This document shows positions 1 through 64,000 of a stretch of DNA of 64,000 nt, one piece after another. Positions within the stretch are counted from its first letter, which is position 1. Each line of letters starts with the position of its first letter. Made by a program: the position numbers and the translations under genes. The notes beneath the pieces are model-generated. The model did no database searches, was not told where the DNA came from, and saw only the letters and a list, made by a program, of their open reading frames with translations. The stretch is taken from assembly GCF_014279975.1 (NCBI RefSeq), contig NZ_CP047936.1, forward strand, positions 1,798,001 to 1,862,000, read 5' to 3'. The stretch is from Synechococcus sp. BIOS-U3-1 (lineage in GTDB: Bacteria > Cyanobacteriota > Cyanobacteriia > PCC-6307 > Cyanobiaceae).

Positions 1-129
1 GACAAGAAGGGCTTCGGCTGCGATTCCCGCAGAAAACCCCTCCAGCCCAAGAGCTTCAAACAGCCAATAGCCCAAACCACCAGCGAGCAGAAGACCCAAG
101 CCAAGTTTCAGAACACCGGCACGTGTCAA
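1..129 (-). CDS. DUF3007 family membrane protein (partial, N-terminal 43 codons)
   Basis: The reading frame opens with TTG one codon after the ndhL stop and runs off the left edge. Its residues resemble the start of the cyanobacterial DUF3007 family: MTRAGVLKLG, then a hydrophobic stretch LGLLLAGGLGYWLF, then GLEGFSAGIAAEALLV. DUF3007 genes commonly follow ndhL in cyanobacteria, and the 3-nt spacing here suggests co-transcription. The function is unknown. The TTG start is inferred from position because no ATG is available. The C-terminal part lies outside the window. Confidence 0.7.
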   Translation of the reverse strand, partial: MTRAGVLKLGLGLLLAGGLGYWLFEALGLEGFSAGIAAEALLV

Positions 130-132
130 TTC

Positions 133-378
133 TCAGACCTCACCCTGACCGCTGAAACGCAGATTGAGGAATGGAGCAAACACAATCAATCCTGGAAAAA
201 ACAGGAACACCAGCGAGTAAATCCCCAAACGCTCGTATTTACCCATCACGGTCCAGCGGCGGGTCATCCAGGCGTAAAGAAGAAGGGGAACTACCACTAG
301 GTAGGCACCACCCAGGACGATATAGGCACCGATCACAAGCCAGGTATCCAGGGAAACCGCGTTGAGGAGAGTCTCCAT
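133..378 (-). CDS. ndhL: NAD(P)H-quinone oxidoreductase subunit L (NdhL)
   Basis: An 81-residue membrane protein of the usual NdhL length with two hydrophobic segments (about residues 14-37 and 52-70). It has the family landmarks [24 protein letters not shown] and the C-terminal [15 protein letters not shown]. NdhL is a small subunit of the cyanobacterial NDH-1 complex in the thylakoid membrane, needed for cyclic electron flow and CO2 uptake. The DUF3007 gene follows directly on the same strand. Other NDH-1 parts in this window are ndhD4, ndhF4 and the assembly factor CRR6. Confidence 0.93.
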
Positions 379-439
379 GGTCTGCAGAATGGGCCTTCTG
401 GAGGGAATCTAGAATGCCAAGGCGGTGCCGGTGGCACCT

Positions 440-528
440 GGGGGCGTGGCGGAATCGGTAGACGCACGCGACTTAAAATCGTTTGGGATGAAAATCCTGT
501 GGGGGTTCAAGTCCCCCCGCCCCCACCA
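440..528 (+). tRNA. trnL-TAA: tRNA-Leu (anticodon TAA), CCA encoded
   Basis: The 5' acceptor strand GGGGGCG (440-446) pairs with CGCCCCC (518-524), followed by discriminator A and an encoded CCA (526-528). The D-arm contains GCGGAATCGGTAGACGC. The anticodon loop CTTAAAA holds TAA. A long variable arm, typical of class II tRNAs, precedes the T-arm GGGGG-TTCAAGT-CCCCC (501-517). The length of 86 nt before CCA and the structure fit tRNA-Leu. I saw no intron in the anticodon loop. Confidence 0.95.
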
Positions 529-607
529 CCGGTAGTGATACAAGCCGTTTTGTCATGGGCATTCGAGATCACCCTCATTAACTTCGAAGCATGAGGGTGC
601 TTCGTTC

Positions 608-3310
608 ATGGCAACTTCTGTGATCTTCAACGCAGAGCTTGGAGAGGAACCTGCAGAGCTGATTCGTTGCCGCGAGCGCGACGATGGGCATCAACCCTGG
701 GATCGATGGGGCACCTATCTCAGCGACAGACAGTGGGGAACCGTTCGAGAGGACTACTCCGCAGACGGCAGTGCCTGGGACTCGTTTCCCTTTGACCACA
801 GCCATCTACGCACATACCGCTGGGGCGAAGACGGCCTGCTCGGCCTTTGTGATGAAAAGGGTCTGCTCTGTTTCGCCCCGACACTCTGGAACGGAAAAGA
901 CCCTGTTCTGAAAGAACGCCTTTTCGGTCTAGGTAATCCGGAAGGCAATCACGGTGAAGACATCAAGGACATGATGTATCACCTGGCCGGAACGCCCACA
1001 GGAAGTTATGCCAAAGCGTTGTATCGGTACCCTCAGAAAAGCTTCCCTTACAAGCAACTAAGAGATGAAAACCGGTGCCGCGGTAGACACCAGAACGAAT
1101 ACGAACTGATTCACACCGGCATTTTTGATAACAATCGATTCTTCGATCTGGAGGTGGAGTACGCCAAGGCCTCACCAGAGGATGTGGTCATCCGTTTCAC
1201 CATCACCAACCGTGGACCGGAGCAGGCTGAACTCCATTTGCTTCCCACACTTTGGTTTCGCAACACTTGGAGCTGGGGTGAAAACAGAGAGAACGACGGC
1301 AACACACCATCACTACACCTGAAGGAGGATCTGCTCGTCAGCAGTGCAGTTGAGGGACTCGGCTCCTACGGCCTGAGTTGCAGCGAACAGGGAACATGGC
1401 TGTTCACCGAAAACGAGACCAACACCCAGCGGCTTTACAACCAGCCTCTGAAGCAGCCCTATGTGAAAGATGCCTTTCACCGTTATCTGACCGAAGGCAA
1501 GCTCGATGCCGTGAATCCCAATCAAACAGGAAGCAAGGCAGCTCTCCACCTGCAGCGCGAACTCAAGCCCGGCGAGATCTGGGAGATTGATCTCAGGCTG
1601 CGCAAATACGACACCGCAGGGACAACAGCACAAGGCAGCGTCGAGTCCGCCACAATTACTGCCCTCATTGAGCAACGTCGCCAGGACTGGCAAGAGCATC
1701 TGCACTGGGTAGCCCCAGGACTAAACGACGAAGACAGAGCGATTCATGCCGCAGCAGCGGCTGGTCTGTTTTGGTGCCGCAAGTTCTACAACTGGTACGT
1801 GGCTCGCTGGCTGCGCGGCGACAGCAACTCAGCCAAACCACCAGTAGAACGCTGGCAAACCGACAACGCCTATTGGCGCAACCTGCGAGCACGCAACATC
1901 ATCTCCATGCCCGACTGCTGGGAGTATCCCTACTTCTGTCAGTGGGACCTGATGTTCCATGCCGTGGCCTTCGCAGAGATTGACCCGGGTGAAGCAAAGC
2001 GTCAGTCACGCATGTTGCGCCAGGCTTCTTACACCGCCAACAACGGCCAGTCCCCGGCCTACGAATGGGCACTGTCCGACTCCAATCCTCCGATCGGAGC
2101 CTGGGCGGCACTGCGGATCTTCATGATCTCCAATCGCCGCTATGGCCACAAGGATTATCCGTTTCTGCGTGCAAGTCTTCGCGAACTGCTGCTGGAATAC
2201 GGCTGGTGGGCTAACCGCACCGACCGCAATGGCGACAGCCTGTTTGAAGGTGGCTTCCTCGGACTCGACAACATCGCGATCTTCGATCGCCGCTATCCGC
2301 TAAAAGACGGAAGCCGCATCGAGCAGTCGGACGGTACGGCATGGATGGGCATGCTCAGCCTGAACATGCTGGAGGCATGCGTTCTGCTTGCCGAAGACAG
2401 AGAGGAATACACGAGTCTCTGCGAGCGCTTCGTCGCTGACTTCAGTCGTCTCACGTACGCCTTGAACAGTCCTTCCGGGCGTGGCTACGTCAATTGGGAC
2501 GAAGAGGATGGGTTCTATTACGACGTGCTGAAGCGACCGGACGGCAGCAGTGATTACCTACGCACACGGTCACTGAGTGGGCTGATTCCTCTGCTTGCAG
2601 TCGCTACGTTTGATGCAGCGACAGTGAGGGAGATCCCATCCCTCGATGTGCGCAGCTATCTCAATGAACTGGCTGAAGAGCGAGGGGCACCTTTTGATGG
2701 AATCAATCATCTCGGCACATGGCATCGCGATCGCGTGCTCTACTCAATCGTGCCTCCCGATCGACTGCGTCGAATTCTCACCAGGGTCTTCGACGAAGAG
2801 GAGTTTCTCTCTGCTTACGGCATCCGAAGTCTGTCCAAGGCGTACCAGAAGACTCCCTATACCTATCAACAGGGTGACGACTGCGCCACCATCAGCTACT
2901 GCCCTGGCGACAGTCCGATTGCCATGTTCGGTGGTAACTCCAACTGGCGAGGTCCGGTCTGGATGCCGATCAACTATCTGCTAATTGAGGCCCTGCAGAA
3001 GTTCGGCCACGTTCTCGGTGACGAATTCAAGATGGAGTTTCCAACCGGCTCAGGGCGTGAACTGAACCTCTGGCAAATTTCACTGGAACTGGAACAACGA
3101 CTGGTCGGAATCTTCCGGCAAGATGCCTCGGGTCGCCGCGCCTTCAACGGAGAGATGGCCCAGTTCCAGGACGATGCTGTATGGCGCGATCTGTTCCAAT
3201 TCAATGAATACTTCAACGGCTGCACTGGCGCTGGGTTGGGAGCCAGTCACCAGACAGGCTGGACAGCCATTGTCACCAAAATGATCACTCAGCTTCAACG
3301 TTGGCGGTGA
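608..3310 (+). CDS. GH63 / MGH1-like glycoside hydrolase (putative glucosidase)
   Basis: A 900-residue protein resembling bacterial glucosidases of the GH63 / mannosylglycerate-hydrolase-like group, with an (alpha/alpha)6-barrel type C-terminal half. Supporting segments are DCWEYPYFCQWDLMFHAVAFA (about residues 437-457), NGQSPAYEWALSDSNPPIGAW, the acidic NRTDRNGDSLFEGGFLGLDN, and WRGPVWMPINYLLIEAL near residue 780, which is typical of GH63 C-terminal domains. No signal peptide is visible, so a cytoplasmic role is likely. The substrate cannot be told from sequence; glycogen-derived, glucosylglycerate-like or glycan oligosaccharides are possible. It stands alone between tRNA-Leu and a long gap. 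The ATG at 608 is the first plausible start. Confidence 0.75.
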   Translation: MATSVIFNAELGEEPAELIRCRERDDGHQPWDRWGTYLSDRQWGTVREDYSADGSAWDSFPFDHSHLRTYRWGEDGLLGLCDEKGLLCFAPTLWNGKDPVLKERLFGLGNPEGNHGEDIKDMMYHLAGTPTGSYAKALYRYPQKSFPYKQLRDENRCRGRHQNEYELIHTGIFDNNRFFDLEVEYAKASPEDVVIRFTITNRGPEQAELHLLPTLWFRNTWSWGENRENDGNTPSLHLKEDLLVSSAVEGLGSYGLSCSEQGTWLFTENETNTQRLYNQPLKQPYVKDAFHRYLTEGKLDAVNPNQTGSKAALHLQRELKPGEIWEIDLRLRKYDTAGTTAQGSVESATITALIEQRRQDWQEHLHWVAPGLNDEDRAIHAAAAAGLFWCRKFYNWYVARWLRGDSNSAKPPVERWQTDNAYWRNLRARNIISMPDCWEYPYFCQWDLMFHAVAFAEIDPGEAKRQSRMLRQASYTANNGQSPAYEWALSDSNPPIGAWAALRIFMISNRRYGHKDYPFLRASLRELLLEYGWWANRTDRNGDSLFEGGFLGLDNIAIFDRRYPLKDGSRIEQSDGTAWMGMLSLNMLEACVLLAEDREEYTSLCERFVADFSRLTYALNSPSGRGYVNWDEEDGFYYDVLKRPDGSSDYLRTRSLSGLIPLLAVATFDAATVREIPSLDVRSYLNELAEERGAPFDGINHLGTWHRDRVLYSIVPPDRLRRILTRVFDEEEFLSAYGIRSLSKAYQKTPYTYQQGDDCATISYCPGDSPIAMFGGNSNWRGPVWMPINYLLIEALQKFGHVLGDEFKMEFPTGSGRELNLWQISLELEQRLVGIFRQDASGRRAFNGEMAQFQDDAVWRDLFQFNEYFNGCTGAGLGASHQTGWTAIVTKMITQLQRWR

Positions 3311-3816
3311 TGGCAAAGACAACACATACCTCTATTCATTCAGAGGCATGCACTGCTCGTTGATCTCTGGCAAATCACGGAAACCCTGCCATTGAAGAGT
3401 GAAGAACCAATCCGGACCGTTTCAGGCGACTTAGCAACTCAAACACAATGGCTTCTACTAACTCGACTCATTCCAAAACCATTGAGCAACTTTAAATCCA
3501 AAATAAGCTCAGACAAATACACACCCTTTACAAGTGGTATTAACAAGCAATAAACCCAATTTTACCAAGACAAAATGGCAACTTACTTGATAGCATTCGG
3601 CGCACGTCTTACCCAGCAGAATAGTGCGTCAATAGCATCAAGGCTTCTAAGGGCACCTACACAAAGCCATCGATGGCTGGATTTAGGTGAAGAACTCTCC
3701 GCCCCCCATTATCTCTACAACTTATGCTTAACGATAGACCTAATGAAAGACTAGTCAGATTCAAAAGATTTTCGATATCTCCACGGGGGCTAACCCCCGA
3801 TTCACTGCATCACCAG
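3311..3816. other. 506-bp intergenic region, AT-richer than its surroundings
   Basis: This is the longest gap in the window, between the glycosidase (plus) and pyrC (minus). A small hairpin, CCTCT/AGAGG at 3329-3346 with an 8-nt loop, lies 19 bp after the glycosidase stop and could help end its transcript. A 59-codon open frame at 3575-3754 is listed separately. By eye the base composition is richer in A and T than the neighbouring genes. I see no tRNA, no repeat family and no transposase remnant. Confidence 0.5.
3575..3754 (+). CDS. Possible small protein, 59 residues, unrecognised
   Basis: An ATG-to-TAG frame in the long gap encodes 59 residues starting MATYLIAFGARL and containing RLLRAPTQSHRWLDLGEELS. 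The first six residues resemble the beta-strand start of SinR/Cas2-like small proteins, but the similarity stops there. A clear Shine-Dalgarno sequence is not visible before the ATG. It could be a real small gene, a decayed gene remnant, or chance. The composition is AT-richer than neighbouring genes. I do not assign a function. Confidence 0.25.
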   Translation: MATYLIAFGARLTQQNSASIASRLLRAPTQSHRWLDLGEELSAPHYLYNLCLTIDLMKD

Positions 3817-4902
3817 CTAACTATTAACTTCAACAGTCCATGCAAGCGTTTCACCGGCATGAAACAACAGCGGCAATTCACCATCCGGTAGTGCGTCATC
3901 CCCGCAGCAGATTGATGCCGGCGGAACCAAACGTGAGGGAACCCGTTGATCCCGCCGGGCAAGTGTGATGGTGTCGGTGTTGAGAGGCAGGCCGTAAAAG
4001 CGCGGACCATGCTCACTGGCAAAGCCTTCGAGATATTCGAGCGCGCCCTCCTGTTCAAAGATGGCGGCGTAGCTCTCTAATGCATGAAGCGCATTGAAGA
4101 TGCCCGCACAACCGCAGGCTGACTCCTTGCCTGATCGGGGGTGAGGAGCGGAATCGGTGCCAAGGAAGAAGCAGGGCAAGCCACTGGTCGCAGCCTTCAC
4201 CAATGCCCTTCGATGACATTCCCGCTTCACAACCGGGAGGCAGTAGAAGTCGCTTCTCAAGCCGCCCACAAACATGGCATTGCGGTTGAGATGCAGATGA
4301 TGCGGAGTAATCGTGGCGGCGATACGTTCATCACCACTCTGATAAGCGTCTCGGATATAGATCGCTGATTCCTCAGTGGTGATGTGCTCGAGCACAATGC
4401 GTAACCGAGGATGGCGCTGGCGGAGCGGTTTCAGATGCCGTTCGATGAACAGGGCTTCACGGTCGAAGACATCCACATCAGGATCCGTGACTTCTCCGTG
4501 GATCAGCAGAGGCATGTCGATGGACTCCATGCATGACAGCACGGAGGAGATTTTGGACAGATCACTGACACCGGCCGCTGAATTGGTGGTTGCATTGGCG
4601 GGATACAACTTGGCCGCTCGAAACACATCCTGAGTGAATCCTTTCGCCAGCTCATCGGGATCGAGATCGTCTGTGAGATAAGCCGTCATCAGCGGCTCAA
4701 AACGGATCCCCTCAGGTAAAGCCTCAAGAATTCTGCTGCGGTACGCCAACGCTGCATCCACCGAGGCCACCGGTGGGCGCAGGTTGGGCATCACAATGGC
4801 CCGAGCAAAAGTTCGAGCTGTGGCTGGCAGCACAGCCCAAAGCATGGCTCCGTCCCTGAGGTGCACATGCCAGTCATCCGGACGGCGAAGCTCGAGGGAC
4901 AT
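3817..4902 (-). CDS. pyrC: Dihydroorotase (PyrC type)
   Basis: Converts carbamoyl-aspartate to dihydroorotate in pyrimidine synthesis. The N-terminal metal motif DDWHVHLRDG has the HxH pair. The metal-bridging lysine lies in RAAKLYPANATTNS. Further histidines are in LLIHGEV and VLEHITT, and the catalytic aspartate is in FLGTDSAPH. The length of 361 residues fits class II PyrC. I chose the ATG at 4902 (MSLELRRPDDWHV) because PyrC proteins normally begin just before the HxH motif; an upstream start at 4956 would add 18 unrelated residues and overlap bicA. It lies 16 bp after bicA on the same strand. Confidence 0.93.
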   Translation of the reverse strand: MSLELRRPDDWHVHLRDGAMLWAVLPATARTFARAIVMPNLRPPVASVDAALAYRSRILEALPEGIRFEPLMTAYLTDDLDPDELAKGFTQDVFRAAKLYPANATTNSAAGVSDLSKISSVLSCMESIDMPLLIHGEVTDPDVDVFDREALFIERHLKPLRQRHPRLRIVLEHITTEESAIYIRDAYQSGDERIAATITPHHLHLNRNAMFVGGLRSDFYCLPVVKRECHRRALVKAATSGLPCFFLGTDSAPHPRSGKESACGCAGIFNALHALESYAAIFEQEGALEYLEGFASEHGPRFYGLPLNTDTITLARRDQRVPSRLVPPASICCGDDALPDGELPLLFHAGETLAWTVEVNS

Positions 4903-4918
4903 TGGCACCTCCGCCAAG

Positions 4919-6580
4919 TCAGACCTCCTGAAGGACGGGGAGCTGACCCACTGCACGACGCAGAATCTCCTCCCGATCGTCGCTCACATGGTGTTCGGGC
5001 AGAAGCTCAAGCAGCTTCAGCTTCTCGAGGCGATTGCGGGTGGAACCGTTCATCACCACCAGATAAACAGACCGGCCAACTTCAACGGCTTCCTTAATGG
5101 CGTTTTCAAGGGCCAATGATGCAGTCACTCCGAGATGAGAGACCTCCGTCAGATCAAACAACACGGCTTCACAATCTTCGATGGCGTTGTGTTCACGGCT
5201 GATGGTCTTGGCCACACCGAAGATCATCGGACCGGTGAGTTGGAAGAGCAGCAGACGACCAGCCGCCTGATCCAGCAATGCTTGCTGATTTTCAGGAAGT
5301 TCAACGTCATCATCGGTGGTGCTGATGGTTTTGACTCCGCGGGCCTGCAGGGCCGTCATCCGTTCGATGGTGAGCACATTGGCCACGAAAACACCAATGA
5401 ATACAGCCCAGATCAGGTCAACCAGCACGGTGAGTGCAATCACCCCGTAAGTGATGCATGCCGCTTTAATCGAAAGGTGATGAGCGCGCTGAAGGAAGCT
5501 CCAGTCAATGATGTCGAAGCCCACTTTCAGGGCAATACCTGCCAATACTGCCAAGGGAATCTGGGAGGCCAGCGGCGCGGCAAGCAGAATCACCAGCATC
5601 AGAATCAGTGCGCGGACGATGCCGGACAGGGCAGAGCGACCACCCGCCTGAATATTGACCACGGTGCCCATGGTCGCTCCAGCTCCCGGCAGCCCCCCGA
5701 ACAAACCAGAGATCACATTGCCAAGGCCCTGTCCGATGAGCTCCTTATTGGAATCGTGCTCTGTGCGGGTCAGGCTGTCAGCCACCACAGAGGTGAGCAG
5801 AGCATCAATGCATCCGAGCATGCCGAGCACAGCACCATTGACCACCATCAATCGAATCTGATCGCCCGAAAAGGTCGGAGGAATGAAACGGGGAAATTCG
5901 GCTGTGAATTCGGGAATCCTGCGCAGTTCAACATCACCGAAGAGAGTGAGAGACAACACAGTGCCCACCACGAGAGCCAGAAGCTGTGGAGGGCAGAACC
6001 GCTTGAACTGCTCGGGTGTGAACCACAAGATCAACAAAGTGATCACGGCCAGTGCAAGCTCAAGAGGCTGAACACCCGATATCAATTCCGGGAGCGAATT
6101 CAAGGTCCCAATCACACCCCCGGAGGGACTGCTCTGTCCCAGAAAGGGAGCCAACTGCAGGATCACCAAGATCACACCGATCCCGGACATGAATCCCGAA
6201 ATCACCGTGTAGGGCATCATCGTGATGTAGCGGCCTAGACGGAAAAAACCAAACAGGATCTGGAACACGCCAGCCAGAACCACCACGGTGAAGGCCATCG
6301 CCAGAGCAGTCCCTTTGTCGGGAATCTGGCTTGTGAAACTGAGAATGACGGCGGTGAACACCACCGTCATCGGTCCAGTCGGCTCAGAAATCAGCGTGGG
6401 AGTGCCACCGAAGAGCGATGCCACCAGGCCGATGATCACAGCTCCCCAAAGTCCGGCAGCCGCTCCAGCTCCGGAGGCCACACCAAAGGCGAGGGCCATC
6501 GGCAATGCCACGACAGCTGCCGTCACACCACCGAAAACATCCCCGCGAACGTTGCGCGTACTGATGTGATTAAGAAGCAC
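4919..6580 (-). CDS. bicA: Sodium-dependent bicarbonate transporter BicA (SulP family)
   Basis: A 553-residue SulP-family protein very close to what I recall of BicA from Synechococcus PCC 7002. Matching blocks include RNVRGDVFGGVTAAVVALPM, GGTPTLISEPTGPMTVV, MMPYTVISGFMSGIGVI and LGMLGCIDALLTSVVADSLT. The membrane domain (about 10-400) is followed by a cytoplasmic STAS domain (about 435-545; GRLLLFQLTGPMIFG, LFDLTEVSHLGVTASLAL). BicA is a high-flux, low-affinity Na+/HCO3- symporter of the plasma membrane that feeds the carboxysome. It is divergent from a Na+/Ca2+ antiporter gene, which may help keep the sodium gradient (inference). The carboxysome locus lies about 22 kb away. Confidence 0.92.
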   Translation of the reverse strand: MLLNHISTRNVRGDVFGGVTAAVVALPMALAFGVASGAGAAAGLWGAVIIGLVASLFGGTPTLISEPTGPMTVVFTAVILSFTSQIPDKGTALAMAFTVVVLAGVFQILFGFFRLGRYITMMPYTVISGFMSGIGVILVILQLAPFLGQSSPSGGVIGTLNSLPELISGVQPLELALAVITLLILWFTPEQFKRFCPPQLLALVVGTVLSLTLFGDVELRRIPEFTAEFPRFIPPTFSGDQIRLMVVNGAVLGMLGCIDALLTSVVADSLTRTEHDSNKELIGQGLGNVISGLFGGLPGAGATMGTVVNIQAGGRSALSGIVRALILMLVILLAAPLASQIPLAVLAGIALKVGFDIIDWSFLQRAHHLSIKAACITYGVIALTVLVDLIWAVFIGVFVANVLTIERMTALQARGVKTISTTDDDVELPENQQALLDQAAGRLLLFQLTGPMIFGVAKTISREHNAIEDCEAVLFDLTEVSHLGVTASLALENAIKEAVEVGRSVYLVVMNGSTRNRLEKLKLLELLPEHHVSDDREEILRRAVGQLPVLQEV

Positions 6581-6705
6581 GCCAAACCGTTTCGAATGTG
6601 GCGGAATGCTAATTCCCTGTCAGAGCAATGGCCTGAATCCGCGCAGGGTCGCTCCCTGACGAGCACTGGGTGGCATCGCAGAATAAGGGCAGGCTGCGAC
6701 GCAAG

Positions 6706-7824
6706 ATGCCCGACTTTCTGACATCCGCCCTGGAGGTCCTCATCGGGATCGGCCTCTTGTTTGCAGGGGGAGAAGTCTTCGTCCAGGGGGCGGTGACGCT
6801 CTCGCTGATTTTCGGAATCCCTCAACTGGTGATCGGACTCACTGTGGTTTCGATCGGAACCAGCGCTCCGGAGCTGTTCGTGAGTGTCAATTCCGTTTTG
6901 CGTGGATTGGATTCCCTGGCCGTGAGCAACGTGGTGGGCAGCAACATCTTCAACGTGATGGTGGTGCTTGGTAGCAGTGCTGTGGTGATGCCACTGCGCG
7001 TCGAAAGCCGCCTCGTTCGAAGGGATGTGCCGGTGATGATCGCTGTGTCCGCGGCGGTTTGGGGCATGGCATCGGCGGGGAGGGTGACCTGGCAGTCGGG
7101 CATAGCACTTCTGCTCGCACTGTTGATCAACTCAATCTGGGAAATTCGCACAGCCCGAGAGGAGCCAGCAGGTGTTGAAGGAGCTGAGCCCGATGTGAAT
7201 CCCGACCAGGGCAAGCGCGGCATCCTGAAAGCTGTGTTGTCACTGTTGGTCGGAATTCTGCTGCTGGGTGTGGGGTCGCGGGTTCTCGTCAGCGGTGCCA
7301 GCGGTGCTGCGACCTATTTGGGCGTGAGTGAAGCGGTGATCGGACTCACAATCGTGTCTGCCGGCACCTCCATGCCAGAACTGATCACGTCGCTAGTGGC
7401 CGCCATCAAGGGGCGAACCGATCTGGCGATCGGCAATGTTGTAGGCAGCAACCTGCTCAACCATCTGCTCGTGCTGGGCGCCAGCTCACTGGCAGCCGCT
7501 GGAGCGGGCGGTCTGCAGGTGAGCCCCCTCTTGATTCAGCGCGACATGCCGGTCATGGTGCTAACCGCACTGGCTTGCATGCCCATCTTCTGGACCAAAG
7601 GCCGGATCACCCGTCTAGAGGGTGGAATCCTGCTGGCCCTCTATGTGTTCTACGTGGTCGATCAAGTGCTGCCTCGCACACTGCCCACCTGGCAGGACGA
7701 ATTTCGACTGGTGATGCTTTGCCTTGTGGTTCCGGCCGTCATTGTCGTGATTGTTGTTCAGGCTGGGCTGTATTGGCGACAGCTTCAACGCAAGCGACTC
7801 AAAGAGCCCAATGAGCTGAGCTGA
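6706..7824 (+). CDS. Na+/Ca2+ (K+-dependent type) antiporter, CaCA family
   Basis: A 372-residue membrane protein with the two inverted alpha-repeats of the CaCA superfamily: GLTVVSIGTSAPELFVSV with SNVVGSNIFNVMVVLG in the first half, and GLTIVSAGTSMPELITSL with IGNVVGSNLLNHLLVLG in the second. These carry the GTS-PE and GN-GSN ion-binding motifs. A hydrophilic linker (about residues 145-170) separates the halves. The ATG at 6706 (MPDFLTSALEV) directly precedes the first membrane helix; an earlier ATG at 6670 adds a basic stretch unlike the family. It shares a 125-bp divergent promoter region with bicA. The ion specificity is inferred from the family. Confidence 0.85.
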   Translation: MPDFLTSALEVLIGIGLLFAGGEVFVQGAVTLSLIFGIPQLVIGLTVVSIGTSAPELFVSVNSVLRGLDSLAVSNVVGSNIFNVMVVLGSSAVVMPLRVESRLVRRDVPVMIAVSAAVWGMASAGRVTWQSGIALLLALLINSIWEIRTAREEPAGVEGAEPDVNPDQGKRGILKAVLSLLVGILLLGVGSRVLVSGASGAATYLGVSEAVIGLTIVSAGTSMPELITSLVAAIKGRTDLAIGNVVGSNLLNHLLVLGASSLAAAGAGGLQVSPLLIQRDMPVMVLTALACMPIFWTKGRITRLEGGILLALYVFYVVDQVLPRTLPTWQDEFRLVMLCLVVPAVIVVIVVQAGLYWRQLQRKRLKEPNELS

Positions 7825-7880
7825 AGCACAAGAGCTTGGATCAAGACACATGTCACAGCAACGCTCGCATTCGTTCACGA

Positions 7881-7914
7881 AAGGATGACCACACCCTGAA
7901 AGCTGTTCATCCTT
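7881..7914 (+). terminator. Possible hairpin after the antiporter gene
   Basis: AAGGATGA (7881-7888) pairs perfectly with TCATCCTT (7907-7914) across an 18-nt loop in the 113-bp gap between the antiporter gene and the first DUF2231 gene. There is no run of T after it, so it is only a weak candidate for transcript end or mRNA protection. Confidence 0.3.
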
Positions 7915-7937
7915 AGAGAGCGTTGCGCGGCTTGCCG

Positions 7938-8438
7938 ATGCTCGAGCTGCTTCCACCTCTCAACGACAAAAATTTGCCTTGGCTGGATGTAATCCATCCA
8001 ATCATCGTGCATTTCGTGATCGCGATGGCGCTGATCTCAGTTGTGTTCGATTTAGTTGGTGTGATTACACAAAAGCGCAACCTCTTCGAGGTGAGCTTTT
8101 GGAATCTGGTGGTGGCCACCGTATCCATCTTTGTAGCCATCATCTTCGGACAGATCGAAGCAGGTCTGGCCAGTCCCTACGGAGCAGCACGGGACATCCT
8201 CAACTACCACAGCACCATCGGCTGGTCACTGGCTGGCGTTCTCGGTCTATTTACTGGCTGTCGCTATGTCGTGCGCCAGAAAGATCCAACTCGTCTGCCA
8301 GCAGGGTTTCTGGTCATTGATGGAGTGCTCGCCACGCTGGTGTTCTGCCAGGTGTATCTGGGCGACATGCTCGTTTGGGTCTACGGGCTTCACACCGTGC
8401 CGGTCGTCGACGCTATCCGCAGTGGAGCGGTGTCATGA
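7938..8438 (+). CDS. DUF2231 membrane protein, first of two
   Basis: A 166-residue protein with four predicted membrane helices and the DUF2231 opening in which a histidine pair precedes the first helix (DVIHPIIVHFVIAMALISVVF). Later HSTIGWSLAGVLG and LGDMLVWVYGLHT supply further conserved histidines. DUF2231 proteins often have paired histidines that may bind haem or metal, but their role is not settled. The gene ends in an ATGA overlap with the second DUF2231 gene and leads the oxidase operon. I used the ATG at 7938; a TTG at 7923 is an alternative start. Confidence 0.75.
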   Translation: MLELLPPLNDKNLPWLDVIHPIIVHFVIAMALISVVFDLVGVITQKRNLFEVSFWNLVVATVSIFVAIIFGQIEAGLASPYGAARDILNYHSTIGWSLAGVLGLFTGCRYVVRQKDPTRLPAGFLVIDGVLATLVFCQVYLGDMLVWVYGLHTVPVVDAIRSGAVS

Positions 8439-9070
8439 ACCCCACGGTCCCGTTGCCAATAATCGCGATTCCGTCTCCCATCAATGACATCGTCGATCAG
8501 CTCGGTGCGAATGATCTCCCTTACACGATTCCAATTCACCCAAACCTGGTTCATTTCACGATCGGCTTGTTTGCAATCGGAATCGCATTTGACTTCGCCG
8601 GTGCGATCTATCCACTGGAAAAAAGGATCTTCCGTTTCCTTGCACTCCCAGTAACGCGCACTGGCTTCCATGACGTGGGCTGGTACAACGTCCTCGCCTG
8701 CAGCGTGATCACTTTTTTCACAGTGGCCGCAGGCTTCTTTGAAATGCTTCTGGCCGTGCCGCTGCCTGGCATTCGCAGCGTCATTGGCCAAAACGCCATC
8801 GACACCATGCTTTGGCACGCCATTGGTGGGGTGGCACTACTACTGATCATCGTTGCGATGACCATTTGGCGCGGCTTCCAGCGCTTCGCCTGGCGCAAAG
8901 ACCTGGGTCGCCAGGTGAGCTGGCTGTATCTCGCCTGCGGGGCCGTCATCCTTTTAGTCATGGGGGTTCATGGAAGCCTTGGTGCCTGGCTTGCCAGTGA
9001 ATTTGGCGTGCACATCACAGCTGATCAACTGCTTGCAGCTGGAGCGGATCTGAAGGAGGCACTGCCATGA
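8435..9070 (+). CDS. DUF2231 membrane protein, second of two
   Basis: A 211-residue paralogue of the upstream protein with the same opening signature (IPIHPNLVHFTIGLFAIGIAF) and four hydrophobic segments. Conserved histidines recur in TMLWHAIGGVALL and MGVHGSLGAWLA. The ATG at 8435 overlaps the previous stop by ATGA, and the gene itself overlaps ctaC by ATGA at 9067-9070, so translational coupling is likely across all three. Pairing of DUF2231 genes with a CuA-less oxidase suggests an accessory electron-transfer or assembly role (inference). Confidence 0.75.
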   Translation: MNPTVPLPIIAIPSPINDIVDQLGANDLPYTIPIHPNLVHFTIGLFAIGIAFDFAGAIYPLEKRIFRFLALPVTRTGFHDVGWYNVLACSVITFFTVAAGFFEMLLAVPLPGIRSVIGQNAIDTMLWHAIGGVALLLIIVAMTIWRGFQRFAWRKDLGRQVSWLYLACGAVILLVMGVHGSLGAWLASEFGVHITADQLLAAGADLKEALP

Positions 9071-10014
9071 CGTCCTCGCGCCAAAGCCCGAAAAAAGGTC
9101 TGCCGCTCCGGCTGCTGGCCGTGATCCTGGTCTCCACTGCACTGGATGTGGCAGTGAGTTTCCAGGTGTCGCGCTGGGCCTATGGCTGGTTGCCAGTGCC
9201 CGCATCCACGGCTGCACCTTATGTGGATGATCTGTTCAGCCTTGAGGTCGGGATCGGCGCCTTCGTGTTCATCGGCTGTGTGGGTTTCATTGTCTGGTCG
9301 TTGTTATTCAGTCGTGCTGAAAAGTACGACGAAAGTGATGGTCTTCCGATTGAAGGCAACACCAAACTCGAAATCACCTGGACGGTGATCCCTTTTGTCA
9401 TTGTCATGGCGCTGGCCTTTTATTCGATCCAGGTGAACGAGAAGCTTGCCTCGCTCGGGCCCAAGCAGAAATACGACGTCGCGCTCAATCAGGCTCCCGA
9501 TGCCGTAGCCACCCTGGACGCACGCCGCGACATCGGACCGATCGAGGTGATTTCCAGGCAATGGTCCTGGGAATTTGTTTACCCCGATGGCGTGCGCAGT
9601 TCAGAACTGCATCTACCGCTCAATCAGCGCGCCAACTTTCTGCTGATCTCCGAAGACGTTCTTCACAGCTTCTACATTCCGGCGTTCCGCCTCAAGCAGG
9701 ACATCATTCCAGGAAGTGTGATCTCGTACAGCATCACGCCCACCCGTGAAGGTCGCTTCAGGCTGCGCGATGCCATGTTCAGCGGCGCTTACTTCTCCAA
9801 CAACCAGACCGACGTGATTGTCGAGTCGGAAGAGGAGTACGCCTCCTGGCTGACCACCACAGCCAAGCGCCCACTGGTCCAGGGCCTTAGCCCGGGCACA
9901 GCCCTTTACGAAAAACGCCTCAAGGACGGCGACCGTGGATGGGCGACCGTTCCCCCAGCTCCTCCACCGATGGTCAACGACCCCGGTAATCCCGAAGCGC
10001 CCCACGACGCCTGA
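9067..10014 (+). CDS. ctaC: Haem-copper oxidase subunit II lacking the CuA site (ARTO type)
   Basis: A 315-residue subunit II with two N-terminal membrane helices (about residues 15-35 and 57-80), a further helix near 105-120 after LEITWTVIPF, and a periplasm- or lumen-facing cupredoxin domain. The aromatic segment QWSWEFVYPDG and the first histidine (DVLHSFYIPAFRLKQD) are conserved. The usual CuA loop Cys-x-Glu-x-x-x-Cys-x-x-x-His is absent: the corresponding stretch reads RLRDAMFSGAYFSNNQ, with no Cys and no His. This is the hallmark of the cyanobacterial alternative respiratory terminal oxidase (ARTO, CtaCII). The electron donor is therefore unlikely to be cytochrome c6 through CuA. ctaD follows after 5 bp. 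Confidence 0.9.
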   Translation: MTSSRQSPKKGLPLRLLAVILVSTALDVAVSFQVSRWAYGWLPVPASTAAPYVDDLFSLEVGIGAFVFIGCVGFIVWSLLFSRAEKYDESDGLPIEGNTKLEITWTVIPFVIVMALAFYSIQVNEKLASLGPKQKYDVALNQAPDAVATLDARRDIGPIEVISRQWSWEFVYPDGVRSSELHLPLNQRANFLLISEDVLHSFYIPAFRLKQDIIPGSVISYSITPTREGRFRLRDAMFSGAYFSNNQTDVIVESEEEYASWLTTTAKRPLVQGLSPGTALYEKRLKDGDRGWATVPPAPPPMVNDPGNPEAPHDA

Positions 10015-10019
10015 CCCCG

Positions 10020-11708
10020 ATGACCAGCGCCAAATACGACCCCAGAGTGCTCAAGGCACCCCACCCTGTTCCAGGTGCTCCTGACAACTGGAAGCGCTTC
10101 TTCAGTTTCAACACCGACGCGAAAGTGATCGGAATTCAGTACATCGGGCTGTCACTGTTCTTCCTGATGGTGGGTGGTCTCCTGGCCATGGTCATGCGCG
10201 GTGAATTGATCACTCCTCCGGCAGATCTCGTCGATCCGAGTGTCTACAACGGGCTCTACACAATGCACGGGACAGTAATGCTGTTCCTGTTCCTGTTCCC
10301 GGTCCTGAATGGATTCAACAACCTGTTGATCCCCACCATGATCGGAGCTCCGGACATGGCTTTTCCCAAGCTGAACGCCGCAGCTTTCTGGCTGGTGCCT
10401 GTCTTTGCTGTCGTACTACTGAGCAGCTTCTTCGTGCCTGGAGGACCAGCCTCATCGGGGTGGTGGTCCTATCCACCGGTCAGCATTCAGAACCCTCTTG
10501 GTCATCTAATCAATGGTGAATTTCTCTGGATCCTGGCAGTAGCGATCTCCGGGGTGTCATCGATCATGGGTGCGATCAATTTCGTCACAACGATCATCCG
10601 CATGCGGGCGCCCGGAATGGGCTTTTTCAAGATGCCCGTCTTTGTCTGGACAGCATGGGCCGCCCAGACTCTTCAGCTGATTGGTCTACCCGCACTCACG
10701 GGAGGAGCCATCATGTTGATGTTCGATCTCAGTTTCGGAACCAGTTTCTTCCGACCTGAAGGAGGAGGAGATCCAGTGCTTTACCAGCACTTTTTCTGGT
10801 TCTACTCCCATCCTGCGGTGTACGTGATGGTTCTGCCTGTGTTCGGCATCTTCTCAGAGCTAATCACGGTTTATTCACGCAAACCACTATTCGGCTACAA
10901 ATTCGTGGCATTGGCCTCATTCATCATCACTTTCCTGGGCTTGATCGTCTGGGTGCATCACATGTTCTATACCGGAACGCCACAGTGGATGCGCAATCTG
11001 GTGATGATCACAACCATGCTGATTGCTGTACCCACCGGAGTGAAAGTATTTGCCTGGCTGGGAACACTCTGGGGGGCAAAGATCCGTCTTAGCACACCGA
11101 TGTTATTCGTTCTGGGGGGCCTTGTGAATTTCATTTTCGGAGGCATCACCGGCGTCATGCTCGGCACAGTTCCCATCGATATCCACGTGGGCAACACCTA
11201 TTTCGTTGTTGCCCACTTTCACTACATCATTTTCAACACGATTGGTTTTGGAATCTTCGCTGGCATCTATCACTGGTTCCCAAAATTCACCGGCCGGATG
11301 TACTACGAAGGGCTCGGAAAAATTCATTTCACCCTCACCTTCATTGGTGCAACTCTCAACTGGCTTCCGCTGCACTGGGCCGGCCTCTACGGCATGCCTC
11401 GACGCGTTGCCTCCTATGACCCTGAGTTCGCCCTCTGGAATGTGATTGCAAGTATCGGAGCCTTCATGTTGGGGGTGGCTTCCATTCCCTTCATCCTCAA
11501 CATCGTGAGCTCCTGGGCAAGGGGTGCCAAAGCCCCCGCCAATCCCTGGAGAGCGATCGGACTGGAGTGGTTGCTTCCCTCGCCGCCGCCGGCTGAAAAT
11601 TTCGAAGACGATATTCCCACTGTGATCAGCGAGCCCTATGGCTATGGCCTGGGCAAACCCCTTGTCGAAGACGAGGAGTTTTATGTCCGACGCTCCATGG
11701 AGGCCTGA
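10020..11708 (+). CDS. ctaD: Haem-copper oxidase subunit I (ARTO type)
   Basis: A 562-residue, roughly 12-helix catalytic subunit. The low-spin haem histidine is in LYTMHGTVMLFLF. The CuB His-Tyr pair is in WFYSHPAVYVMVLP, the other CuB histidines in VWVHHMFYTG, K-channel residues in VPTGVKVFAWLGTLWGA, and the haem histidines in YFVVAHFHYIIFN. The normal HPEVY motif reads HPAVY, so the gating glutamate of the D-channel is missing, as I recall for ARTO-type subunits. It reduces oxygen to water at a haem-copper centre. It sits between ctaC (5 bp before) and ctaE (3 bp after). Confidence 0.93.
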   Translation: MTSAKYDPRVLKAPHPVPGAPDNWKRFFSFNTDAKVIGIQYIGLSLFFLMVGGLLAMVMRGELITPPADLVDPSVYNGLYTMHGTVMLFLFLFPVLNGFNNLLIPTMIGAPDMAFPKLNAAAFWLVPVFAVVLLSSFFVPGGPASSGWWSYPPVSIQNPLGHLINGEFLWILAVAISGVSSIMGAINFVTTIIRMRAPGMGFFKMPVFVWTAWAAQTLQLIGLPALTGGAIMLMFDLSFGTSFFRPEGGGDPVLYQHFFWFYSHPAVYVMVLPVFGIFSELITVYSRKPLFGYKFVALASFIITFLGLIVWVHHMFYTGTPQWMRNLVMITTMLIAVPTGVKVFAWLGTLWGAKIRLSTPMLFVLGGLVNFIFGGITGVMLGTVPIDIHVGNTYFVVAHFHYIIFNTIGFGIFAGIYHWFPKFTGRMYYEGLGKIHFTLTFIGATLNWLPLHWAGLYGMPRRVASYDPEFALWNVIASIGAFMLGVASIPFILNIVSSWARGAKAPANPWRAIGLEWLLPSPPPAENFEDDIPTVISEPYGYGLGKPLVEDEEFYVRRSMEA

Positions 11709-11711
11709 ACA

Positions 11712-12317
11712 ATGACCAGCGCCAATGTTGATTTACCGCTCAAGCACAAACCCGGACATATCAAACATGACGGGCACAATTTGACGGGATTTATCATATT
11801 TCTATGCTCGGAAAGCATTATCTTTCTGGCGTTTTTTGTTGGTTATGCACTGCTGAAGATCACGAGTCCCGAATGGCTTCCGGAAGGTGTCGAAGGTCTC
11901 GAAACACGGATGCCATTAATCAACACAGTCATTCTTGTGAGCTCCAGTTTTGTTGCCTACTTCGCTGAACGCTATCTCCACAAAGAGAATCTCTGGGGAT
12001 TCCGGGCAATGTGGCTACTCACAATGGCCATGGGAAGTTACTTCGTCTATGGGCAATATGTCGAGTGGTCAGAGCTGGCATTCAGCTTGAGCAGCGGAGT
12101 ATTCGGGGGAACGTTCTACTTACTGACCGGTTTTCACGGCCTTCATGTGATCACAGGAATCCTGCTGATGGGCCTGATGTTGGCGCGTTCCTTCCGCCCA
12201 AACAACTACGCCAAGGGGGAAATGGGCGTCACGGCAGTGAGCCTGTTCTGGCATTTCGTGGATGTGATCTGGATCATCCTTTATGTGCTGATTTATGTGT
12301 GGCAGCGAACCAGCTGA
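11712..12317 (+). CDS. ctaE: Haem-copper oxidase subunit III (ARTO type)
   Basis: A 201-residue protein with five predicted membrane helices and the short subunit III form. Family features are FIIFLCSESIIFLAFF near the N-terminus (conserved acidic residue in a helix), TGFHGLHVITGILLMG (the HGxHV motif, about residues 139-154) and the terminal FWHFVDVIWIILYVLIYVW. It completes the ctaCDE order. The GMC oxidoreductase gene starts 41 bp later on the same strand and may be in the same transcript. Confidence 0.92.
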   Translation: MTSANVDLPLKHKPGHIKHDGHNLTGFIIFLCSESIIFLAFFVGYALLKITSPEWLPEGVEGLETRMPLINTVILVSSSFVAYFAERYLHKENLWGFRAMWLLTMAMGSYFVYGQYVEWSELAFSLSSGVFGGTFYLLTGFHGLHVITGILLMGLMLARSFRPNNYAKGEMGVTAVSLFWHFVDVIWIILYVLIYVWQRTS

Positions 12318-12358
12318 TCGCTTCTGCATCACTCAGTTTTCAACAACCTCAGCCATCC

Positions 12359-13879
12359 ATGATCATCGACGACCGCCATTACGACATCATCATCGTCGGC
12401 AGTGGTGCCGGCGGAGGGACTCTTGCAGGGGCGCTCACCCGCCAGGGCAGAAGCGTTCTGCTTCTAGAGCGAGGAGAAGCCATGGCACTAAGTGATCAAA
12501 ACGTGGCCGATGTAGATCTGCTCCGCAAGGATCGCTATCACCCCACGGATGAACGCTGGTTCGGTCCAGATGGAGACCCTTTCGCACCTCAAACCGCCTA
12601 CAGCCTGGGTGGCAACACCAAGATCTGGGGAGCAGTGTTGGAACGCATGCGCGACAAGGATTTCGGTGAGGTGTCACTGCAGCATGGTGTTTCACCAGCC
12701 TGGCCTTTCGATTACGCCCATCTGGCTCCCTACTACGACCAGGCTGAGACGCTCTACCGGGTTCACGGTCAGGCCCATATCGACCCCACGGAGCCTGCAC
12801 GCAGTAAAGACTTCGACCATGCGCCACGTCCGGTGGTGCCGTTCCTCGAGCAGCTTCGCGAAGGGCTACAGCGCCACGGCTGCCAGCCTTACGACCTGCC
12901 TCTCAGCTGGTCCGAAAGCAAAGAAGATCCCAGCGGTGACTCCCAGCTCTTCGGCCTAGACAGGGCCGACCCAAGCAAGCTGGAGGTTCGAACTCTGTCC
13001 AAGGTTCTGCGGTTGCATGTGAGCCCCAGTGGACGAGATGTGAAGCGGGTGGAGGCGGATGTAGACGGCGAGGTCTGGCTTTTCTCCTCCGATCTGGTGG
13101 TACTGGCAGCCGGTGCAATCAATACGCCGGCCATCCTGCTGCGATCTAGCAACGAACGTCACCCCCGTGGCCTCAGCAACAAGTCAGACCAGGTGGGTAG
13201 AAACCTGATGAATGTTCAGCTCACCTCGATCCTGCAGCGTTCCGCGGAAGCTAACAGCGGTCGTTACGCCCGTTCCTTCGGCATCAACGACTACTACTGG
13301 GGAGACAAGAACGTGACGTTCCCACTGGGGCACATTCAGTCCGCAGGCGGAGTGCTGCAGGACGCACTATTCGCAGAATCACCGCCAGTGTTGTCACTGG
13401 TCAGCAAGTTGATTCCTGATTTTGGATTGGAGCGCCTGGCATCGCGATCAGTCGCCTGGTGGGCCATGACCGAAGTGCTTCCCGATCCAGAAAACAAGGT
13501 ATGGCTGAACAAAGAACAGATCCGCATCAATTATCTCCATAACAATCTGGAAGCCCACGACCGACTGGTGTATCGCTGGATCGACACCCTCAAATCCGTG
13601 GAGGCCGATCCGGTCACCAAGGTGGTGACGTCAGAGCCCGTGCATCCCCGCGGCGAAGCACCTCTCAGCGTGGTGGGCTACGGCTGCGGCACCTGTCGAA
13701 TGGGTGAAGATCCCGTCGCATCCGTCGTGGATGCAGATGGAAAGTGCCATGAACTTGAGAACGTCTACATCACCGACAGCAGTATTTTTCCAAGCTGCCC
13801 AAGCGTGGGACCAGGTCTCACCACTATTGCCCTGGCACTGCGCATGGCAGAAACACTTCACCAACGGCTGCACAACTGA
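12359..13879 (+). CDS. GMC-family FAD-dependent oxidoreductase
   Basis: A 506-residue flavoprotein. The FAD dinucleotide-binding motif IIVGSGAGGGTLAGAL lies at about residues 9-24, followed by LLLERGE. SLGGNTKIWGAVLER matches the GMC signature region, and the C-terminal part has GCGTCRMGEDPVASVVD and SIFPSCPSVGPGLTTIALA. Members oxidise alcohols or sugars; the substrate cannot be told here. The ATG at 12359 precedes the Rossmann motif; the same frame is open back to 12011 inside ctaE but that extension is unrelated protein. It lies 41 bp after ctaE, so it may pass electrons towards the oxidase chain (inference). Confidence 0.85.
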   Translation: MIIDDRHYDIIIVGSGAGGGTLAGALTRQGRSVLLLERGEAMALSDQNVADVDLLRKDRYHPTDERWFGPDGDPFAPQTAYSLGGNTKIWGAVLERMRDKDFGEVSLQHGVSPAWPFDYAHLAPYYDQAETLYRVHGQAHIDPTEPARSKDFDHAPRPVVPFLEQLREGLQRHGCQPYDLPLSWSESKEDPSGDSQLFGLDRADPSKLEVRTLSKVLRLHVSPSGRDVKRVEADVDGEVWLFSSDLVVLAAGAINTPAILLRSSNERHPRGLSNKSDQVGRNLMNVQLTSILQRSAEANSGRYARSFGINDYYWGDKNVTFPLGHIQSAGGVLQDALFAESPPVLSLVSKLIPDFGLERLASRSVAWWAMTEVLPDPENKVWLNKEQIRINYLHNNLEAHDRLVYRWIDTLKSVEADPVTKVVTSEPVHPRGEAPLSVVGYGCGTCRMGEDPVASVVDADGKCHELENVYITDSSIFPSCPSVGPGLTTIALALRMAETLHQRLHN

Positions 13880-13886
13880 TCCTGGG

Positions 13887-13928
13887 ACCACTCCGATCAT
13901 GAGCTGATCAGCTCATGATCGGAGTGGT
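13887..13928. terminator. 42-bp perfect palindrome between convergent genes
   Basis: The 21 bases from 13887 are the exact reverse complement of the 21 bases ending at 13928, with no spacer. The centre is AGCTGATCAGCT. It lies 7 bp after the GMC stop and 10 bp before the end of the glutathione reductase gene, where the two transcripts converge. Either strand could fold into a hairpin of about 19 bp with a 4-nt loop, suited to a bidirectional terminator. There is no T-run on either side, so it is not a textbook intrinsic terminator. Confidence 0.7.
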
Positions 13929-13938
13929 TGTGACGCCA

Positions 13939-15303
13939 TTAGCCCATGGTGACGAATTCCTCCGACACCGTTGGATGCAAAGCCATCGTGCGATCAAAGT
14001 CTGACTTGGTTGCTCCCATTCCAACAGCGATCGCCGCCATCTGAATGATCTCTGCTGCATGTTCGCCGACCATGTGACAGCCCAGAACGCGCTCGGTTTC
14101 TACTTCAAGGACCAGCTTGAGCAGACAACGCGGTCCGCACTTAGGTAGGGCCTGTGCCATGGAGCGGAAACGGGCCCGGTGAATCACCACCCCCTCGGCA
14201 CCGTATTGGGCGATGGCATCCTCTTCCGACAACCCCACCGTGGCCAGCTCAGGCTGACTGAATACGGCACTGGCTACCAATTCATGGCTCACCTGTCGCG
14301 GACGCTCTCCATAGACACTGTCAGCAAAGGCGCGACCCTCATCAATCGCCACAGGCGTGAGGCAGATGCGATCGGTCACATCACCAACAGCGAACACATG
14401 GGGCACATTGGTGCGCTGATCAGCATCCACGGGAATGTGATGGCCATGGATCGTCACTCCCGCAGCATCGAGGTTGAGACCTTGCAGAAAAGGCCGTCGT
14501 CCAGTGGCCAGAAGTACACCCCCACAGGAGATTTGATCCCCGCGATTGGTGCGCACAACCAGGTCTCCGGGCTTGCCCTCAATGGCTTCAGGGCCTGTGG
14601 AGAACTGCACATTCACGCCTTTCTCAGCCATCCCCTCCTGCACGACTGCTGCCAGTTCGGCATCAAAACCGCGTAGCAGATGTTCGCGGCGCACCAGCTG
14701 TGTCACTTCGACACCAAGGCCGCTGAGAATCCCCGCGAATTCGCAGGCGATGAAGCCAGCACCCACCACAACCATCCGCTCAGGGAAACGCTCCAGCAAA
14801 AACATGTCGTCGCTGACCCAGCCCAGCTCGACACCTTGGATATCAGGACGCTGAGGGCGCCCGCCGACACCGATCAGCACCCTCTCAGCATGCAGGCGTT
14901 GCTCGGGATCACCACCGGGGTCAGCGGAAACAAGAATGTGATGGTCATCCTCAAAGCGTCCCCAGCCTTTGATCAGGGAGACACCGGCCTTCGCTAGAAA
15001 GTCAATGTGCATGGCATTGAGGCGGTCCACCTCAGCACGCACATTGGCAAGCAACTGTGCTGAATCAATCCGGACCTCAGACGGATGGACGCCATAACTG
15101 GAGGCCTCCTCCATCTGTCCTGCCATCTGGGATCCATAGACCAGCAGTTTCTTGGGGACACACCCCCTGATCACGCAGGTGCCACCGACACGATCACCTT
15201 CAATGATGGCAACCCGAGCCCCATGACGTGCCGCCCGCTTGGCCGCCGCGAGGCCGCCGGAACCGGCACCGAGCACTACGAGATCAAACGACTGGTCCAC
15301 CAC
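13939..15303 (-). CDS. gor: Glutathione reductase
   Basis: A 454-residue pyridine nucleotide-disulfide oxidoreductase that reduces oxidised glutathione. The FAD-binding motif VLGAGSGGLAAAKRAA is at the N-terminus. The redox-active disulfide motif GGTCVIRGCVPKKLLVY has the form seen in cyanobacterial glutathione reductases. The second nucleotide-binding motif is VVGAGFIACEFAGIL, the FAD segment is VFAVGDVTDRICLTPVA, and the dimer-interface end carries MALHPTVSEEFV with the catalytic His. It acts in the cytoplasm against oxidative stress. It is convergent with the GMC gene across the palindrome. Confidence 0.92.
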   Translation of the reverse strand: MVDQSFDLVVLGAGSGGLAAAKRAARHGARVAIIEGDRVGGTCVIRGCVPKKLLVYGSQMAGQMEEASSYGVHPSEVRIDSAQLLANVRAEVDRLNAMHIDFLAKAGVSLIKGWGRFEDDHHILVSADPGGDPEQRLHAERVLIGVGGRPQRPDIQGVELGWVSDDMFLLERFPERMVVVGAGFIACEFAGILSGLGVEVTQLVRREHLLRGFDAELAAVVQEGMAEKGVNVQFSTGPEAIEGKPGDLVVRTNRGDQISCGGVLLATGRRPFLQGLNLDAAGVTIHGHHIPVDADQRTNVPHVFAVGDVTDRICLTPVAIDEGRAFADSVYGERPRQVSHELVASAVFSQPELATVGLSEEDAIAQYGAEGVVIHRARFRSMAQALPKCGPRCLLKLVLEVETERVLGCHMVGEHAAEIIQMAAIAVGMGATKSDFDRTMALHPTVSEEFVTMG

Positions 15304-15435
15304 AGCTGACGCTCAACTACCCAGCATTCTGAAGGGTCTGAATTCAATGGCTTCAAAGGGTGCGATCGAGATCAGCGAACCAACCAATCGGTGAGATCCG
15401 CATAGGGTTGGGTCGATTGAGACCTGGAGTCTGGT

Positions 15436-16086
15436 GTGCATCTGCCTCGCTACGACCGGATTCCTGATCATGACAATGATCACAAGCTGATCGAAGTCAG
15501 GGTGTGTGATCTCCAGCCCACGCAGATGTGCGTCGGGCTTGCGGAGGTTCGGAGCCGTCAGAGGGACTTCAGCAAGGAAAACAGGAAGGAACGTCTCGAT
15601 TATCTGCGCGGCAAGCCGGTGCCCCTCGTGCGCAACCGCCTTGGGCAGCTCTGGATGGTGGATCGACACCATCGACTGAGGGCACTGCTGGAGATGGATC
15701 CCGGTGTTACCACCTATGGCTACGTCATCGCTGAGCTTGACAGCGACAGCCGCGATGCAGCGCTCCCAGCTCTGCAGAGTCGGGGGTGGCTCTATCTCCA
15801 GGACGGACGCGGCAACGGTCCATGGGAACCCTCCAAGCTGCCCCTGTCACTCCTGGGTCTTGAAGACGACTCGTACCGCAGCCTCGTCTGGAAATTGAAG
15901 AAAGAGGGGCTAATCAAGCCACAGCGCCTTATCCCTTATCACGAGTTCCGTTGGGGGGCATGGCTGCGCACACGCCCCTTGCCACCGTTCAGTTCCTCCC
16001 AGTTAGAGCCGGCGCTGCCGGCATCTCGGCGACTGGTTCAGTCCCGATCTGCGGCTCATCTCGCCGGCTGGACTGGCAAAACCTGA
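15436..16086 (+). CDS. ParB/Srx-like domain protein (ParBc_2 type)
   Basis: A 216-residue protein whose first half looks like a stand-alone ParB/sulfiredoxin-like domain: VRVCDLQPTQMCVG, then YLRGKPVPLVRNRLGQLWMV, then DRHHRLRALLEM, the ParB-like DxHHR box (about residues 75-86). There is no helix-turn-helix region or partner ParA, so it is unlikely to be the chromosome partition protein. Such proteins are annotated as putative nucleases or phosphotransferases. The GTG start at 15436 is supported by GGAG 7 nt upstream. Its neighbours do not suggest a pathway. Confidence 0.65.
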   Translation: MHLPRYDRIPDHDNDHKLIEVRVCDLQPTQMCVGLAEVRSRQRDFSKENRKERLDYLRGKPVPLVRNRLGQLWMVDRHHRLRALLEMDPGVTTYGYVIAELDSDSRDAALPALQSRGWLYLQDGRGNGPWEPSKLPLSLLGLEDDSYRSLVWKLKKEGLIKPQRLIPYHEFRWGAWLRTRPLPPFSSSQLEPALPASRRLVQSRSAAHLAGWTGKT

Positions 16087-16149
16087 AGGGTTGAGCGCTG
16101 TTGCCCCCTCCCCTCAACCGTTCGACGATTCACAAAACACCCCACTCCT

Positions 16150-16677
16150 ATGCGTCTCCTGACCTCAACTCTGGCAGCAGCTGTGCTGATGACAGCCACG
16201 ACTGCGAAGGCTGTGGAGATCGATGGCCAAACCAGTTTTGTAGCCGTGCCAACGCAGGCAAAACTCACCAATTACCGCTGGTACGCGTTCGAGTGTTGTG
16301 CCGTTTACTACGTGACTCTGGAATTCCCAGGGGGTGCTGGAGCTGATCTGGGAGGAATCAATCTTGAACAGATCCGGGGCGCGCAGCCCGCGTTTTATTA
16401 CGGAGCTGTGCCTGTTAAGGCCTTTATTGGCACTCCACGTCGTCAAGGGAAATCCGTTGAGGTCCAGGCGAAATTCAGTCATGACGCACGCTCAATCGAC
16501 GTTCGATTCGAGTCAGCGGTGAAACCAGGAGACGTTGTCACGATCGCCTTTCAGACAGGAGTGAACCCACCCGAAGACATCTACACCTTCTCGTTAACGG
16601 CCGTTCCGGCAGGGCCGAATCCGATCCATCAGATGGTTGGAGTGATTCAAATGGAGATCTTCGAGCCGATGTACTGA
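16150..16677 (+). CDS. DUF2808 family secreted protein
   Basis: A 175-residue protein with a clear signal peptide (MRLLTSTLAAAVLMTATTAKA, cleavage near residue 21) followed by the DUF2808 pattern: DLGGINLEQIRG, GTPRRQGKSVEV, VRFESAVKPGDVVTIAF and ending in MEIFEPMY. DUF2808 proteins are common in cyanobacteria, have an exported beta-rich domain and lack a proven function. It is convergent with dnaA. Confidence 0.8.
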   Translation: MRLLTSTLAAAVLMTATTAKAVEIDGQTSFVAVPTQAKLTNYRWYAFECCAVYYVTLEFPGGAGADLGGINLEQIRGAQPAFYYGAVPVKAFIGTPRRQGKSVEVQAKFSHDARSIDVRFESAVKPGDVVTIAFQTGVNPPEDIYTFSLTAVPAGPNPIHQMVGVIQMEIFEPMY

Positions 16678-16678
16678 G

Positions 16679-16709
16679 GCTGAAGGCTGTGGAACAAAAA
16701 GTCTTCAGC
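16679..16709. terminator. Possible convergent terminator hairpin
   Basis: GCTGAAG (16679-16685) pairs with CTTCAGC (16703-16709) across a 17-nt loop containing AAAAA. It lies where the DUF2808 and dnaA genes converge and includes the dnaA stop codon. The stem is short and no T-run follows, so support is modest. Confidence 0.3.
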
Positions 16710-18096
16710 GCTTGCGACGTGAATCAATCTGCAGCAGATCACGCACCCTTTGCACCTGACTGGCCAGCTGTGGATCAGTGCCGAGCTTCTTCTCCACCTG
16801 ACCAATGGCGTACATCACCGTGGTGTGATCCTTTCCTCCGAAGGTTTCACCGATCCGCGGAAGGCTGAGCCCGGTGCCCTGACGCATCAAGAACATGCCC
16901 ACCTGTCGGGCCTGACTGACCGCCCGGCGACGGCTGCTGCTGCGCATGTCATCCGCAGTCACCCCAAAGACTTCCGACACCTTGTCGATCACCTGCTGAG
17001 ATGTGACTTCAACACCCTGGCCGCTGGGATCCAGCATGGGAGCAACCGATTCAACGGTCATCGGCATCCCAGTGATCGAAGAGAAAGCGACCGCTCTTGT
17101 TAGCGCTCCTTCCAGCTCGCGGATGTTGGAGGTGAAACGACCAGAGATGTACTGAATCAGATCCCTCGGCAGAGAAACACGTTCCTGTTCGGCCTTTTTC
17201 TGAAGAATCGCCATGCGCGTCTCAAGATCCGGGGCCTGGATGTCAGCAATCAAACCCATGGAGAAGCGCGAAATCAAACGTTCTTGCAGTCGGGGAATCT
17301 GGCTGGGAGGGCGATCACTCGCGATCACGATCTGTCGACCGGCCTCGTGCAACGCATTGAACGTGTGGAAGAACTCTTCCTGCGTGTATTCCTTGCCCTC
17401 GATGAACTGGATGTCATCAACAAGGATGAGATCAGCGGCCCGGTAACGATCGCGAAAGGCCTGCATCCCATCTTTGCGAATCGCCACGATCAGGTCGTTG
17501 GTGAAAGTCTCGGTGGAGACATAAAACACCTTGGCCTCAGGATCGATCTCTAAGCGGTAATGACCGATGGCCTGCATGAGATGGGTCTTACCAAGGCCGA
17601 CACCTCCACAGATGAACAGCGGGTTGAATTCGCGCCCGGGGGCCTCGGCAACAGCAAGGGCAGCGGCATGGGCCATGCGGCTATTAGGCCCCACAACGAA
17701 TCGGTTGAACACGTACCGCATGTTCAGCCCCGGGAGACGACGGGGAGCCCTCGTAGCCGGGGTTGGCGGCGCCAGCGGGGGCGGCACCGCTGGCGCCGTA
17801 GGTGCGGCGGTGACACCTGCCGTTGCAGAGCCGGCCGGAAGCTCCTCAGCATCACGCGCCAGAACCGACACCGTCACAGGCTGACCAGTGATCTCACCGG
17901 CCACATCCGCGATGGTGCTCGCATAGTTCTTACGCAACCAGTTGCTGGCAAAGCTGTTAGGCGCCAGCAATGTGAGAGTCCCTTCCCGGAATCCGCTGCA
18001 CTGGGCAGGGCGGATCCAGGTCTCGAAGGTTGGCTTGCTGAGGTTGCTCTGAAGGGCCTGCTGAACCTTGCTCCAAAGCTCACTGCCCGTCAGCAC
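16705..18096 (-). CDS. dnaA: Chromosomal replication initiator DnaA
   Basis: A 463-residue DnaA with the N-terminal domain I ([22 protein letters not shown]), a Pro/Ala-rich linker (about 90-120), the AAA+ domain with Walker [16 protein letters not shown], Walker [21 protein letters not shown], and C-terminal domain IV with the DnaA-box reading motif [18 protein letters not shown] chose the GTG at 18096 (translated MLTGSELW) because GGAGG lies 5 nt upstream; another GTG at 18132 has no such site. It is divergent from the htrA-type gene. I saw no clear DnaA boxes in the 89-bp gap, in line with dnaA often lying away from the origin in cyanobacteria. Confidence 0.95.
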
Positions 18097-18185
18097 TGCA
18101 TCCTCCGATTCACGGTGGCTGAATCTACGCACCCCAGGCCGATCGGTCCGTCTTTAATGAGGTGCTGACGACATCACACATCTTC

Positions 18186-19346
18186 ATGGCCTCCGCCATC
18201 CAGCGTCCCCTGCAGCGAGCACTCATGCTCATCGGCGTCGGCCTCATCGGCTCCAGTCTCAGCGGCTGCGGAACCGACTGGAAGCAGCGCATCGGACTTG
18301 ATCAGGCCCCCGCCAGCGACCCCTTGCCGGAGGTGAGCGATGGCCCTCGCTCAGCCCCCCTTCAACCGGGTAAAAACATCATTGTTGAAGCGGTGGATCG
18401 GGTCGGCCCCTCAGTGGTGCGGATCGACACGGTGAAACGTGTGGTCAACCCGCTCGGCAACCTGTTTGGCGGCAGAGCCCCCATACAGCAACAGGCGGGA
18501 CAGGGGTCCGGATTCATTACGCGTTCCGATGGCCTGATCTTCACGAACGCACATGTTGTGGAGGGTGCGGACCAGGTCTCGGTGACGCTGCCAGACGGTC
18601 GCAGCTTCAGTGGTCGCGTTCTCGGCAGTGACCCACTCACGGACATCGCTGTGGTGCGTGTGGTTGCCGACAAACTGCCGGTCGCTCCCCTTGGAAATTC
18701 CAACAATCTCAAGCCCGGGGAATGGGCCATCGCCATCGGCAATCCTCTAGGCCTCAACAACACGGTGACTGCTGGCATCATCAGCGCCGTGGATCGCACC
18801 AATGCCATAGGGGAAGGGCAGAGAGTGCCTTACATCCAAACGGATGCGGCCGTGAACCCGGGTAACAGTGGCGGACCGCTGATCAATGCCGCTGGCCAGG
18901 TAATCGGCATCAACACTGCTATCAAGAAAGCTCCCGGCGCCGGCCTGAGTTTTGCCATCCCGATCAACCTGGCCAAGCGAATCGCCCAGCAGATCATCAG
19001 CACCGGCCAGGCGTCTCACCCCTTCATTGGAGTCCGCCTCCAAAGCCTGACGCCCCAATTGGCCAAGGAGATCAATGCCGCGGCCAATAGCAACTTATGC
19101 AAGGTGCCTGAATTGAACGGCGTAGTAGTGATCGAAGTGGTGGAGAACAGCCCTGCAGCAGCGGGAGGAATCCGCCCCTGCGACCTGATCCGAGAAGTCA
19201 ACGGCACCAAGGTGCAGGACCCGTCCCAGGTGCAGCTGGCAGTCGACCGGGGTCGCGTTGACGAGGCGATGCCCATCCTTGTTGAGCGCGATGGCGAAAG
19301 CCTTGAGCTGATGGTGAAACCTGAGGAGCTCCCACGGCAGCAGTGA
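18186..19346 (+). CDS. HtrA/Deg-type serine protease, lipoprotein-like N-terminus
   Basis: A 386-residue trypsin-like protease with one PDZ domain. The catalytic triad is visible: His in FTNAHVVEGADQVSV, Asp in SDPLTDIAVVRV, Ser in AVNPGNSGGPLINAAG. The PDZ domain follows (about residues 285-375; NGVVVIEVVENSPAAAGGIR). The N-terminus has a hydrophobic segment ending in SSLSGCGTD, compatible with a lipobox, so the protein is probably exported and perhaps membrane-anchored. The ATG at 18186 precedes the basic and hydrophobic signal; an in-frame start at 18162 is less likely. Deg proteases remove damaged proteins in the periplasm or thylakoid lumen. Confidence 0.9.
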   Translation: MASAIQRPLQRALMLIGVGLIGSSLSGCGTDWKQRIGLDQAPASDPLPEVSDGPRSAPLQPGKNIIVEAVDRVGPSVVRIDTVKRVVNPLGNLFGGRAPIQQQAGQGSGFITRSDGLIFTNAHVVEGADQVSVTLPDGRSFSGRVLGSDPLTDIAVVRVVADKLPVAPLGNSNNLKPGEWAIAIGNPLGLNNTVTAGIISAVDRTNAIGEGQRVPYIQTDAAVNPGNSGGPLINAAGQVIGINTAIKKAPGAGLSFAIPINLAKRIAQQIISTGQASHPFIGVRLQSLTPQLAKEINAAANSNLCKVPELNGVVVIEVVENSPAAAGGIRPCDLIREVNGTKVQDPSQVQLAVDRGRVDEAMPILVERDGESLELMVKPEELPRQQ

Positions 19347-19365
19347 TCCCTTGCGTGCTGATCCG

Positions 19366-19992
19366 ATGACCAGGCCCATCCTGGTGGTGATGACCCGCTG
19401 GCCTGCCAGCGGGCGCTGCAAACGCCGTCTTGCAAGCAAGCTGGGTGCTTCTCAGGCCGCAGGGATACAGGCTCGGTTAATCAGTCACACCTTGGCGGTG
19501 GCACAGGCACTCGCCAGAGAGGGAACGCTGCGACTGCACATCGCCATCAGCGGCGCTGGCCCAAGAGCCTGGCGCCGCTGGCTCGCCTCAGTGCCTGAGG
19601 CCAGCGTCAGCGCACAGGGCCGTGGAGACCTCGGCAACCGAATGCGCAGGGAGGTACTGCGGGCACGTTCCATTGACCCCAGTGCTCCCGTGATCCTGAT
19701 TGGCACGGATCTTCCCGACCTTGCTCCAAGAGACCTGATCAGGGCGATCGAGCTTCTGCGCCACTCACCATTAGTGATCGGACCATCAAGGGACGGTGGT
19801 TACTGGCTCTTTGGTCTGGGGGCAACGGCGACTGGAACACCCCGCTGGCCCTTTCATTCGATCCCTTGGGGGAGCGATCAGGTCTTCCAGCTCACTTGGC
19901 AGCGTGCCTGCCAACGCGGTCTGACGCCTGCACAACTCGACGCACGCAATGACATCGACGAGCTCGAGGATCTGGAGGGGTGGCTGGCATGA
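19366..19992 (+). CDS. DUF2064 / TIGR04282-type glycosyltransferase-like protein
   Basis: A 208-residue protein with a GT-A-like nucleotide-sugar fold. It begins with PILVVMTRWPASGRCKRRLA, the family's N-terminal pattern, and has LIGTDLPDLAPRDL (DxP motif) and VIGPSRDGGYWLFGL. The TIGR04282 model is described as arsenosugar-biosynthesis-associated, although many members occur without arsenic genes. It overlaps the next gene by ATGA. No ArsM or radical SAM partner lies in this window. I chose ATG 19366 over the TTG at 19351. Confidence 0.78.
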   Translation: MTRPILVVMTRWPASGRCKRRLASKLGASQAAGIQARLISHTLAVAQALAREGTLRLHIAISGAGPRAWRRWLASVPEASVSAQGRGDLGNRMRREVLRARSIDPSAPVILIGTDLPDLAPRDLIRAIELLRHSPLVIGPSRDGGYWLFGLGATATGTPRWPFHSIPWGSDQVFQLTWQRACQRGLTPAQLDARNDIDELEDLEGWLA

Positions 19993-20717
19993 ACACTCCA
20001 GCGGCCCTGAGCGTGGTGATTCCCTGCCTGAACGAAGCAGAACGACTGCCACTGCTGCTGGCGGACTTACAGCAGGGTGGAAGCGAACTGGAGATCTTGC
20101 TAGCTGATGGGGGGAGCAACGATGCAACGCCGGAGATCGCTTGCCTAGCAGGTGCTTATCTCATCAAGGTTCATCCCGCTGGCCGTGGCCGTCAACTGCG
20201 CACTGCAGCGGCTCAGGCAAGTAGCGACTGGTTGCTGTTCCTGCATGCGGACAGCCGCCTGCCCCTGCGATGGTTCAGGGAGATCAGACCACTGCTGCAA
20301 ACCTCTTCAGAAGCAGAAGCTGCAGCCTGGTATTTCGACTTTCGAATCACTCCCTCCACAGCAGCGCGACGCCTGCTGGAGCAGGCTGTGGCCTTGCGCA
20401 GCAGCTGGCTGCAACGTCCTTACGGCGATCAGGGACTACTGCTGCATCGCACGCTTTATGACCGCAGCGGCGGCTTTGCCGAGCTGCCGCTGATGGAGGA
20501 TCTGGATCTGGTGGAGCGCCTGAGCCGCATCACTGATCTCAGGCGGATCGGTCTGCCGCTGACCACCGATGGCCGACGTTGGCAGAGCGACGGAGTGATG
20601 CAACGCAGCTGGCGCAATGCAAGGCTGCGCAGGCGCTGGAGACAGGGAGAGTCCGCAGAGCGGCTAGCGGCGGATTACTACGGAACTCAGTTCGCGTACC
20701 AGAAACCGCAGCGGTGA
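19989..20717 (+). CDS. TIGR04283-type family 2 glycosyltransferase
   Basis: A 242-residue GT2 enzyme: LSVVIPCLNEAERLPLLL at the N-terminus, the nucleotide-binding ILLADGGSNDAT, LLFLHADSRLP (DxD-like HAD motif), YGDQGLLLHRTLYDRSGGF and LPLMEDLDLVERL. It is the usual partner of the DUF2064 gene, with which it overlaps by ATGA, so the two probably act in one pathway, reported as linked to arsenosugar synthesis in some bacteria. The acceptor is unknown. Its 3' end overlaps the convergent GNAT gene by 31 bp. Confidence 0.82.
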   Translation: MNTPAALSVVIPCLNEAERLPLLLADLQQGGSELEILLADGGSNDATPEIACLAGAYLIKVHPAGRGRQLRTAAAQASSDWLLFLHADSRLPLRWFREIRPLLQTSSEAEAAAWYFDFRITPSTAARRLLEQAVALRSSWLQRPYGDQGLLLHRTLYDRSGGFAELPLMEDLDLVERLSRITDLRRIGLPLTTDGRRWQSDGVMQRSWRNARLRRRWRQGESAERLAADYYGTQFAYQKPQR

Positions 20718-21148
20718 CCATTGGGTTCCAGGTCCCAGCCCAGACGTTTGTAGAAGGGCAGGACTCCTGGATCGGCAAACAACGTGGCGCGTTCAGTCCC
20801 CAATGCTCGCAGCGCATCAAGGATGTAATCCATGAGCTGACTGCCGAGACCAGAGCCCTGGTAAAGGGGGTGAACAGCAACATCCCAGATGGTCGCTTCA
20901 AGCACCCCGTCGCCTGTGCAGCGCGCGAAGCCAACCAGTCGCGGAATCCGGGCATCGTGGCGCCAGAGACCAACTCGGATCAGGCTGTTGTCGAGGGCCT
21001 TGCGAACCCTTCGTGCAGGTCGCCGGCTCCAGCCCACCGCTTCAAGCAGCTGCTCCAGCTCCACCAGATCAAACGGTCGGTGCTGACTGAAGACCAAAGT
21101 GAGCTGGCTGGCAGGGGTCGCACACAGCTTCGCCTGATCGCCGTACAT
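20687..21148 (-). CDS. GNAT-family N-acetyltransferase (plastid NSI/GNAT2-like)
   Basis: A GNAT protein of about 153 residues with LEQLLEAVGWSRRPARRVRKAL, LVGFARCTGDGVLEATIWDVAV, the acetyl-CoA loop HPLYQGSGLGSQLM and a C-terminal LFADPGVLPFYKRLGWDLEPNG. This arrangement resembles plant plastid NSI/GNAT2 and related cyanobacterial enzymes that acetylate protein lysines, N-termini or amines such as serotonin. The start is uncertain: I used the ATG at 21148, but GTG codons at 21190 and 21223 would add 14 or 25 residues. The same frame continues into the divergent hydrolase gene, where it is not coding. Confidence 0.75.
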   Translation of the reverse strand: MYGDQAKLCATPASQLTLVFSQHRPFDLVELEQLLEAVGWSRRPARRVRKALDNSLIRVGLWRHDARIPRLVGFARCTGDGVLEATIWDVAVHPLYQGSGLGSQLMDYILDALRALGTERATLFADPGVLPFYKRLGWDLEPNGHRCGFWYAN

Positions 21149-21268
21149 CACTTGCAGTGTCTCTGGCGTAAGGGAAGGGTCGTCGATCACTGACGATGCT
21201 GCAGTCTGACGATCCTGGCGCACGGAAGGCGAAAAGGGCGGCAAGGTAGGTAGGCAAGTTCTGCACTG

Positions 21269-22024
21269 ATGCCTGCAAGTCAACTGCTGATTGCTGTTCA
21301 TGGCTGGCTTTTGAGCAAGCAGGTCTGGTCGCCTTTCTCTGCATGCTGGAAAGAACGCCACCCAGAGATCGATCTCTGGTGTCCTGATCTCCCCGGCTTC
21401 GGTGATGCAGAGCGCCCCTCCGGACTGCTGCCCAACCTGTCCGCTTACGGCCGCTGGCTGGCGGAGGAAGCCGTTCAGAGGGCGAACGGACGTCCTTTCG
21501 TGCTGTTGGGCCATTCACTCGGCGGCAGCGTGGTGCTGCATGCCGAAGCGACGCTGCGACAACAGCAACAGACAGGCTTATTGGGCGTTGTTCTACTGGC
21601 AGCCGGAGGTGGGATCTATCAGCCGCGGCCCTTTCGTCGACTGCGCAGCTTCGGCAAACTAATTCTTGAGCTGCGTCCGGATGTCCTGGCTCAGCTCCCA
21701 GCGCCCATTGGAGAGCTAGGACCGTTCAAGGCCGAGCGTCGTGCTGCCCGCGGACTGCTGGTCAACAGCACCAGTCGAGGCGCAGTTCGAGATCTACCTG
21801 GGTTGGTGTCGGATCTGGGAGTCGACAGCCTTTGGATCAGTGGTGAAAACGATCAAGTCATGGAACCTGGTTATGTGCGTCACTTAGCGGCTTACAGCCC
21901 TGGTCATGACTATCGCCAAATCTCTGGGTGTGGCCACCTACCGATGCGAGAGAAGCCCGAGGTTCTGAGCGACCTTCTGTCCAGCTGGGTGGAGGCTCAG
22001 AGCCTGGCTAAGCCACGTTCCTGA
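21269..22024 (+). CDS. Alpha/beta hydrolase
   Basis: A 251-residue alpha/beta-hydrolase fold protein. The nucleophile elbow is VLLGHSLGGSVVL (Ser near residue 80), an acidic residue lies in LWISGENDQVMEPGY and the histidine in ISGCGHLPMREKPE. The oxyanion region is LIAVHGWLLSKQVW. The size and motifs fit esterase or BioH-like enzymes, but the substrate is not evident. It is divergent from the GNAT gene and its 3' end overlaps the convergent ABC transporter gene by 28 bp. Confidence 0.82.
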   Translation: MPASQLLIAVHGWLLSKQVWSPFSACWKERHPEIDLWCPDLPGFGDAERPSGLLPNLSAYGRWLAEEAVQRANGRPFVLLGHSLGGSVVLHAEATLRQQQQTGLLGVVLLAAGGGIYQPRPFRRLRSFGKLILELRPDVLAQLPAPIGELGPFKAERRAARGLLVNSTSRGAVRDLPGLVSDLGVDSLWISGENDQVMEPGYVRHLAAYSPGHDYRQISGCGHLPMREKPEVLSDLLSSWVEAQSLAKPRS

Positions 22025-23841
22025 AGCTCAGCGAGTTCGGCATAGAGACCGCCCTGAGCTCGCAATTGAAGATGGGTTCCCTGCTCGATCAAACGGCCAC
22101 GACGCAGAACGAGGATCCGATCTGCAGCCTCAACGGTGGCCAAACGGTGAGCGATCACCACAGCTGTTCGACGCTCAAGTAAGCGGTCAAGGTCCCTTTG
22201 CAAGGTTGCTTCCGTGGAAGGATCCATGAAGGCGGTGGCTTCGTCCATCACGAGGACATTGGGGTTTCGGATCGCCACACGTGCCACGGCAAGCAGCTGA
22301 CGTTCGCCTGAGCTGAGATTGCCCCCACGCTCGCGCAGCTCCGTGTCCAACCCCTGAGGAAGCCTTCCGAGCAGTGTGCTGAGGCCAAGATCCCTGCAAA
22401 CCTCCTTGAGCTGCTTGTCATCGATATCCCGATCGAGACGCAGATTGTCACCGACGCTGCCACTGAACAAAAAGGTGTCTTGCAGGACCACCCCGAGCTG
22501 GCGACGGAGATCAGGCAGGGAAAGACTGCGGATGTCGCGTCCATCGAGAAGGATGCGGCCCTGCTGTGGTTCATAGAGCCTGCAGAGCAAGCGGATCACG
22601 GTGGTCTTTCCAGACCCAGTGGGACCCACCAGCGCCACATGTTCTCCTGGCGCCAGTCGGAAGCTCAGATCCTGAAGGATCGGCTCATCAGGCCGATAGG
22701 CGAAATGAACACCTTCAAACACCACTTCGCCGCGAGACGAGGGCATCACCTGAAGAGGAGCCGGTGAGGCGCCCTCAGCAGTTGAGTCCTGAGTGTTGGC
22801 GGAGCCCGCACGGGTGTGATCTCGAATTTCCAGTGGCTCTTCGAGCAGTTCTCCGATTCGCTCAACAGCAGTCAGCCCACCCTGAATCTGAGTGAAACGC
22901 TCGGCCATCTGCCGCAGTGGATCAAACAGACGCTGCGAATAAAGAATGAATGTGGTGAGGATGCCCAGCCCCATTGCCCCGGAGCTGACCATCCAGCCAC
23001 CCAGAGCCAGCACAATCGCCACCGCACCGAGAGAAACCCACTCCAGGAATGCGGAGATGCTGCTGTCAAACAGAATCGTTCCATTCACCGCCTCGCGATA
23101 GGCCAAGCCGGTTCGTTGGAAACGAGCGCCGTTGAAGGCCTCACGACGAAACATCTGAACCACGTCCAGACCCTGCAAATTTTCCTGAAAATCTGCATTC
23201 AGCTGCGACAGCTCCTCACGCACCCGGTAGTTCGCTTTGCGGTAGCGACCCTGCAGCCAGAGCACAACCAGGGTCACGGGAACCTGAGACACAAGCAGCA
23301 GAAGTCCCAGTCGCCATTCGATCAACAACATGGTCACCGCGATCACGGTGAGCGTGACCAGATCACCCAAAACGCCAACAGCACCGCTACCAAACACCTC
23401 AGCCAGCGCATCGACATCACTAGTGAGACGCGTGAGCAACTTGCCTACTGGCATGCGGTCATGGAACCGCAGGGAGAGATCCATCGCATGGGCGAAAAGA
23501 TCGCGGCGGATTCTGGCCGTGAGTCGCTGGCCCACCGATTGGATGTTGAAACTTTGCACTCCCTGCAGAGCCAGACGCACCAGCACGGAAATCAGCAAAG
23601 CAACAATGATCAGCCGCAGGGCCAACGTGCTGTCCAATGGCTGAAGAATTGGAGCGACCGCTTCATTGGTGGCACCCGACACAGTGCGCAGAATCGAGAT
23701 GGCCTGTCCCACGAGCAACGGCTGGATCGCGCCGGCGAGCGCCACCGGAATGAGTAGAACCAGGGTGAGAAGCAGACGACGACGGTCGCGTCCGAGGTAA
23801 CGCCCCAGCCGACTGATGCGCTGAAGATCAGAACCGGCCAT
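21997..23841 (-). CDS. ABC exporter, fused permease and ATPase (MsbA-like)
   Basis: A 614-residue half-transporter. The membrane domain (about residues 1-310) has six helices and the typical MDLSLRFHDRMPVGKLLTRL coupling segment. The ATPase domain (about 345-600) has Walker A VALVGPTGSGKTTVIRLLC, the Q-loop GVVLQDTFLFSGSV, the ABC signature LSSGERQLLAVARV, Walker B VLVMDEATAFMDPS and the H-loop VVIAHRLATVEA. It is likely a homodimeric lipid or drug exporter; the cargo is unknown. The ATG at 23841 overlaps the hisG stop (TGATG), so the two are probably co-translated. Confidence 0.88.
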   Translation of the reverse strand: MAGSDLQRISRLGRYLGRDRRRLLLTLVLLIPVALAGAIQPLLVGQAISILRTVSGATNEAVAPILQPLDSTLALRLIIVALLISVLVRLALQGVQSFNIQSVGQRLTARIRRDLFAHAMDLSLRFHDRMPVGKLLTRLTSDVDALAEVFGSGAVGVLGDLVTLTVIAVTMLLIEWRLGLLLLVSQVPVTLVVLWLQGRYRKANYRVREELSQLNADFQENLQGLDVVQMFRREAFNGARFQRTGLAYREAVNGTILFDSSISAFLEWVSLGAVAIVLALGGWMVSSGAMGLGILTTFILYSQRLFDPLRQMAERFTQIQGGLTAVERIGELLEEPLEIRDHTRAGSANTQDSTAEGASPAPLQVMPSSRGEVVFEGVHFAYRPDEPILQDLSFRLAPGEHVALVGPTGSGKTTVIRLLCRLYEPQQGRILLDGRDIRSLSLPDLRRQLGVVLQDTFLFSGSVGDNLRLDRDIDDKQLKEVCRDLGLSTLLGRLPQGLDTELRERGGNLSSGERQLLAVARVAIRNPNVLVMDEATAFMDPSTEATLQRDLDRLLERRTAVVIAHRLATVEAADRILVLRRGRLIEQGTHLQLRAQGGLYAELAELQERGLARL

Positions 23842-24494
23842 CAACTCGTTCTCACCATCTCCCTCTTGGGAGCATCCATCGCCTCGATGACCTGTTGCAG
23901 TTCTCCCTGGTCCAAACGCAACGAAAGCGGATGGCCCACCAGTCGGGCGGTGGTGTGGAAGAGGTCCTCAATCGCCACCAAACCATTGTCTTTGAGGGTT
24001 CGCCCTGTGGCGACCAGATCAACAATCGCTTCGGCAATCCCAGTGATCGGACCAAGCTCAACGGATCCAGTCAGGTGCACCAGCTCAACGGGGAGATCAA
24101 TTGAATCGAAATACTGTCTTGCACAGCGGGTGAATTTGCTGGCCACACGGCAATGGGGCGGCAGGTCGGTGGGCCTCTGATAACCACTGCTGGATTTCAC
24201 AGCAACGGACATGCGGCAGCCACCGAAACCGAGGTCAACCAGATGCGCCACAGGCATTTGGTGCTCACGCAGCACGTCGTAACCGACTACACCGAGCTGT
24301 GCCTGCCCGTAGGCCACGTAAACCGGCACATCACCGTTCCTAACCAGCAGAGCTCGGGCACGGCCGCAGGCCGAAGGCACCATCAGCTGGCGGTTGTCGG
24401 GATCCAGCACTGCCGAAAAATCAAGACCGGCAACTCTGAAACGTTCCACGGAGTCCCGCAGCAGCGCGCCCTTGGCCAGTGCAACGGTGATCAT
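23841..24494 (-). CDS. hisG: ATP phosphoribosyltransferase, short form (HisG)
   Basis: A 217-residue short-form HisG, the first enzyme of histidine synthesis. Markers are [18 protein letters not shown] at the N-terminus, [16 protein letters not shown], and the PRPP-binding [22 protein letters not shown]. Short HisG lacks the C-terminal regulatory domain and normally needs HisZ, which is not in this window. I used the ATG at 24494 (MITVALAKG) as in typical orthologues; an ATG at 24506 would add four residues. It overlaps the ABC exporter gene downstream. Confidence 0.92.
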
Positions 24495-24523
24495 GGAAGC
24501 TTGCATCGCCCAAAACTTTAACG

Positions 24524-25288
24524 ATGGGCCACCCCTATAAGAGCGACGGAATCAAGCCACTGCCAGTCCTGCAGGACAACGTTGTCTGGGTCTGGACAAG
24601 GGGACGCGAGGCAGTGGTGGTCGATCCAGCCGTCGCCGAACCAGTGAAGCAATGGCTGGTGAGTCACAAGCTGGAACTCACAGCCGTCCTGCAAACCCAT
24701 CACCACGCAGACCACATTGGTGGCACTCCCGATCTATTGCGCCACTGGCCTTCAGCTGCCGTCATCGCCGCCGCCGCCGACCGAAAGCGGATCCCTTTCC
24801 AGACGATGTCGGTGGAACCGGGAATGCAGCTCGAGCTGCTTGGACAGCCCGTCAACGTGATCGACGTTCGAGCCCACACCCGAGCACATCTGGCTTACAT
24901 CCTTCCCCAGGGTTGCTCCCCCGAACTTCCGACGCCTGTGCTGTTCTGCGGCGACACCCTGTTCGGAGCAGGCTGCGGACGCCTGTTCGAAGGATCAGCC
25001 GAGGACATGCACCTGGCCCTGAAGCGCTTACAGGATCTCCCGGACGACACCATCGTGCATTGCGCTCACGAATACACCGAAGGCAACCTGCGCTGGGCCC
25101 ATTCCCTCAGACCGGATGATCAGGCGATCGCTGCACGTCTGATCACGGTACGAAAACTCCGCAGCCATGGAGGTCTTTCCCTGCCAAGCACCATGGGCGA
25201 GGAGCGCCGCACCAATCTGTTTCTCCGCGCTGGCTCAGTCCAGGAATTGCGGGAACTCAGGCTTCACAAAGACAGCTGGAGCGGCTGA
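24524..25288 (+). CDS. gloB: Hydroxyacylglutathione hydrolase (glyoxalase II)
   Basis: A 254-residue metallo-beta-lactamase-fold enzyme that hydrolyses S-lactoylglutathione. The metal-binding motif is [11 protein letters not shown] (about residues 57-67), with a further ligand in [11 protein letters not shown] (His), [18 protein letters not shown] (Asp), and the terminal [14 protein letters not shown] (His), which matches the glyoxalase II pattern. Position 127 of the usual TxGHTxG motif reads AHTRAH, a small variation. It acts in methylglyoxal detoxification. It is divergent from hisG (29 bp) and convergent with an ABC ATPase gene. Confidence 0.9.
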
Positions 25289-25295
25289 GACAAGC

Positions 25296-26375
25296 TCAGC
25301 AGGCTTTGGTGAGCAGAACACGTCGCTGAGGATGCAACAGAACCGATGAATCAGGCTGCAAAACCAAACGACAGTTTTGGCCCCGTTCATAGTCCTCAGA
25401 TAAAGGTCTCAGCAGCCGCAGCTGGCGATCTCCGCTCTTCACCCTGTACATCCAGCTGTGGCCCAGAAACTCACGCCCCACCACCTGATCCCCACCATTG
25501 GAATCCTCCAGCAGTGCGATCGCTTCGGGAGCAACCAGAACCGTTGCCTCCTCAGGCAGGGAATCAGCCTGAAGACCCCCAGGCCTCTCCAAGTCACCCA
25601 AGGGGCAGCGCAGGCAACCGCTGCCGACATCGTTCCAGACCGGCAGAACATTGCGCTGGAGAACAAAGCTGCCCACGAAGGGGGTTGCCGGTGACTCCAC
25701 CAAATCCTTCGGACTGGCGCATTGATGCAAACGCCCGTCGCGCAGAACAGCCACTCGACTGCAGATTGCCAGAGCCTCCTCAGGATCATGGGTGACCAGA
25801 ACGCCACTGGTATTGCAAGCACTGAGGACTGAAGGCAGTTCACTGCGAAGGCGCAGCCGAACCTCTACATCAAGGTTGGAGAAGGGTTCATCGAGCAGCA
25901 CCACCGACGGGGCCGGTGCCAAAGCCCTCGCTAAGGCAAGGCGTTGACGCTGACCGCCTGAGAGTTCATGGGGATAACGCTCTTTCAACCGTTCCAGACC
26001 CAGTAGTTCGAGCAACCAAGCCGCTCGACTGGTGTCCTGCCCGCGGCGAAGACCGAAACAGGTGTTGTCCCAACCATTGAGGTGAGGAAAAAGGGCATAG
26101 TCCTGAAACACCATGCCCACTCCACGGCGTTCGGCGGCGAGGGACCGCTGGGGGCTGGCCACCTCGCTGCCATGAAGGCGAATGCTTCCGCGGACTGGAG
26201 TCTCGAAACCGGCGATCAGTCTGAGCAGCGTGGTCTTGCCGCATCCAGAGGGGCCCAGCAACCCCACGAGTTCGCCGCCTTGCAGGCTGAGATTGATGTC
26301 TTGAAGAGTCCACTCCGCTCCGGAAGCGCCATAGCTGTGCCAGAGACCGTCGATCTCGACCGGAAGGGACTCCAT
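25296..26375 (-). CDS. ABC transporter ATP-binding protein, Fe3+ (FutC/FbpC)-like
   Basis: A 359-residue ATPase: Walker A GLLGPSGCGKTTLLRLIAGF, Q-loop MVFQDYALFPHL, signature LSGGQRQRLALARAL, Walker B VVLLDEPFSNLDVEVR, H-loop VLVTHDPEEAL, followed by a C-terminal TOBE-like extension (about residues 235-355). This form is typical of iron(III), putrescine or maltose-type importers; FDT-type order VFQDYALFPHL is close to FutC/FbpC. No permease or binding protein lies next to it. I used the ATG at 26375 (MESLPVEIDGLWHSYG); a longer start at 26432 would overlap the divergent ridA start. Confidence 0.8.
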   Translation of the reverse strand: MESLPVEIDGLWHSYGASGAEWTLQDINLSLQGGELVGLLGPSGCGKTTLLRLIAGFETPVRGSIRLHGSEVASPQRSLAAERRGVGMVFQDYALFPHLNGWDNTCFGLRRGQDTSRAAWLLELLGLERLKERYPHELSGGQRQRLALARALAPAPSVVLLDEPFSNLDVEVRLRLRSELPSVLSACNTSGVLVTHDPEEALAICSRVAVLRDGRLHQCASPKDLVESPATPFVGSFVLQRNVLPVWNDVGSGCLRCPLGDLERPGGLQADSLPEEATVLVAPEAIALLEDSNGGDQVVGREFLGHSWMYRVKSGDRQLRLLRPLSEDYERGQNCRLVLQPDSSVLLHPQRRVLLTKAC

Positions 26376-26418
26376 CGACACGAAGCGCGAAAATGCAGTC
26401 CCATTGTGATCCCTTTTG

Positions 26419-26817
26419 ATGTCGACTACCACCCATCAGGCCATCACCACCGCTGACGCACCGGCTCCGGTAGGGCCATACAACCAGGCTGTGCAGGCTG
26501 GCGAATGGCTTTATTGCTCAGGCCAGATCCCTCTTGACCCTGCCACCGGAGAAATGGTGGGCGGCGGCGATGTGGAAGCGGAAACGAGACAGGTGCTGCG
26601 CAATTTGAAGGCCGTCCTGAACGCTGCGGGAACAGAGGCCGCCAAAGTGGTTCGCACAACCGTGTACCTCGTTGATCTCGCCGACTTTCAAGCGGTCAAT
26701 GCGATCTATGCCGAAATGTTCGGAAGCGGTGTGAGCCCTGCAAGGGCCTGCGTTCAGGTGGCAGCACTACCCAAGGGCTCCAAGGTGGAGATCGATTGCA
26801 TCGCCTGGCTCGGATGA
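26419..26817 (+). CDS. ridA: RidA family enamine/imine deaminase
   Basis: A 132-residue RidA (YjgF/YER057c) protein. Family residues include APAPVGPYNQAVQAGEWLYCSGQIPLD split over residues 12-38, the arginine in VVRTTVYLVDL, and the C-terminal VEIDCIAWLG with SPARACVQVAALPKGSKVE. RidA hydrolyses reactive 2-aminoacrylate-type imines formed by PLP enzymes. The ATG at 26419 follows a TTG in the same frame; the ATG is preferred. It is divergent from the ABC ATPase gene. Confidence 0.93.
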   Translation: MSTTTHQAITTADAPAPVGPYNQAVQAGEWLYCSGQIPLDPATGEMVGGGDVEAETRQVLRNLKAVLNAAGTEAAKVVRTTVYLVDLADFQAVNAIYAEMFGSGVSPARACVQVAALPKGSKVEIDCIAWLG

Positions 26818-26863
26818 AGTGATCCGGCGGTTTCATAGGTTAGAGATGAACCGAGCGACCTTC

Positions 26864-27091
26864 ATGGCCCAGGCCAAGCTGACCATCGGCGAACTGGAAG
26901 CGGGCTATCCCCTGTACTGCAAGGCATTACGACGGCTTCTCAAAGAAGGACGCGAGGTGAAGGACATTGAAAAAACCGTGTGCTGGGGCCATCTGGAAAC
27001 CCTGAACCGCTGCTTGCCTGGTCGCTATAAAGCGCCCTCCTACCTGATGGCGCTGATCCGACGAGATCTAGAGCAACCCACTCCTAGGTGA
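26864..27091 (+). CDS. DUF3136 small protein
   Basis: A 75-residue soluble protein resembling cyanobacterial DUF3136 members: KLTIGELEAGYPLYCKALRR, then KDIEKTVCWGHLETLNRCLPGRYKAPSYL split by charged residues, ending near IRRDLEQ. The function is unknown. I used ATG 26864 (MAQAKLTIG), which fits the family start; the ATG at 26846, preceded by AGG, is an alternative that adds six residues. It follows ridA on the same strand and is convergent with cbbX at the end of the carboxysome locus. Confidence 0.72.
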   Translation: MAQAKLTIGELEAGYPLYCKALRRLLKEGREVKDIEKTVCWGHLETLNRCLPGRYKAPSYLMALIRRDLEQPTPR

Positions 27092-27127
27092 GCATTGCTT
27101 AATGCAAGCCGAGCTGAAGAAGAAAGC

Positions 27128-28045
27128 TCATTCAGCTACGTCGGTCAGTGGCCTAGAAGGATCGGCTCCCTCCACTTCCCCCTGGAAGACACGACTAGCG
27201 AAAACGTCCGCTGCTTCAATGGTGATCAGAGCTTCACGACTGAGAGGTTGATCTCGACGTGAGAACAAGCGGTTGGCATGCCGCAGTCGCAGACGATCGA
27301 GAGCATTGCGGACTGAGCGTGCATTCGCGAAGAAGGGCAATTGACGCCGCCGGCTGATGTAGCTGTTGAAGGCTTCGACCGCTGCGTCGCTAAATCGGTA
27401 CTGCTGTTGTTCCAGCAACAGTTCTGCGATTGCCATCAATTCACTCTGGCTGTAATCAGGGAAGTCAATGTGGTGAGCAACTCTTGAAGAAAGTCCTGGA
27501 TTGGATTGATAAAAAGCTGTCATCCGGTCTTTGTAACCGGCAAAGATCACCACAAGATCATTGCGCTGGCTCTCCATCTCCTGCAGAAGAATCTCAATCG
27601 CTTCAGCACCAAAATCTCGTTCATTTCCAGGTTTGTAGAGGTAATAAGCCTCGTCAATGAACAGAACGCCACCCTGGGCACGTTTGATCATCTCTTTGGT
27701 TTTCGGGGCCGTGTGCCCCACATATTGACCAACAAGGTCATCCCTGGTCACGGTGATCACATGGCCTTTGCGCAAGTAGCCGAGGCGATGAAGAATCTGC
27801 GAAATCTTCTGCGCAACAGTTGTTTTTCCAGTCCCAGGTTGACCGGTGAACGACATATGCAGACTTGGCGCTTTGCTCACCAAATCCAGGGACTGCCGAG
27901 CCTGATCCACCAACAGCAAAGCGGCGATCTCACGGATTCTCGTTTTGACTGGCAGCAGACCGATCAGCTCGGTATCCAGGTGCTCAAGAACCTCTCCAAC
28001 TCCCGAAGCCATGAAACTGGCTTCAAGATCAATCGATGAGTCCAT
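27128..28045 (-). CDS. cbbX: Rubisco activase CbbX (AAA+)
   Basis: A 305-residue AAA+ protein of the CbbX/CfxQ family that remodels red-type and form IA Rubisco to release inhibitory sugar phosphates. Visible motifs are Walker [18 protein letters not shown] (about residues 64-80), the pore-loop region [18 protein letters not shown], Walker [14 protein letters not shown], sensor 1 [11 protein letters not shown] and the arginine finger region [14 protein letters not shown]. It overlaps the acRAF gene by 17 bp and is the last gene of the carboxysome-side strand. ATG 28045 was chosen over the TTG one codon earlier. Confidence 0.93.
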
Positions 28046-28280
28046 CAATCGCCGCTGCGAAGGCGTGATCTAAATCAGTGAGCGTCGCGTCCTCCGCATC
28101 CTCATTGGGGCGCAGGGTGATGTTCACATAGGTTTTCCCAAAGCTGATGTCGGGGTAGCGCTTGCGCACTTCGCTGAACTCACCCAGCCGATCCAGAAAA
28201 TCACGGGTGGAGCTGTAGCTGTCGAACTCGAATCTCTTTTCCAGACAGACAGGACGTTTGCGTTCATTCCAAGGTTCCAT
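28029..28280 (-). CDS. acRAF, pterin dehydratase-like Rubisco assembly factor
   Basis: An 83-residue PCD-like protein: [52 protein letters not shown]. In true pterin-4a-carbinolamine dehydratases the active site has an H-x-x-x-x-x-x-x-H-H-P pattern; here the matching segment reads [17 protein letters not shown] with no histidine, as in the alpha-carboxysome assembly factor acRAF. acRAF assists form IA Rubisco folding or assembly. Position between chpX and cbbX, with a 17-bp overlap into cbbX, supports this. ATG 28280 has GAGG 6 nt upstream. Confidence 0.88.
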
Positions 28281-28305
28281 CGACAACCTCGAGGCCTATC
28301 GAAAC

Positions 28306-29445
28306 TTAAAGGAGAGCGCCCCTCTGACAGCCCATCAGGCGTTCTGACCATGCAGATGCATAAGCATGATTGGCCGCCTGTTGCTCGGGATCCTGCGTGT
28401 CAAGGGGATTGGGCATCGTTCCGGCGATCGCAGCGTTGGTGACACAGAACATCGACTTCTGGAAGCTGATACAGATCTGAACATGGGCATCAGCCTGGGC
28501 ACGGCCGTGATGGTCATACCAGCGGCTGAGCTCCTCGGGAAGATTCCGGTACATGTCTGACATACAGAGGCTGGGAGGAATTCCAGCCCCCATGCTCGGC
28601 AGGGGGTCAGCGTAAAGAGCTCCGTATTTGAACAGGCTCTGGTCGGCCGCGATCTGACGGGCCTGGGCGTTGTAGGACACCGTCCCCAAAAATGGCATGC
28701 CTCGAAAGAACACCGCCTCCACATAGGGAACGGCAACATCCACGAGAAAAGTCAGACCTGCTTCTGGGGGGAGAACCGAGACGGACTCACCACCCACCAT
28801 GACCTCATAGGTGATGGGATTACCTGCGGCGGCCACGAGGCCATCACGGATGTGGTGAACCACATCAAGGACACAGGCCACTTCACCGATGCGATAGCGG
28901 CGTGCCAAATCAATGAAAATGTCACTCATCACTCGCCAGAACAGACCAAGTGCATAGATCGTTGTCATCGACCTAATCGCCTCCGGAGCGAATCCCGGAT
29001 AAAGAGTGTTCACCAGACGCAGAAGCGGATCCCGCTTAGAGCGCAGGGAGATCACGCGGCGACACACAACCTGAAACGGCTCTGAATCGAAATAAGCATC
29101 CATCCCACCGGTGCCATGCCAGAACATCGCCTTCTGGCAGTACTCGGCATATTCGAAATTGATGCGATCACCCTTTAGGTGCTCCCAGAAGCGCTTGGCA
29201 GTAAACCCTTCGTGGAAGAAGCGGAACACCGGGAACGGGTTGAGCAGCTGTGTCTTGCCCTGATACACAAGATTGCAGCTGTAGGCGTCCAACACGAGCC
29301 CATAGCTCTCAAGCACATTGACCACCTGCAGCAGATGATCAGGAGTGTCAGCCAACAGAGGGGCATCCGAGAGCAGACGCCTGATCAACTCCTCCTGATC
29401 GGGGAGCGTGGGTTCGGTGGCTTGAGGTCGGGCAGTGGTGGTCAT
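28306..29445 (-). CDS. chpX: CO2 hydration protein ChpX (CupB)
   Basis: A 379-residue soluble or peripheral protein of the ChpX/CupB family that converts CO2 to bicarbonate as part of the constitutive NDH-1MS' complex. Characteristic segments are LNPFPVFRFFHEGF, AMFWHGTGGMDAYFDSEPFQ, a histidine-bearing VLDVVHHIRDGLVAAAGNPI and VPYVEAVFFRGMPFLGTVSY. The ATGA overlap with ndhD4 and the preceding ndhF4 give the order ndhF4-ndhD4-chpX. I call it ChpX rather than the inducible ChpY because it pairs with the NdhD4/NdhF4 genes. Confidence 0.9.
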   Translation of the reverse strand: MTTTARPQATEPTLPDQEELIRRLLSDAPLLADTPDHLLQVVNVLESYGLVLDAYSCNLVYQGKTQLLNPFPVFRFFHEGFTAKRFWEHLKGDRINFEYAEYCQKAMFWHGTGGMDAYFDSEPFQVVCRRVISLRSKRDPLLRLVNTLYPGFAPEAIRSMTTIYALGLFWRVMSDIFIDLARRYRIGEVACVLDVVHHIRDGLVAAAGNPITYEVMVGGESVSVLPPEAGLTFLVDVAVPYVEAVFFRGMPFLGTVSYNAQARQIAADQSLFKYGALYADPLPSMGAGIPPSLCMSDMYRNLPEELSRWYDHHGRAQADAHVQICISFQKSMFCVTNAAIAGTMPNPLDTQDPEQQAANHAYASAWSERLMGCQRGALL

Positions 29446-30962
29446 GAAAGCCCTCCAGGCTGGACCAGTGTGGCGAGTTCACTGAGCTGGGCGGTGGCTG
29501 GCTGGCTAAGGCCCACGAGCAGGTTGGGGACGATACCCAGCAGAAGGATGAGTAAGGACATCGACAGTGCCGGAATATGCTGAGAGAAGGGAACCTGATT
29601 GAGAATTCTCGGATTCTGATTGGCACCAGGAGCCACCGCAAGACGCCCAAAAAAGGCGCGGTTGACTAGCAGAAGGAAATACACGGCCGTGAGGCCTGAG
29701 CCGACCATGGAGAGGAGGGTGGCCACAGGGAACATCTCGAAACTGCCCTTAAACACCAGGAATTCAGAAATGAAGCCGGCCATGCCGGGGATGCCTGCAC
29801 TGGCCATCACACCGATAATCATCAATGTGCCGGTGAGTGGCAGACCACGCTGAGGATTCAGCAGCCCCCTCAACACATTCAGGTCGCGGGTGCCGGTGCG
29901 CTCGTACACGATCCCAACTGCGAGGAAAAGAACTGCTGAGATCAGGCCATGGCTGACCATCTGGAACAGAGCGCCAATCAACGCGAGGGGGGTAGCCGCA
30001 GCCGCGGCGAGCAGCACGTAGCCCATATGACCCACAGAGCTGTAGGCCACCATTCTCTTCATGTCGGACTGGGCGATGGCTGCCAGCGATCCGTACAGCA
30101 CCGAAACAGCAGCCCAGCCAGCCAGCCATGGAGCTGCGACGGACCAAGCCTCCGGGAAAAGGCCAAGGCAGAAACGCAGAAGGCCGTAAGTGCCCAGCTT
30201 GAGCAACACCCCGGCCAACAACACTGAAACAGGGGTGGATGCCTCGGTGTGCGCATCTGGCAGCCAGGTGTGGAAGGGGAAGAGGGGAATCTTGATCCCG
30301 AAGCCGATGAGCAGGCAGGTCATCAGCACCAGCTGGCTGGTCAGTCCCATCTGAGTCGTGAGGATCGGCCGGATTCCGAAATCAACGCTCCCCGTGACCA
30401 GGGCGATCCCGAGGAAGGCCGCAAGGATCAGAACACCGGACACGGCCGTGACGATCAGGAACTTGGTGGAGGCATAGGCTCTGTTAGCGCCACCCCAGAT
30501 GGCGATGAGCAGCCAAAGCGGAATCAGTTCCAGTTCATAGAACAGGAAGAAGAGCAGAAGGTTCTGAGCGAGAAAAGCTCCATTCACAGCTCCGCTGATC
30601 ACCAGCAGAAGAGCGAAATAAACACGTGGGCGATTCTCAACCGAGCGAGAAGCAGCTGCTGCCACAAGACAGAGCACCCCGTTCATCAATACAAGCGGGA
30701 GCGACAGACCATCAACACCAAGGCTGAATTCCAGCCCCATCTGAGGAAGCCAGGGAAGGATCTCCACCAGTTGCTGTCCGGGCTCGACCGCCGAAAAGGG
30801 GATCAGCAGACCAAAACTGAGCAGGCACTGAACAGTAAGGATGACAAGGGTGAAGGTACGGCTGCGACCGACACTCTCGGAAATATCGGAGCTGCCTGAA
30901 CCTGGCAGAACACTGATCAGCAATGCTCCGAGGAAGGGGATCAGAAGAAGAAGAGTCAGCAT
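29442..30962 (-). CDS. ndhD4: NDH-1 subunit 4 (NdhD4)
   Basis: A 506-residue membrane protein with about 14 helices of the NuoM/NdhD family. The conserved acidic residue lies in FFLFYELELIPLWLLIAIWGG, and the antiporter-like lysines in AYASTKFLIVTAVSG and GIKIPLFPFHTWLPDAHTEA. Further blocks are SVLLAGVLLKLGTYGLLRF and AIAQSDMKRMVAYSSVGHMGY. It pumps protons in the CO2-uptake form of NDH-1. It lies 7 bp after ndhF4 and overlaps chpX. The D4 assignment is from context. Confidence 0.9.
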   Translation of the reverse strand: MLTLLLLIPFLGALLISVLPGSGSSDISESVGRSRTFTLVILTVQCLLSFGLLIPFSAVEPGQQLVEILPWLPQMGLEFSLGVDGLSLPLVLMNGVLCLVAAAASRSVENRPRVYFALLLVISGAVNGAFLAQNLLLFFLFYELELIPLWLLIAIWGGANRAYASTKFLIVTAVSGVLILAAFLGIALVTGSVDFGIRPILTTQMGLTSQLVLMTCLLIGFGIKIPLFPFHTWLPDAHTEASTPVSVLLAGVLLKLGTYGLLRFCLGLFPEAWSVAAPWLAGWAAVSVLYGSLAAIAQSDMKRMVAYSSVGHMGYVLLAAAAATPLALIGALFQMVSHGLISAVLFLAVGIVYERTGTRDLNVLRGLLNPQRGLPLTGTLMIIGVMASAGIPGMAGFISEFLVFKGSFEMFPVATLLSMVGSGLTAVYFLLLVNRAFFGRLAVAPGANQNPRILNQVPFSQHIPALSMSLLILLLGIVPNLLVGLSQPATAQLSELATLVQPGGLS

Positions 30963-30969
30963 GATGACC

Positions 30970-32820
30970 TCACTGCAGAACCCAGCTCAGAGACATGAGC
31001 AGCAGCACGATGGCGCCGATCACGGTCAGCACATACGACTGGGTCTGACCGCTGATGCTCAGCTTCAGGCCTTCTGCACTCGATAGTGAAAAGCGTGCGA
31101 GACCGTGCAGCACGCCATCAACCACATTGCGGTCAAACCAGCCGGCGAGCTGCGAGAAGGTGGCCACCACATTGACGATGGTGACTCGGTAAAAACGCTC
31201 GGTGTAAAAGTCGTAGGCGAGCAAATCCTGAAACCAACGAAGAATCGGATTGAGTGAGCGTGACCAGGCTTTGTTAAGCGGAACGAGGGCCCCGGCCAGC
31301 AAACCGACAGCACCACTGGAGACCACAAGAGCAGCGGCCCAGAAAGGAAAGGCCAGCAGACCATCGAGGGATTCCAGACGGATCAGCAGGAACGGCGTCA
31401 GCACCACAATCACGGTGAGCGCGACCATTGGCAACGCCATTTGCCAGTTGATCTCCGCCGCCCGGCGCGTCTTTGCGAGCGACGGACCAAGGAACACCAG
31501 GCGGAACACCCGGGTGAGGTTCAATGCTGTCAGGGCATTGGTGATCAGGAAAACCGGCACGAACACCACTGCTCTGGCACCGACCAATTCCACAGCCTGT
31601 GCCAGGCAGAGGAATCCACCGAGGGGAAGCAATCCGACCAACCCAGCGCCACCAACTAAAAAGGCACCTGTGGTCGCGGGCATCCGACTGCCCAGACCAC
31701 CAAGCTCGGTGATGTCCTGACAGTTGGTCGAGGCGATCACCCCACCGACACTCATCGACAGAAGAGCCTTCGACACCGCGTGGGCATAGAGCAGCAGCAG
31801 TGCCAGCACGGGCACCTGCAGAGAAATGGCAATGAACACCAGACCTAAATAGGCCGTAGTGGAGTAAGACAGCGTCCGCTTGATATCCACCTGGGCGATG
31901 GAGACCAGGGAACCGCCGATGGCGCTGATTGTGCCGATCACCTGAAGCACTACAAGCGTGACGGGCGCGTGCTGCAGCAAGGGCATGACTTTCAGCAGCA
32001 CGATTGCACCACAGGTGACCACGACGGAATTGCGCAAAATTGACGCGGGATTCGGTCCCTCCATGGCCTCATCAAGCCAAAGGTGCATAGGGAACTGAGC
32101 GCACTTACCCGTTGGTCCAGCGACCAGTCCGAGGCCGAGAAGTGTCGCAGCTAAAGGGGTCAAAGTGTCCTGAGCCGACCAGCTGTATAGATCATCGAAG
32201 CTTGTGACTCCAGACCATGCCGTCAGGGCCACCACACTCATCAACAGCATCACATCACCAACTCTCTTGGTCAGAAATGCGTCACGAGCGGCGGTGACCA
32301 CCAGCGGCTGGGCATACCAAAAGCCCACCAGCAGATAGGTCGAGAGGGTCAGCATTTCCAGAAGGAAATAGCTCTGGAACAGCGAATCGCTCAGCACAAC
32401 ACCCGACATGGCACCTTCGAAAAAGCCAAGTAAGGCAAAGAAGCGAGCCAGGGCCCATTCCTTGTCGAGGTACCCCAACGAATAAATCTGGGAAAGAAGG
32501 CTCAGACCGGTGATCAGCTCAAGGGCTGAAACATTGGTGAGAGAAAGACCGAAGCTGATTTCAAGATTGAGATCACCCACAGACAGCCATGGCATGCCAA
32601 TCACGGCAGGACCATTGGCCATGACATCCCTGAGCACAAGACTGCCGTGAACCACGGCCAGCAGGGTCAACAGGATGTTGAGGTACGCCGGCGGCCGATG
32701 GGCGTCTCTGCGGAACCATCCGAAGGCCCAAGGGAGGGATACCAGCATTCCAGCGAATCCATAGAGCGGAATCAACCAGGCGGTCTGAAGAGGCAGCGAA
32801 AGAGCTGGAGTCAAAAGCAA
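30970..32820 (-). CDS. ndhF4: NDH-1 subunit 5 (NdhF4)
   Basis: A 616-residue NuoL/NdhF-type membrane protein. Markers are QSYFLLEMLTLSTYLLVGFW, LGLVAGPTGKCAQFPMHLWL with DEAMEGPNPASILRNSVVVT, VSIAQVDIKRTLSYSTTAYL and LLYAHAVSKALLSMSVGGVI. The substitution of the usual GKSAQ by GKCAQ and the tandem order with ndhD4 and chpX fit the F4 subfamily of the constitutive CO2-uptake complex. It follows csoS1E after a 75-bp gap, so the NDH-1MS' genes may have their own promoter. Confidence 0.9.
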   Translation of the reverse strand: MLLTPALSLPLQTAWLIPLYGFAGMLVSLPWAFGWFRRDAHRPPAYLNILLTLLAVVHGSLVLRDVMANGPAVIGMPWLSVGDLNLEISFGLSLTNVSALELITGLSLLSQIYSLGYLDKEWALARFFALLGFFEGAMSGVVLSDSLFQSYFLLEMLTLSTYLLVGFWYAQPLVVTAARDAFLTKRVGDVMLLMSVVALTAWSGVTSFDDLYSWSAQDTLTPLAATLLGLGLVAGPTGKCAQFPMHLWLDEAMEGPNPASILRNSVVVTCGAIVLLKVMPLLQHAPVTLVVLQVIGTISAIGGSLVSIAQVDIKRTLSYSTTAYLGLVFIAISLQVPVLALLLLYAHAVSKALLSMSVGGVIASTNCQDITELGGLGSRMPATTGAFLVGGAGLVGLLPLGGFLCLAQAVELVGARAVVFVPVFLITNALTALNLTRVFRLVFLGPSLAKTRRAAEINWQMALPMVALTVIVVLTPFLLIRLESLDGLLAFPFWAAALVVSSGAVGLLAGALVPLNKAWSRSLNPILRWFQDLLAYDFYTERFYRVTIVNVVATFSQLAGWFDRNVVDGVLHGLARFSLSSAEGLKLSISGQTQSYVLTVIGAIVLLLMSLSWVLQ

Positions 32821-32895
32821 CGAGACCTTAAGGGCCGTTGTGATGCGGGTTGGCCGGGGAATCTAGTCCGAAATGATGCAGAGAAACGTTATTGA

Positions 32896-33534
32896 TCAAC
32901 TTCGCCTTCGCACATTGGTTGGCAAGAGAGCAGGCTCAACCTCCTGGTGGGGGCGAGCAATGATGTGAGCGGCAACGAGGCCGTCACCGACACGCTCGCA
33001 AGCATCAGCTCCTGCACGTACTGCAGCGTTCACGGCACCGGTCTCACCGCGAACCATGACTGTGACGTAACCACCACCGACATATTCACGACTGATCAGC
33101 TGCACTTCGGCGGCCTTCGTCATAGCGTCGGCAGCCTCGATGGCTGGCACCATGCCTCGGGTTTCGATCATGCCGAGGGCAATTCCCTTCACGGGGGGCT
33201 CGGGAGCAGCAGCGACGGACTTGGAGGCACGTCCGGACCCAGACGAGCCTGAGGACGACGCGGCGCGACGACTACTGCCGGACCTTGCCGCCATTGCACG
33301 ATTAGGGGCAGACCTCGCGGTCGTGCTGCGACGGGTGCTTGCGGAGCGACTGCTGGCGACGGGAGTCACATCGACAGTGGTCGAGGAGGCTGCAGGCTCA
33401 GATGTAGAAGACACGGCTTTCGATGCAGGGCTAGCGGAGGCCCCAGCGGAGGCCTGACCTGAGGCCTTGGCGGTCACTGATGTGGTCGAAGCTGCAGCAG
33501 CAGAAGAGCGACGACGGGGAGCTGGGGATGCCAT
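32896..33534 (-). CDS. csoS1E: Carboxysome shell protein CsoS1E, BMC domain with long disordered N-terminus
   Basis: A 212-residue protein. Residues about 116-208 form one BMC (Pfam00936-type) domain: IALGMIETRGMVPAIEAADA, VQLISREYVGGGYVTVMVRG, AVRAGADACERVGDGLVAAH. The first 115 residues are low-complexity, rich in Ser, Ala, Thr and Arg, and probably disordered. This arrangement is as described for CsoS1E of alpha-cyanobacteria. The BMC part is nearly the same as CsoS1 at 40242-40553. It lies downstream of csoS4B, and the basic tail may contact cargo or CsoS2 (inference). Confidence 0.9.
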   Translation of the reverse strand: MASPAPRRRSSAAAASTTSVTAKASGQASAGASASPASKAVSSTSEPAASSTTVDVTPVASSRSASTRRSTTARSAPNRAMAARSGSSRRAASSSGSSGSGRASKSVAAAPEPPVKGIALGMIETRGMVPAIEAADAMTKAAEVQLISREYVGGGYVTVMVRGETGAVNAAVRAGADACERVGDGLVAAHIIARPHQEVEPALLPTNVRRRS

Positions 33535-33580
33535 GGGAGAGGTTTCGGACGGATGCAGTGGAGGGAAGGGATGTGATCAG

Positions 33581-33832
33581 TTATCCATCCGGCATCCAGT
33601 GATCGATGATTCCACCGATGGTCAAATCCGTCAGCACAGAACTGTTTGGGCAGGCAAAACGAGCTGCAGAACCACTGGCGGTGAACACCCAGTTGCCCTC
33701 TCGGGCTCCAACAGGATCAACAGCAACAAGCTTCTTGCCCTTGTTATTTCTGAGAATGCGCAGGTGCATGTGATCCAACCCTGCCAGGCGGTAGGAGCAA
33801 ACCAGGGTTCCCATCACCTGCATGATCTCCAT
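33581..33832 (-). CDS. csoS4B: Carboxysome vertex protein CsoS4B
   Basis: An 83-residue EutN/CcmL-fold (BMV) protein that forms pentamers capping the icosahedral vertices. Family residues: MGTLVCSYRLAGLDHMHLRI, KLVAVDPVGAREGNWVFTASG, TIGGIIDHWMPDG. Its start codon overlaps the csoS4A stop (TGATG), giving translational coupling. The length is standard for the family. Confidence 0.93.
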   Translation of the reverse strand: MEIMQVMGTLVCSYRLAGLDHMHLRILRNNKGKKLVAVDPVGAREGNWVFTASGSAARFACPNSSVLTDLTIGGIIDHWMPDG

Positions 33833-34152
33833 CAGGTCTTGGCTCCTGGCTTGGGAGATGGCTTGGAGGTAGCGGGAGCAGAAGGGTCTGCTGACGACGG
33901 CTTGGGTGGATCGGGTTCCCAGTGGTCAATGATTCCAACAATGGTGAGGTCACTCGGGTATGACTTGCTGCCGGCAGCCTCACGGGCGGCGGAACTGCTC
34001 ACGCAGATCACCCAGTCTCCGGGCTTGGCGCCGACTGCATCCACGGCCACTTTCTTGGTACTGCCGTCCAAAACCACCTGGAGATGTTTGTGCTCGAAAT
34101 CCGGAATCCGGTTGGTTGAAACGAGCGGCTTGAGGACCTTGACAATCAGCAT
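33832..34152 (-). CDS. csoS4A: Carboxysome vertex protein CsoS4A, with Pro/Ser-rich tail
   Basis: A 106-residue BMV protein: MLIVKVLKPLVSTNRIPDFE, KVAVDAVGAKPGDWVICVSS, YPSDLTIVGIIDHWEPD. The pentamer-forming core ends near residue 83. A tail of about 22 residues rich in Pro, Ser, Ala and Lys (PPKPSSADPSAPATSKPSPK) follows, longer than I recall for typical CsoS4A. It lies 2 bp after csoSCA and is coupled to csoS4B. Confidence 0.92.
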   Translation of the reverse strand: MLIVKVLKPLVSTNRIPDFEHKHLQVVLDGSTKKVAVDAVGAKPGDWVICVSSSAAREAAGSKSYPSDLTIVGIIDHWEPDPPKPSSADPSAPATSKPSPKPGAKT

Positions 34153-34154
34153 GG

Positions 34155-35918
34155 TCAGTGAGCCTCCTGCTGGACGGGATCGAGTGTGGAACCTACCGCC
34201 ACCGCCGGCAGCGGCTGGTCACGGTCACGGATTGTGAGAAGCGTGTGGAGAAGTCCTTCGCTAACGAGCGCTGTATAGCGCTCGTCGATGGCCTTCTGAA
34301 TTCGATGGCAATCAGCGATGGCACGCTCCCGTGCACCTGGCACCTTGCCGGAATAGTCGAAACGCACCACGACCGGAATCGGCAGATCGCGGGCGACATT
34401 GAGCCCCTTGAAGATTTTCACGCCGACATCAAGATCTGGTGCGCCTTGTTCAACGGTGTCGAGGTGAGCGAAATAAGTGAGGTTGCGCAGATGCACCTCC
34501 TTAAAACCGATGCCGACACCGATGAAGCGCTCTGCATGACCGGCATCGGGATAGGCACCGTGATGCAGAGATCGAACGTAGTCCTGCTGGGAGATATTGC
34601 TGACCAGCAATCGTGTAATGAACCGCACCATGCCTTCATCGGGAGGTGATGACATGTGGGTCTGAACAGCGGCCTGGACGGCATCCATCGCCTGCTGCAC
34701 CGTCAGCGGAGCGGTGCTGTCGTAAAGCGATCTGGCACAGAGCCACTGATCCAGTCGGATCTCACCGTTCTGATCAGGGACATGAACACGAATGGCATCG
34801 GTATCGGTGTCCAGTCCGATTAAAAGCAGATCAACAGAAGCACCACAGCAGAAGCTGTTTTCAACAGCTTCACGAAAGTCATGCAGACGCTGAAGACCTG
34901 AGGCCGCAGCCAGAGCGTCATCGCTGCCATGAGCTGCACAACCCTGATGCGTTGGATCGAGCGAGCTGAAGTGATAGGCCACCACCTTCAGATAACGGGT
35001 GGGTGATTGCGCCCCATTCGGCACTTGCTCCCGGAAACGGCGATGTTCGGTCTTGATCCAGCGATTGACAGTGTTCTCAACATCAAACATCGCTCCGGCA
35101 TGGGAGCGACGGCGCACAGCACTGAAAGGAATCCTCAACGCGTAAGCGATCGTGTGAGCCAAGCGACCATCAGCGCAGGGCGTGACGTCCAGAAGATGAA
35201 AACCGCAATCGAGAAGAAAGGCATTGAATTCCTCCGAAGCTCGACTGCCTGAAGCAGCTTCTAGGGGGTCGTCCTGGAAAAACCGTTCACTAAACAGCTG
35301 GTGAGACTGAAAGACGCACCATGCAAACAGAGCACGCATATCAAGAGGTCTCACCCACGACTTTTCAAGGATGTGATCCGGAAGATCGAAACCAAGCTCT
35401 GCGCGTGCAAGCCGTTGAGCTTGCGCCAGGAAGTCGGGTTCGTGCTGAAGAGCAGAAACCCGCTTCAGGAGAGGAACGATCCGATCAAAGCGACCCTTCA
35501 CCTCAAGCTCATAGGCCTTGAGGTGTTCATTGGCCGACTGGTCGGTCAGCGGATGGGACTGCACCGACCAGGGAAGGGATGTTCTGCTGAGATTGACCTC
35601 GACCGATGTCCTGGGCTCTCCACGCTTCAGCCGTCCGGGCTGCTGTGGAGTTGAGCGACGGCGGTCTGCTTGGGAACGGATGCGTCCGCCTGATACGGAA
35701 CCTCCTTTCAACACAGCAGACTTACCAGATGTGGTCAGTGCTTGGCGACGCTGAAGAGCCGACTGCCGCACTGTGCTGCCCGCCGGCGAGCGGACCTCGC
35801 CTGAGGAGAGAGATTCTGCATTGGCAGTGTCCTGAACCAGTGAGGCCTGGAGCTGGCGACGAGTGGGAGCGGTGGGCGCTAAAGGTCGCCCGCCACGGGA
35901 AGGCATGGAGCGAACCAT
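34155..35918 (-). CDS. csoSCA: Carboxysomal carbonic anhydrase CsoSCA
   Basis: A 587-residue carboxysome beta-type carbonic anhydrase that turns bicarbonate to CO2 next to Rubisco. The catalytic domain has the zinc-ligand and Asp-Arg regions VTPCADGRLAHTIAYALRIP and VAYHFSSLDPTHQGCAAHGS, then NSFCCGASVDLLLIGLDTDT. A C-terminal inactive-repeat-like half follows. The N-terminal ~110 residues are basic and disordered and contain RRQALTTSGKSA (residues 57-68), nearly identical to the first Rubisco-binding repeat of CsoS2. ATG 35918 was chosen because AGGGG lies about 11 nt upstream; ATG 35906 is also possible. Confidence 0.94.
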   Translation of the reverse strand: MVRSMPSRGGRPLAPTAPTRRQLQASLVQDTANAESLSSGEVRSPAGSTVRQSALQRRQALTTSGKSAVLKGGSVSGGRIRSQADRRRSTPQQPGRLKRGEPRTSVEVNLSRTSLPWSVQSHPLTDQSANEHLKAYELEVKGRFDRIVPLLKRVSALQHEPDFLAQAQRLARAELGFDLPDHILEKSWVRPLDMRALFAWCVFQSHQLFSERFFQDDPLEAASGSRASEEFNAFLLDCGFHLLDVTPCADGRLAHTIAYALRIPFSAVRRRSHAGAMFDVENTVNRWIKTEHRRFREQVPNGAQSPTRYLKVVAYHFSSLDPTHQGCAAHGSDDALAAASGLQRLHDFREAVENSFCCGASVDLLLIGLDTDTDAIRVHVPDQNGEIRLDQWLCARSLYDSTAPLTVQQAMDAVQAAVQTHMSSPPDEGMVRFITRLLVSNISQQDYVRSLHHGAYPDAGHAERFIGVGIGFKEVHLRNLTYFAHLDTVEQGAPDLDVGVKIFKGLNVARDLPIPVVVRFDYSGKVPGARERAIADCHRIQKAIDERYTALVSEGLLHTLLTIRDRDQPLPAVAVGSTLDPVQQEAH

Positions 35919-35925
35919 TCGCGAA

Positions 35926-38250
35926 TTAGCCCCTTGCTCCGCCGGAGACGGTGATCAGAGAGCCTTTGTCGGTGTTGCCATGGGATCCGGTCACACGGCA
36001 GACGGGCCACTCGGCTTGCTCATTTCGCTTGCGCTCGAAGGGAGCCATGGCCCCCATCGGACCAGGACGGGTGGGGTTGCGCCGACGGGCAGAAGCACCT
36101 TCGGTACCGGTGACATGCTCGCCACGGTCCCAGTCATCTCCAGTCACCTTGGTGGAGGAGCCCTCGCCTGTCACTCGGGACGTGGGCTCATCAGCCGGTT
36201 CACTGACAACAGCCACCGTGGGCTGAAAGTGGCGGCGTTGAAAGTCGCGATTGTCAAAGCGGAACTGTTCGGTGCCGGTGACCTTGCCGCCGGCCATGTC
36301 AAAAGGGCCGGTGATGCGATTGCCGTTCTCATAGGCGGTGCCAGTGACAGAACCCTGCGCATCACGCTGCTGCTGAGCTGCACGAGCTGGTGACATCACG
36401 CTGAAACGAGTCCAGGCAGCACCTTCAGGAGATTGACCATGCGTATCGGTGCCGGCTGGAGCCTCTGCACCACAGGCTGCAGCCAACTGGTCTGCACCCA
36501 CGTAAGGAGTACCGGTAACGGCTTCACAGGCACCACGCTGATCACCGGTCATCACTCCCCCCACACCAGGCTGGATGCCGGTCATGGCGGCGGAAGGTGT
36601 ACCCGGACGCATAGGTGTGCGTTCTCTGATCGCTTGGACAGCAGGGGTCCCGCAATGCTGACCTGCCTGCTCGAGGCCGGCGTAAGGAGTACCGGTCACG
36701 GCCTGACAACTGCCGGGCTCATCACCGGTCACGCGCTCGGAACGACCCGTACGGGTACCACTAACAACCTGATTGCGATTGGTGATGCTGTAACCGACCT
36801 TGGCCGCCTCGGGTTCAGGTTTTGCACCGCAGAAGCCATTGAACTGCTCAGCGCTGAGGTACTGGTCACCGGTCACACGGTGACAGGATCCGAACTCATC
36901 ACCAGTCACCTGGGAAGAACGACCGACCAAAGTGCCGGTTACGCCAGTACCTGAGAGGGTTGCGGATAGACCAACCTTCGCGGCTGGTCGACCATCGGGA
37001 AGGGGGTCTGAACCGAGATACTGATCTCCGGTGAGGCTGCGATTGGCACCAGCTTCATCGCCGGTCACGCTGGCGGAACGGCCCACCATCACACCGCTCA
37101 CTGGGCGGCCCTCAAGGGTGAGGCTGTGACCGACCTTGCGAGGGGATGGGTTGGAACCACCGCAGTAGGCAGCGGACTGATTGGCGGAAATATATTCCGT
37201 GCCTGTCACATTTTTGCAAGTGCCCGGCTCATCGCCGGTGACCTTGCCTGATCGACCGACTTCATTACCAGTCACGCGATTTCCATGACTCGTCGATGTC
37301 GTTCTCACCTTGGCGGGTGTAGTTGGCTCTGGAGCTTGCTGACAGAATGTCTGGAAGACTTCAGCACCGAGATATTCAGTGCCGGTGATTGAGCGGCAGG
37401 TGCTGGCCTCGTTGCCGGTGGTCTTCAATGAGCGGTTGGCCTGAGTACCGGTCACGGTCTGGCCAGCGGGTGTGGTGCTTTCTCCCACTTTCCAGTGAGC
37501 ATCTGCGGCGGCAGCCTGCTTGGCGCCGTGGCGATTGGGGCCGCTGGGACGGGTGACCCCAGCGTTGTGCTTGGTAATGGCACCGGCTTTCGCCCGCAAC
37601 TCACGCACCTGTTGCGCAATCTCTCGGCTGGAGAGATCAGGATTGGCCTGACGGGCTACCGCTGCAGCACTGGTGGGCTGCTTACCTGCGGTTTTGCCAT
37701 GCTTTGACATGGCATCACGACGAGCCAACACAAGAGCACGACTGGGATTTTCGATGGATCGCCTTTTGGGGGTCACCGAACGGCGCTCAAGACCAGCACG
37801 ACGATCACCGGAGCGCGAGGTCAGCTCGACGGTGACGGCGGGGCGCTCGACTTTTTCAGGAGCAACAACCGCTGCAGGAGTAGCTGCTGCTTTGCGAGCC
37901 ACATCAGCACGGTTGCGGTCGCTGCTGGATGCGGAGGTCTTGCCGCGGCGAGACAAGGCTTCGCGACGGGACAGCACAAGATCACGGCTGGGATTGCGCT
38001 GAGCCTTCACTTGGGAACTGCGTGGAGTGGAGGCAGTCCGGGTCAAAGAGACCGCACGCTGCGGCGCCGCCGCAACAGGTGCAGTCACCGCTGGCTCGTT
38101 CACTGCAGTGACTTCCGTACGAGTAGGACGGGCATCGGTCGATGTGCGCACCCGGCTATTAGCCACGGCAGCAGCAGACGCCTTTTTACCCGAGGTCGTC
38201 AGCGCTTTGCGGCGCTCAAGTGCGAGTTCTCGACTGGAAAGTCTTGCCAT
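35926..38250 (-). CDS. csoS2: Carboxysome scaffold protein CsoS2
   Basis: A 774-residue intrinsically disordered scaffold linking Rubisco to the shell. The N-terminal region has three clear Rubisco-binding repeats: ERRKALTTSGKKA (12-24), SRREALSRRGKTS (93-105), ARRDAMSKHGKTA (175-187), and a degenerate fourth near 205-220. The middle region (about 252-590) has six repeats with VTG..VTGDE..C..VTGT-Y; the third (371-417) lacks both cysteines. The C-terminal region has further VTG motifs and ends in VCRVTGSHGNTDKGSLITVSG after a basic segment, the shell-binding tail. I see no run of six T on the coding strand that could act as the slippery site used for CsoS2A in Halothiobacillus, so a single long form is likely. 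Confidence 0.95.
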   Translation of the reverse strand: MARLSSRELALERRKALTTSGKKASAAAVANSRVRTSTDARPTRTEVTAVNEPAVTAPVAAAPQRAVSLTRTASTPRSSQVKAQRNPSRDLVLSRREALSRRGKTSASSSDRNRADVARKAAATPAAVVAPEKVERPAVTVELTSRSGDRRAGLERRSVTPKRRSIENPSRALVLARRDAMSKHGKTAGKQPTSAAAVARQANPDLSSREIAQQVRELRAKAGAITKHNAGVTRPSGPNRHGAKQAAAADAHWKVGESTTPAGQTVTGTQANRSLKTTGNEASTCRSITGTEYLGAEVFQTFCQQAPEPTTPAKVRTTSTSHGNRVTGNEVGRSGKVTGDEPGTCKNVTGTEYISANQSAAYCGGSNPSPRKVGHSLTLEGRPVSGVMVGRSASVTGDEAGANRSLTGDQYLGSDPLPDGRPAAKVGLSATLSGTGVTGTLVGRSSQVTGDEFGSCHRVTGDQYLSAEQFNGFCGAKPEPEAAKVGYSITNRNQVVSGTRTGRSERVTGDEPGSCQAVTGTPYAGLEQAGQHCGTPAVQAIRERTPMRPGTPSAAMTGIQPGVGGVMTGDQRGACEAVTGTPYVGADQLAAACGAEAPAGTDTHGQSPEGAAWTRFSVMSPARAAQQQRDAQGSVTGTAYENGNRITGPFDMAGGKVTGTEQFRFDNRDFQRRHFQPTVAVVSEPADEPTSRVTGEGSSTKVTGDDWDRGEHVTGTEGASARRRNPTRPGPMGAMAPFERKRNEQAEWPVCRVTGSHGNTDKGSLITVSGGARG

Positions 38251-38279
38251 GTCCGCCCGGTGAAGTCGTCGAAGAGCAA

Positions 38280-38293
38280 GGGGCTGATGCCCC
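38280..38293 (-). other. Short hairpin in csoS2 leader
   Basis: GGGGC-TGAT-GCCCC forms a 5-bp, all-strong stem with a 4-nt loop, 30 nt upstream of the csoS2 start on the coding strand. It sits just after the larger cbbS-csoS2 hairpin and could affect RNA stability or translation. Confidence 0.35.
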
Positions 38294-38306
38294 CGAAATA
38301 AATCTG

Positions 38307-38331
38307 GAGCCCTGAACTGAAATCAGGGCTC
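38307..38331 (-). terminator. Hairpin between cbbS and csoS2 (attenuator or RNA stabiliser)
   Basis: GAGCCCTGA (38307-38315) pairs perfectly with TCAGGGCTC (38323-38331) across a 7-nt loop. It lies 20 bp after the cbbS stop. On the coding strand it is followed by CAGATTTATTTC, a weakly T-rich stretch. This suits partial termination or 3'-end protection that leaves more cbbLS RNA than shell-gene RNA. Confidence 0.6.
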
Positions 38332-38351
38332 TGAACCAAAGGTTCGAAGGA

Positions 38352-38693
38352 TCAGCGACCTTCGAAAACCACGAAGCAGGCACCCTGGCTTTGGGTGTAG
38401 GCGTCGTAACCGACCATGCGCACGTGGTGGTCGGGGTAGGCCCGATGGCAGGCCTCGAGCTCACTCACTACAACGTTGAGGTCCTTCTCACCAAAGAAGG
38501 GCAGCTTCCAATAAGACCAATAAGTGGCCATGGAGTTGCTGGGATGGACATGCTCAATGAGCGGGCTCCAGCCCTGGGCAATGATGTAAGCGATCTGGTC
38601 GTAGATCTCGTCCTGGGTCATCGGCGGAAGAAAGCCGAAGGTCTCCAGGGTGGCGACTGTTTTGTAGTCACCCACGGTGCTCTGGAAAGGCAT
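38352..38693 (-). CDS. cbbS: Rubisco small subunit, form IA
   Basis: A 113-residue small subunit: ETFGFLPPMTQDEIYDQIAY, VEHVHPSN-type EHVHPSNSMATYWSYWKLPFF, and VRMVGYDAYTQSQGACFVVF at the C-terminus. It is 59 bp downstream of cbbL. The length and sequence fit proteobacterial-type form IA small subunits, as in alpha-cyanobacteria. Confidence 0.96.
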   Translation of the reverse strand: MPFQSTVGDYKTVATLETFGFLPPMTQDEIYDQIAYIIAQGWSPLIEHVHPSNSMATYWSYWKLPFFGEKDLNVVVSELEACHRAYPDHHVRMVGYDAYTQSQGACFVVFEGR

Positions 38694-38752
38694 GGGGATC
38701 CTGGGTAGAAGTAAAAAATGTGGCCGGTTAAGTCAACCGGCCGTGGTTGCGA

Positions 38753-40168
38753 TCAGTTCTGAACGTCGAGCTTGTCGACGGTGTCGAACTCGAACTTGAT
38801 CTCCTTCCAGGTCTCGAGGGCGATCGCCAGCTCAGGGCTGTGCTTGCCGGCTTCCATAAGGATGTCGCGGCTTTCTTTCTCGATCTCGCGACCGGCATTA
38901 CGTGCTTTGACGCAGGCCTCTAGAGCCACACGGTTAGCAGCAGCGCCAGCAGCGGAGCCCCAGGGGTGACCATGGGTACCACCACCGAACTGCAGAACGG
39001 AATCGTCACCAAAGATCGCCACCAGTGCAGGCATATGCCAGACGTGGATGCCACCGGAAGCAACTGCAAACACACCAGGCATGGAACCCCAGTCCTGATC
39101 GAAGAAGTTGCCGCGGCTGCGATCTTCAGGCACGAATGATTCGCGCAGCTGATCGATGTAGCCGAGGGTGGTTTGACGATCACCTTCCAGCTTGCCGACA
39201 ACGGTGCCGGTGTGGAGCTGGTCACCGCCCGACAGACGCAGACACTTGGCGAGTACGCGGAAGTGAATGCCGTGCTTGGGGTGACGGTCGATCACCGCGT
39301 GCATGGCACGGTGAATGTGCAGCAACATGCCGTTCTTGCGGCACCACTTCGACAAACCGGTGTTGGCGGTGAAGCCACCGGTGATGAAGTCATGCATCAC
39401 GATCGGCATACCGAGTTCCTTAGCGAACTCAGCGCGCTCGTACATCTCCTCGGGAGTGTTGGCAGTCACATTGAGGTAGTGACCTTTGCGCTCGCCGGTT
39501 TCCTGCTCAGACAGCTTGATGGCGTCGGCGACGAACTCGAAACGGTTCTGCCAGCGCTGGAAAGGCTGGGAGTTAATGTTCTCGTCGTCTTTGGTGAAGT
39601 CCAGACCGCCACGAAGGCACTCATAGACCACACGGCCATAGTTCTTACCGCTCAGGCCGAGCTTCGGCTTGATGGTGCAACCCAGCAAAGGACGGCCGTA
39701 CTTGTTCATCCGGTCGCGCTCGACCTGAATCCCGTTCGGGGGGCCGTAGCAGGTCTTGATGAAGGCAATCGGGAAGCGCAGATCTTCAAGACGCAGGTGA
39801 CGCAGAGCCTTGAAACCAAAAACGTTGCCGACCAATGAGGTCAGAACGTTGGTGATGGAACCCTCTTCGAACAGATCGAGTGGGTAGGCGATGAAGGCAT
39901 AGAACGCCTCCTTGTCACCAGGGACGTCTTCGATGCGATAGCAACGTCCTTTGTAAAAGTCGAGATCAGTGAGGAGCTCGGACCACACAGTGGACCAGGT
40001 GCCAGTTGAGGACTCAGCAGCCACAGCAGCGGCTACCTCTTCCTTGGGAACTCCCTCCTGGCCGGTGCACTTGAAGCAGGCCAGCAGGTCGGTGTCGAGG
40101 GGGACGTAATCAGGAGTCCAGTAAGTGTCTCTGTACTCCTTTACCCCTGCGTCGTACTTCTTGCTCAT
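38753..40168 (-). CDS. cbbL: Rubisco large subunit, form IA
   Basis: A 471-residue large subunit. The carbamylated lysine region is [17 protein letters not shown], and the catalytic lysines lie in [17 protein letters not shown] and the loop 6 region [11 protein letters not shown]. The phosphate-binding [19 protein letters not shown] is near residue 400. The sequence type is form IA as in marine Synechococcus and Prochlorococcus. It fixes CO2 in the carboxysome lumen. It follows csoS1 by 73 bp, with a short direct repeat in its leader. Confidence 0.97.
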
Positions 40169-40181
40169 AAGAAAAGTCCGT

Positions 40182-40211
40182 TAAGTCGTTGAAGGCGGGT
40201 AAGTCGTTGAA
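40182..40211. repeat. 12-bp direct repeat in the cbbL leader
   Basis: TAAGTCGTTGAA occurs at 40182-40193 and again at 40200-40211, with a 6-bp spacer. On the coding strand it reads TTCAACGACTTA twice, 14-43 nt upstream of the cbbL start. It could be a regulator site, a ribosome or RNase landing site, or a chance duplication. Confidence 0.55.
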
Positions 40212-40241
40212 ACCTCAAATTTCATAGAGGCTCAGTCGATC

Positions 40242-40553
40242 TCAGTCCTTCTGACCAAGGAAGTTGCCGTTGCCCAGCGCAGGCTCCACTTCACGGTGGG
40301 GGCGAGCGATGATGTGAGCAGCTACGAGGCCGTCGCCAACGCGCTCACAGGCATCGGCGCCAGCACGCACAGCAGCATTCACAGCACCAGTTTCGCCGCG
40401 GACCAGAACGGTGACATAACCGCCACCGACGAACTCACGACCGATCAGGCGCACTTCGGCAGCCTTGGTCATGGCGTCAGCCGCTTCGATCGCAGGAACG
40501 AGGCCGCGTGTCTCGATCATGCCGAGAGCGATGCCCATGGTTTCGTTTGCCAT
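40242..40553 (-). CDS. csoS1: Major carboxysome shell hexamer CsoS1
   Basis: A 103-residue single-BMC-domain protein: IALGMIETRGLVPAIEAADA, VRLIGREFVGGGYVTVLVRG, AAVRAGADACERVGDGLVAA and the terminal HREVEPALGN. It forms the hexamer sheets of the alpha-carboxysome facets; the pore region matches CsoS1A. Only one CsoS1 copy precedes cbbL, as in marine Synechococcus. GGTAGG lies a few bases before the ATG. It is the first gene of the main operon. Confidence 0.96.
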   Translation of the reverse strand: MANETMGIALGMIETRGLVPAIEAADAMTKAAEVRLIGREFVGGGYVTVLVRGETGAVNAAVRAGADACERVGDGLVAAHIIARPHREVEPALGNGNFLGQKD

Positions 40554-40872
40554 TACCTACCGGGAATAGGGGGGGATGTTCGCCGATGAGACTGCTCTGC
40601 CAATGGGCGACCCGTCAAGAGCTAATGGGCTTTGCCGGGATCACAGTCCGTAGTGAACCTGATAAGCCCTGCTGATCACCCTGTCAGGGACTGATCTAAA
40701 GAACTGTGCGCTCCCAGGTCAGCGCCCCAACACATGCGGTAGCGCAACCGACAAAGATCCATAGCTTTACAAACGGATACCTGAAAGTCCGGGTTTACCG
40801 GGCGGGATGTTCAACCTTTTCAGGTTTCCTGTGACGACTGAAGTTCAAATGAATTACACCTGATCACACACA
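40554..40872. promoter_or_regulatory. 319-bp divergent control region of the cso operon and rdgB
   Basis: A noncoding stretch between csoS1 (minus) and rdgB (plus), the only long gap inside the carboxysome locus, so the main cso promoter should lie here. Two small stem motifs are visible: CCCTGTCAGGG near 40680-40690 and AACCTTTTCAGGTT near 40813-40826. I could not pick out a convincing -10/-35 pair or a CbbR site by eye. Confidence 0.6.
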
Positions 40873-41478
40873 ATGGGGTTCCATTCCGGGATCAGTGCTT
40901 TGCGCAGGCTGATTATTGCCAGCGGTAATCCACAGAAGGTGGCTGAGATCGAAGCGATGCTCGGCCCCATCGATGTGTCTGTGCAACGTCAACCTGCCGA
41001 TCTGGATGTTGAGGAGACCGGCAACACCTATTTGGAGAACGCTCGCTTGAAGGCCAGTGCCGCGGCAGAGAGAACAGGTTGTTGGACTCTCGCCGATGAC
41101 TCCGGGCTTGAAGTGGACGCTCTCAATGGAGCTCCAGGGCTTTATACGGCCCGACTCGCCTCCACGAACGAGAAAAAGCTCGCGAAGCTCATGCAGGCCA
41201 TGGCAGACGTGCCCTATCGAAGTGCCCGCTTTCGGAGCGCGATGGTGCTCTGTTCACCCGATGGCGTCTGCGATGAGCAAGCGGAGGGAATCTGCTGGGG
41301 TGAGCTTCTCTGTGCACCGGCCTATCCAGGCGGCGGCATTGAATCCTTGTTCTGGGTGCGTGAGGCCGGCTGTAGTTATGGAGAACTGAACACCTCCCAG
41401 CTGTCCAAACTTGGAAGCCGAGGCAAGGCCGCCCGCGCACTGGCACCTGGTCTGCGCAGAAGACTGGAACTGGACTGA
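40873..41478 (+). CDS. rdgB: XTP/dITP pyrophosphatase (RdgB/HAM1)
   Basis: A 201-residue HAM1-family enzyme that clears non-canonical purine triphosphates. Motifs: RLIIASGNPQKVAEIEAML (the SGNxxK box), ETGNTYLENARLKASAAAE, WTLADDSGLEVDALNGAPGL, and SQLSKLGSRGKAARAL, the His normally found in SHRGKA being replaced by Ser (GSRGKA). It is transcribed opposite to the cso operon, between csoS1 and csoS1D. I recall the same placement in other alpha-cyanobacteria. It ends 4 bp from the convergent csoS1D. Confidence 0.9.
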   Translation: MGFHSGISALRRLIIASGNPQKVAEIEAMLGPIDVSVQRQPADLDVEETGNTYLENARLKASAAAERTGCWTLADDSGLEVDALNGAPGLYTARLASTNEKKLAKLMQAMADVPYRSARFRSAMVLCSPDGVCDEQAEGICWGELLCAPAYPGGGIESLFWVREAGCSYGELNTSQLSKLGSRGKAARALAPGLRRRLELD

Positions 41479-41482
41479 ACGT

Positions 41483-42268
41483 TCAGCTCCGCGCAGCTCG
41501 TCGATTCACCAGATCAATTGCACGCATGGCAGCCGCCGCGGCCTCCTCCACATCACCCTCTCGCCCCGCCAAAGTGAGGCGCCCGAAAGCTCCCACAGCC
41601 TTGACATCCACAAGAGTGATGTTGGATGCCTTCTCCGCCTCATTCGCGGCAATTAAGACGTAACCAGCAGGCTCGGTCTCAAGGATGAACATGCTCATCC
41701 CCGACTCGATCATGGAACCACGGCGATTGATTCGATTAATCAGCACAGCATGATCTGGGGTGATCGCTCGAATCACTTCAGTCCAACTCACCTCAGCGGG
41801 AGTTCGCTGGTCAATAGAGCTGCCGATGGCCTCAAGCACCACATCACCAGAATGGAGCACTGTGCTCTGATCTCGGTGATAGAGGGCCATCGATCCGAAA
41901 GCCCTTTCCACCACCATCTGTCCGAGGCGCACATTGCTGGCCTTGAGAGCAATGTCTGTCACCCGATGAACAGCCATACCCGGCGAAACCTCCATCCAAA
42001 GGCAGGCATCCCCTGGAATCGGCAAAAACCCCTGACTGACCGTTCCCATGTAGGCAGCTAGCTGTGGCTGCAGTGAATCGATGAACACATGGGTTCGCAG
42101 CTCAATTGACTGCACAAGACTATTTTTCCGACTAAGTCGAGAAGACTCCGAGTCGGTCGTCACGACGCAGCTCGCTCCGCTGGCAGAGGGATTCACCTCC
42201 GTGCCAGTGACGAGAGCGCTTCCGCCAACCCGTCGCTCCCTGGCGTCCAAGCCGGCGAAACGATTCAT
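41483..42268 (-). CDS. csoS1D: Tandem-BMC shell protein CsoS1D
   Basis: A 261-residue protein with a ~50-residue unstructured N-terminus and two BMC-like domains (about 55-150 and 160-258). Segments seen are [80 protein letters not shown] and [20 protein letters not shown]. CsoS1D trimers stack in pairs and have large pores that can open and close, allowing entry of RuBP-sized molecules. The gene lies upstream of the main operon, beyond rdgB, and starts 97 bp from the divergent unknown gene. Confidence 0.92.
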
Positions 42269-42365
42269 AGCGCGGAGCTTACCGGAAGCCGATCGGGGAA
42301 ACAGAGCTCAAGCGCTTGCACAGCCCGACACAACCGATAACTTCGGCCCAACCGCCCTGTAAGCC

Positions 42366-42773
42366 ATGGCTTCCGCCCGTAGAAAAACTGAGGAACCTGG
42401 CCGGCTCTCAACAGAGCTCAATGCCGAACAGGCTCTGGGACTTGTCAGCTACAGCCTGATGCAGCGTCTTGCCGGTGAAGGCCAGGTCGAGATGCCTTGG
42501 CTGGAGACTGACCAGAACAGCCATGCAGGAATGGTGAGGCAGCTTCGTCAGAGACTTGAACTCACTGCTCTAGCCGTTGAAAGCGGAGCTCCTCTGACGA
42601 CGGCTGAAGTCACCTACCTCCTTGGAGCTCGACCAGGAACAGAAGCCGTTGAGCGAGGTGGATTAAAAGCTCGGCGTGTCAGTCGAAACGTTTGGCGATT
42701 GAGCCGCATCGATGAATCTGGTAGCGGCAGCAGCGGAAGCTTTGGTGAAGACCGCTTCCGCCGCCGTCTCTGA
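42366..42773 (+). CDS. Conserved-looking unknown protein beside csoS1D
   Basis: A 135-residue soluble protein I do not recognise. It has a charged N-terminus, a helical core (LNAEQALGLVSYSLMQRLAG, MVRQLRQRLELTALAVESGA), a segment LTTAEVTYLLGARPGTEAVE that could be a helix-turn-helix-like unit, then GLKARRVSRNVWRLSR and a Ser/Gly-rich tail. The codon use looks like that of neighbouring genes. It is divergent from csoS1D across 97 bp, so the two may share control. It could be a regulator or nucleic-acid-binding protein (inference). Confidence 0.7.
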   Translation: MASARRKTEEPGRLSTELNAEQALGLVSYSLMQRLAGEGQVEMPWLETDQNSHAGMVRQLRQRLELTALAVESGAPLTTAEVTYLLGARPGTEAVERGGLKARRVSRNVWRLSRIDESGSGSSGSFGEDRFRRRL

Positions 42774-42783
42774 ATCCCACTGA

Positions 42784-44687
<1,904 letters not shown>

Positions 44688-44692
44688 TTCCC

Positions 44693-46273
44693 ATGCAACT
44701 GACGCTCTGGACGTACGAAGGACCACCGCATGTGGGGGCCATGCGAATCGCCGCCTCGATGCGCGGCGTGCACTATGTGCTGCATGCGCCTCAGGGCGAC
44801 ACGTATGCAGACCTGCTGTTCACGATGATCGAACGGCGCGGCCAGCGCCCACCGGTGACCTACACCACTTTTCAGGCACGAGACCTGGGAGGCGACACAG
44901 CCGAACTGGTAAAACGCACTGTGCGTGAAGCGGCAGAACGTTTCCGTCCTGATGCACTCCTGGTGGGAGAGAGCTGCACAGCGGAACTGATTCAGGATCA
45001 ACCAGGCGCCCTCGCCCAGGGCATGGGTCTGAGCATGCCTGTTGTAACCCTGGAACTCCCCGCATACAGCAAAAAGGAGAACTGGGGAGCTGCAGAAACG
45101 CTTTATCAGCTGCTGCGCAATCTGCTGAAACCGCAGGTTCCTGATCAACCACAACATGATCCAAGGGCGTGGATGGCCGTTGGCCGTCGGCCTCGGGTGA
45201 ATCTGATCGGACCATCCCTGCTGGGATTTCGATGCCGTGATGACGTACTCGAAGTCCAGAGACTGCTCACCCTGCATGGCATCGATGTCGGAGTGGTCGC
45301 TCCGCTTGGAGCGGATGTCAGTGATCTTCAGCGAATCCCGCAGGCAGATTTAAATGTTTGCCTATATCCAGAGATCGCCGAATCCAGCTGCAGCTGGCTT
45401 GAACGGAACTTCGGAATTCCGTTCACTCGCACTGTGCCGATTGGCGTCGGTGCCACCCACGACTTCCTGGTGGAGTTGCACACGCTGCTGGGCATGGATC
45501 CACCGACGAAGGAGGAGGGATATCGCTGTTCAAGACTGCCCTGGTACTCGGAATCCGTGGATTCCACCTATCTCACAGGCAAGCGGGTGTTCATCTTTGG
45601 CGACGGCTGCCATGCCGTAGCGGCAGCGCGCATCTGTAGCGAAGAGCTCGGATTCAAAGTGGTTGGCCTTGGCACCTACAGCCGTGAGATGGCGCGACCG
45701 GTTCGTGCAGCAGCCAAGGAACTCGGACTCGACGCACTGATCAGCGATGACTATCTGGAGGTTGAGGCAGCCATGGCCGATGCCGTACCCGAGCTGGTGC
45801 TTGGAACTCAGATGGAACGGCACAGCGCTAAGCGCCTAGGAATCCCTTGCGCCGTAATCAGCACACCGATGCATGTTCAGGACGTCCCAGCGCGCAATAG
45901 CCCACAGATGGGATGGGAGGGCGCCAATGTGATTTTCGACGCCTGGGTGCATCCGCTCATGATGGGGCTTGAGGAACATCTGATCGGCATGTTCCGCCAT
46001 GACTTTGAGTTTGTGGACGGACATCAAAGCCACCTAGGTCATCGCGGCGGAACAGAGCAAACCACCGAAGGGTCCAGCCAATCCACCGTGGTCATCAGCG
46101 CTGAAGAGCAAGGCCCGGTATGGACTGCCGACGGCGAGGCAGAACTGAAAAAAATCCCCTTCTTTGTGCGTGGCAAGGTGCGCAGAAACACCGAAACCTA
46201 TGCACGCCAGGAGGGCCGCTTAGAGATCAGTAGCGAAACTCTCTATGACGCAAAAGCCCACTACAAGGCATGA
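44693..46273 (+). CDS. chlB: Dark-operative protochlorophyllide reductase subunit B
   Basis: A 526-residue ChlB starting [20 protein letters not shown] as in all ChlB proteins. The aspartate that serves as the fourth cluster ligand lies in [18 protein letters not shown]. Other blocks are [40 protein letters not shown] and the C-terminal DPOR domain [20 protein letters not shown]. It follows chlN closely; chlL comes after a 150-bp AT-rich gap. Confidence 0.96.
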
Positions 46274-46396
46274 GCAAATTCACTCATTTCTTTTCATCAA
46301 TTCGAAAAAAAATGCAATGCCCAAGCAACTCTGAAACGAAGGATCTTTTATTACTTGGTGCATATCAGCCGAGGTGCATGTGTTGCTGTTGAATGA

Positions 46397-47314
<918 letters not shown>

Positions 47315-47317
47315 GCC

Positions 47318-48301
<984 letters not shown>

Positions 48302-48371
48302 TCAGTCTGCCGCTCAGTCGATACGCACAACGACCTGCGGTCATGAATCTCAGCCAGCAGTCATCAGGCCC

Positions 48372-48713
48372 TCAGCGCCAGATCACCCGTAGCCGGTTTG
48401 GAGCAATCCATTGCTCCTGCTCATCCATCAGGCGTTCGTCACCACCGAGGGTGAACAGAGTGTCAAATCGATGTTGCAGCCCTTGCAACTTGGTGGCTTC
48501 AACATCCACCACAGCAGCCAACTCTCCATGTCGGTCGAGTCGCTCCTGATAGGCCATCGACAACCGCACAACACTGACCAAGCCCAAAAAAATAAGGCCA
48601 CCCTTCACTGCCAGTGCCAGGGCGCTGCACAACAATTCCCTCCGATCGTTCTGCTGCTGCAGCAAGGCCGCCAGAGAGGCGGCGTCAGGTGCTGAAGAAA
48701 CGGCTTTCCGCAT
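48372..48713 (-). CDS. Unknown protein with one membrane helix and coiled-coil-like tail
   Basis: A 113-residue protein with a cytoplasmic start, one hydrophobic segment (LALAVKGGLIFLGLVSVVRL, about 34-53) and a C-terminal helical part (YQERLDRHGELAAVVDVEAT) ending in QEQWIAPNRLRVIWR. This form and the terminal RVIW are known to me from conserved cyanobacterial hypothetical proteins, but no function is assigned. ATG 48713 was used rather than the GTG one codon earlier. It lies between psaM and por on the same strand. Confidence 0.65.
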   Translation of the reverse strand: MRKAVSSAPDAASLAALLQQQNDRRELLCSALALAVKGGLIFLGLVSVVRLSMAYQERLDRHGELAAVVDVEATKLQGLQHRFDTLFTLGGDERLMDEQEQWIAPNRLRVIWR

Positions 48714-48762
48714 CACCGCTTTTAACGCGGCGAACCGTTCGTGCCAAGAGGCCCTGTAAAGC

Positions 48763-48867
48763 TCAGGCGCGGTAAAGGCTCACGCAAAGACGAATCGCGA
48801 GGACACCAGCGTGAGCAGCCACCACGAGAGCGATGAAGATTTCTGTCTGGGTAAGGGTGCTGACCAT
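48763..48867 (-). CDS. psaM: Photosystem I subunit XII (PsaM), 34 residues
   Basis: A 34-residue single-helix protein, MVSTLTQTEIFIALVVAAHA followed by GVLAIRLCVSLYRA. The pattern (T-Q-x-x-IFIALVVA, then G-x-LA-x-RL and a terminal LY) matches PsaM, a small membrane subunit at the photosystem I trimer contact. Its length is standard for PsaM. It is too short for common gene callers. It lies in a 230-bp stretch otherwise without genes, upstream of an unknown gene and por on the same strand. Confidence 0.85.
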   Translation of the reverse strand: MVSTLTQTEIFIALVVAAHAGVLAIRLCVSLYRA

Positions 48868-48946
48868 GACGGAAGCTTGAAACCTTTGCATTCTTTCCTG
48901 CGCAGGCCTCGGGGCGCCATCATTCGCAAAGGCCTGTCACACCCGC

Positions 48947-49447
48947 ATGGAAGCCTTGAGTCCTGATTCTCTGGTGACGATCGACGCAAAGGCGATCAGG
49001 ACACTGAACCTGCAGGCTGTTTCAGCCTGGATGGAACGCCCTCTTCAGGACCTGCTCGATGCCGGTGCAGTCCTGGAATTGCGCTATGAGTGGCCCCGTG
49101 AGCTGAATGATCCCAGAGAACTAAGCGAATGTCCCGAGCCTCGTCTGTGGGCCCTGCGTGCAGACGCTCACTATCCCTGGCTACCCCTTTTGCTGGATCG
49201 AACCGGAGGAAGCCTGGCTCAGCATGTAGCGATGCTGGTTCCCCACAATTTCAGCCCCAGTGAGGGCATCCGCTTCGACCCTCAGGCCCTGGAGTTATGG
49301 ATCACCCATCGCTTGATGCTGCTCAACCAGCTAGGCAACACTTCTGACATTTCAGGAGGTCAGCGCGGCAACCTCAGCCTGATGGCAGCCAGTCTTGGTT
49401 TCGAACTGGATGGTGGCTTCTGGGAACTACTCGATCAGTCACCATGA
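48947..49447 (+). CDS. NDH-1 assembly factor CRR6 (DUF1817)
   Basis: A 166-residue soluble protein of the CRR6/DUF1817 family: LELRYEWPRELNDPRELSEC, EPRLWALRADAHYPWLPLLL, VAMLVPHNFSPSEGIRFDP and LSLMAASLGFELDGGFWELL. CRR6 is required for maturation of NdhI and the NDH-1 subcomplex A in cyanobacteria and chloroplasts. It starts divergent from psaM and overlaps the next gene by ATGA. Confidence 0.85.
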   Translation: MEALSPDSLVTIDAKAIRTLNLQAVSAWMERPLQDLLDAGAVLELRYEWPRELNDPRELSECPEPRLWALRADAHYPWLPLLLDRTGGSLAQHVAMLVPHNFSPSEGIRFDPQALELWITHRLMLLNQLGNTSDISGGQRGNLSLMAASLGFELDGGFWELLDQSP

Positions 49448-50031
49448 ACCAGCACATTCGGAACTGGGCAGGATTGCCCCTGTTGATACTGAGCCTGTGC
49501 TCAGGGAGCTGCGGATCCGAAGCGCAACTCATTGTCTCTGATCGTCAGCCTGAGCCAGCACCACAACAAGCTGCTCTGAAGCCAGTGCCACCGGGCCAGG
49601 CTGGGCCGAGCCAAGAGTTGCTGGCGCGCTTGCAGGGAAAGACTCTTCAACTCAGCGCCAAGCGCACAGATGTTCAACGAACGGACGGACAACGCCAGTG
49701 GCTACTGGAACTGCACCAGGGCAGAACGGTGCTGGCAAGCTGGCCAGCGCTGAGCGGGACCCCCAGCAGCCAGGGCCTCGATCGACGCTGGTCTCCAGGA
49801 AACGGAGCGCCTCTGCCCCAGGGTGATTACACCCTGGGTCCCCCTGAACCCTGGGGCAACGACATCTGGATGATGCTGTCTCCCCGTTTTGACACCAGCC
49901 GCAGTGGACTGGGGATTCACTACTGCAACCCAGGCAGCGGCTGCCTCTGCCTGCCGGATCATTCCTCGCTGCTGGCTCTGACGGCCTGGATGCAGGAGTT
50001 GAATCTCAATCGACTCAGGGTTTTGAACTGA
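49444..50031 (+). CDS. L,D-transpeptidase-like lipoprotein (degenerate motif)
   Basis: A 195-residue exported protein. The N-terminus has a hydrophobic segment ending in CSGSCGSEA, a possible lipobox. After a Pro/Gln-rich linker the C-terminal domain has WPALSGTPSSQGLDRRWSPG, GAPLPQGDYTLGPPEPWG and GIHYCNPGSGCLCLPD. The last resembles the His...Ser-x-Gly-Cys site of YkuD L,D-transpeptidases that cross-link peptidoglycan, but the spacing between His and Cys is short and extra cysteines are present. The activity is therefore uncertain. It is coupled by ATGA to the CRR6 gene and convergent with tauE. Confidence 0.6.
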   Translation: MNQHIRNWAGLPLLILSLCSGSCGSEAQLIVSDRQPEPAPQQAALKPVPPGQAGPSQELLARLQGKTLQLSAKRTDVQRTDGQRQWLLELHQGRTVLASWPALSGTPSSQGLDRRWSPGNGAPLPQGDYTLGPPEPWGNDIWMMLSPRFDTSRSGLGIHYCNPGSGCLCLPDHSSLLALTAWMQELNLNRLRVLN

Positions 50032-50041
50032 CCCCAGACGG

Positions 50042-50821
50042 TCAACCCAACTGCAGGACCAACTGAACAGCCCTTCTGCCGCTGTCGACCGCCAACAACA
50101 GCGACAGCACTCTGAGCAGCCAAGCGAGTGTTCTTGAATTGACCCGATCCAACCGAGCCGCCGTCCACTGAGCTGCGAAGGCAGCAACGGCACCCAGCAC
50201 GAGACCCTGCATCCACTGACCGCGTCCTTCATGCAAAAACTGCAATGACGCGGCACTTGCTGAGCAGGCGACCGCCAGGGTGCTGAGACGAATCGCCTGA
50301 CGAATCGGCACCGACAGGCCGTTCACCATCAAGGGAACCATCAAAAGACCACCGCCAAGACCGAGCATCCCTCCTGCAAGGCCAGCAACACCTCCAACGG
50401 CCGTGAGACCTTTTAAAGGCAGAGGCTGATCAGATTCAGGTTGCTGATCACTGCGATCACCACGAATCGTGAGCGCCAGCAGTAGGTAAAGCAATGCCTG
50501 AAGTGTCAGCAGCTGCCAACCTGCTGCAAGTCGACCAAGACGACTGAACACCAGAGCGGTAGCGAAGGCCGACAGACCAATTGCCAAGCCAGGCCTGAGC
50601 TGAAGTGTGCGTGCGCGCCAATGGGTGTAACTGCCGCCGATCGCAGTGGGCACGATGGCGAACGTGCTCGTTGCCAGAGCTTGGTGGGGGCTGAAGCCCA
50701 TCCAGAGCAGAAGAGGAGCGAAGATCAGACCACCACCGATTCCCAGCAGACCGGCCAAAGCTCCCGCCAGGAGCCCCAGTGGCACGGCCAGCAGCACCTC
50801 CGCCAATGTCATCGCCGCCAT
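50042..50821 (-). CDS. TauE/SafE family permease
   Basis: A 259-residue membrane protein with about eight helices and the two half-repeat motifs of this family: LGLLAGALAGLLGIGGGLIF (about 16-35) and AGLAGGMLGLGGGLLMVPLM (about 140-159), with HQALATSTFAIVPTAIGG. Such permeases export sulfite or organosulfonates or carry other anions; the substrate here is unknown. I used ATG 50821; ATG 50812 also lies in frame. The start overlaps, on the other strand, the first ATG of the lipoate ligase gene. Confidence 0.85.
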   Translation of the reverse strand: MAAMTLAEVLLAVPLGLLAGALAGLLGIGGGLIFAPLLLWMGFSPHQALATSTFAIVPTAIGGSYTHWRARTLQLRPGLAIGLSAFATALVFSRLGRLAAGWQLLTLQALLYLLLALTIRGDRSDQQPESDQPLPLKGLTAVGGVAGLAGGMLGLGGGLLMVPLMVNGLSVPIRQAIRLSTLAVACSASAASLQFLHEGRGQWMQGLVLGAVAAFAAQWTAARLDRVNSRTLAWLLRVLSLLLAVDSGRRAVQLVLQLG

Positions 50822-51593
50822 GACGCTGCCAACATCCTGCCGGTACGAGCATTCAGGCCGCGGCCGTCTCCTTCCCCATCTCACGCTCAACGGCGCCGAG
50901 CAGATGGCCTTGGATGCGCTGCTGCTTGAGCAGTGTTGGACACAGGGGCATAACCAACCGATCTTGCGCTTCTACAGCTGGAACAGACCATCCCTCTCGC
51001 TGGGCTGGAATCAACAGGAGATTCCAGACCCTTGGAGAGACCTTTCCAGGACAGGTGAGCTGGATCTCCTGCGCCGCCCCAGCGGTGGCGGTGCGGTGCT
51101 TCACGGCGGTGGGCTGACCTACGCATTGGTGTGGCCTGAAGCACCTCGACAAAAGCGAGAGGCTTACCTGCAAGTGAACCGCTGGATCACCGCAGGATTC
51201 GCAACACTGGGCGTCGGCCTCAATCCCGGCGACGCACCTGCAGAGGCCGGCGCCATCCACTGCTTTGGCCGTTCCACAGCGGCCGACCTTGTGGATACGC
51301 AAGGAGGCAAACGCATTGGCAGTGCTCAGTTCTGGCAGCACGGTCATCTTCTTCAGCACGGCGAAATCCCCCTGACCCCCCCGACTGATCTCTGGCGAAC
51401 AGTGTTCGGAACCGACCCACCGCTGTGGACGCCGACGACGCCCGACTTCCTAACAATCGAAAGGGCGCTGATCTCAAGCTTCGGCAAAGGGCTGTCGAAT
51501 CTCACCTGGATTGATCAGCCCCTCAGCTCCGAGGAACGCACCTTGATGCAGCAAGGGGCTGAGCGTTACCGGCTGGGGGCTTCAGCGCTCTGA
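50820..51593 (+). CDS. Lipoate/octanoate protein ligase family
   Basis: A 257-residue protein of the LplA/LipM (biotin/lipoate ligase) fold. Key features are GAEQMALDALLLEQC, SWNRPSLSLGWNQ, the ligase box RRPSGGGAVLHGGGLTYALV, and the lysine region GGKRIGSAQFWQHGHLLQHG. It attaches lipoyl or octanoyl groups to dehydrogenase E2 or glycine cleavage H protein. The start ATG 50820 lies within CCATGA and shares bases with the divergent permease start; a later ATG near 50904 would lose the family N-terminus. The 3' end overlaps the convergent protease gene by 28 bp. Confidence 0.85.
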   Translation: MTLPTSCRYEHSGRGRLLPHLTLNGAEQMALDALLLEQCWTQGHNQPILRFYSWNRPSLSLGWNQQEIPDPWRDLSRTGELDLLRRPSGGGAVLHGGGLTYALVWPEAPRQKREAYLQVNRWITAGFATLGVGLNPGDAPAEAGAIHCFGRSTAADLVDTQGGKRIGSAQFWQHGHLLQHGEIPLTPPTDLWRTVFGTDPPLWTPTTPDFLTIERALISSFGKGLSNLTWIDQPLSSEERTLMQQGAERYRLGASAL

Positions 51594-52891
51594 TCGTCAA
51601 GAAGTCCTGAAGCACGCATGCTGTTCACCACCTGAGCCAGAGGCATTCCAAACGGGTAGGTGTTGGAGCGGCGGGCTGCCTTGAGCATGGCCTCGGGCAG
51701 TTTCACAGATAAGCCCTTGAGAACGGCTTCGCCCAGGTCACAGCGGTCAAGGGTTCCGTCGGGCAGACCGGCGGGGCCTAAAACCAACAGACGCCCTTGC
51801 TCCGTATCTTCTAAGGCAAGGACCGCCTGCCAGAGAGGTGCTGCCTGCTGGATCGAAGGCAGGCGCTTCAACGGCTGAAGATGATCGGCGATGGTCTGAC
51901 GATCCCATTGCTGAACAGGGAGGTCCTTGAGCGGCTGATCAGTAATAAAACCAATCCATCGACCGCCCCGACAGACGAGCACCCAGTCCGGGAGGCAGGT
52001 GTTGTCGCTGTCCACGGCTCCCAGACGCAGCTTGCTGAGACTGCGCAGACTCTGATCCGCCTCCACCACGCGGAATCGACGGGAAGTCGCCGGTCCAACA
52101 GTTTCCCGCTTGAGCACCTGCTGCAACGCCAAGGTCTGGGTCTGACTGCGGGACGCACTCATTCCGAACCAGCCGAGAAGTACCAGCCACAGTCCGGCGA
52201 ATCCACCTCCCCTCAGCACAATCCAGAAACCGATCATCACAGCGAGGAGTGACAAGAACCGACCACTTGCGGTCGCCACCTGAATTCCCCGACGTTGACT
52301 GCCAGTCCATTGCCAGACAATGGATTTGAGAATCAAGCCACCATCCAGCGGTAATCCCGGCAGCAGATTGAACAGCGCCAGAACCAGATTGAGCCATCCA
52401 AGCTGGGCCACAAGGTTCCCCAGCAGAGGGCTGACATGTTCAGCGGAGTGAACACTGGATAGCAACACAGCTCCAAGAATCAGACTGACCGCTGGCCCCG
52501 CCGCCGCAACCCTTAGCGAGCCCATCGCAGTGGAACATTCCCGTTCCACCCGGGCGACTCCGCCCATCAAAAACAACGTGATACTGCTCACCTTCACCCC
52601 CTCACGTAGGGCCACAAGGGAATGGCCAAGCTCATGCAGCAGCACAGATACGAACAGCAATAGCGCGGTGAGAAGCCCCATCGACCAGCTGATCCAGACA
52701 GCGCCTGCAGCGTCTGGCAGTTTCGCGACCTGCTGCTGAAAGGCCATGGTGAACAACACCAGAACAATGAACCAACTTGGATGAATCCTCAAAGGGATCC
52801 CGCCGATTCGCATCAATTGCCAGCCATCACCCAAATGCTTTTCCGGCGGGCTGGCCGGCAGTGTTGACTCAATCCTAGAAAGGACATCCAA
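51566..52891 (-). CDS. Site-2 protease family metalloprotease with C-terminal CBS-like region
   Basis: A membrane zinc protease of the M50 family, about 441 residues. The zinc motif LLHELGHSLVALREGV is in a membrane helix and the third ligand region is ALFNLLPGLPLDGGLILKS. The N-terminal IPLRIHPSWFIVLVLFT is typical. The C-terminal half (about 250-430) has CBS-like segments, for example PDWVLVCRGGRWIGFITDQP. The start is uncertain: TTG 52891 has GGGGGAG 5 nt upstream, TTG 52834 (MGDGWQL) fits the family, and ATG 52813 is the first ATG. The gene is divergent from trpF, 12 bp from it. Confidence 0.85.
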   Translation of the reverse strand: MDVLSRIESTLPASPPEKHLGDGWQLMRIGGIPLRIHPSWFIVLVLFTMAFQQQVAKLPDAAGAVWISWSMGLLTALLLFVSVLLHELGHSLVALREGVKVSSITLFLMGGVARVERECSTAMGSLRVAAAGPAVSLILGAVLLSSVHSAEHVSPLLGNLVAQLGWLNLVLALFNLLPGLPLDGGLILKSIVWQWTGSQRRGIQVATASGRFLSLLAVMIGFWIVLRGGGFAGLWLVLLGWFGMSASRSQTQTLALQQVLKRETVGPATSRRFRVVEADQSLRSLSKLRLGAVDSDNTCLPDWVLVCRGGRWIGFITDQPLKDLPVQQWDRQTIADHLQPLKRLPSIQQAAPLWQAVLALEDTEQGRLLVLGPAGLPDGTLDRCDLGEAVLKGLSVKLPEAMLKAARRSNTYPFGMPLAQVVNSMRASGLLDDQSAEAPSR

Positions 52892-52903
52892 TGCTGCTCC
52901 CCC

Positions 52904-53587
52904 ATGGTCGATCAGAGCCTGTCTCTCAAGATCTGCGGGCTGACCGACTGCGACCAAGCCTGTGAGATCGCGGCCATGGGGGTGCATGCGATCGGAGTGA
53001 TTGGAGTACCGGATACTCCGCGTTTCGTGGCGCCAAGGCAACGCAAAGCAATCTTCCAGAGACTGACCCAGGAGCATCCTCTGCTGAAGCGGGTTTGGGT
53101 GGTGGCAGACCCCAGCGATCAACAGCTTGCATCTGCATTCATGGGGAAGGGACAGCCCTCCGTGGTGCAGCTGCACGGGGAGGAATCGCCCAAGCGATGC
53201 GCGGAGCTGCGTCTGCTTTATCCCCGGATCAAATGGTGGAAAGCACTACGCCTGCGTGAAGAAGCGGATCTGAATGGCATCGATGCTTATGCCGACAGCG
53301 TGGATGCCCTACTTCTGGACGCTTGGAGTCCAAATCAACTGGGAGGGACTGGGCATCGTCTCGATCCTGCCTGGTTTGAGCGGTTGGAGACACGGATCTG
53401 CAGCGGTCTTCCTTGGTGGCTTGCTGGAGGGATCAGCGCTGAGTGGGTCCCAACACTGCTGCAACAGGTGAGCCCTTTTGGTCTTGATGCTTCAAGCCGC
53501 CTTGAACACAGTCCTGGGGTGAAGGATCTTCGTCATGTCGAAGCGCTAATCGAAGCCGTTAGGGTCAATTCGGGCAACCAGGGATAG
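52904..53587 (+). CDS. trpF: Phosphoribosylanthranilate isomerase (TrpF)
   Basis: A 227-residue (beta/alpha)8 enzyme of tryptophan synthesis. The catalytic cysteine is in LSLKICGLTDCDQACEIAAM, the catalytic aspartate in ALLLDAWSPNQLGGTGHRLD, and the phosphate-binding segments are LAGGISAEWV and GLDASSRLEHSPGVKD. The motif order and length are standard. The gene is divergent from the M50 protease and is followed by a secreted protein gene. Confidence 0.93.
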   Translation: MVDQSLSLKICGLTDCDQACEIAAMGVHAIGVIGVPDTPRFVAPRQRKAIFQRLTQEHPLLKRVWVVADPSDQQLASAFMGKGQPSVVQLHGEESPKRCAELRLLYPRIKWWKALRLREEADLNGIDAYADSVDALLLDAWSPNQLGGTGHRLDPAWFERLETRICSGLPWWLAGGISAEWVPTLLQQVSPFGLDASSRLEHSPGVKDLRHVEALIEAVRVNSGNQG

Positions 53588-53612
53588 GTTGAATCTCCCC
53601 TCAACAGCATCC

Positions 53613-54104
53613 ATGCTCCGGGCTACGTCACTTTGCCTCACCCTCATGGCGGCAGTCCCTCTCGGGGTCTCAGCCCAGGGAATGCTGCCGGGATGTCGGC
53701 TGGACAACGGCAGTCTCCAATGTGTGCCAGGTCTGACCGCAAGCCCTGAAAAGCAGATTCAGGTGCTTGATGGACAAATTCAGCAGGGGCTTCAGCAGGA
53801 AGGACATCTCCAACAAGCCATCACAGGACTTCAACGGTTCGCTTTGGTCGGAGAAGCCAGGGAAGGTGCACTACTGAAAGCAGTATTGAAACTTGAGGGA
53901 GCTGATATCGATGAACTTGATGTCCACTGGTATCGCCGCAGTGGCCAAGGCAATTGGACGCTTGTGGAGTCAGGTAAGGGTCACAACCATCGCGTCGGAC
54001 CTGAGGATCGAGACGACAGGCTGATGGCTGTGTTGGTGGTGCGCGGCAGTAACGGCAACATTCAACGGATCAGCAGCAATGTGATCGGTCCCATCCATCA
54101 ATAA
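53613..54104 (+). CDS. Secreted protein of unknown function
   Basis: A 163-residue protein with a signal peptide (MLRATSLCLTLMAAVPLGVSA, cleavage near residue 21) and two cysteines soon after (PGCRLDNGSLQC), which may pair. A Gln-rich helical part (QIQQGLQQEGHLQQAITGLQ) leads to a beta-rich C-terminal domain (VHWYRRSGQGNWTLVESG, RLMAVLVVRGSNGNIQRIS). I do not recognise the family. ATG 53613 precedes the signal peptide; a TTG at 53589 is also in frame. Confidence 0.7.
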   Translation: MLRATSLCLTLMAAVPLGVSAQGMLPGCRLDNGSLQCVPGLTASPEKQIQVLDGQIQQGLQQEGHLQQAITGLQRFALVGEAREGALLKAVLKLEGADIDELDVHWYRRSGQGNWTLVESGKGHNHRVGPEDRDDRLMAVLVVRGSNGNIQRISSNVIGPIHQ

Positions 54105-54139
54105 GCAGAAGGGGTCCCACAAGAGGCACCACTTCTGCT
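54104..54139. terminator. Hairpin between the secreted-protein gene and folE
   Basis: AGCAGAAG at 54104-54111 pairs with CTTCTGCT at 54132-54139, and after a G/A mismatch GGT pairs with ACC, then after a C/C mismatch CC pairs with GG. It starts on the last base of the secreted-protein stop codon and lies 27 bp from the convergent folE stop. It probably ends transcription from one or both sides. Confidence 0.5.
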
Positions 54140-54165
54140 CGTTACGCAAAATCTGAGTTAACAGA

Positions 54166-54960
54166 TCAGTTACTCAGAAGAGCTTCTTGCTGGCGGACGA
54201 GCTCAAAGAATTCCTGCTTGAGGCTGGGATCATGGCGGAAATCACCTCGAACAACGGAATTGACCATGCTGGTCTGTGGCTCTTTCACACCGCGCCATTT
54301 CATGCAGTAGTGCTGCGCCTTGATGATGATTCCGAGACCCTTGGGCTCACACAGCTTCTCAATTTCGTCGGCAAGGATCATCACTGCCTCTTCCTGGATA
54401 TGTGGCCTTGAGAACACCCAGTCTGCAACCCGAGTGAACTTCGAGAGACCAATCACTCGAGAGCCTGGCTTGATTCCCACCCAGCAATTACCCATGATGG
54501 GAACGAAATGGTGCGAACAGGCGGAGCGCACAGTGAGAGGTCCAACGGTATAAATCTCGTCAAGCTGCTTCACGTTCGGGAAGCTAGCAACCTTAGGTTG
54601 TTGGTGATAACGACCCTTGAAGACCTCCTGTATATACATCTTGGCGACCCGTTCAGCGGTCTCCTCGGTGTTGTGGTCGTTCTCGATATCAATCACCAAA
54701 CTGTGCAGAAGATCGCGAAAACGATCAGCAACTTCCGCCTGCAGTTCTTCTAATTCCCCAGGGAGAATGTGATCTGCGATGTTGTCATTGGCAAGGAATG
54801 AAGCTCCTCGTTCGCGCAGGCGGTCGCGAATTACCTCGGAAATTTTGGCATCAGTAATGGCAAACTGACCACGGCCATTACTGAGTGACGCATGCGAACT
54901 CAGTTGACTGAGCGCTGCGGCACTGGTTCCGTTAGTGGAAGCAGGAAGTGTAGAAGTCAT
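54166..54960 (-). CDS. folE: GTP cyclohydrolase I (FolE)
   Basis: A 264-residue enzyme that makes dihydroneopterin triphosphate for folate and pterins. The zinc-binding motif VRSACSHHFVPIMGNCWVGI and the second cysteine in IKAQHYCMKWRGVKEPQTSM are present, as are TEETAERVAKMYIQEVF and GLSKFTRVADWVFSRPHIQE. The first 35 residues are Ser/Ala-rich and probably disordered, so the protein is longer than bacterial FolE of about 190-220 residues. It is the last gene of the ado, aar, accA, SDR run. Confidence 0.93.
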   Translation of the reverse strand: MTSTLPASTNGTSAAALSQLSSHASLSNGRGQFAITDAKISEVIRDRLRERGASFLANDNIADHILPGELEELQAEVADRFRDLLHSLVIDIENDHNTEETAERVAKMYIQEVFKGRYHQQPKVASFPNVKQLDEIYTVGPLTVRSACSHHFVPIMGNCWVGIKPGSRVIGLSKFTRVADWVFSRPHIQEEAVMILADEIEKLCEPKGLGIIIKAQHYCMKWRGVKEPQTSMVNSVVRGDFRHDPSLKQEFFELVRQQEALLSN

Positions 54961-54972
54961 CTCTTTCAGAAT

Positions 54973-55680
54973 TCAGAAAGCGCCTGTAGCTGGCATGAGG
55001 GTTAAATCCTCAACAACCTGAGTGGCAGGTTGCTGGGCCAAGTGAAGAAGAGCGGCTGCGGCCTGATTGACAGGCAGCATGGCACGTCGGTCGAAATCAC
55101 TGTCGACGGTCGGAGAGTCCCAGAGGGAAGTATCCACCGCACCAAGTGTGAGAGTGCAGGCACGAATGCCATGGGCACGTTCTTCCTCACCCAGGCAGCG
55201 AGTGAAACTCGCCAGAGCAGCTTTGACGGTGCAGTAAGCCCCCCAACCGGGAAAAGCATTTCTGGCCGCGTGGCTACTCACATTGATCACCAATCCACCC
55301 GCTGGCCTCATGGCAGGGACAACAGCAGAACAGACCTGGAAAACACTGGTGAGGTTGAGTTGAATCAACCAGTCCCAGCGATCTAGAGGCATCTCGAGTA
55401 ATTCGCCGGTCCAGGCAGCACCTGCGTTATTGATGAGAACTGAGGGGCGAAGCCCCTGATTCAGCAATTCATCGATGCCTGGTGCAATAGCGGATGAATC
55501 GGTGAGGTCGATCGCTTTGTAAGCGACACGAACACCACTTGCACTCAGCTCCGCATCGAGAGACTGCAATGCAGCCTCACTACGGGAGACAAGAAGCAAA
55601 TCCCACCCTGCCTCGGCAAATGCCTTGGCAGCAGCATGACCGATTCCACGAGATGCGCCGGTGATCAGAACGGAAGGCAA
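54973..55680 (-). CDS. Short-chain dehydrogenase/reductase (SDR)
   Basis: A 235-residue classical SDR: the nucleotide motif VLITGASRGIGHAAAKAF, NNAG in VLINNAGAAWTGELLEM, catalytic Ser in LVINVSSHAARNAFPG and Tyr-Lys in WGAYCTVKAALASF. The arginine in LLLVSRSEAALQ suggests NADPH preference. The TTG at 55680 is the only fitting start before the motif. Its place between accA and folE in the aldehyde/alkane cluster suggests a role in reduction of a fatty acyl or aldehyde compound (inference). Confidence 0.82.
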   Translation of the reverse strand: MPSVLITGASRGIGHAAAKAFAEAGWDLLLVSRSEAALQSLDAELSASGVRVAYKAIDLTDSSAIAPGIDELLNQGLRPSVLINNAGAAWTGELLEMPLDRWDWLIQLNLTSVFQVCSAVVPAMRPAGGLVINVSSHAARNAFPGWGAYCTVKAALASFTRCLGEEERAHGIRACTLTLGAVDTSLWDSPTVDSDFDRRAMLPVNQAAAALLHLAQQPATQVVEDLTLMPATGAF

Positions 55681-55704
55681 GAAGTCCGTGCAATCTGAAG
55701 CACC

Positions 55705-56694
55705 CTAGGCAGCGAAACCATCTTCCGGCGAGCTGGCATCGAGGAAACGCCCCATAGCCCTGAATTTCATGTAGCGCTGATCTCTCAGATCATCAACAGA
55801 CAAGGCGAGCAAATCGTCGAGATGGCGATTCAGTGCAGCTCTCAGCGTCTCACCGGCTTCGAGGGGGGCCCAATTGTTACCACCAGCAGGTTCAGGCAAA
55901 ACTTCGTCCACCACGCCAAGACTGAGCAGATCCTTGCCGGTGATGCGTAACGCAGCCGCAGCATCGGAAGCCTTCGCCGCATCGCGCCAGAGAATGGAGG
56001 CGCAAGCTTCAGGGCTGGCCACGGTGTAAACGCTGTGCTCAAACATGATCAACCTGTCTGCGACTCCGATACCGAGTGCACCACCAGAGCCACCCTCCCC
56101 GATCACCGTGGCGACGATGGGGACTCGCAAGCTGAACATCTCACGCAGGTTCACGGCAATTGCCTCGCCCTGACCCTGCTCCTCCGCCAGTAGACCGGCA
56201 TAAGCCCCAGGCGTGTCGATGAAAGCCAGGATCGGCAGGCCGAAGCGATCAGCATGCTCCATCAGCCGCAGAGCCTTGCGGTAGCCCCCCGGGGTGGCCA
56301 TGCCGAAATTCCGCGCCACGTTCTCCTTGGTGTCGCGTCCTTTCTGATGCCCGATCAGAAGTACCGAACGATTCCCCAGACGTCCGATCCCACCAATCAG
56401 AGCCTGGTCATCACTGCCGCGGCGATCACCGTGTAGCTCAACCCAGTCATCGCAGAACATCTGGATGAAATCGAGGGTGCTTGGCCGATGGGGGTGTCGT
56501 GCGACTTGAATTTTCTGAGCCGGGCTTAAGGAACGAAAAATTTCATCCCGACGTCGAGCTGCGAGCGTTTCAAGCTGCAGCAGTTGCTGGCTGACATCGA
56601 CTTCCGAATCCCTTGCCAGCTGACGGATCTGCTCGATCTGCTGTTCGAGCTCCACCAGCGGTTTCTCGAAATCAAGCAGAGGTCGGCGGGCCAT
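55705..56694 (-). CDS. accA: Acetyl-CoA carboxylase carboxyltransferase alpha subunit
   Basis: A 329-residue AccA, with [20 protein letters not shown] at the start, [54 protein letters not shown] and [19 protein letters not shown]. It transfers CO2 to acetyl-CoA to make malonyl-CoA, with AccD coded elsewhere. It follows aar by 20 bp and supplies the fatty acids that AAR and ADO consume. Confidence 0.95.
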
Positions 56695-56714
56695 TGAGGA
56701 AGGTGAAAACGACT

Positions 56715-57755
56715 TCAGACAACAACAGCCTGAGGCTGTCCTTGAAGATTGAGGGTGGAGAAACCATGGCGGACCGACGCGGCACCGATGAAATCCATCT
56801 TCTCCAGAGTGATGTTGTTACGTCCCCAACTGAAGTTGGTGTGGCACTCCTCGAATTCAAGCAGCATCGCTTCAGCGAAGCAGGCAAACATCTGTCGCTG
56901 AGGTTTTTCCATCTCAGCAATTTCCATCATCGTCCAGCCGATGTCACTGCCGAATTCAACGATGCCTCCCTTCAGCACATGAACACCTTCGCAGGCAACC
57001 TTGGCATCGAGATTCTTTGGGTAGCCCCCATCGATCATCAGGCAGGGCTTCCGCAGCGAGGCTGAATCAATTTCAAGCGTGCGCGGCATGCTCGCCACCC
57101 ACACCACGACATCAGCTTCAGGAAGCGCTTCATCAAGAGTGAGGATCCTTCCGCCACCCAGTTCAGACTGAAGATCCTTAAGGGGCTGCTGCTGACGCGC
57201 AACCAGCAGCAGCTCAGCGACACCCGTCCGGTTGGAGAGCCAGCGGCAGACAGCACTGCCGATATCTCCGGTGGCCCCCACCACGGCAACCTTGGCTTTG
57301 GCCAGATCGATACCCAGAAGAGGCGCGTTGTTCTCAACCTGACGACTGATCACCCAGGCCGTATGGGTGTTGCCCGTGGTGAATCGCTCCCACTCCAAGG
57401 TTGTGCTGCGCACATGCTGATGCTGGAGAAGGTTGAAGTTCTCAAAAATAATTGAAGTGAAGCCGCCAAGAGCTGTGATGTTGATTCCCTTCTTCTGAGC
57501 GAGCTCCATGGCGTTGAGCACTTTGCGCCTTGCCGTCTTGAAGCGACTCAGCATCTCGGGAACGAAACAGGAATCGATGTAGGCACCCGAGATCTTTTTG
57601 CCAGTGGCACTGGTGACCTCAACGTTCTCCACCAATTGGGGTGGCGCACTGCACCACACATCAAGATCCCCCCCGGCGATGTGATCGAAACCGAGATCAG
57701 AAGCTTTGCGCCTCGCCGCCTCAAAGCTGGTGGAGTGCCCGATCAGACCAAACAT
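56715..57755 (-). CDS. aar: Long-chain acyl-ACP reductase (AAR)
   Basis: A 346-residue enzyme that reduces fatty acyl-ACP to fatty aldehyde. It starts [20 protein letters not shown] as in known AAR proteins. The active-site cysteine is in [20 protein letters not shown] and the NADPH motif is [21 protein letters not shown]-terminal blocks are [20 protein letters not shown] and [13 protein letters not shown]. The frame is open for another 66 codons upstream (to 57953) into ado, but orthologues begin at 57755. It is downstream of ado, with a 163-bp gap likely to hold its own promoter. Confidence 0.94.
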
Positions 57756-57918
57756 GTACTGCCGACTGTCGTACGTGTACGCATTGAACTCAAACTCACC
57801 CTGATAACGGGCTGATGACTCAATGTTCCCATGAAGGCACGCCTTAAGGAAAACGTGCCTGTAATCGAACCGGTCCTGGACTTTCGCGCTGGACCATCGA
57901 ACGATCGTTTTTTCTGGT

Positions 57919-58644
57919 TCAGAGCGCTGCCGCTGCCATTCGAGCAATTTCACGCATGTTGAAACCGATCTCGCTAAGAGCCTCTTGATACGCGATCAGG
58001 AAATCCTCGATCAGATCTTCTTTATCCATCTGCAGAACAGCGGCATCCCCTGCGACCTGATCCAACATCGAACGAATCAGAGGAAGATTGGCCTTATTAG
58101 CGGCAAAGAGCTCTTCCTTGCTGGCTTCAAAATTGGCCTTAAGCCACTCCTGGCCGTAGTTGAGATGGGTGTACTCATCTTTCACGACACCTTCAGTAAT
58201 CCTGCGGGCGAAGGGATCTGCCACAGGGATATAGATGTGATACGCGGAAATTGCGAAGGCTTCAATCAGCAACGCCTGAATCAAAAGACAGGTCACAACC
58301 TTGCCTTCCTTGAAGGCGATTTGGAAATTGCCATGAAGCGGACCGAAGAATTCCTTGGCGAAAGGAAGGTCGGCCTCAACTCCCAGATTGCGGCCGCAAG
58401 AGGTGAAGCCCTTCATGTGCTTCATTTCCATCTTGGCCAACCGAGCCAGTTCATCGGCATGCTCGGGGATCATGGTGCCCAGAGACATGTAGTTGTCGTA
58501 GGCCTCTTGCTCGCCTTCGATCACGATCGCATTGATACGGCTGTAGGCGTCTTTGTAGGCCTCAGTGGTGAAGTCAGGCAATTGCTGTGCCGATGCATCC
58601 CGCTCGTCAAGGACGGCGACCTCGGGGCTGACGGGGGTCGGCAT
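57919..58644 (-). CDS. ado: Aldehyde-deformylating oxygenase (ADO)
   Basis: A 241-residue di-iron enzyme that turns fatty aldehydes to alkanes and formate. The metal ligands are visible: Glu in [15 protein letters not shown], Glu and His in [14 protein letters not shown], Glu in [20 protein letters not shown], and Glu and His in [16 protein letters not shown] used ATG 58644 ([14 protein letters not shown]), as in orthologues; a TTG at 58665 would add seven residues. It heads the run ado, aar, accA, SDR, folE. Confidence 0.95.
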
Positions 58645-58717
58645 AGATGTTTCCGTAACGGTCAACGTCGGTGACTGTAACCAGTGCCACCGATATTGGA
58701 TGTTCGATTGATGGAGT

Positions 58718-59551
58718 TCAGATACGTCGCTGGTCTCCGCGAGGTGGCCAGCTTGATGTCATCAGGCTTGTGAAGAGTTGGCGCCAATGGGCTAAAAGCG
58801 CTGTCTCCAACTGACTTCCGAGCTTCGCATCCGCACCGCGGCTATCGCCGACGACACCGGACTGGCTGAGGTCGGCAGCGAACCAGGCGAGAGGCGCAGG
58901 ACCTTCAAGACTCCAACCTTCAGGAGGTGTGGCTGCCGACTTATTACTGACATGGTCACCATCCAGAGGCCTCTGTTCGCCGACCAGAGCGGGCTCAAGA
59001 GCCAGCATCAGACTGGTCTCAGCAAGTCCCGCATGCAATCCATGCGCCAGCTCATTAGCAGGCACTAGAGACTTGAGTTCTGAAACTCCACTCCAGAGAA
59101 AACAGGGAAGAACAGCCATTGCTGGGGTTTCAACCGCCAGTTCACGGGCAGCGGTTTGCAGAAGACCGATCTGACCACCGTGGGCGTTGAACAGCACCAA
59201 GCGCTGCACACCCTGATCCGCAAGCTGCTTGCCAACCTCTCTCACAAGGCGAATCAGCAGTTCGGCACTGAGGCTGAGAGTTCCAGGGAAGCCACGATGT
59301 TCAGGCGAAAGACCGATCGACTGAATCGGCAAAGCCCAAATCGGCATCTCCTCTGGAAGCCCTTGCAGCACACGATCAAGAATGCGTTCCGCAAACAACG
59401 CATCAGTTGAAAGGGGGAGCTGCGGACCGTGCTGCTCAAAGGCACCGAATGGCCAGACAAGGGTTGAACCGCTCCGCTGCAATGCCAGAGCAGCCTCGGG
59501 CCAGTGCATGCACTCCAACCGCCTGGTGTTTTGTCCACCGTCACCGCTCAT
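58718..59551 (-). CDS. Creatininase family amidohydrolase
   Basis: A 277-residue protein of the creatininase fold. The metal-binding region is [20 protein letters not shown] (Glu, His, Asp), with a further [16 protein letters not shown] and Glu in [17 protein letters not shown]. Members include creatininase, MftE-like and formamide hydrolases of riboflavin or deazaflavin pathways; the substrate here is unknown. It is 73 bp upstream of ado on the same strand and could be co-transcribed. Confidence 0.85.
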
Positions 59552-59602
59552 CCTGAATCAACCTCCTGCTGTCAGACTGTCTGGCCAAGGACGATGGGTC
59601 CC

Positions 59603-60898
59603 ATGGCCGGAACAGAACGTCAGAATTCCCGACTGGATGGTGGCAAGGGTGCCGCAGCTTCGGCGCAGCCACCACGAAAACCGCTTCAGGTGATGCACAT
59701 CAGCAAGCGGGAAGAGCAGGATCGACTGCGTAAGGAGGCCGAGCAAGCCCGTGCAGCCGCTGATGCTGCTGTTGAACGTGCTGCACAGCTCGAGCAGGCG
59801 GCACTCGCCGCCGAAGGCGGCCAGTCCATGGCTACAAGTCCCCCTGCACCTCCAAAAGGACCACAAGCGTCTTCTGGTCCATCGCGAGATACCGACGACG
59901 ATGACCTGTCCGGTATGACCATGGCCGACCTACTCGGTCCCTCCGATGCAGGACGGCGTCAGAACAATGTCCCCGCCGAAGCGGCAACTGCAGCAAGCCG
60001 CGTTGTTGACGATTTCGATTTTGATGAAGATGCCTTTCTGGCAGCACTCGATGCCAACGAGCCTGTGGGCACAACCGGTGAGGTCGTCACCGGAACCGTG
60101 ATCGCAATGGAGAGTGATGGTGTCTACGTGGATATCGGCGGCAAAGCGCCTGGCTTCATGCCCAAAAGCGAATGTGGCCTTGGGGTGATCACCAATCTGA
60201 AGGAACGCTTCCCCAAGGGGCTCGAGCTTGAGGTACTGGTCACTCGTGAACAAAATGCCGATGGCATGGTCACCATCAGCTGTCGTGCACTGGCCCTTCG
60301 CAAAAGCTGGGACAAGGTCAAGCAGCTCGCCAAGGACGGCAAGGTGGCTCAGGTCAAAATCACCGGTTTCAATCGAGGGGGTGTCACCTGCGATCTCGAA
60401 GGGTTAAGAGGATTCATTCCCAGATCTCAACTTCAGGAGGGTGAAAACCACGAAGCACTGGTTGGGAAGACGCTTGGCGTCGCTTTCCTGGAGGTCAACT
60501 CCGAGACCCGCAAACTGGTCCTTTCCGAAAAACGCGCAGCAACGGCCGCCCGTTTTTCAGAACTTGAAGTGGGGCAGTTGGTGGAAGGTCAGGTGTCCTC
60601 CATCAAGCCCTATGGACTGTTCATCGATCTGGGTGGCGTCAGTGGTCTGCTGCATCAGTCAGTCATCACCGGAGGCAGTCTGCGCTCGTTGCGCGAAGTC
60701 TTCGGACAGGGAGACACCGTGAAGGCTCTCATCACCGAGCTTGATCCCGGTCGAGGCCGGATCGCTCTCAACACAGCCCTCCTAGAGGGACAGCCAGGGG
60801 AACTTCTCGTCGATAAGGACACCGTTATGGCGGAGGCGACCGATCGAGCCAACAGAGCCCGTAACGTCCTCAGGCAGCAGGAACAGTCAGCTGGATGA
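59603..60898 (+). CDS. S1 RNA-binding domain protein (ribosomal S1-like)
   Basis: A 431-residue protein. The N-terminal ~120 residues are charged and helical (REEQDRLRKEAEQARAAADA) with a low-complexity stretch, then an acidic patch (DDFDFDEDAFLAALD). Three S1 domains follow: GEVVTGTVIAMESDGVYVDI, KVAQVKITGFNRGGVTCDLE and GQLVEGQVSSIKPYGLFIDL. This resembles the second S1 protein of cyanobacteria, proposed to bind mRNA in translation. ATG 59603 was chosen; the longer frame from 59504 starts inside the divergent gene. It overlaps the Tab2 gene by ATGA. Confidence 0.85.
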   Translation: MAGTERQNSRLDGGKGAAASAQPPRKPLQVMHISKREEQDRLRKEAEQARAAADAAVERAAQLEQAALAAEGGQSMATSPPAPPKGPQASSGPSRDTDDDDLSGMTMADLLGPSDAGRRQNNVPAEAATAASRVVDDFDFDEDAFLAALDANEPVGTTGEVVTGTVIAMESDGVYVDIGGKAPGFMPKSECGLGVITNLKERFPKGLELEVLVTREQNADGMVTISCRALALRKSWDKVKQLAKDGKVAQVKITGFNRGGVTCDLEGLRGFIPRSQLQEGENHEALVGKTLGVAFLEVNSETRKLVLSEKRAATAARFSELEVGQLVEGQVSSIKPYGLFIDLGGVSGLLHQSVITGGSLRSLREVFGQGDTVKALITELDPGRGRIALNTALLEGQPGELLVDKDTVMAEATDRANRARNVLRQQEQSAG

Positions 60899-61809
60899 CC
60901 ACAGCTTCCATGTCTGCCGGTGACGCCGGCTCCCAGTCCAGGACAGAGCGTCAGGCCGATTGGGAGCTGGATTTTTATTCAAGACCCATCCTGGAAAAGG
61001 ATGGCAAGAAGCGCTGGGAGCTGCTGATCATCAGCACCCCGGAGATCAACGGCAACGAATGCTTCCGCTTCGCGAAGCTTTGTCCTGCAAGCGAAGTGAA
61101 TTCCACCTGGTTGGCCGCGGCCCTACGCCAAGCATTGGCTGAGGCTGAAGACCAGGGTTGGAAGCCTCCACAAAGACTGCGCGCCTGGCGCAGTGCCATG
61201 AGAACGATGGTGCAGCGTGCTGCCGCAGAGCTGCTCCTGGAAGTGGTGTCGAGCAGGCGCACCTATGCCCTGCTCGACTGGCTCGATGAGCGAGAGCGGA
61301 CGCTTTATCCGCAGGAGGAAGGCTTCATGGCAGGCCCCCTTGCACTGCCGCCTTCCCCTGTCGAAACCCCGCCTCTGCCACTTCCCGAAGCCGTCCGGGG
61401 CGACGCCTGGACTTGGGCCGGACTTCCAGCCGGCAGCCTCAAGGATGCGAGTGAGTGGCCTCTTGGCTTCAACGGCCTAGTGCCGGTTCCCCCTTCTCTG
61501 AAGGACGATCTTGAGGTTCCTGGCCTACGTCTGTTCAGTCGCAGCAGAGCCCTGGCCCTGGCAGGTTGGCTTGGGGGCCTTGAACCTGTGCGGCTGCGTG
61601 TGAGCTCGCTCCAGTTGATTCTCGATGCTGGTCAAGATGACAGCTGGCTCGTCAGTGATCTGAACCAACAGGAAGCCAAACAGATTGCAGCCGCGCTGGA
61701 GGCGTCGTTCCTCAACCTGCATGGACTTCAGTTCATCGCCGTACAGAGCGCTCCTGACAGTGAGCGGTTCGAAGGCTTCTGGATGCTCAGGGATCAGCCG
61801 CAACAATGA
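60895..61809 (+). CDS. Tab2/Atab2 family RNA-binding protein
   Basis: A 304-residue protein with the family start WELDFYSRPILEKDGKKRWE, a KLCPASEVNSTWLAAALRQA segment, and the C-terminal LILDAGQDDSWLVSDLN and FEGFWMLRDQPQQ. Chloroplast Tab2/ATAB2 is needed for translation of the photosystem I psaB mRNA, or assembly of both photosystems. Overlaps by ATGA on both sides tie it to an S1 protein and PgeF, consistent with a role in translation. Confidence 0.9.
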   Translation: MTTASMSAGDAGSQSRTERQADWELDFYSRPILEKDGKKRWELLIISTPEINGNECFRFAKLCPASEVNSTWLAAALRQALAEAEDQGWKPPQRLRAWRSAMRTMVQRAAAELLLEVVSSRRTYALLDWLDERERTLYPQEEGFMAGPLALPPSPVETPPLPLPEAVRGDAWTWAGLPAGSLKDASEWPLGFNGLVPVPPSLKDDLEVPGLRLFSRSRALALAGWLGGLEPVRLRVSSLQLILDAGQDDSWLVSDLNQQEAKQIAAALEASFLNLHGLQFIAVQSAPDSERFEGFWMLRDQPQQ

Positions 61810-62639
61810 GCTCCGCGAAGGGAGCAGACCCAGGCACTGAGCGAGAGGATCCTCTTGCTAAGCCCGACAGCCGCTTCAACACCCTTCCGGGCTGGACCTG
61901 GGTGGGCTGTTATGGCGGTTATTACCTCACAGCGAATCACTTGCATGAAGCTGGCTTTGAGCATGGATTCTTCACCCGGCGTTGGCAAGGTCGTGGTCCC
62001 GACGAACTAGCTGCCTACCTGTCCTGCGGAGTCTCCGTTCATCGCCCGCAGCAGGTCCATGGAAACCTCGTGCTTGAGGCTTCCGTTGCCACTGCAGCAC
62101 CATGGCCCGATGCCGATGGGTTAGTGAGTGATCGCGGCGGCCAGAGCCTCTGGGTTTGTGGCGCCGACTGCACCCCCGTTTTGCTTGCGGATCCCGAAAG
62201 CGGGCACGTCGCCGCATGCCATGCAGGCTGGCGCGGCGTGGCCAGCCGGATCCTGCCCACCGCGATCGACAAGCTTGAACAGCGAGGCGCCCGTAGGGAA
62301 CAGCTGATCGTTGCCCTTGGACCAGCGGTCAGTGGTGAGCGCTATCAAGTGGAACAATCAGTGGCGCTTCAGGTGGGTGAGGCGTTGGCAACCGAGCTCA
62401 GATCACTCGAGCAGCTGCAGAGGCAAGCTGTCATTCATCCTGATCCAGAGCAGGGGCGCTGCCGTTTAGATATCCGACAAGCCGCCTTGCAGCAACTGAA
62501 AGCAGAAGGGATTGACAGCAGCAAGATCACAACATGTCCGCTCTGCACGGTCGCTGAACCCAGTCTGTTTCACTCCTGGCGACGCGATCAGGTGAAGGCA
62601 GTTCAGTGGAGTGGAATCGTCGGACAGGCGACGATCTGA
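61806..62639 (+). CDS. pgeF: PgeF / polyphenol oxidase family (YfiH, LACC1-like)
   Basis: A 277-residue protein of the YfiH/PgeF family: HGFFTRRWQGRG, HRPQQVHGNLVL, CGADCTPVLLADPESGHVAA, CHAGWRGVASRILPTAIDK and the C-terminal FHSWRRDQVKAVQWSGIVG. The conserved His and Cys bind zinc. YfiH edits peptidoglycan precursor stems and related proteins act as adenosine deaminase or phosphorylase. The start at 61806 overlaps the Tab2 stop by ATGA. Confidence 0.9.
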   Translation: MSSAKGADPGTEREDPLAKPDSRFNTLPGWTWVGCYGGYYLTANHLHEAGFEHGFFTRRWQGRGPDELAAYLSCGVSVHRPQQVHGNLVLEASVATAAPWPDADGLVSDRGGQSLWVCGADCTPVLLADPESGHVAACHAGWRGVASRILPTAIDKLEQRGARREQLIVALGPAVSGERYQVEQSVALQVGEALATELRSLEQLQRQAVIHPDPEQGRCRLDIRQAALQQLKAEGIDSSKITTCPLCTVAEPSLFHSWRRDQVKAVQWSGIVGQATI

Positions 62640-62648
62640 ACGCCTGCA

Positions 62649-64000
62649 TTAGTTCGATATCGGCTCGAGCAGACGCAATGCAACCGCTTCAGCAGCCCGA
62701 ATACCATCAATTGCTGCCGAAAGAATCCCGCCTGCATAACCGGCACCCTCCCCAGCAGGCGTGAGACCGTGCACATTGAGCGACTCCAGGCGATCATCCC
62801 GAGGGATGCGCAGCGGCGACGAAGTGCGGGTCTCGACCCCGGTCAGAACGGCATCAGGGTGGTCATAACCAGAAAGCTTCTGACCGAATGCCGGCAGAGC
62901 TTCCCTCAGGGCATCCACCATCGGTTCCGGTAGAAGCTTGGCAAGGTCAGTGGGTTGAACACCAGGTTGATAGGAGGGACTCACTGATCCAAGCGACGTG
63001 GATGGCCTTCCGGCCAAAAAATCCTCCTGTCGCTGCACTGGGGCGCTGTAGTCCTGACCACCGAGTTGGAAAGCGAGGGATTCGAGTTCACGCTGAAACA
63101 CCAGGCCCGCGAGTGGATCTGCGGGCCAACGTTCATGAGACTCCAGGTCTGCATCCGACACAGGCACCACCAGCCCGCTGTTGGCGTTTCGTTCATTGCG
63201 GGAGTGCTGGCTCATGCCATTGGTCACAACACGACCTGGTTCAGAGGTCGCACCCACCACAAACCCACCGGGGCACATACAGAAGCTGTAAACGCAGCGA
63301 CCGTTAGCAGCGTGATGCACCAGCTTGTATTCAGCGGCACCGAGCAACGGATGGCCAGCGGCATCCCCCCAGCGGGCGTTGTCGATCAGCGACTGCGGGT
63401 GCTCGATCCGAAGGCCAATCGCGAAGGGCTTTCGTTCCATGGCAACACCATTGCGATCCAGCATCGCGAACGTATCCCTGGCCGAATGTCCAGGAGCCAG
63501 AATCACCTGAGTGCAGTCGACACGATTGCCATCGGCCAGTTGCAGCCCGATGATCCGCGTCGGCTTACCACCAGTGGCGCTGGCAGGCTCTAACAGAAGT
63601 TGTTCCACGCGGGCACCAAAGCGGACCTCACCGCCAAGAGCCTCAATCTGAGCGCGCAACCCCCTGACCACTGTCGCCAGCTTGAACGTGCCGATATGGG
63701 GGCGGTGTCGGGTGAGGATGTCGCGGTTGGCGCCGCATTTCACCAGCTCTTCAAGCACTTTGCGGCCGTAATGAACGGGATCGCTGATCTGGCTATAAAG
63801 CTTGCCATCGGAAAAGGTTCCGGCTCCCCCCTCGCCGAACTGCACGTTGGATTCGGGGTTGAAAGTCGCTCGACGACGCCAGAAGCCAAACGTGTCGCGA
63901 CTTCTCTGCTTCACCGCCTGTCCGCGCTCCAGCAGCAATGGACGGAATCCCATCTGTGCAAGCAACAGTGCGGCGAAGTAACCACAGGGTCCTGCCCCAA
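62649..64000 (-). CDS. FAD-dependent oxidoreductase, COG2509 type (partial at right edge)
   Basis: About 450 codons are visible, with the N-terminus beyond the window. The most upstream part, GAGPCGYFAALLLAQMGFRP followed by LLLERG, is an FAD Rossmann motif. Further features are FGEGGAGTFSDGKLYSQI, ILAPGHSARDTFAML, FCMCPGGFVVGATSEPGRVV and the C-terminal HGLTPAGEGAGYAGGILSAA, which match COG2509 flavoproteins of unknown substrate. It is convergent with pgeF. Confidence 0.85.
   Translation of the reverse strand, partial: GAGPCGYFAALLLAQMGFRPLLLERGQAVKQRSRDTFGFWRRRATFNPESNVQFGEGGAGTFSDGKLYSQISDPVHYGRKVLEELVKCGANRDILTRHRPHIGTFKLATVVRGLRAQIEALGGEVRFGARVEQLLLEPASATGGKPTRIIGLQLADGNRVDCTQVILAPGHSARDTFAMLDRNGVAMERKPFAIGLRIEHPQSLIDNARWGDAAGHPLLGAAEYKLVHHAANGRCVYSFCMCPGGFVVGATSEPGRVVTNGMSQHSRNERNANSGLVVPVSDADLESHERWPADPLAGLVFQRELESLAFQLGGQDYSAPVQRQEDFLAGRPSTSLGSVSPSYQPGVQPTDLAKLLPEPMVDALREALPAFGQKLSGYDHPDAVLTGVETRTSSPLRIPRDDRLESLNVHGLTPAGEGAGYAGGILSAAIDGIRAAEAVALRLLEPISN

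Follow-up and report, generated by a model that had tools for sequence, protein, structure and literature searches.

How does a haem-copper oxidase that has lost its CuA centre take up electrons? The question is raised by a cassette of six genes in Synechococcus sp. BIOS-U3-1, located within a stretch of 64,000 nucleotides (contig NZ_CP047936.1, positions 1,798,001 to 1,862,000) that was analysed as a whole and is referred to here as the window. To our knowledge, the electron donor of ARTO, the cyanobacterial oxidase of this kind, is not settled, and plastoquinol is assumed in the available text of two reports (PMC6616624, PMC9313322). The cassette and the palindrome that follows it are laid out as follows.

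7938..8438, + strand: DUF2231A, 166 aa, four predicted helices, invariant H20, H25, E74, H91, Q138 and H152
8435..9070, + strand: DUF2231B, 211 aa, paralogue of DUF2231A, invariant H35, H40, E103, H128 and H193
9067..10014, + strand: ctaC2, oxidase subunit II, loop without CuA ligands (C to D, C to S, H to F)
10020..11708, + strand: ctaD2, oxidase subunit I, A2 type (YSHPAVY)
11712..12317, + strand: ctaE2, oxidase subunit III
12359..13879, + strand: GMC-family flavoprotein (Pfam), CGTC motif, canonical catalytic His replaced by Tyr
13888..13927, no strand: perfect 40-bp palindrome between the GMC gene and a convergent glutathione reductase gene

Coordinates and reading frames verified the one-strand order DUF2231A-DUF2231B-ctaC-ctaD-ctaE-GMC, together with the ATGA overlaps at 8435 (DUF2231A/DUF2231B) and 9067 (DUF2231B/ctaC) and the 41-bp spacing between ctaE and GMC, all as given in a preliminary description of this DNA. 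Pfam assigned DUF2231 (PF09990) to both small genes (4.5e-34 for A and 4.3e-39 for B; 117.9 and 134.2 bits against a curated cut-off of 26.4), COX2_TM plus COX2, COX1 and COX3 to the oxidase genes, and both GMC_oxred_N (PF00732, 25.3 bits, cut-off 23) and GMC_oxred_C (PF05199, 63.9 bits, cut-off 24.6) to the last gene, which with these N and C domains is a GMC oxidoreductase. The gene order is more than chance, because it recurs across the class Cyanobacteriia. Judged by its sequence, the palindrome possibly ends the transcripts of both GMC and glutathione reductase; the terminator scan, which requires a T run, did not flag it.

The CuA loop of subunit II reads RLRDAMFSGAYFSNNQ in the window versus CAELCGxYHxxM in ordinary cyanobacterial subunits II, which confirmed the reported lack of Cys and His in this loop. 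The upstream CuA histidine H200 (VLHSFY) is retained and is invariant in 14/14 CuA-less rows. With a CtaC homologue devoid of CuA ligands and two small membrane genes upstream, as in Anabaena alr2729-alr2730, the window oxidase is ARTO (CtaII, Cox3/Qox), an already known enzyme, and has the same CuA-less subunit II and I-III order as Anabaena alr2729-alr2730-coxB3-coxA3-coxC3 (PMC6616624, available text). A Trichormus variabilis record likewise has DUF2231 twice upstream and GMC downstream. ARTO has been described with three oxidase subunits and possibly further ones (PMC6616624), and in the accessible parts of the ARTO literature, including PMC6616624 and PMC7065334, alr2729 and alr2730 are unnamed or called 'putative membrane protein'. 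Our analysis goes beyond these descriptions in identifying the upstream proteins as DUF2231 paralogues with invariant histidines and GMC as a regular downstream gene.

Subunit I carries the haem and CuB histidines and, in YSHPAVY, the tyrosine that replaces the D-channel glutamate and defines A2-type oxidases (PMC3084760, available text). The preliminary description had singled out HPAVY; the motif is present in the window but was rejected as a distinguishing feature because all 25 aligned cyanobacterial CtaD carry it (13 of the CuA-less type, 12 of the CuA or Gloeobacter type), as expected of A2-type oxidases according to the same source. With the histidines for haem and CuB still in place, along with the active-site Tyr and, in the proton channels, D135 and K362, O2 reduction is probably retained. 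The Mg-site His-Asp pair is changed to Gly-Asn, and the ordinary His-Asp type was found in 0/41 CtaD read in loci with a DUF2231 pair. In our alignment, R71, D75, H98 and Q101, which we take to be the quinol-site residues of bo3 subunit I, were absent from 13/13 CuA-less CtaD; R71, D75 and H98 are also missing in ordinary COX (12/12 aligned CtaD). Without CuA ligands and without the bo3 residues, ARTO therefore lacks both known electron-entry routes. It resembles cytochrome bo3 (E. coli CyoABCD) in having no CuA, a haem-copper subunit I and a proposed quinol donor, whereas it differs in these four residues, in reading YSHPAVY where bo3 has HPEVY, and in the adjoining DUF2231 pair; the window cassette showed no CyoD gene. 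In a tree built by a quick method, the window CtaD fell on a long branch (0.8) within a CuA-less clade of 41 rows (SH-aLRT 100) and a nested set of 26 rows (97). The tree drew on 51 of 118 pair-less COX1 loci, with three more later, COX1 places being those in the matches listed plus two of our own; the row set labelled A2 held 44 of 48 eligible rows and the window, and row set A3 held 42 of 45 and the window. The absence of a pair was the very condition on which these pair-less loci were chosen and so carries no evidential weight; the count over listed ctaC matches was used instead.

This count showed that pairs track CuA-less rather than normal ctaC, as had been predicted. A tandem DUF2231 pair was present in 39/39 genomes with CuA-less ctaC (42 genes in 39 of 116 Cyanobacteriia genomes) and lay upstream on the same strand for 39 of the 42 genes; two CuA-less ctaC had no adjoining pair, with a pair elsewhere in their genomes. 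By comparison, the pair adjoins 4/106 CuA-type ctaC among the matches listed, all four of the CTQ/SN kind, the denominator being the 108 lower-scoring ctaC matches listed minus two fragments of uncertain or CuA-less kind, which also have an upstream pair and bring the total to 6/108. Two CTQ/SN oxidases have no adjacent pair. Fisher's p of 5e-24 for the association is descriptive only, as it ignores shared descent, and three DUF2231 matches below the cut-off were left out. The partnership between the DUF2231 pair and the CuA-less oxidase is well supported, and because this oxidase is almost always accompanied by the pair, the DUF2231 proteins are good candidates for its missing electron entry. 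The earlier proposal that they replace CuA is too simple, since the pair precedes a CuA-bearing ctaC in 4 of 50 pair loci, all Gloeobacter-like, and adjoins cbb3-like ccoNO and NDH-2 in an operon of three genomes, with no CcoP gene seen in these three loci; it is therefore not strictly a CuA substitute. This cbb3-like system, that of Synechococcus elongatus-type genomes, has ccoN-ccoO with a pair followed by NDH-2 and differs from the window in its oxidase class, in having a haem c subunit and in the absence of ctaC from the locus.

Single DUF2231 genes were rejected as further oxidase partners: 0 of 37 single places (one a broken stretch of 40 aa, one at a contig edge) lay within 8 kb of COX1 among the matches listed. 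In the single genes read (24/24), Thr or Ile stands in place of H25, and H91 is retained. Nine genomes of the same phylum outside the class Cyanobacteriia have single DUF2231 matches, and of seven of these examined, four had no match to the cassette proteins and three had only weak ones (15 to 26 bits). An apparent DUF2231A-B fusion, a 401-aa frame in genome G185, proved to be two ORFs. A DUF2231 gene lies in a copper-resistance cluster of Sphingorhabdus, beside copC, and a Gloeothece pair is found near a four-helix copper-binding protein in a stretch with no oxidase gene.

The paired histidines noticed at the outset proved general, with four invariant His and a Glu in each DUF2231 protein (alignment, 50/50 of each); three DUF2231 proteins of organisms outside the class likewise keep H20, H25 and H91 of DUF2231A without exception. 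They lie at the predicted periplasmic end of each four-helix bundle, the side being predicted from loop charges, and the helix boundaries of the models set H25 (A) and H40 (B) on TM1 at a depth similar to that of H91 and H128, respectively, on TM3. A single bis-His site in each protein would be compatible with this arrangement, but fold matches were weak and the models middling (pLDDT 82.7 and 74.5, with others as low as 67 and 55). Foldseek gave nothing at E <= 0.001, its first matches, CydA of M. smegmatis (A) and a mycobacterial subunit III (B), having E of 0.2 or more. The highest VIA Z, 13.6, still falls in the range regarded as uninformative for bundles of helices. Profile comparisons with CydA and subunit III gave nothing, and ancestry from either was rejected; the DUF2231B profile matched no PDB chain at E up to 10.

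The proposed link to a GMC enzyme was borne out as a gene neighbourhood: of the 37 CuA-less pair loci that were readable, 29 have GMC downstream and four of the other eight adjoin NDH-2, which gives a flavoenzyme neighbour in 33; GMC is the neighbour in 69/71 Synechococcus/Prochlorococcus/Cyanobium-type loci. No N-terminal signal was seen by eye in the window GMC. The canonical catalytic His motif of the GMC C domain is HxxGT; Tyr takes the place of this His in the window. Among 100 relatives, the motif was read in 87 and left unread in 13, and 12 of the 87 have the His, whereas the CGTC motif is conserved. Membrane-bound FAD GMC dehydrogenases feed respiratory chains, and such enzymes (glucose/fructose dehydrogenase, MftG) were the best matches of the window GMC, MftG far below the cut-off. 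In contrast to them, the HxxGT His is mostly replaced here and no gene for a small or cytochrome subunit stands alongside in the window. In Fischerella and locus L070, ctaB (haem O synthase) lies beside NDH-2 and the pair; ctaB is also near many ordinary COX. Altogether, the preliminary interpretation is partly supported: it holds for the recurrence of the DUF2231 pair and GMC beside the oxidase and for the paired histidines, but not for CuA replacement as stated or the significance of HPAVY.

The reading that we tentatively prefer, plausible but short of probable, is that the six genes form one plastoquinone-linked respiratory branch in which the DUF2231 pair serves ARTO as a membrane module for electron entry. 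CtaC, CtaD and CtaE would make up the haem-copper oxidase, with CuA and the neighbouring Mg site lost, and the DUF2231 proteins would form a membrane heterodimer attached to it. Electrons would enter via haem on the TM1/TM3 histidines, or the pair would oxidise quinol directly at the periplasmic/lumenal side, and from the pair they would pass to the low-spin haem of CtaD. The branch would be fed by a flavoprotein of the cytosol that reduces plastoquinone, namely GMC in this cassette and NDH-2 in certain other lineages. The gene partnership, the loss of CuA and Mg-site ligands, the absence of the bo3 residues and the invariant histidines with their predicted membrane side form the observed basis from which we infer the heterodimer, haem or quinol binding, the electron path, and the role and substrate of GMC. 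The recurrent flavoenzyme neighbours and the ccoNO/NDH-2 loci speak for this reading as well. Against it count the pair loci with a CuA-bearing ctaC, the absence of R71, D75 and H98 from ordinary COX too, the CuA-less and CTQ/SN oxidases with no adjoining pair, the weak fold matches and middling models, the Sphingorhabdus copper-resistance cluster, the Thr or Ile in place of the TM1 His in single DUF2231 genes and the poor conservation of the GMC catalytic His. In Anabaena, alr2729 and alr2730 change together with cox3B and cox3A, but cox2 genes drop equally in the same table, so the co-change is not specific (PMC7065334, available text). A wider and rather unlikely version has the pair as a portable quinol-oxidising cytochrome or quinol-binding module, whose arrival would have come before the Mg site, and later CuA, was lost and would have made both losses possible; it would serve A2 oxidases with CuA (Gloeobacter-like) or without it (ARTO) and C-type ccoNO (S. 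elongatus-type), often bringing its own GMC or NDH-2.

The pair might instead be a biogenesis factor for copper delivery (CopD-like) or haem handling (CtaM- or CtaA-like) that carries no electrons in the finished enzyme, which we regard as unlikely. This would account for its occurrence beside oxidases with CuA, without CuA and of the cbb3-like kind, because all need CuB and haem, and would suit the copper contexts in Sphingorhabdus and Gloeothece and the ctaB neighbours, the latter with the reservation above; a precedent exists in CtaM, a four-helix DUF420 protein required for active oxidase (PMC8239418, available text). However, ordinary COX needs CuB and haem too, yet has the pair only in the few listed CTQ/SN cases, the recurrent flavoenzymes are left unexplained, and the place at the operon head with ATGA coupling to subunit II equally fits a subunit. 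That the proteins are structural accessory subunits, with a new quinol site in CtaD/CtaC and histidines serving proton transfer or stability, seems to us improbable: ARTO is termed a bo3-type quinol oxidase (PMC6616624, PMC9313322, available text) and the bundle shape is like subunit III (VIA Z about 13 for A), but the bo3 quinol site is missing throughout, there is no profile similarity to subunit III, and three to four histidines invariant across distant DUF2231 proteins are more than a structural part needs.

Most improbable is a main role of the cassette in periplasmic metal reduction, in which the pair would draw on the quinol pool to reduce ferric iron or cupric copper and the oxidase would be a coupled partner. 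Fe reduction and uptake are reported to be impaired in a Synechocystis mutant of ctaD2/ctaE2, and ctaC2-D2-E2 to be present in most low-iron Prochlorococcus (PMC10119275, available text), which would agree with this proposal, as would the predicted periplasmic histidines and the copper contexts; against it, the metal site is putative and the window subunit I probably still reduces O2.

In the open-access literature, as far as its text was available, we found no link between DUF2231 and ARTO, the DUF2231 mention there concerning another subject; neither a function for DUF2231 nor a GMC oxidoreductase tied to the cyanobacterial ctaC2/ctaD2 oxidase operon was found there. The CuA-less oxidase occurs in 39 of the 116 sampled genomes and, according to PMC10119275, in most low-iron Prochlorococcus, and a near-constant two-protein partner with specific histidines opens the donor question to deletion and point-mutation tests. 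If the preferred reading is true, DUF2231 would gain a function and CuA loss might be traced stepwise, a possible series running from CAELCG with His-Asp through CTQLCG with Ser-Asn to no CuA with Asn-Asn.

The cassette stands in the window as the preliminary description had laid it out, with ATGA overlaps at the DUF2231A/DUF2231B and DUF2231B/ctaC junctions (genes A and B, together the pair) and 41 bp between ctaE and GMC.

7938-13879, plus strand: DUF2231A-DUF2231B-ctaC-ctaD-ctaE-GMC cassette
13888-13927, between GMC and the convergent glutathione reductase gene (gor): perfect 40-bp palindrome

Given its place between GMC and the convergent gor, the palindrome could mark the end of a transcript, just past GMC. 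The source genome (2.71 Mb) encodes two A-type oxidases, the cassette oxidase and an ordinary one (L084; CAELCG, His-Asp). The cassette oxidase is ARTO. Judged by sequence, its subunit II keeps the fold, but the CuA ligands Cys, Cys and His have become Asp, Ser and Phe. Its CtaD falls within a clade of 41 rows in the tree of subunit I, 38 of them in loci with CuA-less ctaC (one a fragment) and three in stretches without ctaC. HPAVY, previously taken as unusual, is not a special feature: YSHPAVY occurs in all 25 aligned cyanobacterial CtaD, of both kinds, and a passage of PMC3084760 places all cyanobacterial A-type oxidases in A2, with tyrosine in place of glutamate. The section of PMC6616624 on the Anabaena operon gives alr2729-alr2730-coxB3-coxA3-coxC3 and calls it unclear whether further subunits exist; the two small upstream genes were thus already known, without a role in that section. 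A Trichormus variabilis record is annotated DUF2231, DUF2231, subunit II, ctaD, subunit III, GMC, and from this record and gene position we infer that alr2729 and alr2730 are DUF2231. The cassette is real and class-wide, around an already known oxidase. A cyanobacterial ARTO operon also appears in a record titled Bifidobacterium breve MAG (L188), which has probably been mistitled or misbinned.

DUF2231 was present in 61 of the 116 Cyanobacteriia genomes, its matches grouping into 50 tandem pairs (46 genomes) and 37 single places. A profile of CuA-less CtaC split the class, with 42 genes scoring at least 388 bits and the next match 293; each of the 42 was read, and all lacked the CuA motif. The co-occurrence search suggested in the preliminary description supported the link: these 42 genes lie in 39 genomes, all of which carry the pair, versus 7 of the 77 remaining genomes. 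The pair lies upstream on the same strand for 39 of the 42 (34 within 200 bp, four within 1500 bp, one farther); of the other three, one begins at a contig edge and two have pairs elsewhere in the genome. Among the 108 lower-scoring ctaC matches listed, six had a pair upstream, four being CuA-bearing and two fragments. All 50 pair loci were retrieved, and not one of the 41 CtaD sequences read in them was of the ordinary His-Asp kind. The cassette is unevenly spread in the family to which the window belongs, the pair occurring in one of ten genomes sampled. A further 80 loci, found through DUF2231B and hence informative on gene order only, had A, B and ctaC together in 78 cases, one lacking A and one lacking ctaC at an edge. 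One pair locus (L043, 4520-6209), with NDH-2 upstream, looks like a decaying copy, its ctaC reduced to the membrane part (105 aa) and its ctaD short with an odd end.

The proposal that the pair replaces CuA stood in part: the pair does track altered oxidases, but in four loci from Gloeobacter-like families (L041, L054, L062, L078) it adjoins a ctaC that keeps the CuA ligands (CTQLCGxYH). CtaD of these loci has Ser-Asn at the His-Asp position of ordinary COX, where the Mg site lies between haem a and CuA; in the CuA-less clade this position is Asn-Asn in 38 of 41 rows, with Gly-Asn in the window, one His-Asn and one unread. These exceptions therefore indicate that what goes with the pair is remodelling of the CuA/Mg interface and not CuA loss alone, and the pair may be older than CuA loss. 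The CtaD tree, made by a quick method with a midpoint root for drawing only, does not settle the order of events and has three groups: 41 rows of the CuA-less clade, six CTQLCG/Ser-Asn rows and 44 ordinary rows (42 His-Asp, two not read by the pattern used). The CTQLCG/Ser-Asn oxidases are a possible intermediate toward CuA loss. Two such loci have no adjacent pair (L117, L221), and L221 comes from a genome outside the set that matched DUF2231. In all six Gloeobacter-like loci, L117 and L221 included, the CuA-loop Glu is Gln, CuA itself being retained.

GMC proved a regular neighbour, downstream on the same strand in 29 CuA-less loci, the window included, of the 50 pair loci (gaps up to 717 bp). 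Eight CuA-less pair loci have no GMC in the stretch, four with NDH-2 (L055, L060, L070, L074) and four with neither; the others comprise four cut by contig ends, four CuA-bearing with neither flavoenzyme, one with ctaD without ctaC, two ccoNO-NDH2 loci and two reduced loci with NDH-2 upstream (L043, L063). At L046, a GMC locus, an NDH-2-like gene (119 bits) is also present at a distance, and the order in Fischerella is ctaB-ndbC-A-B-ctaC-ctaD-ctaE. Another 13 cyanobacterial stretches with the pair, some of them partial, were added later: GMC was present in four, a strong NDH-2 match lay to one side or the other in six, and the remainder had no such neighbour. GMC came next, by the rule used, in 69 of the 71 DUF2231B-found loci with at least 700 bp past ctaE (within 60 bp in 66); in one of the two misses (L212) the rule excluded a long GMC frame. 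The window GMC (12359-13879) is nearest, among solved structures, to FAD-glucose and fructose dehydrogenases (4.5e-28, 8.4e-22) and also resembles MftG, far below cut-off. Tyr stands in for the canonical catalytic histidine (HxxGT), which is mostly lost among its relatives too: of 100, 87 were read at this position, 12 of them with His, and 13 were unread. Its CGTC motif is conserved (Cys in 94/100 and 98/100 relatives).

The pair also occurs within ccoN-ccoO-A-B-NDH2 operons.

L039 6728-11804: cbb3-like ccoN-ccoO, pair and NDH-2 (S. elongatus-type genome)
L048: the same operon (S. elongatus-type genome)
L258 1008-6132: the same operon (another family)

Pfam was applied to L039 only, L048 and L258 being assigned by similarity and reading. 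FixO was found in 3 of the 116 genomes, two of which have this arrangement. No ccoP was seen within these loci, and the PF13442 matches in genomes G011 and G031 (five each) do not adjoin them.

A and B are paralogous, sharing 27% identity across 121 aa (E 3e-9) with a profile probability of 99.6%, and are predicted, with middling confidence, to form four-helix bundles (pLDDT 82.7 and 74.5); structural searches with both models gave uninformative matches. The paired histidines noted near the helices are firm, four His and a Glu being invariant in 50/50 A and 50/50 B, and haem or quinol binding is what we infer for them. H20, H25 and H91 of A are also invariant in Methylocystis, Sphingorhabdus and one genome from another class of the same phylum. 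The class's single DUF2231 genes (24 loci, L005-L031) have lost H25, the TM1 His being Thr or Ile; this subfamily has an HPLHP..VT-type motif and is often next to a protein that begins with a GLGEQALSK-like stretch. Mean Lys plus Arg counts were 2.0 and 3.8 (A) and 1.9 and 4.8 (B) in loops 1-2 and 3-4, below 0.8 at the N-terminus and in loop 2-3, and 1.4 (A) and 1.9 (B) at the C-terminus, which predicts a periplasmic or lumenal histidine end. By arithmetic on the helix boundaries of the models, H25/H91 of A and H40/H128 of B would sit at matching depth on TM1 and TM3, to within two residues.

The bo3 quinol-site residues are absent from 13/13 CuA-less CtaD, and largely from ordinary COX too; with both these and CuA missing, electrons must enter by another route. 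We propose the pair as this entry because it is the most constant extra component, lies on the right membrane side (predicted) and has haem-ligand-like histidines. Since the GMC and NDH-2 families are both known to reduce quinones, we suggest that either flavoenzyme would reduce plastoquinone to plastoquinol, from which electrons would pass through the pair to low-spin haem and O2. The main rival, that the pair is a copper or haem assembly factor, would suit a Sphingorhabdus plasmid copper-resistance cluster (L219, 5136-6930), where DUF2231 is flanked by copC and a DUF411 gene, and a lone Gloeothece pair near a copper-binding protein, but it is weakened by how seldom CuA-type loci have the pair (adjoining 4 of 106 among the matches listed). 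Electron entry through the pair, an unproven idea, is now specific and testable. In one Anabaena transcriptome (PMC7065334), alr2729, alr2730, cox3B and cox3A drop together (-4.3, -3.8, -4.2, -5.1), but cox2 genes drop there as well; in PMC4390870, alr2729/alr2730 and coxB3 are listed as sigC-dependent, though not in one and the same table every time.
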